From positions 1 to 64,000 of IMG/VR virus record IMGVR_UViG_3300028786_000009: 64,000 bases of DNA. One strand, written 5' to 3'. The translations under genes and the position numbers were made by a program. Shown piece after piece: positions 1 to 64,000 of the stretch (positions are counted from its first letter, which is position 1; each line of letters opens with the position of its first letter). Source of the stretch: a virus. The notes under the pieces are model-generated. The model made no database searches. It had not been told where the DNA came from and was given only the letters and a program-made list of their open reading frames with translations.

Positions 1-9159: not shown

Positions 9160-9485
9160 TGGTTGGGCTCTCCCTTGGATGTCGAGGGGAAAGCGATGTC
9201 CAGCCTCACCGCCCCGGCGGCCTTCATATCCTCGATCGTGGGGGGACCGAGAACCTCGAGGGCACACTGCGAGAAGGCGCGCATCACCGTCACGAACTGA
9301 GGCCACGAGGTGAGCACCACCGCGGGCACGGGCTGGCTCAGATCCTGGTCCTCGATCGGATCGGCCAGCAGGGAGATCACCAGCACGGGCTTGCCCTCGA
9401 ACGACTCCTCGCCGAGCTGGAACTTGCCGGGGCGTGCCGTGATCGGCGGCGCGCCGCCTTCTTCGGGCGTCACCGGCCGGCTCAT
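9156..9485 (-). CDS. Hypothetical protein
   Basis: 109 residues, ATG 9485 overlapping the previous stop. Begins MSRPVTPEEGG, contains a beta-strand-like core (KPVLVISLLADP) and a conserved-looking LTSWPQFVTVMRAFSQCAL. No family recognised. ATGA-coupled at both ends inside the minus operon, so it is probably made at a fixed ratio with its neighbours. Confidence 0.55.
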   Translation of the reverse strand: MSRPVTPEEGGAPPITARPGKFQLGEESFEGKPVLVISLLADPIEDQDLSQPVPAVVLTSWPQFVTVMRAFSQCALEVLGPPTIEDMKAAGAVRLDIAFPSTSKGEPNQ

Positions 9486-9793
9486 TGCAGCGGCCCGTCG
9501 CCAGGGCCTTCGCCGGGCCGCCCGATCACCATCATCGTGCAGCCGGTCGCATCGGGCGGGCCGAACACCGCGTTGGCCGTCTCCATCAGCAGGCCGACGA
9601 CGCGGATCACCGCGCCCCAGTCGTCGAGCATCACCGCCGGGTGCAAGGTGCCGTCGTTGGGCTTCTGGCCCTCGCCGAGGATCGACAGCATCAGCATGCG
9701 CTCTTGGCAGTCGTCGCACACGATCAGCCCCATGTTCAGCGTGCCGGGCGCGGTCTTGACGTGCCCGTGGGGCTCCTGGTTCATCTGCGTCAT
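9482..9793 (-). CDS. Small Cys-containing hypothetical protein
   Basis: 103 residues from ATG 9793, with GGAGAA just upstream and ATGA coupling downstream. It has a CDDC motif near residue 26 but only one other Cys (near residue 85), so a full zinc site is uncertain. The middle is hydrophobic (AVIRVVGLLMETANAVFG). No family recognised. The mid-operon Shine-Dalgarno is clearer than in its neighbours. Confidence 0.55.
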   Translation of the reverse strand: MTQMNQEPHGHVKTAPGTLNMGLIVCDDCQERMLMLSILGEGQKPNDGTLHPAVMLDDWGAVIRVVGLLMETANAVFGPPDATGCTMMVIGRPGEGPGDGPLQ

Positions 9794-10041
9794 CGTGGTT
9801 CTCCTTCTGGTCGGGTCGGGTGGGTGGCAAGCTGTTCTAGCTTAGACGCCAGGGTGCGCATGACAACCGCTTCGCGCTCGCGAATCGCCGCGCCTTCGAG
9901 CAGCCAGCGCGCCTTGTCGAGCAGCGTGACGCGGCTGTTCTCCAGGAGCTGCAACTGCTTCGCGTCGGTGGCCAGCGACAGCTCCATCAGGTGGACGAGC
10001 AGGCCCAGAATCACTTCCGCCGCGGGGCTGGTTGTGCTCAT
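9790..10041 (-). CDS. Small helical hypothetical protein
   Basis: 83 residues, ATG 10041, coupled by ATGA at both ends. Almost entirely predicted helix, Leu/Glu/Arg-rich with heptad spacing between residues 15 and 70, so probably a short coiled coil. No family recognised and no membrane segment. Its role is unknown. Confidence 0.5.
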   Translation of the reverse strand: MSTTSPAAEVILGLLVHLMELSLATDAKQLQLLENSRVTLLDKARWLLEGAAIREREAVVMRTLASKLEQLATHPTRPEGEPR

Positions 10042-10739
10042 GTCAAATCAGCCTCGGCGGGGGGCGGAAACAGCATGTCGGCCATGCCGCCGAGCCCGAA
10101 AACGCTCACCGCCGCGCTGTAGACGATCTCGGCATTCCAGGCCACGAACACCGTCACCTGGCTGTTGATGCCGTCGTCGGTGCTGCACGCCGAGGGCTTG
10201 CTGGTGACGAAATACTTGCGGCACGCCATCGGCCGGTGCGCGTAGACCTTGCATCGGTCGTCGGCGCCGAGGAACACGCAGCGCCGATCGGGCGCGTCCA
10301 GCTCGTGCCAGTTGCGCAGCCGCACGCCGGCCTGGCGCGCGAGCCGGGCGCGGTCGATGTGGATGCCCTTGCGCGCGGCGATGATGCGCAGCAGCACGCC
10401 CTCGGCCTCGGTGATGCCGGTGTGCAGCTTGCAGCAGTGGGCACAGCCCTCGCTGCACCGCACCTTGCGCGCCTGCTTGTCGTTCGCCTGGTGCCAGCGG
10501 ATGGCGCTGTCCATGAGCTGGTGCAGCGTGGCCGCGATGTTCTGCGGCTCCTCGTCGCGGATGCGCCGGAACTCGGCCTCCCAGTGGTCGTGCCGATCGC
10601 GCAGCCCGGGGATGTCGGCATCGGTGATGGCGCCTTGGCGGATCGCCTCGAGCAGCGCCATGCTGTTCAGGCGCAGGCCCTGGTACAGCTCGCCCAGCGC
10701 CAGGCCGCGCGCGAACATCGTGATCGGTTGCTCGGTCAT
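10038..10739 (-). CDS. YkgJ-type cysteine-cluster protein
   Basis: 233 residues from ATG 10739. The central CSEGCAHCC, followed by CVFLGADDRC and HRPMACRKYF, is the Cys arrangement of the YkgJ family, small proteins that bind zinc or an iron-sulphur cluster. About 90 residues of N-terminal helix precede it. YkgJ proteins occur in bacteria and phages but their biochemistry is poorly defined. Coupled by ATGA to the methyltransferase gene upstream and the coiled-coil gene downstream. Confidence 0.75.
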   Translation of the reverse strand: MTEQPITMFARGLALGELYQGLRLNSMALLEAIRQGAITDADIPGLRDRHDHWEAEFRRIRDEEPQNIAATLHQLMDSAIRWHQANDKQARKVRCSEGCAHCCKLHTGITEAEGVLLRIIAARKGIHIDRARLARQAGVRLRNWHELDAPDRRCVFLGADDRCKVYAHRPMACRKYFVTSKPSACSTDDGINSQVTVFVAWNAEIVYSAAVSVFGLGGMADMLFPPPAEADLT

Positions 10740-11389
10740 GGCTTGCCCCAGATGGCCAGGTAGTCGCGCCCGTCGGACATCGCGCGCGAGTACAGCCAGC
10801 TCGGGTACTCGACGTAGTGCTCCAGCCGGCGAATCGGCTTGCGATGGTGCACCCCCTCGTGGCCGATGTGGATGTAGGTCTGGCAGCGCTTCAAGATCCA
10901 GCCCTCGTCGACGCCCACCTCGTTGCCCTTGTCCAGGGGCCGGCGCGGGTCGTAGCGGTGCGTCACCCAGCAGCCGATCACCACCTCGGGGCGGTGCTTT
11001 TCGATCGCCGCGCGCGCGTCCAGGGGCTCCACGTTCCGCCCGTAGGGCGCGATGCCCTGGCCCATCGCCTTGTACTGGAGCAGGTACTTCGGCACGAGCT
11101 GCTGGTAGCTGTCGGTGGCCGGGATGTGCAGCGCCTCGGCCAGCACGCCGTGGCCGGCGCCGATCTCGATCGCGCGGCGCGGCCCGATGATCTCGCGCAG
11201 CCGCTGCACCAGCTCGACGGTGGGAAAGCTGTACAGCCCGTTGCGCACGCCGAACAAGGCCCGCTCCTCGCGACGGGTGGCCGCCCAGAACGCGGCGCTC
11301 AGCACGCGCAGCCGCCCGTCCTCGGGATCCAGCGCCTCGTCCAGCGTTCGCAGGCCGGCGGTGTTGAGCAAGTAGGTGTCGTTCTTCAT
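10736..11389 (-). CDS. SAM-dependent methyltransferase-like protein
   Basis: 217 residues, ATG 11389, TGATG junction with the upstream stop. Residues about 85-100 hold motif I of class I methyltransferases (AIEIGAGHGVLAEAL). Later VVIGCWVTHRYDP and a Tyr/His-rich stretch follow. No DPPY or Pro-Cys motif is obvious, so I cannot say whether DNA or another substrate is methylated. A DNA-protecting role is possible but unsupported. Clear start and coupling. Confidence 0.65.
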   Translation of the reverse strand: MKNDTYLLNTAGLRTLDEALDPEDGRLRVLSAAFWAATRREERALFGVRNGLYSFPTVELVQRLREIIGPRRAIEIGAGHGVLAEALHIPATDSYQQLVPKYLLQYKAMGQGIAPYGRNVEPLDARAAIEKHRPEVVIGCWVTHRYDPRRPLDKGNEVGVDEGWILKRCQTYIHIGHEGVHHRKPIRRLEHYVEYPSWLYSRAMSDGRDYLAIWGKP

Positions 11390-11925
11390 CAGTCGACCCT
11401 CGCGCCGTGCTGCCACCACTGCACCACCGTCCAGGGGCCGGCGCGCAGCACCGCCGAGGGCACCTTGGTCGTCAGGTCCATCAGGAGCTGGGCCTTGTAG
11501 CTCATCGTGCTGGCCAGGCCGAAGCGCTCGGGGCGCCGCGTCGACACGTGGTCGTTCACGTTGAGCACCACGCCCTCGCCCATGTCCACCTCGGCGTCGA
11601 TGAACTTGAAGCGCGGCAGCGCCAGGAACGGGCACACGCGCAGCGCGAACACGGCGCACGGGAAGTGCATCGGCAAGTCGGTGAAGACGTGGCTGTCGAT
11701 CGAGCCCGGCCCGCCGATGAACCACACGCGCTCGCCCATGCGCTGGCCACAGATGCCGCAGCCGCGCGCGTGGTACAGCGCCTGCCATTTCTCCATGTCG
11801 ATGACGCGAAAGTTGGGCACGCCCCAGGCATCGTCGAGCACCATCGACGGCACCGGCAGGCCCTTGTGGCGGCGCAGCGCGGCGATGCGCTTGGGCATCG
11901 GGACGCGGGGGTCGAGTTGCATCAT
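11389..11925 (-). CDS. Zinc-knuckle phage protein, paralogue of the 16591-17265 product
   Basis: 178 residues starting at the first of two tandem ATGs (11925), which overlaps the upstream TGA. It shares with the gene at 16591 an ordered set of motifs: GLPVP, a GxPxxRV segment, GCGICG, an IGGP element, and CPFL. The CxxC plus later Cys suggests zinc binding. I know this as a widespread phage family without assigned function. Two diverged copies in one genome are notable. Confidence 0.65.
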   Translation of the reverse strand: MMQLDPRVPMPKRIAALRRHKGLPVPSMVLDDAWGVPNFRVIDMEKWQALYHARGCGICGQRMGERVWFIGGPGSIDSHVFTDLPMHFPCAVFALRVCPFLALPRFKFIDAEVDMGEGVVLNVNDHVSTRRPERFGLASTMSYKAQLLMDLTTKVPSAVLRAGPWTVVQWWQHGARVD

Positions 11926-12182
11926 GGGGTGTCCTCGAACATCGTTGCCAGCGCCCGGTTGATCTCGGTCTCGATTTCCTGAATCGTCGCCCAGCGGCCC
12001 CGTGGGAACCACTCGGGCCGGTCTTCCGGCGCACGCTTGGCGGCCTCGACGATCAGCATGGCGATCTCAACCGCGACGAAACTGTGCACCCACTCGTGCG
12101 GGCCGATGGCCGCTTCGAGCATCAGGCGAAGGCCGTCCAGCGTGTCGCTGTGGTTCGAAATGAAAACGCTGTCGTCGTACAT
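11922..12182 (-). CDS. Small acidic helical hypothetical protein
   Basis: 86 residues from ATG 12182 (TGATG junction); a GTG at 12185 would add one residue. Sequence is acidic and helical with a VAVEIAMLIVEAAKRAPEDRP core. No family recognised. Both ends are coupled to neighbouring genes. Confidence 0.5.
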   Translation of the reverse strand: MYDDSVFISNHSDTLDGLRLMLEAAIGPHEWVHSFVAVEIAMLIVEAAKRAPEDRPEWFPRGRWATIQEIETEINRALATMFEDTP

Positions 12183-12415
12183 CACGCCCGCCCCTCCAAG
12201 ACGGCCTTGCCGAAGGCGTCGAGTTCCTGATCGATGCCGTCCAGGATCGCGGCACCGGCGTCGTCGCTGACCTCGCCGATGTCATTCATCAGGCGCAGCA
12301 GCGCGCGCGCACCCGAGTAGAAGGCGCGGCGCATCTCGATGCGCTGCACCGCTGGCGCGCCCTTGGGCACGATGCGCTGCTCGAAGTCGGCCCACAGGTC
12401 GGCAACGGTGTTCAT
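12182..12415 (-). CDS. Small hypothetical protein
   Basis: 77 residues, ATG 12415 overlapping the upstream TGA. Helical throughout, MNTVADLWADFEQR at the start and an acidic DDAGAAILDGIDQELDAF near the end. No motif or family recognised. It is supported mainly by coupling and GC-rich third positions. Confidence 0.5.
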   Translation of the reverse strand: MNTVADLWADFEQRIVPKGAPAVQRIEMRRAFYSGARALLRLMNDIGEVSDDAGAAILDGIDQELDAFGKAVLEGRA

Positions 12416-12699
12416 GACGGCGCCCGCTTGGTGGCCAGGAACACGGGGCGCTCGGGCTCCTCGAGCACCAGGCCATGGCCCAGCGCCACCGCCTGGGGAC
12501 CGGCGAGTTCGACCGGGTTCTTGCGCATCGACTCGGCCACATCCTCCAGGTCCCAGTCGGCGCCCAGCAGCACGCCCATGCCCGGGGTGACGAACGTGTG
12601 CACGGTGGTGCGGCCGTCCTCGTGGGTCTTGATGTCCAGCATCTCCATCGCCTGCGCGATGCTGACGATCACGCGCTCATTGGCGTCGGCGTCGCTCAT
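12412..12699 (-). CDS. Small hypothetical protein
   Basis: 95 residues, ATG 12699, ATGA-coupled on both sides. Starts MSDADANERVIVSIAQAMEM, followed by an acidic middle (ADWDLEDVAE) and a short hydrophobic stretch. No family recognised. Confidence 0.5.
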   Translation of the reverse strand: MSDADANERVIVSIAQAMEMLDIKTHEDGRTTVHTFVTPGMGVLLGADWDLEDVAESMRKNPVELAGPQAVALGHGLVLEEPERPVFLATKRAPS

Positions 12700-12950
12700 T
12701 GCGCCCTCGGCGTCAGGCGCAGCGCCGGGTCGACGCTCACGGTGGTGTCAGGCCCGACGAACTGCATGACGAAGTCGCGCAGCGCCTCGATGTCCTTGCC
12801 GACCATGATGTGGATCGTGCCGTGGCCGCCCATCTGAGCCAGGTCGACCCTGAGCATCTCGCCTTCGCGCATGCGCCTCACGTTCTCCTCGGTCAGGCCG
12901 AACAGGAATATCGGGTTGCCGTTGGCATCGTCCGCACGGGCTTTCAGCAT
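12696..12950 (-). CDS. Small hypothetical protein
   Basis: 84 residues, ATG 12950, with a strong GGAGAA ribosome site that overlaps the TAA stop of the gene upstream. Contains NPIFLFGLTEENVRRMREG and GGHGTIHIMVGKD, suggesting a small alpha/beta fold. No family recognised. It opens the ATGA-coupled part of the operon. Confidence 0.55.
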   Translation of the reverse strand: MLKARADDANGNPIFLFGLTEENVRRMREGEMLRVDLAQMGGHGTIHIMVGKDIEALRDFVMQFVGPDTTVSVDPALRLTPRAQ

Positions 12951-12960
12951 GGTGTTCTCC

Positions 12961-13260
12961 TTAGAACCAGGTTTCGACGACGTTGGGGTGATCGCCGGGC
13001 GAGCGGGGCATGCGCGTGAGGCCCGGCGGGATCAGCGAGCGCACATCTTCGAGCGTGCGCCCGAGCAGCATCACGACGGTGGGCAGGTCGTAGTGGAACG
13101 CGCGCGCGACGAAGAAGTCGGGCTGGTCGCGCGGGTGGTCGAACACCACCCAGTTGACCAGCGGGTCGTCGTGGCGCGCGTCCCAGGGGCCGCCGCAGTT
13201 GGCCGGGTCGGCGCAGTGAATCATGTTCGCGGCTCGGCACGGCTCGCAGCGCTTGCTCAT
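12961..13260 (-). CDS. Small Cys-rich protein, first gene of the left minus operon
   Basis: 99 residues from ATG 13260, with AGGGG and GGGAG upstream. The N-terminus has CEPC, then HCADPANCGG, a likely zinc site, followed by WVVFDHPRDQPDFFVARAF. No family name recalled. As the first gene of the operon it lies directly next to the TGTTTTCC box at 13273-13286, so it is probably under the regulator encoded at 14936. Confidence 0.6.
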   Translation of the reverse strand: MSKRCEPCRAANMIHCADPANCGGPWDARHDDPLVNWVVFDHPRDQPDFFVARAFHYDLPTVVMLLGRTLEDVRSLIPPGLTRMPRSPGDHPNVVETWF

Positions 13261-13408
13261 CTCCCAACCCCTATGTTTTCCGACATGCGATTATTGGCGA
13301 ACTGCAAACGCTGTCGCGGCTGAACTGCAAACGCTTACGAACCAAAACGCATGGCGGATGCGGTTGTTCTCGCGGTTGCGAACCTAAGTCCTTGTCACAC
13401 AAGGTGAG
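13261..13408. promoter_or_regulatory. Promoter and operator region of the left minus operon
   Basis: No gene seen here. It holds ATGTTTTCCGACAT (13273-13286), almost identical to TGTTTTCCAACAT at 14910-14922 before the XRE gene. It also holds two direct copies of GAACTGCAAACGCT, 23 bp apart (13299-13312 and 13322-13335), whose TGCAAAC core matches half of the palindrome at 13616. An AT-rich ATTATTGG lies between the box and the repeats. A small hairpin CCTTGT-CAC-ACAAGG is at about 13390-13404. I infer repressor-controlled leftward transcription. Confidence 0.5.
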
Positions 13409-13459
13409 AGGCGGATTGCAAATCCGGTCAGGAGGGTTCGACTCCCTCTCGCGCCTCCA
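13409..13459 (+). other. tRNA-Cys 3' half, probable phage attachment site (attP)
   Basis: Reads as tRNA-Cys from the anticodon stem to CCA. The anticodon arm is CGGATTGCAAATCCG with anticodon GCA. The T arm is GAGGG-TTCGACT-CCCTC, the 3' acceptor strand TCGCGCC, then discriminator T and CCA at 13457-13459. The matching 5' acceptor strand (GGCGCGA) and a D arm are absent upstream, so it is not a whole gene. It lies 190 bp before the integrase, the usual place for an attP carrying the 3' end of the target tRNA. Confidence 0.75.
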
Positions 13460-13649
13460 AAAAACTCCTTCTAAATCAACACGTTAGCTAGAAGGCCCCG
13501 AAACTCAGGCGACCTCGCGGGGTCCTCAAGTGCGTAAAAAGCACCCTCGAAGTAAGCGGGAACGCGGTTGCAACCGCACGAAAACGGCCTGTTAGGTGGT
13601 CCAGTCGAGTTAGGATGTTTGCACTTTTGCAAACACAGATGGAACACGC
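13460..13649. promoter_or_regulatory. Integrase upstream region with TTTGCA-N4-TGCAAA palindrome
   Basis: No gene seen. TGTTTGCA-CTTT-TGCAAACA, a perfect 8-4-8 inverted repeat, lies at 13616-13635, ending 14 bases before the integrase ATG and just after a possible -10 (TAGGAT, 13611-13616). The spacing and TTTGCA arms match sites at 32481-32496 and 42997-43012. The rest, next to the tRNA fragment, probably holds integrase arm sites, but I see no clear repeats of that kind. Confidence 0.55.
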
Positions 13650-14879
13650 ATGGCTAGCATTCGGCAGATCAAGTCGACCGGGAAATGGGAGGCCGCATTT
13701 CAGGCCAAGGACCTGTTCGTGGGCAGGAAGACGATCAACTTCCCGACCGAGCGCGAGTGCAGGCTGCGCGCCGCCCAGATCCAGGATCAGCTCGACATGG
13801 GCCTGGTGCCCAAGGAGCTGGCAGACGGACCCAAGGCGCCGGCCGAGCGCGCCCAGCTTCGTTCAGTGATCAACGAGTATCTGGCCGAGGGGCGCGCGCC
13901 ATCGACCGACACGACACTGACGCTCGTGGCCGAGGAGGTCGGCCATATTCCCTTGGCCGCCTTGAACACCGAATGGCTGGATTCGTATATCCGCCAGCTC
14001 AAGGTCGACGCGAAGCACAACCTGGCGCCAGGCACGATTCGCAAGCGCGTGGGCGCCCTCAAGCGTGCCTATATGTGGTTCGTGCGCAAGCACCAGGACT
14101 ACAACCTGCCCAACCCATTCCAGCACCTGGACGACGCGTATTCGACCTATAACGACACCGACGCGGAGCTGGCCGAGCGCAATGGCGGCGATGCGCGAAT
14201 CGATGTCGAGCGCAACCGGCGCTTGCACCCGGGCGAATACGAGCGAGTGGTGGCCGCCCTGTCGGGCGTGAAGCGTGAGGACCGGGAGCGCGCGCTGAAA
14301 GACGAAGACGGCGCGCTGCTGATGCTGTTTCAGCTCATCGTGTGGACCGGGGCGCGCCTGATCGAGGCTTACACGATGAACGTCGGCCAGGTGGACCTAG
14401 AGCGCCGCTCGGTCACCTTCAAGACATCCAAGCAGCGCAAGAAGCGCACGAAGCGCTCGCCGCCGCTGACGCGCACCGTGCCGATCCGCCCGGAGCTGAT
14501 GGGCGCACTGAGCGACTGGATGCGCAAGCGCCAGGCCGCCGGCTCGCTGCTCGTCTTCCCCTTCTGGGACGGCAGCGCCGACACCCTGCGCAAGACCACC
14601 GGCAAGCTGTCGCAGCGCTTCGCCAGCACATTCGCCTACGCCGGGCTGGAAGACATCACCGAGCACGACCTGCGCCACGAGGCGTGCTGCCGCTGGTACG
14701 AAATGCGCAACGCCTCGGGCGGCTGGCTGTTTCGCACCGAGCAGATCCCCACGCTGATGGGCTGGGGGCCGGGCTCGCCGATGCCCGAGCGCTACGCGTC
14801 CTTCCGCGGTGAGGACATGGCGGCGGAGATGTACCGGGACATGGCGCCTATCTATCAAATTACCCGAAACGCGGGTTGA
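13650..14879 (+). CDS. int: Tyrosine integrase
   Basis: 409 residues, ATG 13650, with GGAA upstream. Catalytic pattern: Arg236 in TGARLIEA, His339 and Arg342 in EHDLRH, Trp372 in the GH/W position (MGW), and nucleophile Tyr382 in PERYASF. The N-terminal 60 residues resemble an arm-binding beta domain, and residues about 70-165 the core-binding domain. It recombines attP with attB, probably at a tRNA-Cys gene given the fragment upstream. Palindrome 13616-13635 probably controls it. Confidence 0.92.
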   Translation: MASIRQIKSTGKWEAAFQAKDLFVGRKTINFPTERECRLRAAQIQDQLDMGLVPKELADGPKAPAERAQLRSVINEYLAEGRAPSTDTTLTLVAEEVGHIPLAALNTEWLDSYIRQLKVDAKHNLAPGTIRKRVGALKRAYMWFVRKHQDYNLPNPFQHLDDAYSTYNDTDAELAERNGGDARIDVERNRRLHPGEYERVVAALSGVKREDRERALKDEDGALLMLFQLIVWTGARLIEAYTMNVGQVDLERRSVTFKTSKQRKKRTKRSPPLTRTVPIRPELMGALSDWMRKRQAAGSLLVFPFWDGSADTLRKTTGKLSQRFASTFAYAGLEDITEHDLRHEACCRWYEMRNASGGWLFRTEQIPTLMGWGPGSPMPERYASFRGEDMAAEMYRDMAPIYQITRNAG

Positions 14880-14935
14880 CGCGCGTGTTGACGCGTAATA
14901 CGCTGTACGTGTTTTCCAACATAGGACGTGTGTAA
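14876..14935 (+). promoter_or_regulatory. XRE regulator upstream region with shared TGTTTTCC box
   Basis: Two TTGACG hexamers (14876-14881, overlapping the integrase stop, and 14888-14893) and TAATAC (14896-14901) could form promoter elements, though spacing is imperfect. TGTTTTCCAACAT at 14910-14922 repeats the box at 13273-13286. It sits 13 bases before the XRE start codon. A regulator binding here would control its own gene and the left minus operon. Confidence 0.45.
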
Positions 14936-16030
14936 ATGACTACCCCGATCAACAATCTGCGCAAGCTGCGCGACGGCCGCCACTTGACTCAGGCCGACCT
15001 TGCCCAGCAGCTCGGCACGACTCAACAGACCATCGGGCGTTGGGAAACTGGCAAGAACGAGCCGAACTTCTCGGCGCTGCGCGACATGGCGATCATCTTC
15101 GGCACGAGCGTCGACGATCTGCTCGGGCACAACCCGATGTCAGACAAGCTGGAGACGGCCTCGCCGAGGTACAACAACTTCGATACGGAAAGCGGGTTCT
15201 GGGGCCACGTTGGCGTGAAGCTGCCCACGGCGACGCACAGTCGCTGGTATCCGATCACCCTGGAGGTTGCCAACAGGATCGGGCACAGCATGCGCCGTGC
15301 GACCCGCGACGAGCCGTGGATCACCTTCCACACCCTGAACAACCGGGTGCTTCTCGTCAATGCCTTGGCGGTGCACAAGGTATGGACCCTCACCGACGAC
15401 GCCGACGAGGCGTTTGGCGATTGGGAGCTGGGCCAGCTCGACTACGCCGGCTATCCGGCCGAGGTGTATCGGTGCCTGCACGACTACCTCGATGGGGGCC
15501 TGGACGAAGCCGAAACCGAGTATTCGCAAGGCTTCAAGGACACCCTCGCCGCCATCGTGGCCGAGGACGACTGGGACAGCGCAAACGTCTACGAGCGGCT
15601 GCTGGAAACCCACGTGCACTACGTGAGCGGCGGGGTCGACTCTCGGTACATCGACAACGTCGGGCCTGCTGAGCTTCTCGAAGACGTGCAACTGAACCCA
15701 GGGCTCGCGATGTTCGCGATTCCCGCGTCGGATCTGGGCTTTCACATCTACGTGCCGTCGGCGACGGTGGTGATGATCGACATGCCGCTGCACTTGGTCG
15801 TGCAGCATGCCACCGAGTTAAGGCAGGAGTACCTGCAAGACGTGTCGCAAGTCGAAAGCCTGGCCGCGGTCAAGAAGGCGATGGCCGTTACCGCTCGGGT
15901 CAAACGTTTGCCGGGCCGCCCGCGCAAGCACGATGCCGACGCTAGTCCTTCGGCAGCGGCCCCAGCGACGATTCCAGCGACGCCGCCCGAGTCTGCCGAC
16001 GCGGGGGAACCACCGCCATCAGCGACTTAG
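14936..16030 (+). CDS. XRE-family regulator with long C-terminal domain
   Basis: 364 residues, ATG 14936. Residues 5-62 form a helix-turn-helix of the lambda-repressor type (LTQADLAQQLGTTQQTIGRWETG). The roughly 260-residue C-terminal part is not an S24 self-cleaving peptidase; I do not recognise it. Near the end is an AT-hook-like LPGRPRKHD, then a Pro/Ala-rich tail. Placement by the integrase suggests the lysogeny repressor or switch protein. Its last 89 bases overlap the convergent excisionase-like gene. Confidence 0.75.
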   Translation: MTTPINNLRKLRDGRHLTQADLAQQLGTTQQTIGRWETGKNEPNFSALRDMAIIFGTSVDDLLGHNPMSDKLETASPRYNNFDTESGFWGHVGVKLPTATHSRWYPITLEVANRIGHSMRRATRDEPWITFHTLNNRVLLVNALAVHKVWTLTDDADEAFGDWELGQLDYAGYPAEVYRCLHDYLDGGLDEAETEYSQGFKDTLAAIVAEDDWDSANVYERLLETHVHYVSGGVDSRYIDNVGPAELLEDVQLNPGLAMFAIPASDLGFHIYVPSATVVMIDMPLHLVVQHATELRQEYLQDVSQVESLAAVKKAMAVTARVKRLPGRPRKHDADASPSAAAPATIPATPPESADAGEPPPSAT

Positions 16031-16232
16031 GACCCGGCGCAACGGGCCGGTCCTTCATGTTCTTGCGCCCGCACACGGCGATCGTTTGGATCAGCTCGCT
16101 GCGCGCGTAGACCCAGCCGCGGCCGAACTTCACACCGGGCAGCTCGCCCGCCCGGGTGCGGTTTTCAACCGTCGCCACATCACAGTGCAATAGGTCGGCC
16201 ACCTGCTCGGCGGTGAGGATGTCGGCATCCAC
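15942..16232 (-). CDS. Excisionase-like helix-turn-helix protein
   Basis: 96 residues from GTG 16232, supported by AGGAG six bases upstream. Residues 5-50 (ILTAEQVADLLHCDVATVENRTRAGELPG, split here as two helices plus wing) are the MerR/excisionase-type DNA-binding fold, with KFGRGWVYARSEL after it. The rest is basic and disordered. It is the last gene of the recombination operon and overlaps the XRE gene tail to tail. Likely a directionality factor for the integrase, or a small regulator. Confidence 0.7.
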   Translation of the reverse strand: MDADILTAEQVADLLHCDVATVENRTRAGELPGVKFGRGWVYARSELIQTIAVCGRKNMKDRPVAPGPKSLMAVVPPRRQTRAASLESSLGPLPKD

Positions 16233-16241
16233 GATCAGCTC

Positions 16242-16598
16242 CTAGTTCAACGTCTTCGCCTTGGCCGCCGCGTAGTGTTCCTCGCAGCAGAACCCCTGGC
16301 CCATCCAGCCGATGTGGCTGGGCCGCCCGCAGGCGCAGCGCGGGCACAGGTTGTTCGGGCTGTGCTCGTTGAACCACATCTGCGCCTCGCGCCCGTACGG
16401 CGCGTCCGCGTCGGGCAGCAGGCCCGGCCCCGCGAGCGTGTTGACCACCCATTGCAGCGCGGCATCGGCGCCGCGCCCGTGCTTCCACTCGATCAGCACC
16501 GCCTGCATCACCACCAGCAGCTCCTCCATGCTCTTGGTGCGCTCGCCCAGCAGCCGCTCGACCTGCTGGACCCGGGTTTCCTCGGCTGGCTTAGGCAT
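16242..16598 (-). CDS. Small zinc-binding hypothetical protein
   Basis: 118 residues, ATG 16598, overlapping the upstream gene end by eight bases. N-terminal 60 residues are helical. The C-terminal CPRCACGRPSH and GFCCEEHY form a plausible zinc-binding cluster. No family recognised. Confidence 0.6.
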   Translation of the reverse strand: MPKPAEETRVQQVERLLGERTKSMEELLVVMQAVLIEWKHGRGADAALQWVVNTLAGPGLLPDADAPYGREAQMWFNEHSPNNLCPRCACGRPSHIGWMGQGFCCEEHYAAAKAKTLN

Positions 16599-17265
16599 TG
16601 GCGGCCTCCGGTCTGATGTCGCGCTCGACGATGCGCTTGAGCGCGGCCACCTGCTCGCCCACGAGCAGCGCGTCGGTGGCCGACTCGCACAGGTCCAGCA
16701 GCAGCGGCACGCCCGAGTCGATCGACAAGGTCACCTCCTCGAGGGTGGCGGGGCGGCCCTGCGAGAACCAGCGCGTGCGCAGCGGCGCGCCCATCTGAAA
16801 CAGCACGCCGGGCTGGCCGTACTGCGCCGAGTAGGCCCGCACCTTGCCGGTGATCCACACGCACACGCAGCCCGGGTTGCGCTCGATCATGTGGCCGGCC
16901 GGCATGCGCAGCGGCTTGTCGGGCAGGCCAGCGTCGCGCCGGTGCGCGTGCGGGCGCGACAGGAACGGGCAGGCGCTGGCCGCGTACGCCGCGCACTCCT
17001 CGTGCGAGGGCGGCTCGCTGTTGGTCCTGGTCACGCCGCACATCGGGCCGATGCAAAACGCCAGCTCGCGCGCCAGCGGCAGGCCGCAGATCCAGCACCG
17101 GCCGTGCTTGATGCACGCGTCCATGGCGCGGGGCTCGACGACGCGGTGGTCGGGCTCGCCGTTGATGCGCGCTACGAAGTAGGGGACCGGGAAGCCGCGC
17201 TTGTCGATCGGCAGGTGGCGCATCTTCAACGGCAGCGGCGGCAGGCCCTCGCGCAGCGTGCTCAT
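16591..17265 (-). CDS. Zinc-knuckle phage protein, paralogue of the 11389-11925 product
   Basis: 224 residues, ATG 17265 overlapping the previous TGA. Carries RGFPVP, GEPDHRV, GRCWICG, FCIGPM, EECAAYA and CPFL in order, then MPAGHMIERNPGCVCVWIT. The family is common in phages of GC-rich hosts, but its function is unknown. It shares the first seven motifs with the 11389 gene, which lacks the same C-terminal part. Confidence 0.7.
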   Translation of the reverse strand: MSTLREGLPPLPLKMRHLPIDKRGFPVPYFVARINGEPDHRVVEPRAMDACIKHGRCWICGLPLARELAFCIGPMCGVTRTNSEPPSHEECAAYAASACPFLSRPHAHRRDAGLPDKPLRMPAGHMIERNPGCVCVWITGKVRAYSAQYGQPGVLFQMGAPLRTRWFSQGRPATLEEVTLSIDSGVPLLLDLCESATDALLVGEQVAALKRIVERDIRPEAANA

Positions 17266-17504
17266 ATCGGGGCTCCGATCCACGCGCTGTCGAGCAGCAC
17301 CCGGTTGAGCTGGTCGCGCAGGCCCAGCAGGTGGCCGCGCAGCGCGTTGTCCTGGCGCGCGAAGTCGACGACGACGCTGCGCAGCTCGGGCTTCGTCAGG
17401 CCGCCGTGCAGCATGCCCAGGATGGTGGTCAGCTCCAGCGCCTTGTAGAACTCCTTTTCCGCCTCGTCCAGCGATAGCCGGGGCTTGTCGGATCTTTCGG
17501 TCAT
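17262..17504 (-). CDS. Small helical hypothetical protein
   Basis: 80 residues, ATG 17504, ATGA-coupled at both ends. Sequence is helical and charged, MTERSDKPRLSLDEAEKEF at the start, ending in a short hydrophobic tail. No family recognised. Confidence 0.5.
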   Translation of the reverse strand: MTERSDKPRLSLDEAEKEFYKALELTTILGMLHGGLTKPELRSVVVDFARQDNALRGHLLGLRDQLNRVLLDSAWIGAPI

Positions 17505-18118
17505 CTCAGCTCCTCCAGTGCCCGGTCGCGGGCCACGTTGATCTCGGCCAGGCGCTTGGTGTCGCCGCCGCGATCAGGATGGTGCAAGCCGCTCAGCTTG
17601 CGGTGAGCCAGGCGCACCTCCTCGGCGGTGGCGCGGCGCTCGAGGCCGAGCACCTGCCACCACGGCAGCTCGTCGGCGGCGGGTGCGGGTAAGGCCAGGA
17701 AGCCGGTGAACGCGCGCTCCAGGATCACCGCCCCGCCGTGGCGCTCGATCGCGCGCATCGCCTCCAGGGTGGCCGCCACCGCCGCCAGGTTGTCGCCGGT
17801 GCGCTCGTAGTGGTCGACCGCCATCACGCGCGGCGTGTCGCGGAAGGCGTCGCGCCAGTAGACCGCCACGCCGGTGTCGTCGGGCTCGGGATCGCCGCTG
17901 CGCGGCAGGCCGTCCAGGCGCAGCCGGGTGTTGGTGGAGATCACCACCTCCTGCCGGTCGACCGCCAGGCGCTCGAGCTCGAGCAGCACGCGCGTGCAGC
18001 CCTCGTGGACCGTCACGTAGGCGCTCTTGCCGCGGAACTTGCCGCTGCGCCGCGCGCTCGCCGGGGTGCGCTTCCAGCCGATCGGCCAGGCCAGCGGGTA
18101 GGCGTTGATCGTGGTCAT
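17501..18118 (-). CDS. J-domain (DnaJ-like) phage protein
   Basis: 205 residues, ATG 18118 inside the stop of the 40-residue gene upstream. N-terminus AYPLAWPIGWKR is typical of a phage family that ends in a J domain. Residues 150-205 match a J domain, with the HPD motif near residue 180 followed by RGGDTKRLAEIN. J domains stimulate DnaK-type ATPases, so this protein may recruit host DnaK, as in phage replication or head assembly. The client is unknown. Confidence 0.78.
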   Translation of the reverse strand: MTTINAYPLAWPIGWKRTPASARRSGKFRGKSAYVTVHEGCTRVLLELERLAVDRQEVVISTNTRLRLDGLPRSGDPEPDDTGVAVYWRDAFRDTPRVMAVDHYERTGDNLAAVAATLEAMRAIERHGGAVILERAFTGFLALPAPAADELPWWQVLGLERRATAEEVRLAHRKLSGLHHPDRGGDTKRLAEINVARDRALEELR

Positions 18119-18237
18119 GCCGGCTTGTCCAGCAGCGCCAGCAGGTGGCGGATACGGATCATCGCCAGGTACAGGATCAGGCTGCGCCGCTCCTCGGCGG
18201 TCAGGCCATGCTCGCGAAAGAGTTCGTCGAATGTCAT
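18115..18237 (-). CDS. 40-residue helical protein
   Basis: A very short gene read directly from the sequence: ATG 18237, stop overlapping the J-domain gene by ATGA, GGAAAG about seven bases upstream. The product starts MTFDELFREHGL and ends in a hydrophobic, Arg-spaced helix (IRHLLALLDKPA). Coupling on both sides supports it as real. No family recognised. Confidence 0.5.
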   Translation of the reverse strand: MTFDELFREHGLTAEERRSLILYLAMIRIRHLLALLDKPA

Positions 18238-18410
18238 GGCAGGCTTTCCGGTTTCGCGCTCTCGCTGCGATTAGGCGAAAGGGCGCGCTCCAGCACGTCT
18301 TCGAGATCGCCGCTGTCGCGGCAGTCCTCGCAGTAGCCGCACAGGCGCTCGGCATCGAACAGCTCGCCGCCGCACAGGTCGCAGTGGGTGTACAGGGCGG
18401 GCTCGCTCAT
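18234..18410 (-). CDS. 58-residue double CxxC zinc-finger protein
   Basis: ATG 18410, stop overlapping the next start by ATGA. Cys spacing is CDLCGGEL, then CGYCEDC, a compact zinc-ribbon pattern, followed by an acidic helix and a short tail. Probably a small nucleic-acid or protein-binding ribbon. No family name recalled. Confidence 0.6.
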   Translation of the reverse strand: MSEPALYTHCDLCGGELFDAERLCGYCEDCRDSGDLEDVLERALSPNRSESAKPESLP

Positions 18411-18895
18411 CGCAGCTCTCCTGGGATCGGATCACGCAGGTTCCAGCGCTGGGCCGCGATCTCGGGGCGCAACGCCGCAACTTCGGTGGTGGCCACGCCG
18501 CACGAGTCGCACGACACGCGCCAGGCGCGGTAGCCCAGACTCAGGCGGGCGCGACCGCAGCAAAACGGGCAGCGCTCCAGCGCCAGCGGCGGCGCCGGGT
18601 ACGGCGTGACCTGGTCGTCCCATTGGACCTTGCGCGGCGGCCCGATCACCTCCGGGTCGTCGTCGATCCACACGTCCACGATGAAGCCGTCCAGCGCCGC
18701 AGCGTGGCGCTTGTACAGGTTGCCCGCGAGCACCAGCGGCACGTCGCGCATCAGGCGCGCCGGCGGCTGCGGTGGCTCGGTACGCCCGGTCACGCACACG
18801 AACGTGTGGCCGTGCAGCCGGCCGGCGTCGATCACGCTGTCCCAGAACTGCGGGTCGACGGTGTAGGTCAGGTCGTAGTCGATGGCGATCAGCAC
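18407..18895 (-). CDS. HAD-like phosphatase domain fused to Lar-like zinc domain
   Basis: 162 residues from GTG 18895, with AGGAG six bases upstream. The N-terminus IAIDYDLTYT is the HAD motif I (Asp6, Asp8, Thr10), and VDVWIDDDPE near residue 78 fits the acidic motif. Residues 105-155 fit the Lar restriction-alleviation domain: CPFC (109-112), CDSC (129-132), then WNLR. In lambdoid phages Lar modulates type I restriction-modification. The fusion is unusual to me. Coupled to the zinc-ribbon gene downstream. Confidence 0.7.
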   Translation of the reverse strand: MLIAIDYDLTYTVDPQFWDSVIDAGRLHGHTFVCVTGRTEPPQPPARLMRDVPLVLAGNLYKRHAAALDGFIVDVWIDDDPEVIGPPRKVQWDDQVTPYPAPPLALERCPFCCGRARLSLGYRAWRVSCDSCGVATTEVAALRPEIAAQRWNLRDPIPGELR

Positions 18896-18910
18896 GGCGT
18901 GCTCCTGGGC

Positions 18911-19126
18911 TCACTCGCCGGCGCGGCGCGCGTAGCGCATCAGCGTTGCTGCCACCTCGAAGGCTTGCAGCGGCGTCAGCTCGATTCGGCCATCGTCGTC
19001 GGCACCAGGCAGGCGCATGGCGACGCGACCTGGCTCGATCAGGCCGATCTCGACCAGGGCCTTGGAAGTGCGCGGGGCCAGCTTGGACGGGCCGGCAGGG
19101 GCGGCGGCGATCGGATCAATGCTCAT
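18911..19126 (-). CDS. Small hypothetical protein
   Basis: 71 residues, ATG 19126, overlapping the upstream HNH gene end by 11 bases. Ala/Pro-rich start, then GRIELTPLQAFEVAATLMRYARR. No family recognised. Confidence 0.5.
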   Translation of the reverse strand: MSIDPIAAAPAGPSKLAPRTSKALVEIGLIEPGRVAMRLPGADDDGRIELTPLQAFEVAATLMRYARRAGE

Positions 19127-19541
19127 GTGTCGGCTCGGGGAATAGGTCAAGCGTCGCGGCGCGCTGTTTACGCGTCGTGTACGCGGTCTGTTGGTGGTGC
19201 TCGCGGTCGTAGGCGAGGTGGTGCTTCTGGCACCAGGCGCGCAGGTTGCGGCGGTCGCAATTTTCGGGCCGGTGGTCCAGGTGGGCGATGGTGAGCACGA
19301 TGCGGATGACGTGGTATCCGAGGTAGCACCCATCGACATCAGCCAGGTCGGCCACGGTGGCGAACTCGTCGTCGTCCTCGAGGCGCTGGAAGATGCCGCG
19401 CTCGTCGCGGTAGCCGATCCAGCCGTGGCCGATGCCGCACCCGGGCCACTCGCACTGATAGCTGGCGCGCGCCAGCACCTCGGCGCGGATCTCGCGCCAG
19501 TCCGGGGGGTAGCGGTGTCGGTTTTCAGGCTTGATCGGCAT
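19116..19541 (-). CDS. HNH endonuclease
   Basis: 141 residues, ATG 19541. N-terminus RYPPDWREIRAEVLARA and CEWPGCG, then the HNH core: LTIAHLDH, PENCDRRNLRAWC, KHHLAYD. The Cys pairs are likely structural zinc ligands. Such enzymes nick or cut DNA; in phages they serve packaging, recombination or homing. Here it lies far from the terminase, within the recombination operon. No flanking intron is visible. Confidence 0.82.
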   Translation of the reverse strand: MPIKPENRHRYPPDWREIRAEVLARASYQCEWPGCGIGHGWIGYRDERGIFQRLEDDDEFATVADLADVDGCYLGYHVIRIVLTIAHLDHRPENCDRRNLRAWCQKHHLAYDREHHQQTAYTTRKQRAATLDLFPEPTHEH

Positions 19542-19548
19542 GGCGTTC

Positions 19549-19749
19549 TCACGAGTCGATCCCTTCGATCCAGAAGGAGTGATGGCAGACCATGCAGCGG
19601 TACTGGTAGTCCGTCCAGCCGCCGCACCGCGAGTCCCACACACGCTCGTGGAGCTGCGGGGCCGGGCAGTCGCAGCGCGGCTTTTCCGCGCTCGGTTGCC
19701 AGTCCCCGAACACCCCGTCGGCATCGGCCATCGGTGCGGCGTGCGTCAC
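19549..19749 (-). CDS. Small zinc-binding protein
   Basis: 66 residues from GTG 19749, coupled to the upstream stop by GTGA. It contains CDCPAP, SRCGG and CMVCHHSF, a likely zinc ribbon, and ends FWIEGIDS. No family recognised. Confidence 0.55.
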   Translation of the reverse strand: MTHAAPMADADGVFGDWQPSAEKPRCDCPAPQLHERVWDSRCGGWTDYQYRCMVCHHSFWIEGIDS

Positions 19750-20111
19750 AGGTAACCCTCCAGGTCGGCGCCTTCTTCCTGGGCGAAGTCGTCGTCGGGC
19801 ACCAGCACCGCATCGCCGCGGATCGGCGGCGGGTCGCTGTCGGGGTAGCACTTGCTCCAGTACAGCTCGGTGGCGTTGCGGTTGATCGGGCGCAGGTCCA
19901 CTCGCATCAGGCCGATCTCGTCGCACATCAGCACGTGCAGCGGGCCTTCCCAGTGCGTCATGGCCACGGTGTCGAAGCCGCCCACGTCGCACAGCTCCAT
20001 GAGCTGGAACATCGACATCGGCTTGTCCAGCGGCATCACCGTGCCGTCGGCGCGCAGCAGCAGGCGCTGGCGCTGGCCGGGCTCGCGCAGGGGTAGGGTG
20101 TGCAGCGTCAC
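19746..20111 (-). CDS. DUF3846-like protein
   Basis: 121 residues from GTG 20111 (GTGA coupling). Pattern LLLRADGTVMPLDKP, then VGGFDTVAM, VLMCDEIGLM, NRNATELYWSKCYP, IRGDAVLVPDDDF matches what I know as the DUF3846 domain of phages and actinobacteria. Function unknown in all relatives I recall. Internal to the recombination operon. Confidence 0.68.
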   Translation of the reverse strand: MTLHTLPLREPGQRQRLLLRADGTVMPLDKPMSMFQLMELCDVGGFDTVAMTHWEGPLHVLMCDEIGLMRVDLRPINRNATELYWSKCYPDSDPPPIRGDAVLVPDDDFAQEEGADLEGYL

Positions 20112-20512
20112 GTCGTGGCCTCCAGCACCGCCTTGGCGTTCTCGTAGCACTTCTCGTAGCGTGCCGTGGCCTCGCGCCACAGGCTGGCGCTGGACAGCTC
20201 CCCCTCGGCCAGGCGCAGGGTGCGGCTGGCGTCGAAGTAGTCGCGCAGCGCCATCATCGTGCGCGCGTTGGCGCAGCGGCGCAGCACCTCGAACTCGACG
20301 CGCCGCGCCAGTTGCACCGCGGTCTGCACGTCGGGTCGCGCGGCGATGCGCTCGATCTCGTCGATGCGCAGCAGCATCTGAGGCAGCTCGCCGCGGCGCA
20401 GCTTGATGCCGGCCAGGTTATCCAGGTCGCGGTGGCCGACGCTGGTGACGGCCGCAAGCAGCTCGTCGTAGGTCGCTGGAGTTACCTCCAGCGCGGTGGC
20501 AGTGCAGGTCAT
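20108..20512 (-). CDS. Helical hypothetical protein
   Basis: 134 residues, ATG 20512, with strong GAGGAG. Starts MTCTATALEVTPATYDELL and is helical to the end, with charged residues spaced for a coiled coil between residues 40 and 125. No family recognised. Coupled to both neighbours. Confidence 0.55.
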   Translation of the reverse strand: MTCTATALEVTPATYDELLAAVTSVGHRDLDNLAGIKLRRGELPQMLLRIDEIERIAARPDVQTAVQLARRVEFEVLRRCANARTMMALRDYFDASRTLRLAEGELSSASLWREATARYEKCYENAKAVLEATT

Positions 20513-20976
20513 GGGTTCTCCTCGTTTTCTCGCATAAATCGAACGAGTGCCTCGGCCGCCTCGGTCAGGGGCGGCGTGGGCAGGCCGTTGATGGATCTGT
20601 CGTTGATGGCCATCATCAGCGCGCGGTCTGCACCGTGGCGCTTGATGGAGTAGGTGGTGCGCTTCGCAATCGGTAGACCGGTCTTCTTGTTGATCTTGGG
20701 GTTGCCGTGCTTGTCCTTGACGGTCCAGGACGTGCACACGTACAGCAGCATCGCCGTCTCGCCGCGCTTGGTGCTCGGTCGACGTTGGAACGTGATGCCT
20801 GCCAGGCCGCTCTTGTTGCCCTCGATCGTCTTGCCGGTGTTGCGCGCGCCTCCGCGCTTGCCCTTCTTCTTCAATTCATCGTCCTCGCCCCCGGTGGGGG
20901 TTTGAAACTCGATGCCGCCGTTGTGGGGTTCGGCGGTCACTGCTCCCTGGGTCCGTACGTCGAAAGGGGTCGCCAT
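20509..20976 (-). CDS. AP2-like DNA-binding protein (tentative)
   Basis: 155 residues, ATG 20976. A basic linker (KKKGKRGGARNTGKT) precedes NKSGLAGITFQRR, a strand, LYVCTSWTVKDKHG, and an alpha-helix region ALMMAINDRS. This three-strand plus helix layout, with the SGLxGI start, resembles AP2-type DNA-binding domains found in phages and homing endonucleases. No nuclease domain is attached. Tentative. Confidence 0.5.
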   Translation of the reverse strand: MATPFDVRTQGAVTAEPHNGGIEFQTPTGGEDDELKKKGKRGGARNTGKTIEGNKSGLAGITFQRRPSTKRGETAMLLYVCTSWTVKDKHGNPKINKKTGLPIAKRTTYSIKRHGADRALMMAINDRSINGLPTPPLTEAAEALVRFMRENEENP

Positions 20977-20980
20977 CGCG

Positions 20981-21259
20981 TCACTCCGCGGCAAGGCCCC
21001 GGGCCTCCTTTTGTTCCTTGCCACAGCGTTCGAACTCGAACTTGTGGCGCACGTGCTTGTAGATGTAGCTTCCCTTGGAGCTGGCCGCTGCCAGGGCGTC
21101 GGCCGTCTCGCGCGGCACCTCCAGGTAGTGGTAGGTGCAGTCCGAGAAGTTGGTTTTGTACTCCACCGCCAGGGTGCGGCTCGCCGGGTCGTAGCCGTAG
21201 CCATGAACCTGGGTCGATTCGGGCGTCAGCGTCAGGGCGATGTTCGAAAGAGCCTTCAT
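20981..21259 (-). CDS. KTSC-domain protein
   Basis: 92 residues, ATG 21259, with AGGAGG upstream. VHGYGYDPASRTLAVEY, then CTYHYLEVP, AASSKGSYIYKHVRHKF matches the KTSC domain (named after a lysyl-tRNA-synthetase C-terminal region). Domain members are often small stand-alone phage and bacterial proteins, proposed to bind nucleic acid. Last residues are Glu-rich. Confidence 0.7.
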   Translation of the reverse strand: MKALSNIALTLTPESTQVHGYGYDPASRTLAVEYKTNFSDCTYHYLEVPRETADALAAASSKGSYIYKHVRHKFEFERCGKEQKEARGLAAE

Positions 21260-21287
21260 GTTCTTCTCCTCCTTGGTGGTGGGCGGG

Positions 21288-21590
21288 TCAGGCGGCGGCC
21301 GGCGGGTCGGCGGCGGGCGGTGCCGCGGCGTAGTGGTGCTTGGCCTGGCCGATCTGGTAGTCCATCCAGTAGCACTCGCCGTAGCGGGCCTCGCGCCCGT
21401 GCGCGAGCGTCACCGTCTTGGGCGTCATCGGATAGCCGATGTCGTTGACCACCGAGATCACGATCGTGTCGTCGTCGATCACGTGCGCGATCGAGGCGTC
21501 GAAGGGCTGCGCGTGGTCGGAGCTGCGCTCGTTGGGGTACGGGCGGTAGTAGATCTTGCGCCCGACAGTGGGCGCGATGAGCTTGGTCAT
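21288..21590 (-). CDS. Conserved phage hypothetical protein
   Basis: 100 residues, ATG 21590, with AGGAG upstream. MTKLIAPTVGRKIYYRP at the start and ECYWMDYQIGQAKHH near the end are a pattern I have seen in many phage accessory regions without a function. Ala/Pro-rich tail. Probably a small beta-barrel. Confidence 0.58.
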   Translation of the reverse strand: MTKLIAPTVGRKIYYRPYPNERSSDHAQPFDASIAHVIDDDTIVISVVNDIGYPMTPKTVTLAHGREARYGECYWMDYQIGQAKHHYAAAPPAADPPAAA

Positions 21591-21618
21591 TGGTGTTCTC
21601 CTGCCTAGTGCACCGCGC

Positions 21619-22392
21619 TCAATGGGGGCGCGCGGTTTGCCCGGCGGCGGGCTTGCTGGCCGCCGCCTTCTTGAGCGCCGCCGCAGCGCGCGCCTTGAAA
21701 CTGTGTCCCTTGGCCTTCTTGGCGGCCACCGGCGCACCGGCCTGGTCGGCGTGGGTGGCGGCCTGCTCGCCGTGCTGCGCGGCGAAGATGTCGCCGGCCT
21801 CGGGCTGCGTCTCGGTCTGCGCGTCGCCATCGGTATCGCCGTCGCCATCGCCGTCGCCGGCGGCGTCGCCATCGCCATCGCCGTCGGCCTCGTCGCGCAT
21901 CGCCGAGGGCTCGGCCATGATCTTCACGGCGTGGCCGTCCAGCTCGTCGATCAGGCCCAGCAGCTTGCCCTCCAGGCCCGACATCTGGGTGCGAAACGTG
22001 ATGTCGCACCAGCCGCTGGCCAGGGGCGTGACGCGCATCTTGTTCACGTCCACGCCCCACAGGTCGATGCAGCTTTTCTCATCACCGCGCCCGCGGTCGA
22101 CCGTGAAGTGGTAGCCCAGACCCTCGAACACCAGCTTGAACGGCGGCTCGAGGCGATCGGTGCGCAGCACGGTCGTCTTCTCGGGCACGCCCTCGATCGT
22201 GGCGCTGGTCGGCAGCTCGTAGAAGCTGTGGCGCACGTCCGGGCCGAACCAGTCGTCGAGCTGCGAGTTGGGCACCGAGATCTTCCAGAACACGTCCTTG
22301 GCGTGCACGGTCTCGTCGCCGTGCTGCTCGACGCGCTTGTTGATCTTGGTCACCTGGGCGGGGGTGAACTCGGGGAGGCTGAATTGCTGCAT
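21619..22392 (-). CDS. Conserved phage protein with Asp-Gly repeat and basic tail
   Basis: 257 residues, ATG 22392. Residues 1-165 form a globular domain (FTPAQVTKINKRVEQHGDE at the start) of a conserved phage family often found beside recombinases. Residues about 170-195 are a repetitive acidic linker of Asp-Gly units, from a short DNA repeat at about 21825-21895. The C-terminus is Ala/Lys-rich. Neighbouring NinB, ERF and nuclease genes suggest a recombination accessory, perhaps a single-strand binding protein; this is inference. Confidence 0.6.
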   Translation of the reverse strand: MQQFSLPEFTPAQVTKINKRVEQHGDETVHAKDVFWKISVPNSQLDDWFGPDVRHSFYELPTSATIEGVPEKTTVLRTDRLEPPFKLVFEGLGYHFTVDRGRGDEKSCIDLWGVDVNKMRVTPLASGWCDITFRTQMSGLEGKLLGLIDELDGHAVKIMAEPSAMRDEADGDGDGDAAGDGDGDGDTDGDAQTETQPEAGDIFAAQHGEQAATHADQAGAPVAAKKAKGHSFKARAAAALKKAAASKPAAGQTARPH

Positions 22393-22419
22393 GGATGGCT
22401 TTCAAGGGTGGTGCGGCCT

Positions 22420-22863
22420 TCACAGGTCGCGTGGGTTTGCCGGGAGGTGCACTCCCAGCTCGGTGGCCGCGTAGGCGGCAATCTGTTGCAGGTACAAGGT
22501 CATTTCGGCCTTGTTCAGATCACTGGTGCTCATCATCAAACGACGGTCCCCCTTGGGCAGGTACTGCCATTTGTCGATGCCTCTTGCGCACACGTCCGGT
22601 AGAAACTCTTCCTTGAATTGCTCATTCCAAACCTCAGCGCTGTAGCGCCGCCCGGCGGCCCAATACTGCTCGGCCACGGGCTCCAAAATGCCGACCCACA
22701 TATAGGCGTTCTGTTCGAGGGATCGGCTCGTCTTGTACTCGGAAACGACAGCCTGGAGCCAGCGCTCCTGGGCCGCCATGGGCGCGAGGTTCGCCTTCAT
22801 GAACGCGATGAACTTCTGCCAGTCCACCGCGCTGTAGAAAACGAACCGCCGCACCAACATCAT
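22420..22863 (-). CDS. ninB: NinB-like recombination protein
   Basis: 147 residues, ATG 22863 (a second ATG follows). RSLEQNAYMWVGILEPVAEQ, AEVWNEQFKEEFLP, the STSDLNKAEM box and ELGVHLP at the end match NinB (Orf) of lambda and its relatives. Lambda Orf binds single-stranded DNA and SSB and can replace RecFOR functions. It sits with ERF and a PD-(D/E)XK nuclease, a sensible recombination set. Confidence 0.75.
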   Translation of the reverse strand: MMLVRRFVFYSAVDWQKFIAFMKANLAPMAAQERWLQAVVSEYKTSRSLEQNAYMWVGILEPVAEQYWAAGRRYSAEVWNEQFKEEFLPDVCARGIDKWQYLPKGDRRLMMSTSDLNKAEMTLYLQQIAAYAATELGVHLPANPRDL

Positions 22864-22880
22864 GACATCTCCTGCTCAGC

Positions 22881-23204
22881 TCATTTCGGGGCGTCGAAGG
22901 GCACCAGTGGATGCGCGTCGTGCTGGTGCTGCACCAGGCCCACCGCCTTGACGCGGCGCAGGCAGATCGGGCAGGCAACCTTGTCGACGACGGCGGGCCT
23001 GGCGGCGGCGCGCTTGGCGGCCGGGCTCACCGGCGTCACGTTCTGGTAGTGCTTGCCCAAGCGCTGGATCACCGCGCCCTCGCGGCCCAGCTCGGTGGCG
23101 CAGCGCTTGCACAGCAGCGGCACATCGAAGGCGGTGCCGCCGATGAACTCGCCGCACTGCTCGCACAGCGTGCCGTCGAGCCGCATTTCAGCGTGCTCGC
23201 CCAT
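22881..23204 (-). CDS. Zinc-ribbon plus C2H2-like small protein
   Basis: 107 residues, ATG 23204. CEQCGEF and CKRCATE form one zinc ribbon. CPICLRRVKAVGLVQHQHDAH looks like a C2H2 finger with two His. No known family name. Located between the NinB-like gene and the coiled-coil gene. Confidence 0.6.
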   Translation of the reverse strand: MGEHAEMRLDGTLCEQCGEFIGGTAFDVPLLCKRCATELGREGAVIQRLGKHYQNVTPVSPAAKRAAARPAVVDKVACPICLRRVKAVGLVQHQHDAHPLVPFDAPK

Positions 23205-23206
23205 GG

Positions 23207-23986
23207 TCAGCCCCGCACCGTCACGCCGGTCTTGGGGAACACGCGCACGCCGGGCAGGTCGGTCTTAGCGCCCATCATCTTCACCTGCGCGCGCATCTTC
23301 ACGCTGTCGATGCCCAGCAGCACGATCAGGTCGGCTCGCTTGGTCACGATGAACGTGGCCAGCTCCAACATGCTGGTCAGCTCGAAGTCGTAGGTCTTGC
23401 TGGTGCTGATGCCAGCGCCCTTGTAGACCGTGACGGGAGCGGGTTGCGCGATCACGACTTCGGCGGTCTGCTCGAGGGCGATGGCCTGCGCTTCGAGGGC
23501 CATGTCGCCGGTGCTGGCGGCCTGCTCGCGCAGCACCTCGGCCTCGCGAGCGATGCGCTCGCGCTCCTCTTCGGCTTGGCGCTCGGCGGCCTGGCGCGTC
23601 TCGTTGGCCAGGCGCTCCTGTTCGGTCAGCCAGGTGGAGATCTTGCCCTTGACGATCTCCTCGGCGCTCTTGAGCGTCTTCAAGTGCGGCTGGAAGCGCG
23701 CGTTGAGCTTGCCCAGCACCTCGTTCATCGGCTTGGTGAAGCTGGTGCGATCGGCCTCCATGTCATCCCAGGCGGCCTTGAGCGATTTCAGCTCCTCCAC
23801 CGCCATGTCGTAGTCGTCCTGGGTGACGATCGCCAGCTCGTTGACGGTGGCCAGGAACATCGCGGCGCGGCGCTGGTTGCGCGCCTCGTCGGGGGCGGCC
23901 TTCTTGGCCACCAGGCCCATCTCGATGGTCAGCTCGTCGTTAGCCGCGTTGGGGGTGCTCAGATCGGTCGTCATAACAGCGCTCAT
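23207..23986 (-). CDS. Coiled-coil protein of the recombination operon
   Basis: 259 residues from ATG 23986; the open frame extends further upstream but that part is a shadow. Overlaps the nuclease gene by ATGA. Long helical, charged central region (residues 60-180, WLTEQERLANETRQAAERQ) flanked by a beta-rich C-terminal domain of about 70 residues. It could be a nuclease inhibitor or a scaffold for the annealing protein. No family was identified. Confidence 0.55.
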   Translation of the reverse strand: MSAVMTTDLSTPNAANDELTIEMGLVAKKAAPDEARNQRRAAMFLATVNELAIVTQDDYDMAVEELKSLKAAWDDMEADRTSFTKPMNEVLGKLNARFQPHLKTLKSAEEIVKGKISTWLTEQERLANETRQAAERQAEEERERIAREAEVLREQAASTGDMALEAQAIALEQTAEVVIAQPAPVTVYKGAGISTSKTYDFELTSMLELATFIVTKRADLIVLLGIDSVKMRAQVKMMGAKTDLPGVRVFPKTGVTVRG

Positions 23987-24627
23987 AGCTTGTGCCTCAG
24001 TTTCCAGGTTCGAAGGGTGGTCAGGGAGACGAACACAGGCCAGTCCTGCGCGTCTTCCCATTGAAGGAGCCGATAGGTGCCGTCCTCGCGGAGCTGCACC
24101 GTGAAGCGGGGCGCATCGGGGCACCCGGCCGCGTGGTTGTAGGCCATGGTCTGCACGCCCCAGCAGGGGTGTGCGTCCAGGCCCGTCTTGATGTCGACTT
24201 GAGCGAGCGGGATGTGTCTCCCCTTGATCGTCAGCTCGCCGAAACGGTCAGGCGTGCCGGCGTAGCGCAGCAGCGGGTGGAACAGCGGTTTCTCGATCGC
24301 CGACCAGATCGGGTCAGCGTCCAGCGTGAAGCGCTTCCAGCCTTGCAGGTAGCCGCGCACCTTGGGCGTCAGCTCGTCCTCGTCCAGGTCCGCCTCGTCG
24401 AAGTACCAGCACGCCTGGTGCACGTGCGTGCCGCGCTCGGCCGCGGCCTCGAGCACGTCGGGCGAGACACCGGCGAACGGGTGCAGCTCGCGCAGCACCT
24501 GGGTCACGCTGGGCACCGACACGCCGTCGTACAGGTAGCGGTGGTGCTCCTGGTCGAACTCCAGCAGCGCCGGGTTGTAGGCGGCCGGGCGGCGCAGCGG
24601 TGTGACGGTGGCGGGCACGGCGCTCAC
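23983..24627 (-). CDS. PD-(D/E)XK nuclease (phage exonuclease-like)
   Basis: 214 residues from GTG 24627, coupled by GTGA. The RecB-like core is visible: GTHVH (66-70), GTPDRFG with Asp127, VDIKTG with Asp145 and Lys147, and Gln159 in WGVQTMAYN. Partner of the ERF annealing protein encoded immediately upstream, so a 5'-3' resection plus annealing system, like lambda Exo plus Beta, is the likely role. Confidence 0.8.
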   Translation of the reverse strand: MSAVPATVTPLRRPAAYNPALLEFDQEHHRYLYDGVSVPSVTQVLRELHPFAGVSPDVLEAAAERGTHVHQACWYFDEADLDEDELTPKVRGYLQGWKRFTLDADPIWSAIEKPLFHPLLRYAGTPDRFGELTIKGRHIPLAQVDIKTGLDAHPCWGVQTMAYNHAAGCPDAPRFTVQLREDGTYRLLQWEDAQDWPVFVSLTTLRTWKLRHKL

Positions 24628-25472
24628 CGGGCGGCCTTCTCGACTTCGGCCTTGACCAGCTTCCATTCGGCCTGCGTCATCTTGGCGTCGATCGCCGCCA
24701 CCTTGAGCCGCACCAGCATCGCGGTGACGGCGTCAGCGTCCAGGCCCAGCGCCTTGATCTTCACGCGCAGGTTCGCGAGCTGGCCCTCGCCGACCAGGTC
24801 GCCGCCGGTGGCCGCCGCGGGGCCAGGCGCAGCCGCGGGTGCGGGCTCGGCGTTGGCAGCGCTGGCGCTGGCGCTCTTGCGTGCGGGCGCGGGCGCCGGC
24901 GGGTTGCGCGTGGTGGTGCGCTCGCCGGGCTCGTTGCCGTTGTCGTCGAGATCATCGTCGGCGGCGATGCACAGCGCCGACGACAGCATGTAGCGGCGCA
25001 TGTAGGTGATCAGCCCGCCGTAGATCTTCGGGTCCTCGGTCGGGCTCGGCGCCGGGATGCGCGACTCCAGGATGCCGCCGTCGCCGTGCGTGATCAGCGT
25101 CACGAGCCACGAGTTGCCCTCGGTGTCGGGCACGATCGGCTGCGCGATGCCCAGACCGTTGGCCGACAGCGCCGGGCGCACCGCCTGCAAGATGCCGTCG
25201 AGGTCCGCGAAGTCGAACTCATAGGCCGGCTTGTCGCGCGGGCGGATCTGCACGTGGCGGTTCTTGGCGATCGGGGGGAACGCGCCCTGCGCCTTGGCCA
25301 GCGCGGCGAACAGCGCGGGCAGCTTGGCCGGGTCCGAGGGGAACAGCGGCGCGCGGTTGGTGCGCATCGCGCGGTCGCGCTCGAACAGCTTGATCAGCAG
25401 CGCCTGTATCTGATCGAGCGTCGGCCCGGTGGGGGCCGCCGGGGCAGCGGCTTGGTCGACGACGGCGCTCAT
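24624..25472 (-). CDS. erf: ERF-family single-strand annealing protein
   Basis: 282 residues, ATG 25472, ATGA with the upstream stop. Residues 55-190 match ERF: AKAQGAFPPIAKN, YEFDFADLDGILQAVRPAL, ANGLGIAQP, ITYMRRYMLSSAL, then the acidic DDDLDDNG. An Ala/Pro-rich linker leads to a helical C-terminal domain (about 225-282). ERF proteins pair complementary single strands during phage recombination or circularisation. Next to the nuclease, with which it should act. Confidence 0.85.
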   Translation of the reverse strand: MSAVVDQAAAPAAPTGPTLDQIQALLIKLFERDRAMRTNRAPLFPSDPAKLPALFAALAKAQGAFPPIAKNRHVQIRPRDKPAYEFDFADLDGILQAVRPALSANGLGIAQPIVPDTEGNSWLVTLITHGDGGILESRIPAPSPTEDPKIYGGLITYMRRYMLSSALCIAADDDLDDNGNEPGERTTTRNPPAPAPARKSASASAANAEPAPAAAPGPAAATGGDLVGEGQLANLRVKIKALGLDADAVTAMLVRLKVAAIDAKMTQAEWKLVKAEVEKAAR

Positions 25473-25756
25473 TGCACACCGCCGATCGCGTAGTCCGCCG
25501 GGCAGTGGGCGTTCCAGATCGCGGCGTCGGCATCGATAGCCAAACGCTCGGCCACCAGGTGCGCGCGTTCGCGCCGGCCTTCGCCCCAGACGCGGTGATC
25601 GTCGCTGTAGTCATACGACCAGTCGTGCCGCTCGAGCGACGAGATGTAAGCCGCGCGGCGGTCCTCGGCGAGGGCGCTGGGCGGGGCGTTTTGGGGCGCG
25701 CAAATCCCGTGAGAAACGAGTATTTCCGCGAAGAGTGGGTGAAGGTTCGAGTCCAT
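25469..25756 (-). CDS. Hypothetical protein, first gene of the recombination operon
   Basis: 95 residues, ATG 25756, stop overlapping erf by ATGA. MDSNLHPLFAEILVSHGIC at the start; the middle is rich in Asp, Tyr and Arg (WSYDYSDDHRVWG). No family recognised. It lies about 45 bases downstream of the leftward promoter I propose at 25804-25832. Confidence 0.6.
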   Translation of the reverse strand: MDSNLHPLFAEILVSHGICAPQNAPPSALAEDRRAAYISSLERHDWSYDYSDDHRVWGEGRRERAHLVAERLAIDADAAIWNAHCPADYAIGGVQ

Positions 25757-25803
25757 TTTGAGAGGGAAGACGCTGCAAAACGTCGTGGTTTGAGATGAGC
25801 AGA

Positions 25804-25833
25804 ATTATGGGTGTCTTTTTGCCAACATGCAAC
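25804..25833 (-). promoter_or_regulatory. Leftward promoter of the recombination operon with TTTGC-type operator
   Basis: On the minus strand: -35 TTGCAT (25832-25827), 17-bp spacer, -10 CATAAT (25809-25804). On the plus strand the -35 overlaps TTTGCC-AACA-TGCAAC at 25818-25833, an imperfect copy of the TTTGCA-N4-TGCAAA palindrome. This is the best sigma70-like match in the divergent region. Confidence 0.55.
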
Positions 25834-25896
25834 CGCGACTGAGCGAAACGAAAGCATATGCGACCTGCACGAATCCGCAACAGCATATAAATTTGC

Positions 25897-25925
25897 TTGC
25901 AACTTGGATGTCGAATGCCTAGAAC
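25897..25925 (+). promoter_or_regulatory. Rightward promoter of the replication operon
   Basis: -35 TTGCAA (25897-25902), 17-bp spacer, -10 TAGAAC (25920-25925). The same hexamers and spacing recur at 32482-32510 (TTGCAA, 17, TAGACA). It directs transcription into a leader of about 110 bases before the Cro-like gene. Confidence 0.5.
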
Positions 25926-25945
25926 TGTGACCTAACCAGGGGAGT

Positions 25946-25993
25946 CCCCGTAAGGGTTGCCACGCAGTGGGCAGCAACGTACGGGGTCTTTTT
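25946..25993 (+). terminator. Hairpin terminator in the replication operon leader
   Basis: CCCCGTA (25946-25952) pairs with TACGGGG (25980-25986), with an inner GTTGC/GCAAC stem, followed by TCTTTTT (25987-25993). Only the rightward direction has a T run, and there is no rightward gene upstream. It therefore lies between the proposed promoter and the first gene, which implies attenuation or antitermination. Confidence 0.6.
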
Positions 25994-26042
25994 AGACATG
26001 AGCAGAAAATCGAGCACCCGAAAGGTGCGTTTCGAGGGCACC

Positions 26043-26255
26043 ATGGAAACAGCGATTGCAATCGAGCTAGCAGGCGGGCGCGACAAGCTCGCCGCCCTGC
26101 TGGGCGTGGCCACCATCACCACCTACCACTGGATCGGCATGCTGCCGGCCAAGCACGAGACGCTGCTGCGCGCGAAGCGGCCGAGGTGGTTCCGAGAGAT
26201 CGAGCGCCTGCGCGCCGAGCAGGCCGCGGAGACTGCCGCCAACGCCGAGTCGTGA
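26043..26255 (+). CDS. Cro-like helix-turn-helix protein
   Basis: 70 residues from ATG 26043, preceded by GAGGG. The frame is open from ATG 25998, but that start follows the terminator T run directly and has no ribosome site. AIELAGGRDKLAALLGVATITTYHWI is a small helix-turn-helix of the Cro/YdaS type (given here as a region, residues 4-30). First gene of the replication operon and probably a repressor or antirepressor of the divergent promoters. Confidence 0.65.
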   Translation: METAIAIELAGGRDKLAALLGVATITTYHWIGMLPAKHETLLRAKRPRWFREIERLRAEQAAETAANAES

Positions 26256-26269
26256 CGCGGGGGCCGGCG

Positions 26270-26593
26270 ATGTCACAAGAACAGATCCCGCTCGACTTCG
26301 ACACCCTGCCTATCCACATCGAGACGACGACCAGCACGCGCTGGTCCGAGATCGCCTGGATGCATGCACAGGCTTACCTGGCCGGCCTGTCGTCGGGCAC
26401 CCCCGTCACCGCCGAGCGAATGCGCATCGTCGCCGAGGAGCACGGCTGTCCGGTGCCCGTCGACCGGCGCGCCTGGGGCGGCGTGATCAACCGCGCCGCC
26501 AGCGCGCGCCTGGTGGTCAAGACCGACGATCAGGTTCGCGCCACGCTGCGCAACGTGCACCGCCAGCTCATCACCCAGTGGGTGCGGTCATGA
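26270..26593 (+). CDS. Phage replication-module hypothetical protein
   Basis: 107 residues, ATG 26270. IAWMHAQAYLAGLSSGTPVTAERM, WGGVINRAASARLVV and the WV end resemble a small winged-helix-like protein I often see next to phage initiators. Stop overlaps the initiator start by ATGA. Function unknown; position suggests a role in initiation. Confidence 0.55.
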   Translation: MSQEQIPLDFDTLPIHIETTTSTRWSEIAWMHAQAYLAGLSSGTPVTAERMRIVAEEHGCPVPVDRRAWGGVINRAASARLVVKTDDQVRATLRNVHRQLITQWVRS

Positions 26594-27732
26594 GCGCGGC
26601 CGAGATGGCCCCGGCGGCCAAGCCCCCGGGGCGCTACCGCAAGGTCGAGGTACGCACGTGGGGCGACGAGCGCTTTCGCGCCCTGTCCAAGCTGCCGCCG
26701 TGCGGGCAGGGGCTGTGGCTGTACCTGATGGTCGGCCCGCGCACCGGGCAGATCCCCGGGCTCATCTGCGCCGGCCCGGCGGCGATGGCCGAAGACCTGG
26801 GTTGGCCGCTGAAAGGCTTCCAGGAAGCCTTTCGGGAAGCCTTCGCCTATGGCATGGCGCAAGCCGACTTCGAGGCCCGCCTGGTGTGGCTGCCGAACGC
26901 CATTCGCCATAATCCACCGGCCTCGCCGAACGTGGTCAAAAGCTGGGGCGCGGAGTTCGATTTGGTGCCCGAATGCGCCCTGAAACGTACCGCGTACGAT
27001 GCGCTAAGAGTGAGCATTCATGCGGTCGGCGAAGCCTTCGGGCAAGCCTTCGACAAGTCTTGGCGAAAGCCTTCCGCTAAGCCTTCCCCTAAGCCTTCCC
27101 TTATGCCTTCACCGAACCAGGAACAGGAACAGGAACAGGAACAGGAGCAGGAATTCAACAGCCTATCGGACCCTAACGGGTCCTCGTCGACGCCGCTGGC
27201 GCCGACCGCCGGGACCCCCGGAAATATGGCGAATGGGGGAAATATGGCGAATGGCGAAGCGCCCCCGAAGCCAGCCAGGAAGGCCAAGAAAACGGCCGAG
27301 CCGAAACCGGGGCTCTTGCCCTGCCCGTACAAGGCCATCATCGCCCTGTACCACGAGCACCTGCCGATGCTGCCGCGCGTGGTCCTCGAAAACGACCGAC
27401 GCCACGCGCTGATGCGCAAGTTCTGGGCGTTCCCCCTCACGAGCATCCGCAGGGACGGCACACGCCGCGCCAATAACGCCGAAGAGGCGCTCGCCTGGAT
27501 CGGCCAATACTTCGAACGCGCATCGCATAACCCGTTCCTGATGGGGGAGGGGCGGCGCGACGGCGAGCATGCGAACTGGCGCTGCGACTTCGATTTCCTC
27601 ATGAGCGAGCGGGGCATGAAGCAGGTGATCGAGAAAACCCAGGTGCCAGCGTCCGACGAACCGCCGGCACTGCCGGCACCCCCGCCCAGCGTTCCCGATC
27701 AAGCCCTGTTGGCCCTGGAGGCAGCATCGTGA
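26590..27732 (+). CDS. Replication initiator with internal iterons (lambda O analogue)
   Basis: 380 residues, ATG 26590. Residues 15-130 look like the winged-helix replisome-organiser domain (VEVRTWGDERFRALSKLPP, AMAEDLGWPL). Residues 140-230 are repetitive: K-P-S-rich units then a (EQ)n stretch, then two NMANG units. The C-terminal 140 residues form a second domain. The next large gene is a DnaB-type helicase, as expected for an initiator-loader pair. Its own DNA carries ten 12-bp-phased repeats. Confidence 0.72.
   Translation: MSAAEMAPAAKPPGRYRKVEVRTWGDERFRALSKLPPCGQGLWLYLMVGPRTGQIPGLICAGPAAMAEDLGWPLKGFQEAFREAFAYGMAQADFEARLVWLPNAIRHNPPASPNVVKSWGAEFDLVPECALKRTAYDALRVSIHAVGEAFGQAFDKSWRKPSAKPSPKPSLMPSPNQEQEQEQEQEQEFNSLSDPNGSSSTPLAPTAGTPGNMANGGNMANGEAPPKPARKAKKTAEPKPGLLPCPYKAIIALYHEHLPMLPRVVLENDRRHALMRKFWAFPLTSIRRDGTRRANNAEEALAWIGQYFERASHNPFLMGEGRRDGEHANWRCDFDFLMSERGMKQVIEKTQVPASDEPPALPAPPPSVPDQALLALEAAS
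26813..27110 (+). repeat. Two clusters of 12-bp-phased AAGCCTTC iterons (candidate origin)
   Basis: Cluster 1: AAGGCTTC at 26813, AAGCCTTTC at 26825, AAGCCTTC at 26837. Cluster 2: AAGCCTTC at 27032, 27044, 27067, 27079 and 27091, AAGTCTTG at 27055 and ATGCCTTC at 27103. All steps are 12 bp except one of 11. The 11-bp step changes the codon phase (EAF, QAF then KPS units), so DNA rather than peptide is conserved. This resembles the lambda origin inside gene O. Confidence 0.72.
27220..27254 (+). repeat. Tandem 17-bp repeat carrying the AATATGGCG motif
   Basis: Two exact copies of GGAAATATGGCGAATGG, at 27220-27236 and 27238-27254, 18 bp apart, inside the initiator gene (encoding two NMANG units). 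AAATATGGCG is the same motif as in the boxes at 8756-8853 and 34384-34428. It lies about 110 bp after the second iteron cluster and is the most AT-rich part of the gene's repetitive middle, so it might serve the origin. Confidence 0.6.
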
Positions 27733-27992
27733 TGAACTACCGTTCGAGGCAATGGTTTCGGCGCGCACCGCTCAACGGCTTGCCGGCCAACACGCTGCGC
27801 GAGGTGGACCCCTCGGCGCTGGACTGGTGGGAAGACACCGCGGGGGCCGCGCAGCGCGAGCGCTGGCAGCGTGAGCACCTGGGCTGGCAACCCTCGCGGC
27901 GGGGCACCGTCGGCTGCGCGCTGGTGGCGCTGGCGCTGCTGGCGGTGATCGCCTGGCACACGCTGGCGCTGTGGGCCTGGTGGCAGGCATGA
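27732..27992 (+). CDS. Small membrane-anchored protein
   Basis: 86 residues from ATG 27732; a GTG at 27729 also overlaps the initiator stop. N-terminal 60 residues are Arg/Trp-rich, with a single C-terminal membrane segment (ALVALALLAVIAW). No family recognised. Sandwiched between initiator and helicase and coupled to both, so it may hold replication proteins at the membrane; this is inference. Confidence 0.55.
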   Translation: MNYRSRQWFRRAPLNGLPANTLREVDPSALDWWEDTAGAAQRERWQREHLGWQPSRRGTVGCALVALALLAVIAWHTLALWAWWQA

Positions 27993-29440
27993 CGGCGCGC
28001 TTCGTCCCGCGTGAGGCCGACGACGGCGCCGGCGGCTATCCGGCCCTGCTCGACACGCCGCGCGTGCCCTGGAGCCCCGAGGCCGAGCAGTCGGTGCTGG
28101 GCGGCCTGCTGCTCGACAACGCGGCCCACGACCGCATCGCCGGGGTGCTGGAGGCGAACAGCTTTTTCTCCCAGCAGCACACGCTCGTCTGGGGCGTCAT
28201 CACCGGGCTGATCGCCGCGGGCAAGCCGGCCGACGTGATCACGGTGTTCGAGGAGCTGCGCGAGCGTGGCCTAGGCGAGCGCTCGGGCGGCCTGGCCTAC
28301 CTCAACGCGCTGGCCCAGTCGGTGCCGAGCGCGGCCAACATCCGCCGCTACGCCGAGATCGTGCGCGAGCGCCACGGCGAGCGGATGCTGCGGTTTGCCT
28401 GCGACGAGGCGCTGACGATGGCGCTTGGCACCGGCTCGATGGCCACCAAGCTGGACGCCATCCAGGGCAAGTTCTCGGCGCTGTCGCGCCACCAGGTGCG
28501 CTCGATGCCGGTGTCCATGCGCGGCGTGGCCGCGGCCTGCCTCGAGGCGGTGCAGAACGTCGCCGAGGGCAACGGCCCCGAGTGCTGGAGCACGCACCTC
28601 GGGGTGCTCGACCGGCTGCTGCTGGGCGGCTTCCGGCCGGGCCGGGTCTACTTCGTCGGCGCGCGCCCCTCGGTGGGCAAGAGCGCGCTGGCGCAGTGGT
28701 GGACGCTGCAACTGGCGCGCGCCACCGAGGCGGTGACATCGCTGATCCTGTCCCAGGAGATGCCCAAGCGCGAGGTGGGCGACCGCGCGCTGGCGATGGT
28801 CGCGCAGGTGCCCTACGAGGGCATCCAGACCGGCACCCTGTCGCAGGCGCAGTGGAGCGCGCTGAGCGAGGCCACCGACATCCTGGCCGGCCTGCCGACC
28901 TACGTCGACGACCAGGCCGACCTGACGATCGGCGACATCCGCATGAAGGCGCGCTACGTGCCAGGCATGCGGCTGCTGGTGGTCGACTACGTGCAGTTGT
29001 GCAAGGGCGCCGACGAGGGCAACCCGAACCGCAACCAGGAGCTCGAGATCATCAGCCGCGGGCTCAAGAGCCTGGCCAAGGAGCTGGACTGCGCCGTCGT
29101 CGTGCTCTCGCAGCTCAAGCGCTACGTCGACGAGCGCCCGCACAAGCGCCCGATCATGAGCGACCTCAAGGACTGCGGCGGCCTGGAGCAAGACGCCGAC
29201 GCGGTGATCCTGCTGTTCCCGGTGATGTGGCGCCGGCACGAGGGCATCTGGCTCATCGGCATGGACCTGCCGAAGAACCGCCAAGGCCCCAAGGGCAGCG
29301 GCCTGCTCGCGTTCAAGCCGACCACGCTCGACTGGTGGGAGGAAACGCGCTACGACCTGGACGAGCTGCTCAAGCCCGGGGCGCGCCAGTCGAAGACATC
29401 CCTGGCCTCGTTGCCGGCACAACAGCAAAAGGAGCTGTAG
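27989..29440 (+). CDS. DnaB-type replicative helicase
   Basis: 483 residues, ATG 27989 overlapping the previous TGA. DnaB N-terminal domain at about 15-135 (EAEQSVLGGLLLDN, SAANIRRYAEIV). RecA-like ATPase from about 190, with Walker A GARPSVGKSAL near 224-234, RLLVVDYVQL (Walker B) and the VLSQLKR region. It unwinds DNA at the phage fork. Encoded directly after its likely loader, the initiator. Confidence 0.9.
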   Translation: MTARFVPREADDGAGGYPALLDTPRVPWSPEAEQSVLGGLLLDNAAHDRIAGVLEANSFFSQQHTLVWGVITGLIAAGKPADVITVFEELRERGLGERSGGLAYLNALAQSVPSAANIRRYAEIVRERHGERMLRFACDEALTMALGTGSMATKLDAIQGKFSALSRHQVRSMPVSMRGVAAACLEAVQNVAEGNGPECWSTHLGVLDRLLLGGFRPGRVYFVGARPSVGKSALAQWWTLQLARATEAVTSLILSQEMPKREVGDRALAMVAQVPYEGIQTGTLSQAQWSALSEATDILAGLPTYVDDQADLTIGDIRMKARYVPGMRLLVVDYVQLCKGADEGNPNRNQELEIISRGLKSLAKELDCAVVVLSQLKRYVDERPHKRPIMSDLKDCGGLEQDADAVILLFPVMWRRHEGIWLIGMDLPKNRQGPKGSGLLAFKPTTLDWWEETRYDLDELLKPGARQSKTSLASLPAQQQKEL

Positions 29441-29443
29441 ACC

Positions 29444-30157
29444 ATGACCAACGACCAGCACTCACGCATGCGTCAGGCCGCGCGCCACCTGTTGGACCTG
29501 TCGCAAACCGGCACCGCGGTGGATGCGCTGGCGGTGCAGTGGGCGCGCAAGGTGCTGGCCAGCAAGGGGCCGGCCGCGCGCGTGGCCTTCCAGCGCGAGA
29601 AGATCCTGGCGGTGCTGCGCAGCGCGCCGCCGCAGGGCATGACGGCAGTGCAGATCCGCCAGGTCTGCGACATGAGCGCCAACACCTGCAACTTCACGTT
29701 GCACTGCATGGTCGAGCGCGGCCTGACGGCACGGCTGATGGTGCACGGGCGCAGTCGCTACTTCACCGACATCGAGGCGCTGGAGGTGGGCCGCCCGCTG
29801 GTGGCCGCCGAGGAGCGCGAGCGCGAGTTCGCGCGCATGCCACCGCCCAAGCCCAAGCCCGAGCCCAAGCCGCAGCCCGAGCCCGAGCCGCACGTGGAGC
29901 CGCGAGCCAAGCGCGCGATCAAGGTCCGAGGCGGGGGCAGCAGCAGCAGCGGCGGGGGCGGCGGTGGCGGTGGCGGTGGCGCGCCCATGCGCTGGGCTCC
30001 TGCGCCACGCACACCGCCCGCGGCGCTGCCCGACGGCGTGCCGGTGACGGTGCTGCCCAGCCACCTCGGGGCGCGCTTCCAGGTGCGCGAGCCGGTCGAG
30101 GGCATCGGCGCCATGGCCGAGTGGCTGCGCCGACGCAGCCTCGAGCTGCCGGCATGA
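29444..30157 (+). CDS. Winged-helix protein with Pro-Lys and polyglycine linker
   Basis: 237 residues, ATG 29444. Residues 45-110 look like a winged helix (FQREKILAVLRSAPPQGM, VQIRQVCDMSAN). Residues about 128-145 are a KPKPEPKPQPEP repeat and 163-180 a polyserine-polyglycine run, from simple DNA repeats at 29850-29985. The last 55 residues are unlike known families. Possible replication accessory or regulator. Confidence 0.58.
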   Translation: MTNDQHSRMRQAARHLLDLSQTGTAVDALAVQWARKVLASKGPAARVAFQREKILAVLRSAPPQGMTAVQIRQVCDMSANTCNFTLHCMVERGLTARLMVHGRSRYFTDIEALEVGRPLVAAEEREREFARMPPPKPKPEPKPQPEPEPHVEPRAKRAIKVRGGGSSSSGGGGGGGGGGAPMRWAPAPRTPPAALPDGVPVTVLPSHLGARFQVREPVEGIGAMAEWLRRRSLELPA

Positions 30158-30657
30158 GCACGCTGGTGCTGCGCCTGCCGTACCCGATCTCGGGCAACGA
30201 CTACTGGGCGCACCGCTGCTACTACGACAAGAAGACGCGCGCCTATCGTGCCGTCACGCACCGCACCCACGAGGCCAACGCGTACATCGACGAGTGCCGC
30301 TGGATCGCCAAGAAGGCCGGCATCTACCAGCCGCTGTCGGGCCGCCTGGTGGTGGGCTACCGGCTGTACCCGCACCGCCCGCAGGACTGGGCCACGCGCC
30401 AGCGCAAGCTGGGCGAGTGGTGGGACGACGGCGTGCGCTGCATCGACCTGGGCAACGCCGAGAAAGTGGTGTCCGACGCGATGCAGGGGCTGCTGTATGC
30501 CGACGATGCACAGTTTCGCAAACTGGTGCTCGAACGCATGGAGCCCGACGCCAACGGGGCGCGGCTGATGGCCTTCATCCAGCGCGTGGAGCGTGCGCAG
30601 CTCACGCTGCTGGCGTCGCCACCGCTGCGTGACGTCGTAATTTCTGCTCATGTCTGA
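30154..30657 (+). CDS. rusA: RusA-type Holliday-junction resolvase
   Basis: 167 residues, ATG 30154 overlapping the previous TGA. Pattern: GNDYWAHR near the start, then CIDLGNAEKVVSDAMQGLLY and DDAQFRK at about 95-120. These are the Asp-rich motifs of RusA, which cleaves four-way junctions during recombination or packaging. It is larger than the usual 120-residue RusA by about 40 C-terminal residues. Confidence 0.82.
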   Translation: MSTLVLRLPYPISGNDYWAHRCYYDKKTRAYRAVTHRTHEANAYIDECRWIAKKAGIYQPLSGRLVVGYRLYPHRPQDWATRQRKLGEWWDDGVRCIDLGNAEKVVSDAMQGLLYADDAQFRKLVLERMEPDANGARLMAFIQRVERAQLTLLASPPLRDVVISAHV

Positions 30658-30729
30658 GATGGGGTATTCCAACGGGGTCATTCGGCGTGATACGATGAAA
30701 TCTCCTCATTTCAAACCAAGGATGCTTGC

Positions 30730-30966
30730 ATGCTTAAATTACTCACCACCCTGGGCGCCGCGCTCGTTCTGAGCACCGCCGCCCACGCTGTCGGCCTGGC
30801 CGACGTGATCGCCGCCGACGAGGCGATCGAGGCCGCCAAGGCGCAGAAGAAGGCCGCGATGAAGGGCCTGACCCCGGTCGAGCGCGCCGAGGTGCGCCTG
30901 GCCAACGCGCAGCGCTCGCTGGACAAGGCGCGCCGCTCCGGCGAGCGCAAGGAGGCCAGCAAGTGA
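30730..30966 (+). CDS. Small exported protein with signal peptide
   Basis: 78 residues, ATG 30730, with AAGGA upstream. MLKLLTTLGAALVLSTAAHA is a signal peptide with AHA cleavage site near residue 20; no lipobox Cys. The mature 58 residues are helical, Ala/Lys/Arg-rich. A periplasmic phage protein between replication genes is unusual; it may modify the cell envelope. No family known. Confidence 0.6.
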   Translation: MLKLLTTLGAALVLSTAAHAVGLADVIAADEAIEAAKAQKKAAMKGLTPVERAEVRLANAQRSLDKARRSGERKEASK

Positions 30967-31283
30967 GCATCACCACCGTCAAGCCGATCGCCACGCGCAC
31001 GTTCACCACGGCGCTGGTCGAGCACGGGTCCTGGGGCGGGCGCGCGCTGGGCGAGCACGAGTCGACGATGGAGCTGTTCCACGACGAGGCCGACCCGCTG
31101 CGCGGCTACATCGAGTGGGACATCCCCGCGCTCGAAACCGGCGAGGGCATCGGCCTGACCTACGAGCTGATGCCCGATGGCCGGCGCGAGCTGGTCGAGT
31201 ACGACGGCATCATGAGCCTGCCGCTCGAAGCCAAGCTGATCCTCGAATCGGTGGGCATCGTGGTGGGCGAGGACATGGTGTGA
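30963..31283 (+). CDS. Hypothetical protein
   Basis: 106 residues from GTG 30963 (GTGA coupling). Strand-rich and acidic: FTTALVEHGSWGGRALGEHES, YIEWDIPALE, EGIGLTYELM. No family recognised, though the acidic C-terminus resembles small cupin-like or nucleic-acid-mimic proteins. Overlaps the next gene by TGATG. Confidence 0.55.
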   Translation: MSITTVKPIATRTFTTALVEHGSWGGRALGEHESTMELFHDEADPLRGYIEWDIPALETGEGIGLTYELMPDGRRELVEYDGIMSLPLEAKLILESVGIVVGEDMV

Positions 31284-31615
31284 TGATCGAGCCCTACAAC
31301 TTCGAAGCGCTGCCGGCGCGCGCGGTCGAGTCGCTGACGCGCTGGATCGAGCGCGGCCAGTTGCCAAGCAGCGGCTTTCTCGGCGCGGTGCTGCGCAACG
31401 ACTTGTGCGATGCCTGCGCGCGCGCTGACAGCACCAACGCCGGCTTGCTGCGGGTCTACATGGCCTGGCTGTCCAAGGTGGCGCCCTCGGTGTGCTGGGG
31501 CTCGCCGGCCAAGGTCGACGCGTGGGTGCGCTTTCACGCCGGCACGCCCGACCAGGCCGAGCGCGACGCACTCGGCTACAACCGCCCGGTCCACGGGCTG
31601 CGAGGCCGGTCATGA
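31283..31615 (+). CDS. Hypothetical protein
   Basis: 110 residues, ATG 31283 (TGATG). Starts MIEPYNFEALPARAVESLTR, contains LCDACARADS, and then SVCWGSPAKVDAW. Mixed helical fold. No family known. Coupled to the next gene by ATGA. Confidence 0.55.
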   Translation: MIEPYNFEALPARAVESLTRWIERGQLPSSGFLGAVLRNDLCDACARADSTNAGLLRVYMAWLSKVAPSVCWGSPAKVDAWVRFHAGTPDQAERDALGYNRPVHGLRGRS

Positions 31616-31839
31616 CGCGCTCGCGCGGCACCTTGCGCTGGCTGACGTGCTGCGTGTGCGGCGCTGATGCCGGGCGCTTCGAGCAGCACTGGAACCGCGA
31701 CGACTTCTTCGGCATCTGTGTGCGCTGCGTGATGTGGGAGCGCACCCGGCTCGAAGAGGAAGAAATCACGCGGCTGTACGGCGTGCAGGGCGTCAACTTC
31801 GCCGCACCAGTCGACCAACCGGAGGTCAGCGCACCATGA
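31612..31839 (+). CDS. Small zinc-ribbon protein
   Basis: 75 residues, ATG 31612. CCVCGAD and GICVRCVMW supply a four-Cys zinc site, with an acidic helix between and after. No family name. Overlaps the next gene by ATGA. Confidence 0.58.
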   Translation: MTRSRGTLRWLTCCVCGADAGRFEQHWNRDDFFGICVRCVMWERTRLEEEEITRLYGVQGVNFAAPVDQPEVSAP

Positions 31840-32057
31840 GCAGCACCGCAGACATCGCGAGCCTCGAGCCCAAGGACCACCCCCCGACGGCGAGCGCGGT
31901 GGCAGCGGGTATGGACAACGTGGCCGACAGGGTCGACACGCAGTGCCCGGCGTGCAGCGGCGAGAGCATGCTGCTCGGGCGCCACGCGCGCCAGTTGCAC
32001 CTGCGCTGCCGGCGCTGCGGCTGGGTCTTCGCGGTGTCGATCCCGCCCGACGGCTGA
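31836..32057 (+). CDS. Small zinc-ribbon protein
   Basis: 73 residues, ATG 31836. The N-terminus is disordered. CPACSGES and CRRCGWVF make a classic two-CxxC ribbon in the C-terminal half, as in transcription or replication accessory proteins. Last coupled gene before the hairpin at 32082. Confidence 0.58.
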   Translation: MSSTADIASLEPKDHPPTASAVAAGMDNVADRVDTQCPACSGESMLLGRHARQLHLRCRRCGWVFAVSIPPDG

Positions 32058-32081
32058 ACCGACTTACCACCAGGTGTGATG

Positions 32082-32108
32082 ACGGCCCTTCGGGGCCGTT
32101 GTCGTTTG
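32082..32108 (+). terminator. UUCG hairpin terminator after the replication operon
   Basis: ACGGCCC (32082-32088), TTCG loop, GGGCCGT (32093-32099), then TGTCGTTTG. The stem is perfect with a stable tetraloop, but the T tract is weak. A plausible end for the replication operon; the gene at 32127 starts 28 bases beyond it. Confidence 0.55.
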
Positions 32109-32126
32109 TCGCCTATGCTGGCTCGC

Positions 32127-32390
32127 ATGGCTGTCTACGTCGTGCGCGCGACCAAGATCCCGGGCGTGGTGCACGTCGAGATCGATGGCGGCATCCCGAA
32201 ACGATATGTCGACCTGGCCGGGCCGCCGGCCGGTATCGACTGGGCCAAATTACCGCAATCCGTGCGAGTCGCCGTGTTAGCTCACTTCGAGCGCATGCGT
32301 GCGGGCGAGGAACTCATCGCTAGGGCCGAGATTGCCCGCCTCGATATTCCCGATATTGGTGCGGCGGGCGACATGCTCGGGGATTCTTGA
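32127..32390 (+). CDS. Small hypothetical protein
   Basis: 87 residues from ATG 32127; ATG 32115 is possible. Neither has a strong ribosome site. VYVVRATKIPGVVHVEIDGG opens a strand-rich start, then IDWAKLPQSVRVAVLAHF. Reading frame and codon use look real to the TGA at 32390. Its third-position use is less GC-rich than its neighbours', so it may be recently acquired. Confidence 0.45.
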   Translation: MAVYVVRATKIPGVVHVEIDGGIPKRYVDLAGPPAGIDWAKLPQSVRVAVLAHFERMRAGEELIARAEIARLDIPDIGAAGDMLGDS

Positions 32391-32702
32391 AAAATGCAGT
32401 TACATCGATGCGGGTAATTAGTGCGCTCGGCGCCTATTGCGGTGCAACAAGTGTGAACTACAGTACGGGCCGTGCCATCTTTTGCAACACTGCAAATCAC
32501 GTGATAGACAAACCACCACGTTGTGACGCGCCAGACCCGGGGCGCGACGAGGTCGTCTATACCCGACGACTGCGACGACGACGGTGGAGTAACCAAAACT
32601 GCGAGCCCCTGCTGATGCGCATCCCTGAGAGAGGGATCAGTGCATATCCGCGGGCGTTTCCAGCGCCCGGCTTGAGAAGTTTCACGTTCAAGGAGAAAAA
32701 GC
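32391..32702 (+). promoter_or_regulatory. Promoter and structured leader of the 32703 gene
   Basis: No gene seen over 312 bases. TTTGCA-ACAC-TGCAAA (32481-32496) overlaps a promoter, -35 TTGCAA (32482-32487), 17-bp spacer, -10 TAGACA (32505-32510). About 180 bases of leader follow, with hairpins ATCCCT/AGGGAT (near 32621-32637) and CGGGCG/CGCCCG (near 32650-32668). A strong GGAG precedes ATG 32703. The leader might be a regulatory RNA. Confidence 0.5.
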
Positions 32703-33731
32703 ATGCCTACCGGTTATGTGTCAGATGGCACCCCAAGGGTGTTCTGGACCGAGGAAGAGAAGGCGATCATCGTTCGCGAAGCAGTCAAGCTGCTGGACGA
32801 TTGCGCCGTGGACAGCGAGGTCGCAGCGGTGCGACAGGCCGCCATCAATGCGCTGCCCGTCGAGCGACAGCGCAACAAGCTGGTCGCGATCACGCAATTG
32901 GACTGGTGGCCGGAGGCGGCGCTGACGGAGCGGCGGCGCAAGCGCGACCGAGAGCGCAAGAAGCTCGAGCGCCTGAACACGAAAGAGGTGCTGATCGCCG
33001 CGGCGCAGGCCAAGCTGGACCAGGCCGAGGATGCCGCCGACGAGCCGCTGATGACGTTGCCGATGCACGTGCTCAACGAGCCCACAGGCGAGGCTGCAAC
33101 CCCCGCACCCGCCACTACCCCCTTACCCACGCCCAAAATCACGCCCAGCGCCCCGGTCCTGGCGGCTGCTGCGGCTCCTGCGGCGGTATCGCCGCGCATC
33201 CCCGCACCCATCCCCGTGCCCATCCCCGTGCCCGCTGTTGCCGCTGCCGCTGCCGGCGCCGATCGGCTGGTGCTGTTGCGCGAGCTGCTGGTCGACACGC
33301 TGGCCGAGATCGTGAGCGACGCGGTCACCAAGGCACTGAGCAAGGCCATCTCAGCGAACCTGCTGGCGCGCCCGACCGCGCCGATCGAGATCCCCCAGGC
33401 CGCCATCCCCGAGAGCGTGGTGGTGCAGTCCACGCCGCGCAGCGCGGTGCTGGTGGTGGGCCTGGGCGGCTTGCAGCACGTGGAGATCGAAAAACGCTTC
33501 CATCGCCACCTGTGCCTGCGCTTCGTCTCACCCGACGAGTCCAAGGACAAGCTGCGCGACGAGGCAGACCGCGCCGCCACGGTGGTGGTGATGACCCAGC
33601 GCTTGACGCAGTCGCAGTGCGACATCGTCAAGGCCCGCACCAAGGACCTGATCGAGGTCCACGGTGGCGTGCATGAGCTGAACCAGCGCTTGGGCACCTT
33701 AGTCGGCTGGAACGGCGCCGCCGCGCACTGA
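32703..33731 (+). CDS. Regulator-like protein with Pro/Ala linker and DUF2325-like end (tentative)
   Basis: 342 residues, ATG 32703, with GGAG upstream. Residues 1-125 are basic and helical (RRRKRDRERKKLERL, DNA-binding looking). Residues 130-185 are a Pro/Ala/Val linker. Residues 250-335 carry SAVLVVGLGGLQHVEIEK, DEADRAATVVVMTQ, and a long helix, similar to DUF2325, a Rossmann-like domain. First gene after a long regulated leader. Confidence 0.5.
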   Translation: MPTGYVSDGTPRVFWTEEEKAIIVREAVKLLDDCAVDSEVAAVRQAAINALPVERQRNKLVAITQLDWWPEAALTERRRKRDRERKKLERLNTKEVLIAAAQAKLDQAEDAADEPLMTLPMHVLNEPTGEAATPAPATTPLPTPKITPSAPVLAAAAAPAAVSPRIPAPIPVPIPVPAVAAAAAGADRLVLLRELLVDTLAEIVSDAVTKALSKAISANLLARPTAPIEIPQAAIPESVVVQSTPRSAVLVVGLGGLQHVEIEKRFHRHLCLRFVSPDESKDKLRDEADRAATVVVMTQRLTQSQCDIVKARTKDLIEVHGGVHELNQRLGTLVGWNGAAAH

Positions 33732-33735
33732 GAAG

Positions 33736-33918
33736 ATGAACTACCCAGACGAGCCGCCGCGCAGCGATGCGCAGGCGAAGCTGCTGCGTTTTCGCCAAGG
33801 CGGAGCGGTGGAGTTCCTGTTCGTGGCTGTGATGGGCGCAGGCGCGTGGCAGATTGTCAGTTGGCTGCACTTGCTGTGGCAAACGATCACCGGGCGAGGA
33901 GGAGGTGCCTGCTCATGA
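33736..33918 (+). CDS. Small membrane protein
   Basis: 60 residues, ATG 33736, AGAAG upstream. One hydrophobic segment (residues about 25-48) follows a polar start with RSDAQAKLLRFRQ. Stop overlaps the next gene by ATGA. No family. Confidence 0.5.
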   Translation: MNYPDEPPRSDAQAKLLRFRQGGAVEFLFVAVMGAGAWQIVSWLHLLWQTITGRGGGACS

Positions 33919-34349
33919 CGCGAAAGTCTCACATTGACCGGCGCATCCCCGCCGGGCCGAATCACCAGGTGGTGTCGGTGGTGTCGACGCCGAAGACCAA
34001 GGACGACACGTACCCGTACCGGCGCAGCCCCTGCGCCACGTGCCCCTGGCGCGTCGACGCGGTGGGCGAGTTCCCGCCCCAAGCGTTCCTGATCTCGGCC
34101 CACATCGCCTACGACCAGGCCATGGAGACGTTCGGCTGCCACGAGTCGGGCGTCAAGCACGCCACCACCTGCGCGGGCTTCATCCTGCGCTCGGAGCACA
34201 ACCTGGCGCTGCGCATTCTGCTGGCGCGCGACAAGGTGAACCTGGACCAGATCGACGACGGCGGCCACGAGCTGCACGCCGACTACCGCGCCATGGCCAT
34301 CGCCAACGGCGTGGACCCCGACGACACGGTGCTGGTGCCCTGCCGCTGA
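33915..34349 (+). CDS. DUF6283-like Cys protein
   Basis: 144 residues, ATG 33915. PYRRSPCATCPWRVD, then FPPQAFLISAHIAYDQ, FGCHES, and CAGFILR match what I remember as DUF6283, a phage and actinobacterial family with conserved Cys and His. Function is unknown. Last gene before the AATATGGC boxes. Confidence 0.65.
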   Translation: MTRKSHIDRRIPAGPNHQVVSVVSTPKTKDDTYPYRRSPCATCPWRVDAVGEFPPQAFLISAHIAYDQAMETFGCHESGVKHATTCAGFILRSEHNLALRILLARDKVNLDQIDDGGHELHADYRAMAIANGVDPDDTVLVPCR

Positions 34350-34383
34350 CCCCCCCCGTGAACAAGTGAGGCCCGACGTGCGA

Positions 34384-34430
34384 AAATATGGCGCGTTGGC
34401 CTTACTTAATATGGCGTGATGCCATATTAT
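34384..34430. promoter_or_regulatory. AATATGGC palindrome and extra box upstream of the 34472 gene
   Basis: AAATATGGCGC at 34384-34393, then AATATGGC-GTGAT-GCCATATT, a perfect 21-bp palindrome, at 34408-34428. The end of the palindrome includes TATTAT (34425-34430), a good -10 sequence, with TTACTT 17 bp upstream. A protein bound here would block or set this promoter. Same palindrome as at 8794-8814. Confidence 0.65.
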
Positions 34431-34471
34431 TGGGGTGGGGCGATCGTGCCCCGGCAACAAGGGACAAGCGA

Positions 34472-34888
34472 ATGGATACAGCAGTGGATCGCAGCGTGGT
34501 GATCGACACGCCCGAGGGCAAGCGGGAGTTCGACATCGCCAGCGACGCGTACGAGGCGGGCAAGAGGGACGATGGCCACCCGTTCATCGCCGAGAACTAC
34601 TACGTGACGATGACAAACGAGCGCGGCGAGCGCTGGGCGCACAAGCTGCGCTGGGTCGGCTGCGAGGTCGACCAGGACGAGGAGGGCTACAACTGCTTCA
34701 CCGACGTGCGCGCGCACGCGCTGGAGCAGGCCGCCAAGCTGCTGGGCGCCATCGTCGAGGCCGGTGGCGCGGTGAACCTGGAGCACTGGGACCAGGCCCG
34801 CCCGGTGTACGGCTCCGACGCCTACGTGGAGTACGGTCAGTACGACGACTGGGTGCTCGAGCGCAAGGAAGCGGGAGTCGCCCTGTGA
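34472..34888 (+). CDS. Hypothetical protein
   Basis: 138 residues, ATG 34472, with AAGGGA upstream; the frame is open from 34388, but that part crosses the boxes. Acidic: VIDTPEGKREFDIASDAY, HKLRWVGCEVDQDEEGYNC, VYGSDAYVEYGQYDDW. No family. First gene after the palindrome. Confidence 0.58.
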   Translation: MDTAVDRSVVIDTPEGKREFDIASDAYEAGKRDDGHPFIAENYYVTMTNERGERWAHKLRWVGCEVDQDEEGYNCFTDVRAHALEQAAKLLGAIVEAGGAVNLEHWDQARPVYGSDAYVEYGQYDDWVLERKEAGVAL

Positions 34889-35115
34889 GCACCACCACCC
34901 GCCAGTTCGCTGCGATCGTGCGCCGCCGCACGTCGACGTTCCCGTGCCGCATGGGCGTGTACTTCGACTGCACCGCGCACGGCGGGGGCTACTACCGCGC
35001 CGTCGGCGTGCCCGGTGCGATCGTGATCAACAGCACCACGGGCACGATGCTCGACCTGCGCTCGGGCGAGATCTACCACGACGCGCGCTTCGAGGCCGCC
35101 AAGGAGGCCGCATGA
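34885..35115 (+). CDS. Hypothetical protein
   Basis: 76 residues from GTG 34885, coupled by GTGA. Basic start (FAAIVRRRTS), then Gly/Tyr-rich GGGYYRAVG and VINSTTGTMLDLRSGEIY, suggesting a small beta fold. No family. Confidence 0.5.
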   Translation: MSTTTRQFAAIVRRRTSTFPCRMGVYFDCTAHGGGYYRAVGVPGAIVINSTTGTMLDLRSGEIYHDARFEAAKEAA

Positions 35116-35210
35116 AAAAGATCACCGAGGCGCGCTGGTATCCCTTCGTGGTCACGGCCCTGGCGTTCGCGGCCGGCGCCGTGTTCGCCCTGTACCTGGG
35201 GGTCGCATGA
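35112..35210 (+). CDS. 32-residue single-span membrane protein
   Basis: ATG 35112 with AAGGAGG directly upstream and ATGA coupling on both sides, so probably real. MKKITEARWYPFVVT start then a single hydrophobic segment. Too short for most gene finders. Confidence 0.5.
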   Translation: MKKITEARWYPFVVTALAFAAGAVFALYLGVA

Positions 35211-35431
35211 ACGACACCACCACCATCGACACCGGCGCTGAGCTGCGCGCCATCGTCAGCGAGATCGAGAGCGCGTACCTGCACCTCACGCGCATGGCGC
35301 TGGCGCTGTCGGACGCGTGGGGCGCCAACACGCGCGGGTTCGGCAACGCCGAGCACGCGTTCGACATCGCGGTGCGCCGCTACAGCGCTGCCGTGCTGGC
35401 GCAGCGCGCCTTCTTCGGCAGGCAGACATGA
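35207..35431 (+). CDS. Small helical hypothetical protein
   Basis: 74 residues, ATG 35207, ATGA-coupled. Entirely helical, MNDTTTIDTGAELRAIVSEI, with aromatic residues near the end. No family. Confidence 0.5.
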   Translation: MNDTTTIDTGAELRAIVSEIESAYLHLTRMALALSDAWGANTRGFGNAEHAFDIAVRRYSAAVLAQRAFFGRQT

Positions 35432-35637
35432 CCCAGGCGCTGAGCCTGGCCGAACACAAGACCACCAAGGAGATCGACAAGATGGACGCTGAAATCGACA
35501 AGCTGCGCGCCGAGACGCGCAAGGTGCTGCGCGAGACGGTGGTGATCCCGTTCCTGGCCGGCGCTGCCGTGATGGGTGGGCTCACCGCGCTGGTGGGCGC
35601 CATCGCCGCGATCGTCGTCAAGCTGTGGGTGGCGTGA
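35428..35637 (+). CDS. Coiled-coil membrane-anchored small protein
   Basis: 69 residues, ATG 35428, ATGA-coupled. Residues 8-37 are a charged coiled coil (EIDKMDAEIDKLRAETRK), residues 40-67 hydrophobic. Topology resembles small phage lysis or exclusion proteins, but there is no family to support this. Confidence 0.5.
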   Translation: MTQALSLAEHKTTKEIDKMDAEIDKLRAETRKVLRETVVIPFLAGAAVMGGLTALVGAIAAIVVKLWVA

Positions 35638-35852
35638 TGGCCATGTCACGCACCGCCAACGTCGAACGCGCCATCAAGGCGTGCCACAAGGGGATGGGGC
35701 CGGCCGAGGCCGCACGCAAGTTCGCAGTCGACCTGCGCAACCTGCAACGCGCGCTGCGCGCCGAGGGCGTGGCCGCTCGACCCGTGGGCCGCCCACGCAA
35801 GCAACACCTCGAAACACACCCCCCGGTAGACGAGGCAGTTGCGGACTTCTGA
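35637..35852 (+). CDS. Small helix-turn-helix and AT-hook protein
   Basis: 71 residues, ATG 35637 (TGATG junction). ERAIKACHKGMGPAEAARKF and LRNLQRAL form a helix-turn-helix of the resolvase type, and VGRPRKQ is an AT-hook-like motif. Probably a small DNA-binding regulator, placed last before the terminators that precede the late genes, so it may control the late promoter. Confidence 0.6.
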   Translation: MAMSRTANVERAIKACHKGMGPAEAARKFAVDLRNLQRALRAEGVAARPVGRPRKQHLETHPPVDEAVADF

Positions 35853-35956
35853 GCGCACCACCGCGTGTCATGATTCGCCTGTGCTGACGCCGGTCGGCGC
35901 ATTTCCTCCTTGAATCGCGGCTGTCTCCTCCTCACTCCCTAGCCGCCGGGGTTTTA

Positions 35957-36015
35957 CGGGGCCAGACGTTCCTCCCTTCGTCTGGCCCCGCTTATTTCAC
36001 AGCTTCATAAGCGGG
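35957..36015 (+). terminator. Two overlapping hairpins before the terminase genes
   Basis: Hairpin 1: CGGGGCCAGACG (35957-35968) with CGTCTGGCCCCG (35979-35990), then CTTATTTC, a terminator. Hairpin 2: CCCGCTTAT (35987-35995) with ATAAGCGGG (36007-36015), sharing CCCG with hairpin 1. They cannot form together, which suggests an attenuator-like switch upstream of the late genes. ATG of the next gene is 36038. Confidence 0.6.
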
Positions 36016-36037
36016 CTTTCGCATATCTTGCGCGCCC

Positions 36038-36802
36038 ATGAACGCGCGCGCGACCAAACCGCCCAAGCCTGAGCCCAAGCTGCCCAAGGAGCCAGCCAGC
36101 AAGCTCTTGCCGCCTGACTGGGCAGGCATGGAGCTGGCGTGGCGCACAGGCATTCGCTCGGTGCGCTCCATCGCCATGGAGTTCGGTGTCAGCGGCGCAG
36201 CAGTGCACCAGCACTTCACCAAGCTGGGCATTCCCAGGGACCTGAGAGCACGCATTCAGGCCAAGGCGCAGGAGAAACTTAACAGGGCAGCGTTAACCCC
36301 GAAGGCGGACGTTAAGGCCCCTCCTGCGACCGAAGCGGCGATCGTGGAGGTCAATGCGCAGGTGCTGGCGCACGTCCAGACAGCGCACCGAAAGCACATC
36401 GGGCGTGCTCGCGAGCTGGCCTTCACGATGCTGGCCGAGCTGGAGGAAGTCACCGGCGCCAAGCCGATCCTCGAGCGCATCAGCTCGGAGATGCGCTCGC
36501 TCGACGAGGGCGAGATGCGCAGCGCACTGCAAGAGCTGGCGATGCTGGTGCGCAACCTGCCGAGCCGAGTCAAGGTGATGCGCGACCTGGCCGAGACGCT
36601 GCGCACGCTGGTGGGCATGGAGCGCGAGGCGTTCGGGCTGAACACCACCGCGGGCAGCGACGGCCGCCCGCTGGTGATCATTCGCGACTTCACCGGCCGC
36701 GGCGATCCCGACGCGCCGCGCCGCAACGCGCCGCCTGCCGAGGAGGCCACCGTGGTGCCGTGGGTGTCGCTGGTGGGCGATGGCGAGGGCGAGGCGGCGT
36801 GA
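36038..36802 (+). CDS. Terminase small subunit (probable)
   Basis: 254 residues, ATG 36038. Lys/Pro-rich start, then VRSIAMEFGVSGAAVHQHFTKL, a helix-turn-helix for packaging-site recognition, then a long central helix region (oligomerisation) and an acidic end. The large subunit gene follows after one small gene. Fits the small subunit of a headful-packaging phage. Confidence 0.72.
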   Translation: MNARATKPPKPEPKLPKEPASKLLPPDWAGMELAWRTGIRSVRSIAMEFGVSGAAVHQHFTKLGIPRDLRARIQAKAQEKLNRAALTPKADVKAPPATEAAIVEVNAQVLAHVQTAHRKHIGRARELAFTMLAELEEVTGAKPILERISSEMRSLDEGEMRSALQELAMLVRNLPSRVKVMRDLAETLRTLVGMEREAFGLNTTAGSDGRPLVIIRDFTGRGDPDAPRRNAPPAEEATVVPWVSLVGDGEGEAA

Positions 36803-37155
36803 ACATGAAGCTGCGCGCTCTCGACCCCGAGCTGCTGCGCTACGAGGCGCGTGCGGGCTACATGGCGATGCCGCACGCCGACAGCCTGGAGCAAGCGCAG
36901 GGCCTGATGTTCCTGTGCCCGAAGTGCTTCGTGGCCAACGAGGGCCGCGTGGGCACGCACCGCGTGATCTGCTGGTCACGCTCGCGCGGGGTGCCCGACG
37001 ACGCGCTGCCAGGCCCGGGGCGCTGGCGCCTGCTGGGCACGAGCTTCGACGACCTGACGCTCGAAGGCGAGAACGGCGGGGCACGCTCGGTGCTGCTCAC
37101 CGGTGGGTGCCAGTGGCACGGCTTCATCACCGACGGCGAGGTGACGCAGTCATGA
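36799..37155 (+). CDS. Conserved phage protein between terminase subunits
   Basis: 118 residues from GTG 36799 (GTGA) or ATG 36805. LDPELLRYEARAGY, GLMFLCPKCFVANEG, HRVICWSRSRGVPDDA, PGPGRWRLLGT, CQWHGFI: a pattern conserved in many phages, with CPKC and a GCQWHG element that may bind zinc. No function known. ATGA coupling to terL suggests a packaging accessory. Confidence 0.6.
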   Translation: MNMKLRALDPELLRYEARAGYMAMPHADSLEQAQGLMFLCPKCFVANEGRVGTHRVICWSRSRGVPDDALPGPGRWRLLGTSFDDLTLEGENGGARSVLLTGGCQWHGFITDGEVTQS

Positions 37156-38669
37156 CGACGATGTCTGGCGCCCTGCTCGACGCTGGCAACCAGCGCATCG
37201 AGTTCAGCTACAAGCCGCAGGGGCCGATCGCCGACGCCTACATCCGAGACCGCAGCCAGCGCGCGTTCATCATGGGACCGCTGGGCTCGGGCAAGACCAA
37301 CGCCTCATGCTGGAAGGCGTTTCGGTGCATGTGCGATCAGAAGCCCGACTTCAACGGCATCCGGCGCACGCGCATCGCCGCCATCCGCAACACCTACAGC
37401 GACCTGCTCTCCACGACCGCCAAGGACTGGCTCGAGATGTTCGAGCCGCTCGGGCACTGGAGCAGCGGCGGACGCGAGCCCCCGCAGCACACGCTGGACT
37501 TCATGCTGCCGCCTGAGCGGCCGGGCGACGCGCCCACGCGGGTGCAGGCCGAGCTGGTGTTCCTGGCGCTCGACCGCGAGGAGCACGTGCGCAAGCTGCG
37601 CGGCATGCAGCTCACCGCGGCGATGCTGAGCGAAGCCAAGGAGCTGCCGTTCGCGGTGCTCCAGATGTGCGACCTGCGCGTGGGCCGCTACCCGATGGGC
37701 GAGGTGCAGGCGACCTGGTACGGCATGTTCGGCGACACCAACGCGCCCGACACCGACCATTGGTACTACCGCATGGCCGAGGAAAAGCGGCCCGAGGGCT
37801 GGCTGTTCTACCGCCAGCCCGGCGGGGTGATGCGCGACACGCGCGACAGCCCCTGGCGCACCAACCCCGAGGCCGAGAACCTGCGCAACCTGCCGCGCGA
37901 CTACTACACCAAGGGCGCGCAGGGCAAGGACGAGGGCTGGATTCTGGTCAACCTGGCCAACGAGTACGGGTTCGTGGCCGACGGCAAGGCGGTGTACCCG
38001 GACTATCGCGACAGCACGATGTGCCACGAGTTCGAGCTGGTGCGCGAGCTGGGGATCTACGCCGGCATGGACTTCGGGCTGACCCCGGCGCTGCTGGTGG
38101 GCCAGCAGACCCTGGCGGGCCAGTGGCGCATCCGCCACGAGCTGGTGACCGAGAACACCGGCATCCTGCGCTTCGCCGACGAGGTGAACCTGTTCATGCA
38201 GCGCCACTACCTGGGCTGGCCGCTGCTGGGGATCTACGGCGATCCGGCGGGCGACCAGCGCCAGGCCGGCGATGTGGAGGAGCGCACCGCCTTCCAGCTC
38301 CTGGCGCACAAGAACATCAAGGCCAGCCCGGCACCGGGCAACAACGACTTCGTGCTGCGCTCCGAGGCGTTCAGCGCGCCCATGCGCAGGTACATCGACG
38401 GCGAGCCCGGGCTGCTGATCCACCCCGATTGCCGCGTCACGCGCAAGGGCCTGCAAGGCGGCTACGCCTACAAGCGCGTCAAGGTGGCCGGCGATGAGCG
38501 CTACCGCGACCTGCCCGACAAGAACAAGTACAGCCACCCGTGCGAGGCGGGCCAGTACATGCTGCTCGGAGCGGGCGAGGGCGCCTACGTGATGTCGAGC
38601 ACGCAGTCCGACCGGGCCATGGATGTGGTGGGCTTTCGCCAGCGCATGGGCTACGAGGCCGCAGCGTGA
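37152..38669 (+). CDS. terL: Terminase large subunit
   Basis: 505 residues, ATG 37152 overlapping the previous TGA. Walker A MGPLGSGKT at 41-49 with Lys48. LVFLALDREEHVRKLRG and MLSEAKEL supply the ATPase acidic part. The nuclease half has GMDFGLTP near 305 and YGDPAGDQR near 363. It pumps DNA into the prohead and cuts the concatemer. Adjacent genes encode the small subunit and portal. Confidence 0.92.
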   Translation: MTTMSGALLDAGNQRIEFSYKPQGPIADAYIRDRSQRAFIMGPLGSGKTNASCWKAFRCMCDQKPDFNGIRRTRIAAIRNTYSDLLSTTAKDWLEMFEPLGHWSSGGREPPQHTLDFMLPPERPGDAPTRVQAELVFLALDREEHVRKLRGMQLTAAMLSEAKELPFAVLQMCDLRVGRYPMGEVQATWYGMFGDTNAPDTDHWYYRMAEEKRPEGWLFYRQPGGVMRDTRDSPWRTNPEAENLRNLPRDYYTKGAQGKDEGWILVNLANEYGFVADGKAVYPDYRDSTMCHEFELVRELGIYAGMDFGLTPALLVGQQTLAGQWRIRHELVTENTGILRFADEVNLFMQRHYLGWPLLGIYGDPAGDQRQAGDVEERTAFQLLAHKNIKASPAPGNNDFVLRSEAFSAPMRRYIDGEPGLLIHPDCRVTRKGLQGGYAYKRVKVAGDERYRDLPDKNKYSHPCEAGQYMLLGAGEGAYVMSSTQSDRAMDVVGFRQRMGYEAAA

Positions 38670-39274
38670 GCACCAACGTCGTCGCGCTGCACCCGGGCTG
38701 CTTCGGCACCCGCAGCTACGTCGGCAGCGTGCCGGTGCTGCTCACCGAGTGGGACCGCGAGCGCGCCGAGCGCTGGCAGCAAGAGATCGACGCCACCGCC
38801 ATGAACCAGCGCCCGAGCGCCACCGGGATCTATCACGAGGGCCGCTACCGCATCGGCTGGCTCGGCGAGCTGGCATTCTTGCGCTGGGCGCGCTCGTTCG
38901 GCGCAGTGTGCCATCACAGCGTGGCCACCGACGGCAAGCCAGGCCATGAACCCGAGTTCAGGGTCAGGCGCAACGGGCGCACCCTGCTGCTGGACGTGAA
39001 GACGCGCACGAGCATGCCCGATGCACTGGCGGTGCACGAGCGCGAGAAGCTCGACGCCGACGTGTTCGTGCTGGCCCACATCTGGGACCGCAGCAACCGC
39101 CTGGTGGAGCTGGTGGGCTGGGCCTACCGCGACGAGCTGGCGAGCACGCCGATCACGCCCATCCCCGACTTCAAGAACAAGCCAGGGCACTCGCTGTCGC
39201 GCCATGCGCTGCGCGACATGCGCGTGCTGATGCTCGGGCTGGACCCGGACGACAACCCGTTCGACGAGACGTGA
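38666..39274 (+). CDS. PD-(D/E)XK-like protein (packaging-associated)
   Basis: 202 residues from GTG 38666 overlapping the terL stop (GTGA). IGWLGELAFLRWAR, EPEFRVRRNGR and LLLDVKTRTS form a restriction-endonuclease-like fold, with Glu in LGE and Asp-x-Lys in DVKT. It lies between terL and the portal gene, so it may process DNA during packaging, but it could be a defence or exclusion nuclease. Confidence 0.65.
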   Translation: MSTNVVALHPGCFGTRSYVGSVPVLLTEWDRERAERWQQEIDATAMNQRPSATGIYHEGRYRIGWLGELAFLRWARSFGAVCHHSVATDGKPGHEPEFRVRRNGRTLLLDVKTRTSMPDALAVHEREKLDADVFVLAHIWDRSNRLVELVGWAYRDELASTPITPIPDFKNKPGHSLSRHALRDMRVLMLGLDPDDNPFDET

Positions 39275-39285
39275 AGGAGAACGAC

Positions 39286-41544
39286 ATGGGACCCATGCAG
39301 CAGCCCCCCGTCAGCGCGCAGCAGATGGCGCTGCCCCCGCAGTTGGCCGCGGGCTCCACGATGCGACCGCAGACCCCGCCGCCCGAGCAGCAGCAGCCCC
39401 CGCAGTTCCAGCCCGAGCTGAACCCGCGCGTGCTCGGGCGCCCGCCGCTCACGCCGATCGCCGACGACACGCCCGACCGGCACAGCATCTACGACGAGGC
39501 CAAGGACGGCTTCAACCTCACGCGGCTGTGCTCGCTGGTGGCCGACTGCGAGGATCAGCCCGACTGGCGCCGCCGCTCGACGCTGGCCGCCGCCTACGTC
39601 GACGGCAAGCAGTTCACGCCCGAGCAGGAGAGCGCGGCGCGCGCGGAAGGGCTGGGCGATGTGCGCCCGATCAACCTCATCGGGCGGGTGATCCGCTCGG
39701 TGTGCGGTCAGGAGGCCAAGGCACGCACCGACGTGAAGATCGAGGCCGACGACGACGAGGTGGCCGACGTGTGCGACGTGCTCAACGCGCGGCTGAAAGA
39801 GGCGCAGCGCGAGACGTACGCCGACATGGCGGTGAGCCAGGCCTACTTCGGCCAGGTGGGGCCGGGCATCGGCTGGGTCGAGGTGGCGCGCAATGCCGAC
39901 CCGCTGGACTACCCGTACCGCGTGGCCGAGGTGCACCGCGACGAGATGTGGTGGGACTGGCACGACCCGGACCTGATGATCCGCGGCGCGCGCTGGGTGG
40001 CCAGGAAGCGCTGGCAGGACCTGGACGAGCTGGAGGCGGCGATGCCGCAGTTCCGCCGGCTGCTGCGCCAGGTGAGCAACGGCTGGAGCGGCTTCACGTG
40101 GGACAACACCATCGACGAGGCGATGATCCAGCACTGGCAGGACGATCACCGCTTCAACGTCTACCAGCGCCGCTCGGAGTGGTACGACGGGGCGCGCAAG
40201 CGCATCAAGCTGTATGAGATCTGGTACAAGGTGCCGGCCATGGGCGTGGTGATGTTCCTCTCGCCCACGCGCCGGGTGCTGTTCAACCAGGCCAACCCGG
40301 CGCACGTGCAGGCGGTGGCCACCAACCAGGTGCGGGTGCAGCGCTGTCTCACGCGCCAGGTGCGCTGTGCGCTGTTCGCCGGCCCCCACCGGCTGCTGGA
40401 CCACGGCACGACGCGGCGCAACTTCCCCTACGTGCCGTTCTTCGCCTACCGCGACGACGAGGACCTGAGCCCCTACGGTCTGGTCGAGGGCATGATCGCG
40501 CCGCAGGACGGCTACAACCGCCGGCGGCTGCGCATCGAGTGGATGCTCAAGGCGCGCCAGATCTACGTCGACAACGACGCGCTGGACACCAAGGCGAACA
40601 CGCTGGCCGAGATCGCCGACCGGGTGATGCGCCCCGACCTGGTGGTGGTGCTGGATGCGAACCGCAAGCACGGCGACGGCATCAGGGTCACCAGCGACTT
40701 GCAGCTCCAGAAGGAGCAGATCGCGGTGATGGGCGACGACAAGCAGCTCATCCAGGACGTGCCGGGCGTGTACGGCTCGCAGCTCGGCCAGGCCCAGACC
40801 GGAGTCACCAGCGGCATCGCCAACAGCTTGCTCATCGAGCAGGGCGCGGTGGCCATGAACGACCTGAACGACAACTACCGGCACTCGCGCCGCATGGTCT
40901 ACGAGAACCTGGTGGACCTGATCGTGCAGGATCACATGGTGCCCAACCTGCCGGTCAAGCTCGGCCGCGGCAGCTCGCGCCGCGTGGTGGTGCTCAACGC
41001 GTGGGACCCGCAGCAGCAGGCCCTGATCAACAACGTCGAGGATGCGCCGGTGCGCGTGGGCCTGGGCGAGGTGCCGGCCACGCCCGCGTTCCGCATGCAG
41101 CAGCAGCAGCAGATTGCCCAGATCGTGCAGGCGCTGGCGCAGACCAGCCCGCAGGCCGCCGCGGTGCTCGCGCCGAGCTTCATCGAAGCCACCGACCTGC
41201 CCGATCGCATGGAGCGCGCCGACGACGTGCGCCGGGTGCTGGGTCTGCCGACGGCGGGCGACCGCCAGGCCGCGCAAGCCGCGCAGCAGCAGCAGGCCGA
41301 GCAGCAGCAAAAGCAGGCTGCGATGGCCGAGGCCGCCGGCCAGCTCGCCATGGAGAAGGAGGCCGCCGAGGTCGACGAGACCAAGAGCAAGACCGCGCTG
41401 AACAAGGCCAAGGTGGTCGAGCTGGGCCACGGGCTGGCGATGGCGTCGATGCAGCAAGCGCACGCCGAGCAGCCCGAGCCGGCGGACCCCGACGCCCAGC
41501 AGCAGCGGCTGATCCAGGAGGCCCTGGCCGAGGCGATGCAATGA
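39286..41544 (+). CDS. Portal protein
   Basis: 752 residues. ATG 39286 has AAGGAG six bases upstream; the GTG at 39271 is the wrong choice. Pro/Gln-rich N-terminus, then a P22-like portal body: VIRSVCGQEAKARTDVKIEA, GIGWVEVARN, YPYRVAEVHRDEMWWDW, and a Gln-rich helical end (600-740). Forms the ring for DNA entry and exit. Large for the family, like P22 portals. Confidence 0.85.
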   Translation: MGPMQQPPVSAQQMALPPQLAAGSTMRPQTPPPEQQQPPQFQPELNPRVLGRPPLTPIADDTPDRHSIYDEAKDGFNLTRLCSLVADCEDQPDWRRRSTLAAAYVDGKQFTPEQESAARAEGLGDVRPINLIGRVIRSVCGQEAKARTDVKIEADDDEVADVCDVLNARLKEAQRETYADMAVSQAYFGQVGPGIGWVEVARNADPLDYPYRVAEVHRDEMWWDWHDPDLMIRGARWVARKRWQDLDELEAAMPQFRRLLRQVSNGWSGFTWDNTIDEAMIQHWQDDHRFNVYQRRSEWYDGARKRIKLYEIWYKVPAMGVVMFLSPTRRVLFNQANPAHVQAVATNQVRVQRCLTRQVRCALFAGPHRLLDHGTTRRNFPYVPFFAYRDDEDLSPYGLVEGMIAPQDGYNRRRLRIEWMLKARQIYVDNDALDTKANTLAEIADRVMRPDLVVVLDANRKHGDGIRVTSDLQLQKEQIAVMGDDKQLIQDVPGVYGSQLGQAQTGVTSGIANSLLIEQGAVAMNDLNDNYRHSRRMVYENLVDLIVQDHMVPNLPVKLGRGSSRRVVVLNAWDPQQQALINNVEDAPVRVGLGEVPATPAFRMQQQQQIAQIVQALAQTSPQAAAVLAPSFIEATDLPDRMERADDVRRVLGLPTAGDRQAAQAAQQQQAEQQQKQAAMAEAAGQLAMEKEAAEVDETKSKTALNKAKVVELGHGLAMASMQQAHAEQPEPADPDAQQQRLIQEALAEAMQ

Positions 41545-41804
41545 ACAGCGCCGACATGCGCATGGTGCGCGCCCGAGCTGCCGGCGCCGACGTGCGCCCC
41601 TCGCCGTACGACCAGGTAGGCTTTCGCACCAATCAGCTCAAGGCGTTCGCCAACAGCGTGCGTGCCGGGCTCGGCGAGCGGGCCATGGGCCACGCGCGCA
41701 ACGCCGGGGCCAGCGTGGTGCAGGTGCCCTACGACCGCGTCACGTTCACGCACGCCCAGTTCGCGCGGTTCTGCCTGCTGCTGGGCATCAAGGAGACGGC
41801 ATGA
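41541..41804 (+). CDS. Small hypothetical protein
   Basis: 87 residues, ATG 41541 overlapping the portal TGA. NSADMRMVRARAAG start, a Phe/Ala-rich helix in the middle (TNQLKAFANSVRAGLGER), FTHAQFARFCLLLG near the end. No family. Coupled to the next gene by ATGA. Confidence 0.5.
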   Translation: MNSADMRMVRARAAGADVRPSPYDQVGFRTNQLKAFANSVRAGLGERAMGHARNAGASVVQVPYDRVTFTHAQFARFCLLLGIKETA

Positions 41805-42046
41805 CCGAGGCGCTGACGATCGAGCGCATCGTCGAGATCGCGCAGCAGCTCGGGGCGATCGTGGAACCGCCGCCGCGCGTGCGCATGACGCTCGAGACGA
41901 TGCACGACGTGACGCGCTACGTGGGCTCGTCCATCAACGGCGCGCAGTGCTCCAAGCTGATCCGCCGCATCGGCGCCATCCGCGAGGGCGAGCACATCGT
42001 GCTCACGCGCGAGCAGCTCCAGCGCTTCATCCAAGCCATCTTGTAG
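41801..42046 (+). CDS. Small hypothetical protein
   Basis: 81 residues, ATG 41801. Helical, with IERIVEIAQQLGAIVEPP and HDVTRYVGSSINGAQC. LTREQLQRFI end. No family known. Could be a small head-completion or regulatory protein. Confidence 0.5.
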   Translation: MTEALTIERIVEIAQQLGAIVEPPPRVRMTLETMHDVTRYVGSSINGAQCSKLIRRIGAIREGEHIVLTREQLQRFIQAIL

Positions 42047-42056
42047 GAGCCAGGCC

Positions 42057-42398
42057 ATGGAGCAGAAGAAGCACGCGACGATGGGCCGGCGTCTGTCGCC
42101 CAAGCTGCACGAGGGCATGCCGGGGCTGCTGATGCACTGGTGCCCGGGATGCGCGGCGCTGCACCCGGTCAAGGTGGCCGGCGCCGGGTCCTGGAGCTGG
42201 AACGGGGACCGCATCAAGCCGACCTTCTACCCCTCGGTCAAGCACACGATGCCGTGGACCACGATCGACGGCAAGGACGAGCCGATCGAGCGGATCTGCC
42301 ACTACTACGTGACCGGTGGCGCCATCAGCTACTGCGAAGACTCGACGCACGAGCTGGGCGGCAAGACAATCTATCTGCCCGACATCCCTTTCGATTGA
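42057..42398 (+). CDS. DUF6527-like protein
   Basis: 113 residues, ATG 42057, with AGGAG. HWCPGCAALHPV, WSWNGDRIKPTFYPS, CHYYVTGGAISYCEDSTHELG, IYLPDIP match my memory of DUF6527, a phage and bacterial zinc-site family sometimes misannotated as ammonia monooxygenase. Function unknown. Confidence 0.65.
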   Translation: MEQKKHATMGRRLSPKLHEGMPGLLMHWCPGCAALHPVKVAGAGSWSWNGDRIKPTFYPSVKHTMPWTTIDGKDEPIERICHYYVTGGAISYCEDSTHELGGKTIYLPDIPFD

Positions 42399-42403
42399 CC
42401 ACC

Positions 42404-42670
42404 ATGCCTGTCAGCATGCCCCGCGACAAGATCGCCCACCACCTGGCGGGGGCGGCCATCGCGCTGGCGGTGTACCTGGCCGGCTGGCTGGTGCAGGCCC
42501 CGCTGTTGCAGCGCCTGGTGGTCGGCGCGCTGCTGGTGCTGGCGGTGGCCGCGAGCAAGGAGTGCTTCGACCAGGGCGACATCACCCACCACACGGTGGA
42601 CTGGCTCGACTTCGCCGCGACGATCGCCGGCGGGGCCTACGCGTTGGCGCTGCTGGCCGCGTTCGGCTGA
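42404..42670 (+). CDS. Membrane protein (phage family with DKIAHH motif)
   Basis: 88 residues, ATG 42404. PRDKIAHHLAGAAIALAVY, then two more hydrophobic stretches, with KECFDQGDITHHTVDWLDF between. I know this family as a phage membrane protein often near lysis genes; function unknown. It ends two bases from the convergent lipoprotein gene. Confidence 0.6.
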   Translation: MPVSMPRDKIAHHLAGAAIALAVYLAGWLVQAPLLQRLVVGALLVLAVAASKECFDQGDITHHTVDWLDFAATIAGGAYALALLAAFG

Positions 42671-42672
42671 GC

Positions 42673-42918
42673 CTAGCGCCGCGCTTCGGTCCAGCCCTCG
42701 CCTTCCATGCAGGCCGTGTAGATCGCGTCGCGCGTGCCCATCTCGTTGATCGAGCGGCCCGAATTGCCGTAGCCGGCCTGCGCCAGGCACCCCGAGTGCG
42801 AACGCATCAGCTCCTGGCGGGTGCCACCGGGCTTGTCCCACAGGCGCTGAGGCAGCGCGCAGGCGGTGAGGGTGGCGATGAGGGCAAGGGCAAGGGCAAG
42901 GGCAAGGGCAGCACGCAT
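42673..42918 (-). CDS. Outer-membrane-type lipoprotein (moron candidate)
   Basis: 81 residues from ATG 42918; GTG 42927 is also in frame. Signal of Ala-Leu repeats with lipobox LTAC, acylated Cys20, then WDKPGGTRQELMRSHSGCL, and two more Cys, probably a disulphide. The signal repeat comes from tandem GGGCAA units at 42882-42911. It is opposite to the late genes, so it is probably expressed from its own promoter, maybe in the lysogen. Confidence 0.7.
   Translation of the reverse strand: MRAALALALALALIATLTACALPQRLWDKPGGTRQELMRSHSGCLAQAGYGNSGRSINEMGTRDAIYTACMEGEGWTEARR
42882..42911. repeat. Hexanucleotide tandem repeat in lipoprotein signal
   Basis: Four GGGCAA units and a fifth GGGCAG, coding for alternating Ala and Leu on the minus strand. 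Copy-number change would alter the hydrophobic length of the signal by two residues without a frameshift. Confidence 0.8.
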
Positions 42919-42927
42919 TCGAATCAC

Positions 42928-43229
42928 AGTCTGGTTAGGGTGTGGATAGACACCTCGAAATACTAGGCGCTGGGGCGCTTGCTAGCTCGCAGCGCGTTTG
43001 CAGTTGTGCAAAAACCTGCCGTGCAGATCACACGCTTTCGGGCGGTGCAGGAGGTGTGGGGAGTCTGGCCGGCGGGTTGAACGCGCTGGCAGCAGCGCCT
43101 ATAGTCTGCCCACGACGCCAAGCCGTGCCAGTGTGCGATGCGAAGACAAACTGCAACCTCGTTGCAATGAAAGAAGGCCCCCGAGCTGATCACTCGGGGG
43201 CCTTCCCTTTTGTGGCGTCGCCTCGTGGG
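42928..43229. promoter_or_regulatory. Intergenic region with TTTGCA palindrome and a 12-bp-stem terminator
   Basis: No gene seen over 302 bases. GTTTGCA-GTTG-TGCAAAA at 42996-43013 is the third TTTGCA-N4-TGCAAA site. A further TGCAAC-CTC-GTTGCA lies near 43151-43165. AAGGCCCCCGAG (43174-43185) pairs with CTCGGGGGCCTT (43193-43204), then CCCTTTTG, a strong hairpin terminator that could work both ways. A leftward promoter for the lipoprotein gene should lie here; I could not place it firmly. Confidence 0.6.
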
Positions 43230-43418
43230 CTACAGCCGCAGCACCGGCACCTGCACGTTGCCGAACAGCACGCCCAGCAGCACCAGCACGATGATGAGCA
43301 CGAACACCACCCGCACGATCTGAGCGAACGGTGCGGGCAGTGGCAGCATCGTGATCGCCCACCACAGCAGCCCCGCCACGATGGCGAGGATGAGCAGCGA
43401 GACGAGCAGGTTGATCAC
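43230..43418 (-). CDS. Small two-span membrane protein
   Basis: 62 residues, ATG 43418. Nearly all hydrophobic, two segments (residues 3-24 and 34-55) with a Pro turn (LPLPAPFAQ). Resembles holins or small exclusion proteins. It lies between the coiled-coil gene and the terminator, as the last gene of a two-gene minus operon. Confidence 0.55.
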   Translation of the reverse strand: MINLLVSLLILAIVAGLLWWAITMLPLPAPFAQIVRVVFVLIIVLVLLGVLFGNVQVPVLRL

Positions 43419-43433
43419 GGCGCGGTGTGGTGA

Positions 43434-43655
43434 TCAGGACTGCGCCGGTGCCGCCGGGGTGTTCTCCGAGATCGCCGCTGCCAGGGCATTGCCGCTGGCG
43501 TCCAGCGCGGCCGACAGCGCCGTGAGGGCGTTCGGGTCGCCGCTGGCGATGGCCTCGTCGAGCTTGGCCTTCAAGCCGGTGATCGCCGTTACCGCAGACT
43601 CCATGATCGTTTTCGCTTCCGAGACTTCGGCGGTGAGGGTGTCGAGTGCAGCCAT
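43434..43655 (-). CDS. Small helical protein, tail or decoration-like
   Basis: 73 residues from ATG 43655, AAGGA upstream; an upstream ATG 43737 would add 27 residues with poor codon usage. MAALDTLTAEVSEAKTIMES, then GLKAKLDEAIASGDPN, and an Ala-rich tail. I have seen similar small proteins near phage capsid genes. On the minus strand, so possibly part of the moron cluster. Confidence 0.5.
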   Translation of the reverse strand: MAALDTLTAEVSEAKTIMESAVTAITGLKAKLDEAIASGDPNALTALSAALDASGNALAAAISENTPAAPAQS

Positions 43656-44069
43656 GATGGTTCGTCCTTGCTGAAAAATAGCGTCTAGGCGGGCACGCAT
43701 GTCCCAGTCGGCGATCCATCCGATGATCGTAGCCATGGTGGTGGGGCGCTCCAGGGGCGATGAGTGAGTGCGCATTGTCTGCACCCAGCGCGTTGCGGGC
43801 AACTTATGCGAGAAGCGCACCTGTCGGGATTGACAGTTGACACGGTGCACTTGCCCTGTTCACCGAGCGCGCAACACAATCGCCATCACCAAGCCGTCGA
43901 TGAGTCGCCGCAACTTATTCGACGCGTAACTAAGCGGATGCCAGGCGTTCGGAGTCGTCCCTCGATTCGCCTGTGGAGCTTGCGGGACGTGGCACCAAGC
44001 CCCTCACGGGGTCGAGTGCCCTCGGGTTGCCACCCGTACGAATGGCCGAGGGTCAAAAGGATCACGTTC
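43656..44069. promoter_or_regulatory. Divergent promoter region ahead of the scaffold gene
   Basis: No convincing gene over 414 bases. Leftward: -35 TTGCCC (43802-43797), 17 bp, -10 GACAAT (43779-43774). Rightward: -35 TTGCCC (43851-43856), 18 bp, -10 CACAAT (43875-43880). Two TTGACA hexamers lie near 43840-43850. GCAACTTAT occurs twice (near 43799 and 43911). The rest, up to the AAGG before ATG 44070, looks like an untranslated leader. Confidence 0.4.
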
Positions 44070-45092
44070 ATGGAAGACTCAAGAGCCGAGTTCAACGAAG
44101 CCGAAAGCAAGCTGCTCGATCAGGCCCGTGTGGAAACCGAAGCTGCCGATGCAGCGCTGGTGGCCGCCGCGGAGTCTGCCGAGCCGGCTGCTGCGCCGAC
44201 GCCTGCGCCGGCTGCTGCACCGCCACCGTCCGAGGCTAGCGCCCCGGCACCGGCCGCAGCGCCCACGCCCGCCAGCGCACCCGCCAGCGCGCCCGCCAGC
44301 GCACCGGCAGCAGCGGCACCAGCACCGGAGGCCGCACCTGCTGCTGCCCCTGCTGCTAGCGCCCCTGCTGCCGCGGCACCGGCCCCGGTCGAGCCCCAAG
44401 GCAGCGCCCGCGCTGCGCTGCGGGCATCGCGCCAGGCCGAGCGGCGCCTTCGCAACGAGAACGAAGCCCTGCGTGCCCGGCTGGACAAGGCCGGTGTCAA
44501 GGACGACACCGCCGCCACGCCCGAGGCGCCCGACGAATCGCAGCTCAACGACGTGCGCGAGTACGCCCCCAAGGTCGCCCAACACCTGGACGCCTTGGCC
44601 GCCGAAAACGCCGCGTTGAAGGCTCGCGTTGCCTCCGCTGCCCCTGCGCCAGCGGCTGATGCGGGCTACCTGCCCGACAGCCTGCCCGACGACGTGCAAG
44701 AGGCGGTCGATGAGTCCCCGGAATTGCTCCTGTGGTGGTCGACTCAGGAACATCGCGACAGGTGGGAAGCGGCGAAAGCTGCTGACGGGCTGCTGATGCG
44801 CTCGCCCGCCTGGCAAGGCAAGCCGATGGCCGAAAGGTTCAAGGCAGTCGTTGCGATGGTCAACAAGGAGATCGCTGCGCCCTCGAAGGCTCCCGCACCC
44901 GCGGCAACCCTCGAAGACGCCAATCGTGTCATCGCGGCAACGAGCGCAGCGCCCGCTGCACCGTTGACGGTAGGGGATCTGCGTGGTGGGGGGAAACCCG
45001 ACGCCGCAAGCCACATCCCCGACTACCACGCGATGAAGCGTGAAGGCATGTCCGACGAGTCGATCATCGCAAGCCTTCCCGTGATGCCGTGA
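44070..45092 (+). CDS. Scaffolding protein (probable)
   Basis: 340 residues, ATG 44070. A short acidic start, a long Ala/Pro-rich stretch (40-115), then a coiled coil (QAERRLRNENEALRARLDK) and a mixed C-terminus (QHLDALAAENAALKARV). Place between portal and coat genes, acid content and coiled coils are typical of internal scaffolds that are lost at maturation. The Ala/Pro run is longer than I would expect. Confidence 0.65.
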   Translation: MEDSRAEFNEAESKLLDQARVETEAADAALVAAAESAEPAAAPTPAPAAAPPPSEASAPAPAAAPTPASAPASAPASAPAAAAPAPEAAPAAAPAASAPAAAAPAPVEPQGSARAALRASRQAERRLRNENEALRARLDKAGVKDDTAATPEAPDESQLNDVREYAPKVAQHLDALAAENAALKARVASAAPAPAADAGYLPDSLPDDVQEAVDESPELLLWWSTQEHRDRWEAAKAADGLLMRSPAWQGKPMAERFKAVVAMVNKEIAAPSKAPAPAATLEDANRVIAATSAAPAAPLTVGDLRGGGKPDAASHIPDYHAMKREGMSDESIIASLPVMP

Positions 45093-45129
45093 CGGTCGGG
45101 GCTTGGGGCTGCAACCCCCAGGACCCGAA

Positions 45130-46431
45130 ATGTCAACCACCTCCATCCCCAGCGGCTCGACGCTGGCCAACAAGCAGTACAGCAAGGCGCTCGCGGCGAT
45201 GGCCGTGCGCGCCCCGACCCCCCTCAAAACGCTCTCAGGCGACATGCCCAGCGAAGACCAGGCGATGCGCAAGCTGCGACAGCAATCGACTGTCGAGATG
45301 CCCGTCGTCAAGGTCGACGAGCTGCAAAAAGGGCCAGGCGACACGGTGCAGGTCGACTGCGCGCACGTCGTCAAGCTGCGCCCGATCATGGGCGACCGCA
45401 ATGCCGAGGGCATGGGCGCGCAGCTCAAGTACAGCTCGCAGGACATCAAGATCGACATGGCCACGCTGCCCGTGTCGGCCGGCGGCAAGATGACCCAGCA
45501 GCGCACGCCTCACAGCATGCGCACCAACGCGCTGATGCAGTTGAAGGGCGGCATGCCGCGGTTCCGCTGGCAGCGTGCGCTGGCCATGCTCGCCGGTGCG
45601 CGCGGGGTGCAAGACGGCACCGACTGGATCTTGCCGCTGTCCAGCGACCCGGACTTCGTCGAGATGATGATCAACACGGTCAAGGCGCCGACCTACAACC
45701 GCCACTGGGTGGTCAACGGCACGGGCCTGACGCAAGGCGGCGCGCAGCTCGCCACGATCGCCACCACCGACTCGCTCAAGCTCGGGCACATCGACGAGTT
45801 CGCGGCGATCTGGTCGGAGATGGCCACGCGCATGGCCCCGATCAGCATCCCGGGCGACCCGGCCGCCGGTGACGACCCGATCAAGGGCATCTTCCTGTGC
45901 GACGAGCTGGTGTGGAACGACATGCTGACCGACACCACCGCCAGCAACAACCTGCGCACGTTCCAGCAAAACGCCATCGCGCGCGCCAGCTACGGCTCGC
46001 TCAACAAGCACCCGCTGTTCTCGGGCGAGGTGCTGATGTGGCGCGGCATCCTGTTTCGCAAGATCCAGCAAGCGGTGCGCTTCGGCGCGAGCGCGCTGGT
46101 GCCCCACGTCACGGTGGGCAACCGGCTCACCGCCACCGAGACGAACGTGACGGTGGCTGCGGGCCTGTCGACGACGCACCAGGTGTCGCGCTGCCTGTTC
46201 CTGGGCGCGCAGGCCCTGGCGTGCGCCTCGGGTGCGAACCAGGACAGCGAGGAAACCTACTCGCTGCTCGAGAACCGGACCAACTTCGGGCGCAACCTGG
46301 AGTTCGCCGGCGAGATCGTGGGCGCCGAGCAGAAGCTGCGCTGGAGCCTGCCCAACGAGAACCAGGACCTGGAGCCCACGGACTTCGGGGTATCGGTGAT
46401 CGACTGCGTCACGCGCAAGCGCAACGTCTGA
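45130..46431 (+). CDS. Major capsid protein, N4-gp56-like
   Basis: 433 residues, ATG 45130. HK97-type coat in the variant family with N4 gp56 (DUF4043-like): QKGPGDTVQVDCAHVVKLRPIM (as a region near 70-90), MTQQRTPHSMRTNAL, and IDEFAAIWSEM in order, then the long C-terminal domain. Forms the capsid shell. Preceded by the scaffold gene, as expected. Confidence 0.82.
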   Translation: MSTTSIPSGSTLANKQYSKALAAMAVRAPTPLKTLSGDMPSEDQAMRKLRQQSTVEMPVVKVDELQKGPGDTVQVDCAHVVKLRPIMGDRNAEGMGAQLKYSSQDIKIDMATLPVSAGGKMTQQRTPHSMRTNALMQLKGGMPRFRWQRALAMLAGARGVQDGTDWILPLSSDPDFVEMMINTVKAPTYNRHWVVNGTGLTQGGAQLATIATTDSLKLGHIDEFAAIWSEMATRMAPISIPGDPAAGDDPIKGIFLCDELVWNDMLTDTTASNNLRTFQQNAIARASYGSLNKHPLFSGEVLMWRGILFRKIQQAVRFGASALVPHVTVGNRLTATETNVTVAAGLSTTHQVSRCLFLGAQALACASGANQDSEETYSLLENRTNFGRNLEFAGEIVGAEQKLRWSLPNENQDLEPTDFGVSVIDCVTRKRNV

Positions 46432-46465
46432 TCCACCGCATCAACCGAGAGACAGGAGTTAAACC

Positions 46466-46906
46466 ATGTCAAGCCTCAAGGCTCAAAAAGCGCTGGCGCC
46501 GCAGTCGATGCGTGTCGACGGCACCGCGCGGTTCATCACCGACAAGTACGTGGCCGCTGCCGCTCCCGTGGCGGCCGACACGATCGACTTCCGCATCCCC
46601 GGGGGCTCCGAGCTGTGCACGCTGGAGTTCTACCTGGACGATGCCGACACCGGCACGGCGTTCGTCTTCGGCGTGGGCTACCGCGCCGTGGACAGCTCGT
46701 CGTCGCTGGCCACCAGTGCGGCCTACTTCGCTGCGGCGGGCCAGACCACGGGCCAGGCCGGCGGACGCCTGGAGTGCTCGTTCAAGCCGATCAAGTTCGA
46801 AGAGGATGTCTACATCCAGCTTCTCGTCGGCACGGCACCGGCGGGGATCGCGGGCGCCCCCGAGATCCACATGATCGCCGGCATCAACCAGATCGGCCCG
46901 AAGTGA
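46466..46906 (+). CDS. Capsid decoration-like protein
   Basis: 146 residues, ATG 46466, with GACAGGAG upstream. Strand-rich: RIPGGSELCTLEFYLDD, FVFGVGYRAVDSS, LECSFKPIKFEED. Directly after the coat gene and before a terminator, which fits a decoration or head-stabilising protein. No family match known. Confidence 0.6.
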   Translation: MSSLKAQKALAPQSMRVDGTARFITDKYVAAAAPVAADTIDFRIPGGSELCTLEFYLDDADTGTAFVFGVGYRAVDSSSSLATSAAYFAAAGQTTGQAGGRLECSFKPIKFEEDVYIQLLVGTAPAGIAGAPEIHMIAGINQIGPK

Positions 46907-46910
46907 TCGG

Positions 46911-46932
46911 AGGGGGCTCCGGCCCCCTTTTT
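46911..46932 (+). terminator. Intrinsic terminator after the capsid genes
   Basis: AGGGGGC (46911-46917), TCCG loop, GCCCCCT (46922-46928), then a T run to 46932. A textbook hairpin. It lies just after the decoration-like gene, so it probably raises capsid mRNA abundance over the tail genes. Confidence 0.75.
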
Positions 46933-46957
46933 CCGCTTCATTGAAGGAGATTTGGCA

Positions 46958-47413
46958 ATGACCGACACCGTACGCGTGCGGCTGGTCTGGCCTGAGTCGC
47001 GTGGCGCCAAGAACGACTGCCGGGCTGGCACCGCTGTCGTCTGGAGCCACCACGGCGACGTGCAGGACTACCCGGCAGCGCTGTGGCCACGCCTGGCCGC
47101 CCATCCCGACGTTTGGCAGCTCGTGCCGAGCGACACCCAAGCCGCGCCGCCCCCGACCCCGCTGCGCCCGCTGGACCCGATCGTCGTCAAGGCCGCCAAG
47201 GAGCACGCGCGCGGGCTCAACACCGACTTGGTGGTGGCGGTGGTCGACACCGCGCCGCTGGACGAGGAGCAACTGGCGGCGATGGCCGATGCCGACATCC
47301 ACGAGCTGGCCAAGCGCCGCGGCTACGTGCTGCACCCGCGGCTGAACCCGATCAACCTGCGCGCGCGCTTCCTCGAGGCGCAGGCAGGCGCACCGACGGG
47401 GGCTGAACCGTGA
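46958..47413 (+). CDS. Virion-associated hypothetical protein
   Basis: 151 residues, ATG 46958, with AAGGAG. VRVRLVWPESRGAKND, WSHHGDVQDYPAALW then a Pro-rich centre and IHELAKRRGYVLHPRLNP. No family recognised. Coupled by GTGA to the adaptor gene that follows. Confidence 0.55.
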   Translation: MTDTVRVRLVWPESRGAKNDCRAGTAVVWSHHGDVQDYPAALWPRLAAHPDVWQLVPSDTQAAPPPTPLRPLDPIVVKAAKEHARGLNTDLVVAVVDTAPLDEEQLAAMADADIHELAKRRGYVLHPRLNPINLRARFLEAQAGAPTGAEP

Positions 47414-48057
47414 CCATCCTCGCCAGCGCCATCATCGCCAACTGCCGCACGATCTTGCTGGACCCCGCGCCGGGCACGACCTGGCTCGATGCCGACCTGC
47501 TGACCATGCTCAACCAGGCCGAGCGCTTCGCGTGCAACCTGCGCCCCGAGCTGTACACCGCGCGCGCAGCCATCGCGATGGCCACCGGCATCCACCAGAC
47601 ACTGCCGGCTGGCGGCAACGTGCTGATGCGCCTGGACGAGAACGCCACCAGCAAGCGGCGCTGCCGCCTGGTCGACTCGGCGCTGCTGGACGCGGCGCTG
47701 GCGACCTGGCCGGCCACTGCCGAGGCCACCGACGTGGTCGAGTACGCGATCGACGCCAAGGACCGCAAGCGCTTCGTCGTCTACCCGCCCAACAACGGCA
47801 CCGGCTCGGTGGTGGCGCTGTACGGGCGCACGCCGGCCGCGCTCGCCGCGGTGGGCAACGCCATCAACCTGGATGACATCTACGAGATGGCGCTGCAAAA
47901 CTTCGTGCTCGGTCAAGCCTACTCGGCCAACACCAAGCGCCAGGACCTGGCCAAGGCGGGCAGCTACGCGACGATGTGTGAGAAGGCGCTGGGCGTCAAC
48001 GCTCAGTCGACCGTGGCCGTGCTGCCCAAGTACGGCAACACCCCGGGAGGTGCGTGA
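47410..48057 (+). CDS. Head-tail adaptor-like protein (DUF6682-like)
   Basis: 215 residues, GTG 47410 coupled by GTGA. WLDADLLTMLNQAERFACNLRPE, a middle with RKRFVVYPPNNGTG, and YGRTPAALAAVGNAINLDDIYEMAL fit a podovirus connector-type family I remember as DUF6682. Should join the portal to the tail. Overlaps the next gene. Confidence 0.62.
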   Translation: MTILASAIIANCRTILLDPAPGTTWLDADLLTMLNQAERFACNLRPELYTARAAIAMATGIHQTLPAGGNVLMRLDENATSKRRCRLVDSALLDAALATWPATAEATDVVEYAIDAKDRKRFVVYPPNNGTGSVVALYGRTPAALAAVGNAINLDDIYEMALQNFVLGQAYSANTKRQDLAKAGSYATMCEKALGVNAQSTVAVLPKYGNTPGGA

Positions 48058-48749
48058 TGGCACTCGTGGACATCGACACCTTGCTGGGCGAAGTCTCGGC
48101 CACCTGCCGCGAGGCGCCGATGCTGACGATGCGCTCGGCCTACCTGCGCGCCGCGCGCGAGCTGTGCGACAAGTCGCACTGGCTGCTGCGCTCCACCAGC
48201 GCGCTGGCCACCGTGATCGACCAGCAGGTCAGCACGCTGGAGCTGGACGACCCGTACGCCGACGCCGAAGACGTGCTGGGCATCCGCGCCATGTCGGTGA
48301 TCGTGGGCGCGCTCGACGTGCGCGCGCTGACCGACATCGACTCGGGAGAGATCGACCCGAACGACACCAGCGTGAGCACCGACGGGGTGCCCGAGTTCTA
48401 TCAGTACCTGCCGACCGACCAGTTCGCGCTGTTCGGCACGCCCAGCGCGGTGTACTCGATGCACGCGACGCTGATCGTGCAGCCCAAGCGCACGGCCACA
48501 TCGATCGACGAGCACCTGGTCAACGCCTGGGACCGCGCGCTGACCGCCGGCACGCTGCACTTCATGCTCAACCTGCCGCGCTGCCCGTGGACCGACAAGC
48601 AGCAGGCCGAGCAGAACCGCCTGTACTTCGTCGGCCAGTGCAACCAGGCCCACATGAGCGCGCTGCGCGCCTACAACGCCGGGGCGCGGCTGACCGACCG
48701 CGACGCTTCGCAATCCGGGGCGTTGCGCACGCGCACGCTGCCGATCTAG
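48057..48749 (+). CDS. Head-tail connector protein (probable)
   Basis: 230 residues, ATG 48057 (a GTG at 48054 is possible). LLGEVSATCREAPMLTM, AARELCDKSHWLLRS, then a beta-rich middle (TLELDDPYADAEDVLGI) and a helical end. I have seen the combination, an adaptor followed by this, in podovirus head-tail modules. Function inferred from place. Confidence 0.6.
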   Translation: MALVDIDTLLGEVSATCREAPMLTMRSAYLRAARELCDKSHWLLRSTSALATVIDQQVSTLELDDPYADAEDVLGIRAMSVIVGALDVRALTDIDSGEIDPNDTSVSTDGVPEFYQYLPTDQFALFGTPSAVYSMHATLIVQPKRTATSIDEHLVNAWDRALTAGTLHFMLNLPRCPWTDKQQAEQNRLYFVGQCNQAHMSALRAYNAGARLTDRDASQSGALRTRTLPI

Positions 48750-48762
48750 GAGAGGCACGACC

Positions 48763-49197
48763 ATGACACATCGAGCCTGGCCGGCGGTGACCCGCGCAAC
48801 GCCCGCGCCGTCGATCCCGGGCGTGGCCGCCTGGTTCGATCCGGTCGCGGACCCCGACACGGGCGTGCTGCTGGAGACGAACCAGGGCACGATCTACGGC
48901 TACGGCGGGGCCGGCGACTTCTTCGCTGGCATCATCAACTTCGACCCCGATGCGGAGCTGGTGTGGACGCCGCTATGGGTCGCAGGCCCGGAGATTCAGA
49001 CCCCAACGCTGACCGACATGGGCGACGGCGTGCTCAAGGTCAACATCCTCGCGACCTCGACTCCGACCTTCAAGGTCGGCGTGCTGACCCTGATCGCCAC
49101 CATCGACGGCGAGGACGCGGGCGCGCTGGTGCTGGACATGACCGTGCCGGGCGGCGACGAGTTCGCGCCGTTCACGCACTGGGGACCGGCGCCGTGA
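48763..49197 (+). CDS. Virion hypothetical protein
   Basis: 144 residues, ATG 48763, AGGAGAGG upstream. Mostly beta: GVLLETNQGTIYGYGG, then AELVWTPLWVAGPEIQ, FKVGVLTLIATIDGE. No family. The end overlaps the next gene by GTGA. Confidence 0.55.
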   Translation: MTHRAWPAVTRATPAPSIPGVAAWFDPVADPDTGVLLETNQGTIYGYGGAGDFFAGIINFDPDAELVWTPLWVAGPEIQTPTLTDMGDGVLKVNILATSTPTFKVGVLTLIATIDGEDAGALVLDMTVPGGDEFAPFTHWGPAP

Positions 49198-49709
49198 AGA
49201 TCGCCATCGACTCCTTCCGCGGCGAGGTGCCGCGCATCACCCCACGCGGCTTGCCGCCCAACGCCGCGCAGGAGGCCACCAACTGCCGCTTGCAGACCGG
49301 GGACCTGGAGAGCTGGCGCCAGTTCGCGCTGACCAAGACGCTGGCGCAGACCACCACGCCGGTGCAGACGATCTACCTGCTGAAAGACAAGTGGCTGAGC
49401 TGGAACGACCAGGTCGACGTGGCACGCGGCGTGATCCAGGACAACGACTGGCGCACCTACCTCACGTGCCCGGACCTGTACGACGAACCGCGCTTCACCA
49501 CCTACGCGCTGGCCACCACCGGCGCCGAGCCGTTCCCGGTGGTCACGCGCCCGATCGGCGTGCCCGCACCCGGCTCGAGGCCCACGGTGGTGCTGTCGTC
49601 GGCGGCGACGCCAGATCCCACGGTCTTCAACATCCTCGTCGACGACGACCATGGCGACCTGCTCGAAACCGCCTGGGAACACTCGCCGAAGGTGCCTTAC
49701 TCGGACTGA
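49194..49709 (+). CDS. Tail protein, N-terminal part, ending at an in-frame TGA
   Basis: 171 residues from GTG 49194. RIT-PRGLPPNAAQEATNC, QTGDLESWRQF, TIYLLKDKWLSWNDQVDV, DWRTYLT, FTTYALATTGAEPFPV: the N-terminus of a podovirus tail protein family I recall as a single long protein. It ends at TGA 49707-49709. The next gene continues in the same frame two codons later. See the 49713 entry and findings. Confidence 0.68.
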   Translation: MKIAIDSFRGEVPRITPRGLPPNAAQEATNCRLQTGDLESWRQFALTKTLAQTTTPVQTIYLLKDKWLSWNDQVDVARGVIQDNDWRTYLTCPDLYDEPRFTTYALATTGAEPFPVVTRPIGVPAPGSRPTVVLSSAATPDPTVFNILVDDDHGDLLETAWEHSPKVPYSD

Positions 49710-49712
49710 ACC

Positions 49713-51578
49713 ATGGCCTTCTCCTCCGAAGTCAAGCAACTCGACAGCGGCGGGCGTCTCGGGGGCGACTGCTACGAGCTGCGCTGGCAAGACACCGTCG
49801 GGGGCGGCATCCCGTGCTACATGGCGCGCAACTTCGGGGTCAAGTCGGCCTCGCTGATCGACCTGCGCGGCGACTGGCGCGCCAGCGACGTGAGCGGCCA
49901 CGCGCGCGCGGGCTGGGGGATGCTGCGCAACACCGCCGGCAAGGGCATCGCGGTGCTGGTGACGGGCGACGCCGGGGTCTGGAAGCTCCAGATCGGCACC
50001 GCCGACACCTGGGCGCAGCCGGGCAGCTTCGTCAAGACGGTGAGCGGCATCACCACCATCGACGCGGGCGAGTGGTACACGATCCACATCAAGTGCGAGG
50101 TGACCGAGGACAAGGCTGTCACCGTCACCGCCGAGATCCTGACCATCGACGACCCCGAGGACGTGGTCACGCTGGCCGAGGCGACGTGCACGCTCAACGT
50201 CGAGCGCGACGACTTCTGCGGCTTCTACGGCGCCGACGAGCAGACCGGGGGCACTCAGACCGCGCGCTACGACGGCCCGACGGTGTCGGCCAGCGGCTCG
50301 ATCGCCGAGGTGGTGGAGACGACCGCAACGGCCTACGTCGTGACGTTCAACAACGACCTGGGGCAAGAAGGCCCGCCGAGCCTGCCGAGCAAGACCAAGC
50401 TGCGCAGCGACGGCGCCGAGGCGACGGTGACGATGCCCACCACCGCGCCGGCCGAGTACGGCATCGTCAGCAAGAACCTGTACCGGGCGGTCACCGGGGC
50501 CACCGGCACCGTGTTCGTGCTGGTGGCCGCCGAGATCGCGCTGGCCACCGCCACCTACGTCGACGCGCTGGACGATGCCGAGATCGCCAACAACGACATC
50601 CTCGAATCCGACGAGTGGGACCTGCCGCCCGACGACCTGGAGGGCATCATCGCGCTGCCCAACGGCATCATGGCGGGCTTCCGGCGCAACCAGTTGTGCC
50701 TGAGCGAGGCCAACCGCCCGCACGCCTGGCCGGTGCGCTACCGCAAGCCCGTGGACACCGACATCGTGGCGATTGCCAACATCGACAACACGATCGTCAT
50801 CGGCACCAAGAGCTTCGTCTACACCGCCACCGGCAACACCCCGGGCTCCTACTCGATGAGCAAGCCCGGCGAGCCGCAGGCGTGCGTGAGCAAGCGCGGC
50901 ATGGTCTACCTCACCGACGTGGGCGTGGTGTTCCCCAGCCCCGACGGCTTCATGGTGTGCGCGGGCAGCGCCGGCCAGGTGAGCAACCTCACCAGCTCGA
51001 TGTTCACCAAGCGCCAATGGCAGGCGCTGCACCCCGAGTCGATCATCTGCGCGGTGCACGACGGGGTGCTGTTCTTTTGGTGCGACGGGCCGAACCCGGA
51101 CAGCGGCTACGCGCTGGACATCCAGAAAGACGGGTTCGGGCTGATCCGGCTGTCGCACCACGCCAGCGCCGTGCACGTGGACCCGCTGACCGATGCGCTG
51201 TACCTGGTGCTGGACGCCAACAGCGAGCCCACCGACGTGCTGCTGCCCGAGGCCAGCACGGCGCCTGCGGTCAACGGCAAGAAGATCTACGAGTTCGATG
51301 CCGGCTCGGGCTCGCTGGTGTTTCGCTGGCGCGGCAAGCTCAACCTGATGCCCTACCCGGTGACGTTCGAGATTGCGCAAGTGCGCGCCCCGAGCTACGC
51401 CAACATCGTGTTGCGGGTCTACGGCGACGGCGCCCTGATCCATGAGCGCGTGCTGACCAACATCCGCGAGTTCGTGCTGCCCGCCTTCGACACCTACGAC
51501 ACGGTTGAGCTCGAGCTGATCGGCACCACCACCGTGCGCACCGTGCAGGTTGCCGAAGACGTGCAGGAGCTGGCGTAA
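49713..51578 (+). CDS. Tail protein, C-terminal part
   Basis: 621 residues, ATG 49713, in frame with 49194 and separated by TGA-ACC only. No ribosome site near it. Starts with a jelly-roll-like insert (up to about residue 195), then TFNNDLGQEGPPSLPS, SKNLYRAVTG, PNGIMAGFRRNQL, VIGTKSFVYTATGNTPG and a beta-propeller-like end. Probably continuous with the upstream gene in relatives, or made by reinitiation or readthrough. Confidence 0.7.
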   Translation: MAFSSEVKQLDSGGRLGGDCYELRWQDTVGGGIPCYMARNFGVKSASLIDLRGDWRASDVSGHARAGWGMLRNTAGKGIAVLVTGDAGVWKLQIGTADTWAQPGSFVKTVSGITTIDAGEWYTIHIKCEVTEDKAVTVTAEILTIDDPEDVVTLAEATCTLNVERDDFCGFYGADEQTGGTQTARYDGPTVSASGSIAEVVETTATAYVVTFNNDLGQEGPPSLPSKTKLRSDGAEATVTMPTTAPAEYGIVSKNLYRAVTGATGTVFVLVAAEIALATATYVDALDDAEIANNDILESDEWDLPPDDLEGIIALPNGIMAGFRRNQLCLSEANRPHAWPVRYRKPVDTDIVAIANIDNTIVIGTKSFVYTATGNTPGSYSMSKPGEPQACVSKRGMVYLTDVGVVFPSPDGFMVCAGSAGQVSNLTSSMFTKRQWQALHPESIICAVHDGVLFFWCDGPNPDSGYALDIQKDGFGLIRLSHHASAVHVDPLTDALYLVLDANSEPTDVLLPEASTAPAVNGKKIYEFDAGSGSLVFRWRGKLNLMPYPVTFEIAQVRAPSYANIVLRVYGDGALIHERVLTNIREFVLPAFDTYDTVELELIGTTTVRTVQVAEDVQELA

Positions 51579-52294
51579 TGGCGACTTCGCGCCAGGCCGC
51601 CCAGACTCCCGCGATCCCGGCGATCCCCACGCCCGCGGCGCTGGAGCTGCGCCAGGTGCAGTCGGCGATCGACAACATCCGCGAGGGCTTGCAGCGGCTG
51701 CAAGCGCGCATCAACCAGACCACGCTCGAAGTCGGCGAGACGCGCACCCAGGTGGCCAAGGGCTCGGGCAACGTGGTCAACCTGCGCGCCAAGGTGCTCA
51801 AGCTCGAAGACGAGCTGGAAGACCTGTCACGCCTGGTGTTGGCGGGCACCGGCGCGAGCGGCGCGACGGTGCTGCGCCTGATGCTGGGCGCCGACGGCGA
51901 GGACGGCGAAGACGGCCAGTCGATCCCGGGGCCGCGCGGCGAGCTGCCGCTGTACGTCGAGTTTCCGGCGGCCACAGCACTCGGGGGCAACCGTGCGGTG
52001 CGCCTGGTCGCGGGTGAGGCGACCTACGCCGACAACGCCAGCGTGGCCGACGCGAACCTGGTGCTCGGGATCACGCGCGGCGCCGTCGTGCTCGGCGACA
52101 TCGTGCAGATCCAGGTGACCGGGCTCATGACCGAGCCGAGCTGGGCCTGGACGAGCGACGCCCCGGTGTTCGTCGGCGCGGCCGGCGTGCTCACGCAAAC
52201 GTCGCCGAGCACCGGCTACACGCTGATCGTGGGCATCGCGACCAGCCCCACCCAGATCCTGATCGGCGCACGCATGCCGATCGTTGTCGTCTAG
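51578..52294 (+). CDS. Fibre-like protein with coiled coil and collagen-like segment
   Basis: 238 residues, ATG 51578 in the TAATG junction. Residues 25-90 are a coiled coil (AIDNIREGLQRLQARINQ, LKLEDELEDLSRLV). GEDGEDGQSIPGPRGE is a short collagen-like part near 110. A beta-rich end from 125 follows. Trimeric phage-fibre architecture. Confidence 0.6.
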   Translation: MATSRQAAQTPAIPAIPTPAALELRQVQSAIDNIREGLQRLQARINQTTLEVGETRTQVAKGSGNVVNLRAKVLKLEDELEDLSRLVLAGTGASGATVLRLMLGADGEDGEDGQSIPGPRGELPLYVEFPAATALGGNRAVRLVAGEATYADNASVADANLVLGITRGAVVLGDIVQIQVTGLMTEPSWAWTSDAPVFVGAAGVLTQTSPSTGYTLIVGIATSPTQILIGARMPIVVV

Positions 52295-52304
52295 GAGTCA
52301 CCCC

Positions 52305-52907
52305 ATGGGAACCGCATCGAGCAAGAAGTTCATCAAGCAAGTCAGCGGCACCTTGACCGAGGAGGCGGCGCTGACCACCTCGGCCGGCGCGGGCGACGCT
52401 GACAAACTCCCGGCGCTCAACGCCAGCGGGGTGCTGGACATCACCATCACCAACGGCAAGAACACCAGCGCGGGCGCGGGCGACGCGGGCAAGGTGGTGG
52501 TGCTGGACGCGGCCGGGCGCATCGACTCGACCATGATGCCGGTGGGCATCGGCGCTGACACCGCCTCGATCACCACCAGCGAGGCGCTGGCGGCCGGCGA
52601 TTTCGTGAACATTTGGGATTCTTCGGGCGCCAAGGCGCGCAAGGCCGACGCCACCACCAGCGGCAAGGAAGCGCACGGCTTCGTGCTGGCCGCCTACGGC
52701 TCGGCGGTGGCCGCCACGGTCTACTTCGAGGGCACGAACACGGGTGTGACCGGGCTCACGCCGGGGCGCCAGTTCTTGTCGACCAGCGCGGGCCTTGCCA
52801 CCGCCACCGCACCCTCGGGCTCGGGCAACGTGGTGCAGCGCATCGGCGTGGCGGTGAGTGCCACGGCGCTGAACTTCGAGAGCAACGTGCCGATCGTGCT
52901 GGCCTGA
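52305..52907 (+). CDS. Virion surface-like protein
   Basis: 200 residues, ATG 52305, with AGGAG. Repeated SAGAGDAxK units near 30 and 60 (TTSAGAGDADKL, NTSAGAGDAGKV), then a beta-rich end, NIWDSSGAKARKADA and GLTPGRQFLST. Similar ends are found on phage tail spikes and cement-like proteins. No enzyme motif. Confidence 0.58.
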   Translation: MGTASSKKFIKQVSGTLTEEAALTTSAGAGDADKLPALNASGVLDITITNGKNTSAGAGDAGKVVVLDAAGRIDSTMMPVGIGADTASITTSEALAAGDFVNIWDSSGAKARKADATTSGKEAHGFVLAAYGSAVAATVYFEGTNTGVTGLTPGRQFLSTSAGLATATAPSGSGNVVQRIGVAVSATALNFESNVPIVLA

Positions 52908-52911
52908 CGCG

Positions 52912-54063
52912 ATGGCCAATCGGCTCGCGCTCGCCCTCGTCAGCGGCCAGATCCAGGAGATCTCGGCCAGCACCGACACGCTCACGGTGGGCAGTCTGAC
53001 CACGGTGGGCGGCGTGACCGTGGGCGGCACGCTCGATGTCTCGGGGCCGCTGACGGGAACGTATGGAACTTTCAGCGGTGCGGTCTACGTTCCGGGAGCG
53101 GTCGGCAGCGGCAACCTGCCCAACACGTCGGCGCAAAGCGTAGTTGTCGACTCGACCGGCAGCGCCGGCATGTCGGTGCTCTCCGACGCCGCAGGCATCG
53201 GGTACTTCTTTTTCGGCGATACCACCGTCAACTCGATGGCCGGGCTGCGCTACATGCACGCCACTGACACGCTCGGGATCAAGGCGGGCAACGTCTATAT
53301 CGCCGCGTTGACATCCACCGACATGACGGTCAACGGCTCACTCACCCCCGACACGCTGCGCATCACGGGCAACAATGATCTGAGCCTGTCATCGACTGAT
53401 CATCCGTTTCAGATCGGCCCGACCTCGGGCGCGAACATGGTCATCGACCCCAACGAAATGGAAGCGCGCAACAACGGCGCGGCGGCCGCGCTCGCGATCA
53501 ACAATGACGGGGGCTTGGTCGCGGTCGGCCCTGGTGGGTTCGTGACGCGCAACGGCAAGCTGTCATCGAACTACGCTTCTGGCGCCGTTGCGCCCACGTT
53601 CGGCACCCCGGGCGATGTCTTCGCGGCGCGCAACAGCACCGACGGCGTGTATTACTTCGGCGAGAGCAGCAGCACCTACCTGTACTTCGACGGGGCCAAG
53701 TACCGCTTCGGCGTGGGCGGCTACGTCGAACTCGAAGACACCGCGATCATCAACGGCAACCAGGTCGGCTTTCGCAACAAGCCGCGCAGCAACACCAACA
53801 CGATCAACGCGACGTTCGTCGGCTGGAGCAAGGCGGTGACCGCCGGCATCACGATCCCCAACGCGGTGTTCGCCGCGGGCGACCGGTTCAGCGTCTACAA
53901 CAACAGCTCGGCGAGCATCACGATCACGCAGGGCAGCGGGATGACGCTGCGCCTGGCCGGCACCGCCACCACCGGCAACCGCACCCTCGCGCAACGCGGC
54001 TTCATCGAGATCTACTTCAACGCCACGAACGATTCCGTCGTTTGGGGCACGGGGGTGACGTGA
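52912..54063 (+). CDS. Tail fibre-like protein
   Basis: 383 residues, ATG 52912. Residues 1-60 repeat a Thr/Gly/Val beta pattern (TVGSLTTVGGVTVGGTLDVSG), typical of beta-helix or pectin-lyase-like fibre stalks. Then GDVFAARNSTDGVYYFGES. Codon use in the middle (about 53180-53600) is less GC-rich than the neighbours, as is common for exchanged receptor-binding regions. Probable host-range determinant. Confidence 0.65.
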   Translation: MANRLALALVSGQIQEISASTDTLTVGSLTTVGGVTVGGTLDVSGPLTGTYGTFSGAVYVPGAVGSGNLPNTSAQSVVVDSTGSAGMSVLSDAAGIGYFFFGDTTVNSMAGLRYMHATDTLGIKAGNVYIAALTSTDMTVNGSLTPDTLRITGNNDLSLSSTDHPFQIGPTSGANMVIDPNEMEARNNGAAAALAINNDGGLVAVGPGGFVTRNGKLSSNYASGAVAPTFGTPGDVFAARNSTDGVYYFGESSSTYLYFDGAKYRFGVGGYVELEDTAIINGNQVGFRNKPRSNTNTINATFVGWSKAVTAGITIPNAVFAAGDRFSVYNNSSASITITQGSGMTLRLAGTATTGNRTLAQRGFIEIYFNATNDSVVWGTGVT

Positions 54064-54114
54064 TGGAGCCCACGCCCCACACTCTCAACACACTCCAACC
54101 AGGATGAGTTAGGC

Positions 54115-54450
54115 ATGGCCGACTATCGCGAAACCAGCAAGACCGTCACGACCTGGCGGCGCATCGGCGCGGTGCACATCGACAATCCGCTCGTGGGCGG
54201 CAATGCCGAGCGGCGCATCCGCTACAGCGAGGAAGACGTGATGCGCAACCCCGACCTGTCGGTGGTGGTCACCAAGGCGACAGAACTCTCCGCCCCGTTC
54301 GCGCCGCTGGCGTACTCGTTCCCCCTCATCAACCCCAACACCGGCGACCCGATCGGGGCTCAAACCGCCACCCTCAACGACATCTTCATCGCGCTGTACA
54401 GCCTGTATCGGGACATGGCTGCCAGGCGCGACGCGGGGACCCTGCCATGA
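54115..54450 (+). CDS. Virion hypothetical protein
   Basis: 111 residues, ATG 54115, with GATGAG upstream. TTWRRIGAVHIDNPLVG, RIRYSEEDVM, SFPLINPNTGDPI. No family. The stop overlaps the next gene by ATGA. Confidence 0.52.
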   Translation: MADYRETSKTVTTWRRIGAVHIDNPLVGGNAERRIRYSEEDVMRNPDLSVVVTKATELSAPFAPLAYSFPLINPNTGDPIGAQTATLNDIFIALYSLYRDMAARRDAGTLP

Positions 54451-54794
54451 CCCATCCGAACGGACAGATCGATCAAGCGACCTTGGCCAGCGAGATCGCC
54501 AACAAGCTCCAGGCCGAGCGCGAGCAGCAAGCGCCGATTCCGCCGGCGCGAATGCAGATCAGCGAGACCCGCGTCAACGCGATGCTGATGACGATCCAGA
54601 CCCAGCGCGACCACGCCCTGAACCAGTGGGTGATGGTGTCGGCCGACCTGGCGATGGTGCGCGAAGACCTGGAGATCAAGCGCAGGGAGTGCGCGCAGCT
54701 CGAGCAGCGGCTGCTGAGCCTGGCGCTGCTCGAGCACCCCGAAGCGCCGCCGCCCGATGTCGGGATGACCGAGCCCGCGCCGGTCGAGCACTGA
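54447..54794 (+). CDS. Coiled-coil hypothetical protein
   Basis: 115 residues, ATG 54447. LASEIANKLQAEREQQ, then MREDLEIKRRECAQLEQRL-type coiled coil at 70-95. Acid/Pro tail. No family known. Might be a chaperone or an internal virion part. Confidence 0.52.
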   Translation: MTHPNGQIDQATLASEIANKLQAEREQQAPIPPARMQISETRVNAMLMTIQTQRDHALNQWVMVSADLAMVREDLEIKRRECAQLEQRLLSLALLEHPEAPPPDVGMTEPAPVEH

Positions 54795-54808
54795 AAGGAG
54801 CGCAAGCC

Positions 54809-55180
54809 ATGTCGAGCAACAAGGCGTTTCGATTCGGGCCGCTGCTGCTGACCACGACGATGACGACCAACCTGCTGAACCCGCCGGCGGCCAGCGGGGG
54901 CGTCAACGCCGGCAGCTCGCCTGCCTTCATCGCGCTGCGCCACCTGCGCGTGAGCAACAAGTCGGGCGCGCAGGCGACGTTCTCGCTGTGGCTGGGTGCG
55001 AGCGGGGCGAACGCCAGCGGCACCGAGTTCGTGGGCGCCAACATCAAGGTCGAGCCCGGCGCCGCGTACGACTGGTACGGCGCCAACGCGCGCATCGAGT
55101 CGTCGCAGTTCCTGGTCGGTGGCGCCAGCGCGACCAATGCGCTCACGATCAGCGGCGAAGGCGAGATCGGGCTCGCGTGA
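54809..55180 (+). CDS. Small beta-rich virion protein
   Basis: 123 residues, ATG 54809, with AAAGGAG. A beta sandwich pattern: FIALRHLRVSNKSGAQATF, SLWLGASGANASGTEFV, KVEPGAAYDWYGANAR. I associate this with small phage fibre-base or decoration proteins. Overlaps the next start by TGATG. Confidence 0.55.
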   Translation: MSSNKAFRFGPLLLTTTMTTNLLNPPAASGGVNAGSSPAFIALRHLRVSNKSGAQATFSLWLGASGANASGTEFVGANIKVEPGAAYDWYGANARIESSQFLVGGASATNALTISGEGEIGLA

Positions 55181-55575
55181 TGATCGCCGGCACCGCGTTT
55201 CGGATCGTCGATGCGCGCCACGCATGGGGGACGATCTACGCACGCACGGTGCGCACGCGCAGTGATCCCTGGACCTGCGAGGAGATCGCCGAGCTGTGCG
55301 AGCGCGGCGATGCGGTGTGCCTGTCGTGCCCCGACGGCGTGGTGGTGATCAAGCTCATCGGCTCCGAGCGCGTGGGCCTCGAGGCCGAGGTGGTGCTGGG
55401 CGTGTCCAGCGGCAAGCCCGGCGCCTACGAGCGCACCGAGGACGAGCTGATGGCGGTGCTGCGCGACATGGGCGTGCGCAGCGTGTTCTTTCGCACCGAT
55501 CGGGTCGGCTGGCTGCGCATGCTCGGCCCCGAGTGGCGCCAGCTTGGCAACGACCTGTACGAAAGGAGCGTGTGA
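55180..55575 (+). CDS. GNAT-like protein of the internal virion module (tentative)
   Basis: 131 residues, ATG 55180; GTG 55177 is possible. VVVIKLIGSERVGLEAEVVL, GAYERTEDELMAVLRDMG and RSVFFRTDRVGWLRMLG resemble an N-acetyltransferase-like fold found beside internal virion genes in podoviruses. The acetyl-CoA loop is not clear, so catalysis is doubtful. Confidence 0.5.
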   Translation: MIAGTAFRIVDARHAWGTIYARTVRTRSDPWTCEEIAELCERGDAVCLSCPDGVVVIKLIGSERVGLEAEVVLGVSSGKPGAYERTEDELMAVLRDMGVRSVFFRTDRVGWLRMLGPEWRQLGNDLYERSV

Positions 55576-56213
55576 TGGGCAAGAAGCAAGAGGTGCAGGA
55601 AACCGAACAGCAGCGCGCGATGGCGCAGGTCGGCAAGCAGCAGTTGCAGGACTTCAAGAACCGCTGGTTGCCCTTGCAGCGCCGACTGATGGGCAAGATT
55701 GCCGACAGCGGCGACCCGAACAGCTTCCAGGCGCGGCGCGCGACCACGATGGCCGGCGTCGACACCGGGGTGCAGTTCGGCCAGGCGCGCGCCAAGCTCG
55801 ATGAGCAGGCGGCCGGTGCCGGCGGCGGGGTCCAGGGCAGCGCCTACAAGCTGGGCGTCATGGGCCTGGACACCGACGCGGCCACCTCGGGCGCGCTGTC
55901 GGGCGTGGCCGCCGAGCAAGGCGTGGCCGACCAGTACACGCACGGGCTGCAAGCGGTCACCGCGATGGGGCGCGGCGAGAAGACGATGGCGATCTCCGGC
56001 ATGGCGCAGCAAGCGCAGGCCAGCGGCCAGCAAGCCCAAGTCGACGCCCAGCACGCCCTCGAGGACCGCGCCGGCAACATGGCGCTGGCCAGCAAGGCGA
56101 TCGGCACCGGCGCCTACCTGTACGGCACGCAGCCGGCGGCCGACCCGGGGCTCAACTCGACCGGCGACCCGCGCGTCAACCAGACCAATCTCAACGGCTC
56201 GCTGTACACCTAG
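55575..56213 (+). CDS. Internal virion-like protein
   Basis: 212 residues, ATG 55575 (TGATG), GAAAGGAG upstream. Helical, Gln/Ala/Gly-rich: RAMAQVGKQQLQDFKNRW, AGAGGGVQGSAYKLGVMG, a central Ala/Gln helix. Composition and place resemble T7-type internal or ejection proteins. No direct family match known. Confidence 0.58.
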   Translation: MGKKQEVQETEQQRAMAQVGKQQLQDFKNRWLPLQRRLMGKIADSGDPNSFQARRATTMAGVDTGVQFGQARAKLDEQAAGAGGGVQGSAYKLGVMGLDTDAATSGALSGVAAEQGVADQYTHGLQAVTAMGRGEKTMAISGMAQQAQASGQQAQVDAQHALEDRAGNMALASKAIGTGAYLYGTQPAADPGLNSTGDPRVNQTNLNGSLYT

Positions 56214-56222
56214 GAGATCGCC

Positions 56223-56603
56223 ATGGGCTATGCAACCGACACCTTCGCGCAGATGACGCGCGACCAGTGGCAGACGTACGTGAAGGACTACATCCCGTAC
56301 GAGAACAAGCTGATCGACTACGCCACCGACCCGAACACGGTCAGCGACGCGATGAGCCAGGCCAGCGACACCGTCGCCAGCGCCTTCGATGCGCGCGCCG
56401 CGTCGTCGCAGCGCCACCTGCGCGGGCTCGGGCTCACGCTGGACGCCGACGAGCAGCAGGCGGCCACGCGCTCGACCGCGCTGGCGCGCAGCCTGGCCGA
56501 CGTGAACGCGCAGAACACCGTGCGCGACGCCACCATGACGCGCCAGGCGAGCATCCTGGGCAATCCGGCCCCGAAGATCGGCGCAGGAGGGCTCGGATCA
56601 TGA
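56223..56603 (+). CDS. Internal virion-like protein
   Basis: 126 residues, ATG 56223, GGAGATC upstream. MGYATDTFAQMTRDQWQTY, IDYATDPNTVSDAMSQ, SQRHLRGLGLTLDADEQQ: helical, with a Gly-rich end. Same composition type as the gene before it, with which it may form the ejection complex. Confidence 0.55.
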   Translation: MGYATDTFAQMTRDQWQTYVKDYIPYENKLIDYATDPNTVSDAMSQASDTVASAFDARAASSQRHLRGLGLTLDADEQQAATRSTALARSLADVNAQNTVRDATMTRQASILGNPAPKIGAGGLGS

Positions 56604-56914
56604 ACAGCGGAACCTACGGACTCGGAACCAGCGTGCGCGGCCCCGGCGGCGCGGGCGCGGGCCTGGCAGCGATGGGCCAGGACCAGGAGCGCCAGGCGAT
56701 GGGGCTGCTCGGCGCCGCCGCCGGCCAGGAGCAGCAGCGCGAGCAGGCCAACGTCGAAGCCGAGCGGCAGCGCAAGGCCGGCAACGCCCAGCTCGGCAGC
56801 AGCGTCGGAGCAGCGGCCGGCATGTACGTCGGCATGCAGTACGGCGCGACCATGGGTCCATGGGGCGCGCTGATCGGTGGCGTCGTGGGCGGCCTGGCCG
56901 GCGGCGCGTTCTAA
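56600..56914 (+). CDS. Gly-zipper protein of the virion module
   Basis: 104 residues, ATG 56600 in the previous TGA. GTYGLGTSVRGPGGAGAG, a Gln/Ala/Arg helix, then a glycine zipper (GALIGGVVGGLAGG) that could insert into a membrane. Could contribute to the DNA ejection channel. Confidence 0.58.
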   Translation: MNSGTYGLGTSVRGPGGAGAGLAAMGQDQERQAMGLLGAAAGQEQQREQANVEAERQRKAGNAQLGSSVGAAAGMYVGMQYGATMGPWGALIGGVVGGLAGGAF

Positions 56915-56929
56915 CCCAGGAGACTCATC

Positions 56930-58549
56930 ATGCCCAGCGTTGGAGAGAGCGCCGCCCGCGGCCTGGAAAGCGGTGTCCGACTGGCGATGGACATCACCGA
57001 AGCGCAGCGCCGAGCGCAGCGCGAGACGCGCCTGGACGACCAGTCGCAGCAGGTGTTCGCCGCGCATATGGAGGATCGAGCCAACGCCCAAACGCGCCAG
57101 ACCGACGCCGACGCGATGGCCGCCACCGACGCGCAGCTCGCCGATCTCAGGACTCAAGGCCCCGGCCTGGTCAACGCCACGCCCGAAGCGCAGGCGGCCT
57201 GGCGCCAGCAAATCGGCGCGGCCGAGGAAGGCCGGCGCAAGCTGCTGGTCAAGCGCGGCGCACCCGACACCAAGGCGCTGGCCGACAAGGCGCGCGCGTC
57301 GGTCGAAGCGGTCAAAAGCGGCCAGGTGAGCGACCCCGAGACGCTGGTGGCGGGCGTGGCCGGCGCCACCGGTCACCCGATCAGCTTCTTTCTGCCCGAC
57401 AAGGATGGCGTGGCGCCCGCGCAGCGCTCGGCCATGAAGGTGCTGAGCGGCCAGGAGCAGCAGAACATGCCGATGATCCTGGAGGGCCTGAACGAGTCGA
57501 TCGGCCCGCAGCTCCAGCGCAACCTGGGCAAGGAAACGCAGCACGGCGGCAAGGCGGTGTTCAAGGAGATCGTCGGGCTGACCCCCGATCCGAACTCACC
57601 GAGCGACGACCCGCGCTACATCCCGGTGATCCGCACCTACATCGACCGCGGCAAGGACTTTCGCGGCCCCAAGCGCAAGGTGGGCAACGGCGTCGAGGCC
57701 GATGGCCACTACGACGCACCGATGACGCAAGGCGGCAGCGCCGACTCGAAGGCCGACCCGCTGGTGCAGTCGCTGAGCTTGAAGCGCGGCATGGGCTACC
57801 TGGACAACCAGCTCAAGCTGGCCGAGGGGCTGGCCGCACCCGAGGCCCAGAAGTACCTCGCCGGCTACCTGCAACAAGGCGGCAGCGATGGCACAGACTT
57901 CGCCGCGGCGCTGGCCGAACACGGGCTGCGGGCGCCCACCAACACGACCAAGAACACCTCGATCGGCTCGGGCGGGCTGCTGCGCGAGACCTACGACGCG
58001 CAGGGCAACAAGATCGGCGAGAGCGTGATCCAGCCCCCGCCCAAGGAAAGCGCGCAAGGCGGCTTGCAGCAGGACATCAGCACCATCCAGCGCCAGGTCG
58101 ACGCGAAGCTGATCACCCAGGCCGAGGCCGACCGGCTCAAGAGATCCGCGCTCGAAAAGGACTCGACGCGCGCGCCCAAGGGCGGCGGCGCGGGCGGCGG
58201 GGGCGAGGGGGGCGGCGGCCTGAGCAAGGCCGATGAGCGCGCGGTCAAGGCCCAGCAGGCGCAGATCAAGTCGCGCCTGGACCGGCTGAAAGAGAACAAG
58301 GCCGACGCGCTCAAGAAGTACGAGATCGACATCAAGGGCAAGCCCAAGCGCGTGCAGCAAGAGCGTGAGGCCGAGTACCGCAGCGCGGTGAGCACCTTCG
58401 ACGCCCAGATCCAGAACCTCGAGGAGCAGGACTCGAAGCTGGGCGACCAGCTCACCGGCGTGGTCGAGCGCACCCCGGGCCTGGCCGGCGCCAGGCCGGC
58501 ACCCGCACCGGCCAACAGCGGCAAGGGCTACTCATCACTGTGGAAGTAA
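56930..58549 (+). CDS. Large internal virion protein
   Basis: 539 residues, ATG 56930, with CCAGGAGAC upstream. Helical and charged throughout; Gln/Ala/Arg-rich start, a centre with GHPISFFLPDKDGVAPAQRS, and a coiled-coil end (RDEERAVKAQQAQIKSRLD type, 410-510). By place and composition an internal virion or ejection protein, next to the giant gene. No enzyme motif. Confidence 0.6.
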   Translation: MPSVGESAARGLESGVRLAMDITEAQRRAQRETRLDDQSQQVFAAHMEDRANAQTRQTDADAMAATDAQLADLRTQGPGLVNATPEAQAAWRQQIGAAEEGRRKLLVKRGAPDTKALADKARASVEAVKSGQVSDPETLVAGVAGATGHPISFFLPDKDGVAPAQRSAMKVLSGQEQQNMPMILEGLNESIGPQLQRNLGKETQHGGKAVFKEIVGLTPDPNSPSDDPRYIPVIRTYIDRGKDFRGPKRKVGNGVEADGHYDAPMTQGGSADSKADPLVQSLSLKRGMGYLDNQLKLAEGLAAPEAQKYLAGYLQQGGSDGTDFAAALAEHGLRAPTNTTKNTSIGSGGLLRETYDAQGNKIGESVIQPPPKESAQGGLQQDISTIQRQVDAKLITQAEADRLKRSALEKDSTRAPKGGGAGGGGEGGGGLSKADERAVKAQQAQIKSRLDRLKENKADALKKYEIDIKGKPKRVQQEREAEYRSAVSTFDAQIQNLEEQDSKLGDQLTGVVERTPGLAGARPAPAPANSGKGYSSLWK

Positions 58550-58552
58550 GCC

Positions 58553-61500
58553 ATGGCTAAGAAATGGGCCGAAGTCACCGCGCTGCCGGCGTACCAGGCG
58601 CTCACGCCTGACGACCAGGACGCGGCCAAACAGCAATACTTCGACGAAGTCATCCGCCCGCAGGTGCCGCGCGCCAGGCAGGATGTCGCCTACGAGGAGT
58701 TCAAGGCTGACACCGGCTACGGCGAGCGCGACAGCGCCGAGCTGACGCACCCCGGCGGCCTGGGCTCGGGGCGGCCCGCCTCAAACGATGAGCGCATCGC
58801 CGCGCGCGGGCTGAGCAGCGTCGCACCGCCGCCGCCCAGCACCGGCGTGCTCGCGGGCATCCGCGAGAACGAGGCCGCGCGCAATCAGCGCTTCGGCCTG
58901 GTCGAGCCGCCCGTGCCGCCAGCGCCGGCCCCCGCGCCGCGCGAGGAGCCCAAGCCGTTCAAGGACAAGTTCGAAGCCGTCAACGACGCGGTCGACCGCA
59001 TCGAGATGGGCGCCGACCGCGACAAGGTGTTCGAGGCGTTCACCAAGATCGGCATCAAGCCCAGCGAGATCGAGGCGCGCGGGGTTGCGCTGGGCGGCGC
59101 TGCGTTCAAGCGCTTCGACGCCGCCCCGGGCGTGAAGGCTCCCGTCGGCCCGATGCAGGCCGATGGCGAGATCAAGGCCACGCCGACCCCCAATCGCAAC
59201 ATCTTCGCCGTCGTCAACGACTCGATGATCAACGTGGCCAACGCCGCGGTGGGCACCGTCAAGACGCTGAGCGATCTCACCGGCCCCGACAGCCAGAACT
59301 CCAAGGACCTGGAGCGCTTCATCAAGCAGGGCCAGCGCGCGCAGTCGGAGTGGCAGAAGAACAAGCGCTCCGAGCTGAGCGACTCGCTGGCCGACAGCAC
59401 CGGCCAGGTCGACAAGGCCGGGCGCTACCTGATGCACGCGATCGTCGACGACCCGCTGGCGACGATGTCCGAGGCCGCCGGCAACATCGGCGCGTTCGGC
59501 GCGCTGGGCCGCGCCACCGCGGCGCTCCAGGCCGGCACCGCCACCAAGGCGAGCATGGCGATTGCCGGCATGGCCGGCGCTGGCGAGGTGCGCGGCAACA
59601 TCTGGGACGCGGTCAACGGCAAGTCGGACAAGGAGCTGATGCAGTCCAGCCCCGAGTACAAGAAGCTGCGCGAGGGCGGCATGGACGAGGGCCGGGCCAA
59701 GCGCGAGATCGGCGCCAACTTGCTGCGCAACCTGCCCGAGCTGGTGGCCACCGGCCTGGTGGCGTCGCTGGGCGGCAAGTACGGCCTGGAAGCGCTCGCC
59801 ACGGGTGCGCGGGTGAGCACCGGGCGCATCAGCGGCGCGCTGATCGGCCTGATCGACGAGGGCACGCAGGGCGCGCTCGAGCAGGTGGCCACCAACATCG
59901 GCGTGAAGCGCGCTGAGCCGGGCCAGAAGATCCTCGACGACGTGCTGCTGAACGCAGTCAGCGAGGGCCTGGTGGGTTCGCTTGGCGGCGCGATGACGGG
60001 CGGCAACGCCCACGAGGTGGCGGCGCTCAAGTACGAAGACGCGCGCAAGAAGGGCCTGAACGTCGACCCGCCGCTGTCGAGCGACCCGCCCGATGTGCAG
60101 CGCGCCAAGACGGTGGGCATCTTCGATTCGCTGGCCGCGCAGTACGGCATCCCGAAGGCCGCCGTCGACCAGGTGAAGAAGGCCACCGAAGGCGTGCCGT
60201 TGGAGCAGCTTGGCGGCGTGCTGGCGAAGTTCGCGAGCGCGCTGCAACAGCGCAACCTGACGGGCACGCCGCTGGACGATCACGCGCTGGCCGTGCTCAC
60301 CGCGGGCGCGGTGGCGCCGCCGCCGGCTGAGGGCGACGCCATGGTCTGGCGCTCCAAGGACAGCGAGCAGCCGGTGACGCTGGGCAAGGGCACGGCGGTG
60401 ACCGCCCCCGACGGGCGCAAGTACCAACCGGTGATCGGCTCCAACGGCGTGCCCAGCTTCGTGCCGGCCGACGAGCTGCACCCGCCAGGTGCGAAAACGC
60501 AAACCGCCGCGGCCCCTGCTGCGGCACCGGCTACGGCTGCTGACACTTCGACGCGCGCGGCGGCCACGAGCGCACCGGCCCCTGCACCCAGTGTTTCGAG
60601 GCAAAACGCAACGCCCGCCGATGAGGACTTTTCGGGCCTGTCCGAGACAAGCGCCGAGCCTGCAACCGCTGCTGACACTTCGACGCGCGCGCCGGCCGTG
60701 CCCGATGCCGGCGTGGACCCGGCGACCGGCACCCCGCTGAGCAACGCCGAGGCGGTGGCCGCCGCGCCGGCGCCCGAGATCAAGACCACGGTCGACGAGG
60801 CCGCGCACGCTGCCGCCAGCTCGCCGCTGAACGACAAGAGCGAGCCCACGCGCGCGCAGATCGAGGCCGGCAACGCGCCGCTGGGCCACCCGAAGGTGGG
60901 CGGCATGAACGTCAGCGTCGAAACCGCCGAGGGCGGCATCCGGCGCTCCAAGCCCGGCGCGCTGGTCCAGTGGGCGACGAAGATGGTGGGCGCCAGCTAC
61001 GGCTACATCCGCGGCACCAAGGGCATGGACGGCGAGCAGATCGACGCGTTCGTGAAGCCGGGCACCGACGAGAAGTGGGACGGCACGGTGTTCGTCATCG
61101 ACCAGCTCGACCCGGACAGCGGAAAGCCCGACGAGCACAAGGTCATGCTCGGCTACGCCAACGTGCAGGAGGCCCAAAAGACCTATCTTGCGAACTACCA
61201 GCCCGGCTGGAAGGGCATGGGCGAGGTGCGCGCCGTGCCGCTGGCCAGCTTCAAGAAGTGGCTGGCCGAGGGCGACACCTCGCAGCCGTTCGCGACCCGC
61301 AAGGCCGCACCGAAGGGGAAGCCAAGTGAACCATCACAGCCTGACGTATCAGGCACTGCCGCGCCTGCTGCGGGTGCCGCTGAGCCTGGGAGTCATCAGC
61401 CAGGCGGAAGCCGCGGAGATCTGGGACGTGATGCTGCAACAGCACCCGCCGAACAACCGGGTGGTGCTGCCGCAGCACCTGAAACCGGCGGCCGACCGGC

Positions 61501-64000
61501 TGGAGTTCTACGCGATGGAGGTGACGGCAAGGCTCCAGTAGGCCCGCGCGTCATCGCCCGCGCCGGCACCAGCACCAAGCTGGCCACCGACATCGAGCTG
61601 CGCGCCAACGCCGACGGCACGCTGACACCGATGCACGAAGGCCGCGAGCTGCTCGACTACGACAGCGGCGAGCCGATCTCGCTCGCGGCCGGCACCAGCG
61701 ACAAGGATGCGATCCAGGCGATCCGCGACGCGGGCGCGTTCGGGCGCAAGACGAAGATCTTCCCGAGCGACAAAACCGCCGCGCCGGCACCAGAACCGGC
61801 CGCTGCGGCGAGCGCCGCGCCGGCCCCTGCTCCGAGTGCTACCGAGCCTGCCGCGGCGCCTGTAGCCTCGCCTATGGCGCCCGAGCCCGAGCCCGAGCCG
61901 GCACCGGCACCGGCACCGGCACCGGCACCGGCACCGACGCCCGAGCCTGCGCCAGCACCTGCGAGCGCGCCGGCACCGATCGCTGAAACGGCCCCGAAAG
62001 AGCCCGATTCGGGGCAAAAAGAGCCCGAAACGACAGCGGTTACCCCGCGTACCCCTGTTACCCCTGAACCCCCGTTCACCCCTCCTGCGCCGACGCCCGA
62101 CCTGATCCAGGCGCGCCGCGCCACCCGCGAGCGCGAGCGCGAGGTGTACCGCGACCTGATCGCGCAGCCCGAGATGGTCGGAAAGTCGCTGGACGACCTG
62201 ATCGCCGCCGTCACCGCGCGCACCGAGGGGCCGAACCTGCCCTGGGCGCGGCTGCGCATCGAGCGCCTGGCGCGTGCGCTGCACAAGGCCATCGCCAAGA
62301 ACGCCGTCGAGCTGGCCCGCCAAAAGCACCGCAGCCCCGAGGTGCGCGCCACCGCGCTGGGCGCTGCCGTCACGGCCTGGAACCCGAGCGCCGACATTCC
62401 GGTGGACCAGCACGGCGCGTTCATCGCCGGCTTCGACCACGCGCTGGCCGGCAAGACGCGCAGCACCCTCACCGGCGATCACCCGATCGACCGCATGTCG
62501 GGCTACAAGGCCGCGCAGACCTGGCTCGAAACCGAGGAGGGCGCCGCCTACTTCGAGGGCCGACCGGTCAACAAGCTCCAGAACACCGGGGTCGACCTGC
62601 GCCGCTGGTACGACAAGCTCAAGGCCCAGATGCTGGCCGGCGAGTCGGATGTCGACAAGGCGTGGAAGCAAATCGAGCGCGCCACCGCGCGCGCCGACCT
62701 GTTCGCCCCGCTGCTGCCCGAGGGCGTGAGCCCGGGCTACCGCACCTACATCGAGGGCGGGCTGCGGCGCTTGGTCTCGCCGTTCAAGACCTGGCTGCTG
62801 CACAGCGACGTGAGCCGCTACACCGGCGAGTACGAGTGGGAGAAGAACGCCAAGGCGCGCGAGAAGTCGCAGCTCGACTCGATCATCGCCGGGCGCCGCC
62901 AGCCGAGTGAGCTGTCGAGCGAGGACCGCGAGCGCTTCGCGTCAGAACCGTCCTACAGGGCGCAGTGGCTGCGCGACAAGGCGGACGCCTACATCACCGA
63001 GGTGCGCAAGATCACCGAGCTGCTGGAAAACGCCAGCTCGGTCGACGAGGCCGCGCGCCGCTGGGCCGAGCGCTACGTCACCAACGACACCGACAAGGGC
63101 TACGCCGAGCCCAACGCGGCCGGCCAGAAGCTGGCTGGCGGGGCGATGTGGCTGGGCGGCTGGCGCGAGATCACCGACATGCGCCGGTTCAGCGCCTGGG
63201 TGAAGAACCTGGTGGCCAACGAGGCGACGATCGTGCTGCCCACGCGGGCCACGCCGCTGACGCCGCCCAAGCTGGACCACGTCACGCGCGACGGCCCCGA
63301 CCTGCGCGCGGGCAAGGATGTGACGCCGGCCGAGGTCAAGGCCAAGTTCAGCTTCGCCGACATCGGTTTCGGCAACTGGGTGGGCGCCAAGCAGGACCAG
63401 GACCACCTGAACTACGCGCACGACGCGCTCGCCGACCTGGCCAAGCACTTCGGCGCCCCGCCCGAGGGGGTGGGCTTCGGCGGTGCGCTGCACCTGACGA
63501 TCGGCGCGCTCGGCGCGGGCAGCAAGGCCGCGGCGCACTTCCAGAAGATGCAGCCGAGCCCGAACGGCCCGGTGCCGGTGATCAACCTCACGAACACGAA
63601 GGGCGACGGCACCGTCTACCACGAGTGGATTCACGCCCTGGATCACTTCCTGGGCGGCGACTGGGCCAAGCTGGTGCGACCCGAGATGGTCCGCTACCTC
63701 CAGCGCGGCGTGCTCACGGTCAAGAACGTCGAAGACGAGGCGCGCAAGTTCCTGTTCGGCGGCTGGTACTGGCAGGGCAACAAGAAGCTCGACAAGGTCG
63801 AGGCGGCGGTGCGCGGCGTGCGCCAGGGCAGCGGCATGAGGCGCGCCAGCGCGTTCAAGCAGAACAGCGACCAGCTCGGCGCCGACTACTGGGGAAACGA
63901 GCACGAAATGATCGCGCGCGCCGGCGAGGCGTGGGCTACCGACACCCTCGGGCACACCAGCAACTACCTGGTCAACACCAACTGGAGCGCCGAGGGCAAG
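58553..64000 (+). CDS. Giant polyvalent protein, N-terminal part (InPase-like, LPD1)
   Basis: ATG 58553 (GGAAG six bases upstream); open in one frame to the window end, 1816 codons, 3' end missing. Residues 300-480 are Ala/Gly-rich and membrane-like, as in ejected proteins. Residues about 800-905 fit the inorganic-pyrophosphatase-like domain of polyvalent proteins (YGYIRGTKGMDGEQIDAF, DEHKVMLGYANV). A long linker follows. Residues about 1600-1816 fit LPD1, with HEWIH zincin motif at 1690-1694. It probably continues into the gene at the window start. Between 61326 and 61541 the frame runs through an overprinted gene. Confidence 0.82.
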   Translation, partial: MAKKWAEVTALPAYQALTPDDQDAAKQQYFDEVIRPQVPRARQDVAYEEFKADTGYGERDSAELTHPGGLGSGRPASNDERIAARGLSSVAPPPPSTGVLAGIRENEAARNQRFGLVEPPVPPAPAPAPREEPKPFKDKFEAVNDAVDRIEMGADRDKVFEAFTKIGIKPSEIEARGVALGGAAFKRFDAAPGVKAPVGPMQADGEIKATPTPNRNIFAVVNDSMINVANAAVGTVKTLSDLTGPDSQNSKDLERFIKQGQRAQSEWQKNKRSELSDSLADSTGQVDKAGRYLMHAIVDDPLATMSEAAGNIGAFGALGRATAALQAGTATKASMAIAGMAGAGEVRGNIWDAVNGKSDKELMQSSPEYKKLREGGMDEGRAKREIGANLLRNLPELVATGLVASLGGKYGLEALATGARVSTGRISGALIGLIDEGTQGALEQVATNIGVKRAEPGQKILDDVLLNAVSEGLVGSLGGAMTGGNAHEVAALKYEDARKKGLNVDPPLSSDPPDVQRAKTVGIFDSLAAQYGIPKAAVDQVKKATEGVPLEQLGGVLAKFASALQQRNLTGTPLDDHALAVLTAGAVAPPPAEGDAMVWRSKDSEQPVTLGKGTAVTAPDGRKYQPVIGSNGVPSFVPADELHPPGAKTQTAAAPAAAPATAADTSTRAAATSAPAPAPSVSRQNATPADEDFSGLSETSAEPATAADTSTRAPAVPDAGVDPATGTPLSNAEAVAAAPAPEIKTTVDEAAHAAASSPLNDKSEPTRAQIEAGNAPLGHPKVGGMNVSVETAEGGIRRSKPGALVQWATKMVGASYGYIRGTKGMDGEQIDAFVKPGTDEKWDGTVFVIDQLDPDSGKPDEHKVMLGYANVQEAQKTYLANYQPGWKGMGEVRAVPLASFKKWLAEGDTSQPFATRKAAPKGKPSEPSQPDVSGTAAPAAGAAEPGSHQPGGSRGDLGRDAATAPAEQPGGAAAAPETGGRPAGVLRDGGDGKAPVGPRVIARAGTSTKLATDIELRANADGTLTPMHEGRELLDYDSGEPISLAAGTSDKDAIQAIRDAGAFGRKTKIFPSDKTAAPAPEPAAAASAAPAPAPSATEPAAAPVASPMAPEPEPEPAPAPAPAPAPAPTPEPAPAPASAPAPIAETAPKEPDSGQKEPETTAVTPRTPVTPEPPFTPPAPTPDLIQARRATREREREVYRDLIAQPEMVGKSLDDLIAAVTARTEGPNLPWARLRIERLARALHKAIAKNAVELARQKHRSPEVRATALGAAVTAWNPSADIPVDQHGAFIAGFDHALAGKTRSTLTGDHPIDRMSGYKAAQTWLETEEGAAYFEGRPVNKLQNTGVDLRRWYDKLKAQMLAGESDVDKAWKQIERATARADLFAPLLPEGVSPGYRTYIEGGLRRLVSPFKTWLLHSDVSRYTGEYEWEKNAKAREKSQLDSIIAGRRQPSELSSEDRERFASEPSYRAQWLRDKADAYITEVRKITELLENASSVDEAARRWAERYVTNDTDKGYAEPNAAGQKLAGGAMWLGGWREITDMRRFSAWVKNLVANEATIVLPTRATPLTPPKLDHVTRDGPDLRAGKDVTPAEVKAKFSFADIGFGNWVGAKQDQDHLNYAHDALADLAKHFGAPPEGVGFGGALHLTIGALGAGSKAAAHFQKMQPSPNGPVPVINLTNTKGDGTVYHEWIHALDHFLGGDWAKLVRPEMVRYLQRGVLTVKNVEDEARKFLFGGWYWQGNKKLDKVEAAVRGVRQGSGMRRASAFKQNSDQLGADYWGNEHEMIARAGEAWATDTLGHTSNYLVNTNWSAEGK
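60536..60691 (+). repeat. 24-bp direct repeat in the giant-gene linker
   Basis: A 24-base sequence is identical at 60536-60559 and 60668-60691, 132 bp apart (ADTSTRA encoded in both). It lies in a Pro/Ala-rich linker before the InPase-like domain, and marks a local duplication. Confidence 0.7.
61326..61541 (+). CDS. Small gene overprinted on the giant-gene linker
   Basis: 71 residues from GTG 61326, with GGGGA upstream; frame 0 inside the giant gene's frame 2. NHHSLTYQALPRLLRVPLSLG, then QAEAAEIWDVMLQQHPP, LKPAADRLEFYAME. About 90 percent of its codons end in G or C, as in the other phage genes, while the giant frame loses this bias exactly here. It therefore looks like the main coding frame of the stretch. 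It starts and ends close to the borders where the giant frame regains normal codon use. No family known. Confidence 0.65.
   Translation: MNHHSLTYQALPRLLRVPLSLGVISQAEAAEIWDVMLQQHPPNNRVVLPQHLKPAADRLEFYAMEVTARLQ

Follow-up and report, generated by a model that had tools for sequence, protein, structure and literature searches.

The window analysed here comprises 64000 of the 68758 bases of a virus record, and its last part is occupied by a giant open reading frame (ORF) that starts at 58553 and remains open to the end of the record at 68758 (3402 codons or more). The giant ORF encodes InPase, LPD1, AAA_34 and Helicase_C_4 domains together with a weak methylase match, and its product matches DarB-like antirestriction proteins in PHROG. 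With several unrelated enzymatic and LPD domains combined in one polypeptide, it is a polyvalent (DarB-like) protein. The features of this region are as follows:

58553 to 64000, plus strand: giant polyvalent (DarB-like) ORF, host of the nested gene, open on to 68758
60854 to 61264, plus strand: InPase domain (PF18823) of the giant protein, residues 768-904, E 7.4e-38, directly upstream of the linker
61313 to 61319, plus strand: Shine-Dalgarno-like (SD-like) sequence AAGGGGA upstream of GTG 61326
61326 to 61541, plus strand: putative small gene of 71 aa, nested in the giant ORF in +1, from a GTG start to a TAG stop
61560 to 61765, plus strand: small conserved giant-frame domain (ELR...GTLTP...DSGEP...), directly downstream of the nested gene
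63872 to 64000, plus strand: start of the LPD1 domain (PF18796) of the giant protein, residues 1774-1848, extending past the window end

The small ORF spans 71 codons up to the TAG at 61539-61541 and lies wholly inside the giant ORF in a different frame, with a start and a stop of its own. At 61313 the third-position GC content (GC3) of the giant frame drops from about 0.95 to 0.39, that of the +1 frame goes up to 0.86 in the same stretch, and the phase is back by about 61500; overall, giant-frame GC3 is 0.37 within the nested stretch versus 0.91 elsewhere. The AGGGG of the SD-like site ends 7 nt before GTG 61326, and across the nested stretch the giant frame reads as a Pro/Ala/Gly linker leading from the InPase domain to the small conserved domain. 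The preliminary description of this DNA had pointed out the switch of the GC3 bias out of the giant frame and back, the ribosome site and the linker character of the giant frame, and all three are borne out by our data. The GC3 of the giant frame also dips at 61740-61960, in a Pro/Ala-rich repeat linker with CCGGCA units, where no nested ORF was detected by codon scoring.

As null model for the nested frame, the entire giant ORF was shuffled 1000 times among synonymous codons. The nested stretch was still open in +1 in 694 of these 1000 shuffles (69%), and openness is therefore no evidence for a gene. The codon usage was scored as log-likelihood against the phage's own codon table (nested frame minus giant frame) and is gene-like in the nested frame: the value of +50.6 compares with a shuffle mean of -48.4 (sd 9.2, maximum -15.2), not one of the 1000 shuffles reached it, and none exceeded -5.2 anywhere in the giant ORF. 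A second GC3 switch, located beyond the window at 66252-66599 (L027:8252-8599), carries its own nested ORF of 115 codons in the same giant, and this is the only other place in the giant ORF that scores like 61326-61541. It is again in +1 within a Gly/Ala/Pro linker, with an SD-like AGGAG before its ATG, and the deduced product (115 aa, pI 4.5) has no match in PHROG, Pfam or phages.

For the 71-residue product no family was found in Pfam, PHROGs or NCBIfam, and the profile match to phrog_2996 (E 0.066) is not significant. The search against phage proteins that had been suggested as a check did lead to homologues. Using tblastn against phage records we obtained one weak match (E 0.8) in Vibrio phage VvAW1, which sits in the +1 frame of a linker in a DarB-like gene, and with VvAW1 as starting point, Vibrio phage FGH (E 0.02) and Thalassomonas phage BA3 proved to carry a similar ORF. 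A profile of the Vibrio and Thalassomonas products, from which the window was left out, matches the window ORF at E 7.7e-7, with the next unrelated match at 2.6; the link between window and VvAW1, weak at first, is now based on this later profile evidence and on the shared phase. All ten loci from viral contigs carry the ORF nested in +1. Two uncultured phages (L028 and L029) share the architecture of the window: their ORF begins where that of the window does, at the junction that follows InPase. Their products are 58% identical to each other and 42-44% identical to that of the window, and their giants end shortly after the nested gene. Applying the profile to about 170 loci with InPase brought in L131, L121 and Aeromonas prophages, and further nested copies came from Aeromonadaceae genomes. 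The homologous ORFs encode 60-71 aa, and all phage and prophage copies that we inspected share an open host frame and the +1 phase. Their position varies between linkers: after InPase in the window, L028, L029 and L131, before InPase in Aeromonas and elsewhere in the Vibrio giants. Sequence comparison establishes this phase of nesting for homologues from at least five groups of phages or prophages.

One member of the family, BA3_0004 of phage BA3 (YP_001552273), has been deposited as a CDS. It is nested in +1 like the window gene and differs from it in an annotated N-terminus that is longer (110 aa) than the conserved start implies; in its record, as a hypothetical protein, we saw no function and no remark on the nesting. 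Single-sequence searches of viral contigs found neither close relatives of the product nor relatives of the C-terminal part of the giant, and the family profile found nothing in bacterial genome contigs. Profile matches from Burkholderiales and other genomes lie in frames of about 350 codons and were rejected, as we read them as the tail of a PilT-type ATPase with a similar helical motif. A Delftia-type nested protein (MIQPHLQYGWQMNAQQALRLLRRLGAVSRQDARQ...; L112, L177, L178, L190) displays a family-like motif pattern with a profile E of 6, which is not significant.

Selection was measured in relatives, and our searches yielded no close relative of the window phage. A comparison of two Aeromonas copies (L113 and L192) revealed 6/1/0 differences at the first, second and third codon positions of the giant frame (P1/P2/P3) over 64 codons of the nested region and 12/16/87 over 396 flanking codons (nested versus flanks, Fisher p=1.2e-5), and the same comparison of L011 with L017 gave p=0.0015. 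Over 12 Aeromonas copies the P3 divergence of the giant is 0.178 in the nested part versus 0.438 in the flanks, and in the same stretch the amino acid identity is 0.72 for the nested product versus 0.62 for the giant; such pairwise totals over related copies are not independent, and the statistics given are single-pair tests. In the Aeromonas relatives the substitution counts indicate that the small protein is conserved and the linker is drifting, with the normally freest P3 of the giant almost invariant within the ORF, and both the Aeromonas and the FGH-like relatives show purifying selection on the nested frame. This is the outcome that the preliminary description had proposed to look for, and the case that it had named as refutation, a conserved giant frame with stops or frameshifts in the small frame, was not seen in the homologues. 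In the GC-rich group of the window itself, identities are 0.36-0.58 for the nested and 0.26-0.52 for the giant product; both frames diverge to a like extent, and the sequences are too far apart and too saturated in GC3 for conservation to discriminate between them.

Both product and start are conserved in same-phase homologues. We consider it very probable that the ORF at 61326-61541 is a real small gene, lying in +1 within a linker of the giant polyvalent gene. An SD-like site precedes the conserved start in eight of nine cases, with no clear SD in L131, and the start is directly preceded by a stop of the nested frame in L113 and L121, so that a frameshifted ribosome would have almost no way in. 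Conserved starts, SD-like sites and these stops make internal initiation on the giant mRNA the likely mode of translation. We assume that translation would occur from the giant gene's own mRNA by initiation at GTG 61326 and that a soluble 71-residue three-helix protein would be made beside the giant protein.

Three other explanations have to be weighed against a functional nested gene. In GC-rich DNA, a linker rich in Pro, Ala and Gly might have an open and coding-like +1 frame by accident, which agrees with the openness of the stretch in 69% of the synonymous shuffles. However, the codon fit was unmatched in 1000 shuffles, the same product recurs in the same phase in unrelated phages and relatives display the substitution pattern of a coding nested frame, which makes an accident extremely improbable. 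Alternatively, ribosomes translating the giant frame could slip by a programmed frameshift and stop at TAG 61541, which would yield a truncated giant with a small domain at its end. In the window the nested frame indeed extends without a stop for some 90 codons ahead of the GTG (161 codons from stop to stop) and could be fed by a slip, but a frameshift product would be reachable from the upstream frame only and have no start of its own, and the start position found here is conserved, often with an SD. The stops directly before the start in L113 and L121 and a homologue that exists as a separate gene in Aeromonas also speak against it, and we regard a frameshift as very unlikely. The switch of the GC3 phase out and back is also what paired compensating frameshifts or sequencing errors would produce, in which case the giant protein itself would pass through the +1 frame. 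As the nested frame hits a stop before the giant frame resumes, stops are present in all homologues and the arrangement recurs in independently sequenced phages, the probability of such errors is close to negligible.

The uniform phase of the nested gene can be rationalized from the genetic code. The host frame would read the codon positions of the nested gene in the order 3,1,2, and a host stop would arise only where the third base of a nested codon is T, which is rare in these genomes. In the opposite phase, an NTG codon in front of a codon starting with A would give TGA, at many junctions. With the 3,1,2 reading, a +1 gene in a linker would consequently leave the giant ORF open and turn the linker into Pro/Ala/Gly-rich filler. 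A set of 157 distinct giant ORFs with InPase (among L003-L197 and L027; 474,747 codons in total) was scanned for interior nested ORFs of at least 50 codons with a log-likelihood above 10. This analysis revealed 69 such ORFs in 60 of the 157 giants (38%), all 69 in +1 and none in +2, and 20 synonymous shuffles of every giant produced none above this score. Strong giant-frame coding is present on both sides of each of the 69, which fall into approximately 35 families by blastp, and the ORF at 66252-66599 has the highest codon score of the whole set. SD-like tetramers precede 28 of the 69 scored starts versus 13% at random start codons. As codon scoring is weak in AT-richer phages, where the nested genes of FGH and BA3 score negative, the prevalence is a lower bound there. 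No such nested gene was found in N4 vRNAP or in DarB, DdrB and DarA of P1.

A second nested family ('MNLxxWI...', about 100 aa) is present in 21 phage records (loci include L002:4466-4795, L013:6511-6828, L014, ending at 7109, and L016:6424-6732). The computed phase is +1 in the giant CDS of VvAW1, Atu_ph08, Pavtok, PEp14, LASTA and Mwe-JY07, and scans gave +1 also for the copies of POI1126 and Sinorhizobium phage PBC5. In PHROGs, the family aligns with the C-terminal end of phrog_938. In Pseudomonas phage Itty13 (L238) the deposited CDSs are on the strand opposite to the nested-family match, which suggests that its giant gene is annotated on the wrong strand. We think it probable that the linkers of polyvalent genes are a general store of unrelated small genes, always in +1, the phase that keeps the giant frame open. 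Such genes would in effect be hidden operons for several proteins each, missed by annotation pipelines.

An AlphaFold2 model of the 71-residue product consists of three helices (pLDDT 81, pTM 0.67). Sequence and fold searches of the PDB found no relative; one notable viral fold match, A8HNW3, has 110 aa, the length of BA3_0004, and is probably of the same family. Because the same DNA also encodes a giant protein that belongs to the injected class, one could speculate that the small product is an accessory to this virion protein, produced along with it, that aids its packaging or acts with it after injection, but we regard this function as a rather doubtful guess.

Regarding the origin of the gene, a free-standing relative of 62 aa with a strong SD occupies a syntenic chromosomal site in several Aeromonas genomes and shares 41% identity with one of the nested Aeromonas copies over 64 aa. 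At this conserved Aeromonas site the 62-aa relative (L214, L218-L224) adjoins a gene for a glycine-zipper protein. Nested copies in different linkers and free chromosomal copies imply that the protein was not invented at this site, and the sequence comparisons favour a pre-existing gene carried in the linker over de novo overprinting here. The nested gene would then be of old age and have travelled with linkers or from one to another, and the free Aeromonas copy may be descended from a phage copy and not the reverse. In L039, InPase is followed by the same next domain after a linker of 44 residues and no small gene, which fits either acquisition of the gene by a linker already present or its loss from that place.

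The preliminary description had left two origins for the small gene, whose reality as an out-of-frame gene in the linker is now upheld by codon usage, same-phase homologues and purifying selection in relatives. De novo overprinting, by which the gene arose from the non-coding frame of such a linker, either at this site or once with later shuffling, is in line with a weakly constrained linker frame and with the fact that every phage copy found is nested. As homologous products are found in more than one linker and also as free genes on chromosomes, the evidence speaks against overprinting at this site; a single ancient event followed by shuffling is possible, and overprinting as a whole appears rather improbable to us. 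The other proposal, in which two genes fused and enclosed a pre-existing small gene that was free of stops in its 3,1,2 reading, is unlikely. In its favour, a stop-poor phase accounts for the exclusive use of +1, the giants of L028 and L029 end shortly after the nested gene and P1 keeps small genes beside darA and ddrB. Against it, our searches revealed no relative in which the small gene separates two independent halves, and L039 shows that an intact giant without the gene exists.

Overlapping genes are usually seen as rare curiosities, and gene callers drop them in cellular and double-stranded DNA phage genomes. In one class of phage genes, whose large products are predicted to be packaged and injected, 38% of the cases examined contain one or more hidden genes that are clearly coding, and their phase follows a simple rule. 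This yields overlooked phage proteins to be looked for in existing virion proteomes, some 'linkers' of giant proteins would be explained as shadows of other genes, and the question of overprinting versus gene insertion becomes testable on many independent examples.

Nested phage genes as such are already known, with Rz1 inside Rz and the annotated BA3_0004 as examples. The host ORF of the window belongs, with its InPase, LPD1 and helicase domains and DarB-like matches, to the polyvalent proteins (Iyer et al., 2017, PMC5512222), and a term search of that article returned no passage on overlapping or out-of-frame nested genes. The open literature, a scope mostly without subscription journals and preprints, gave no account of nested genes in polyvalent-protein linkers. 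The Rz1/Rz spanins of double-stranded DNA phages, for which an embedded class is mentioned in PMC9144972, resemble the window gene in that a whole phage gene lies inside another one, in another frame and with its own start. However, Rz1 is a lipoprotein that acts with the product of its host gene in lysis, whereas the window gene encodes a predicted soluble helical protein, and unlike in Rz1/Rz the linkers of the giant virion gene house many unrelated families. Long same-strand overlaps in bacteria favour phase 1 for compositional reasons (PMC2542354); in contrast to these overlaps between bacterial genes, whole genes appear here to be nested in the linkers of one class of phage genes.
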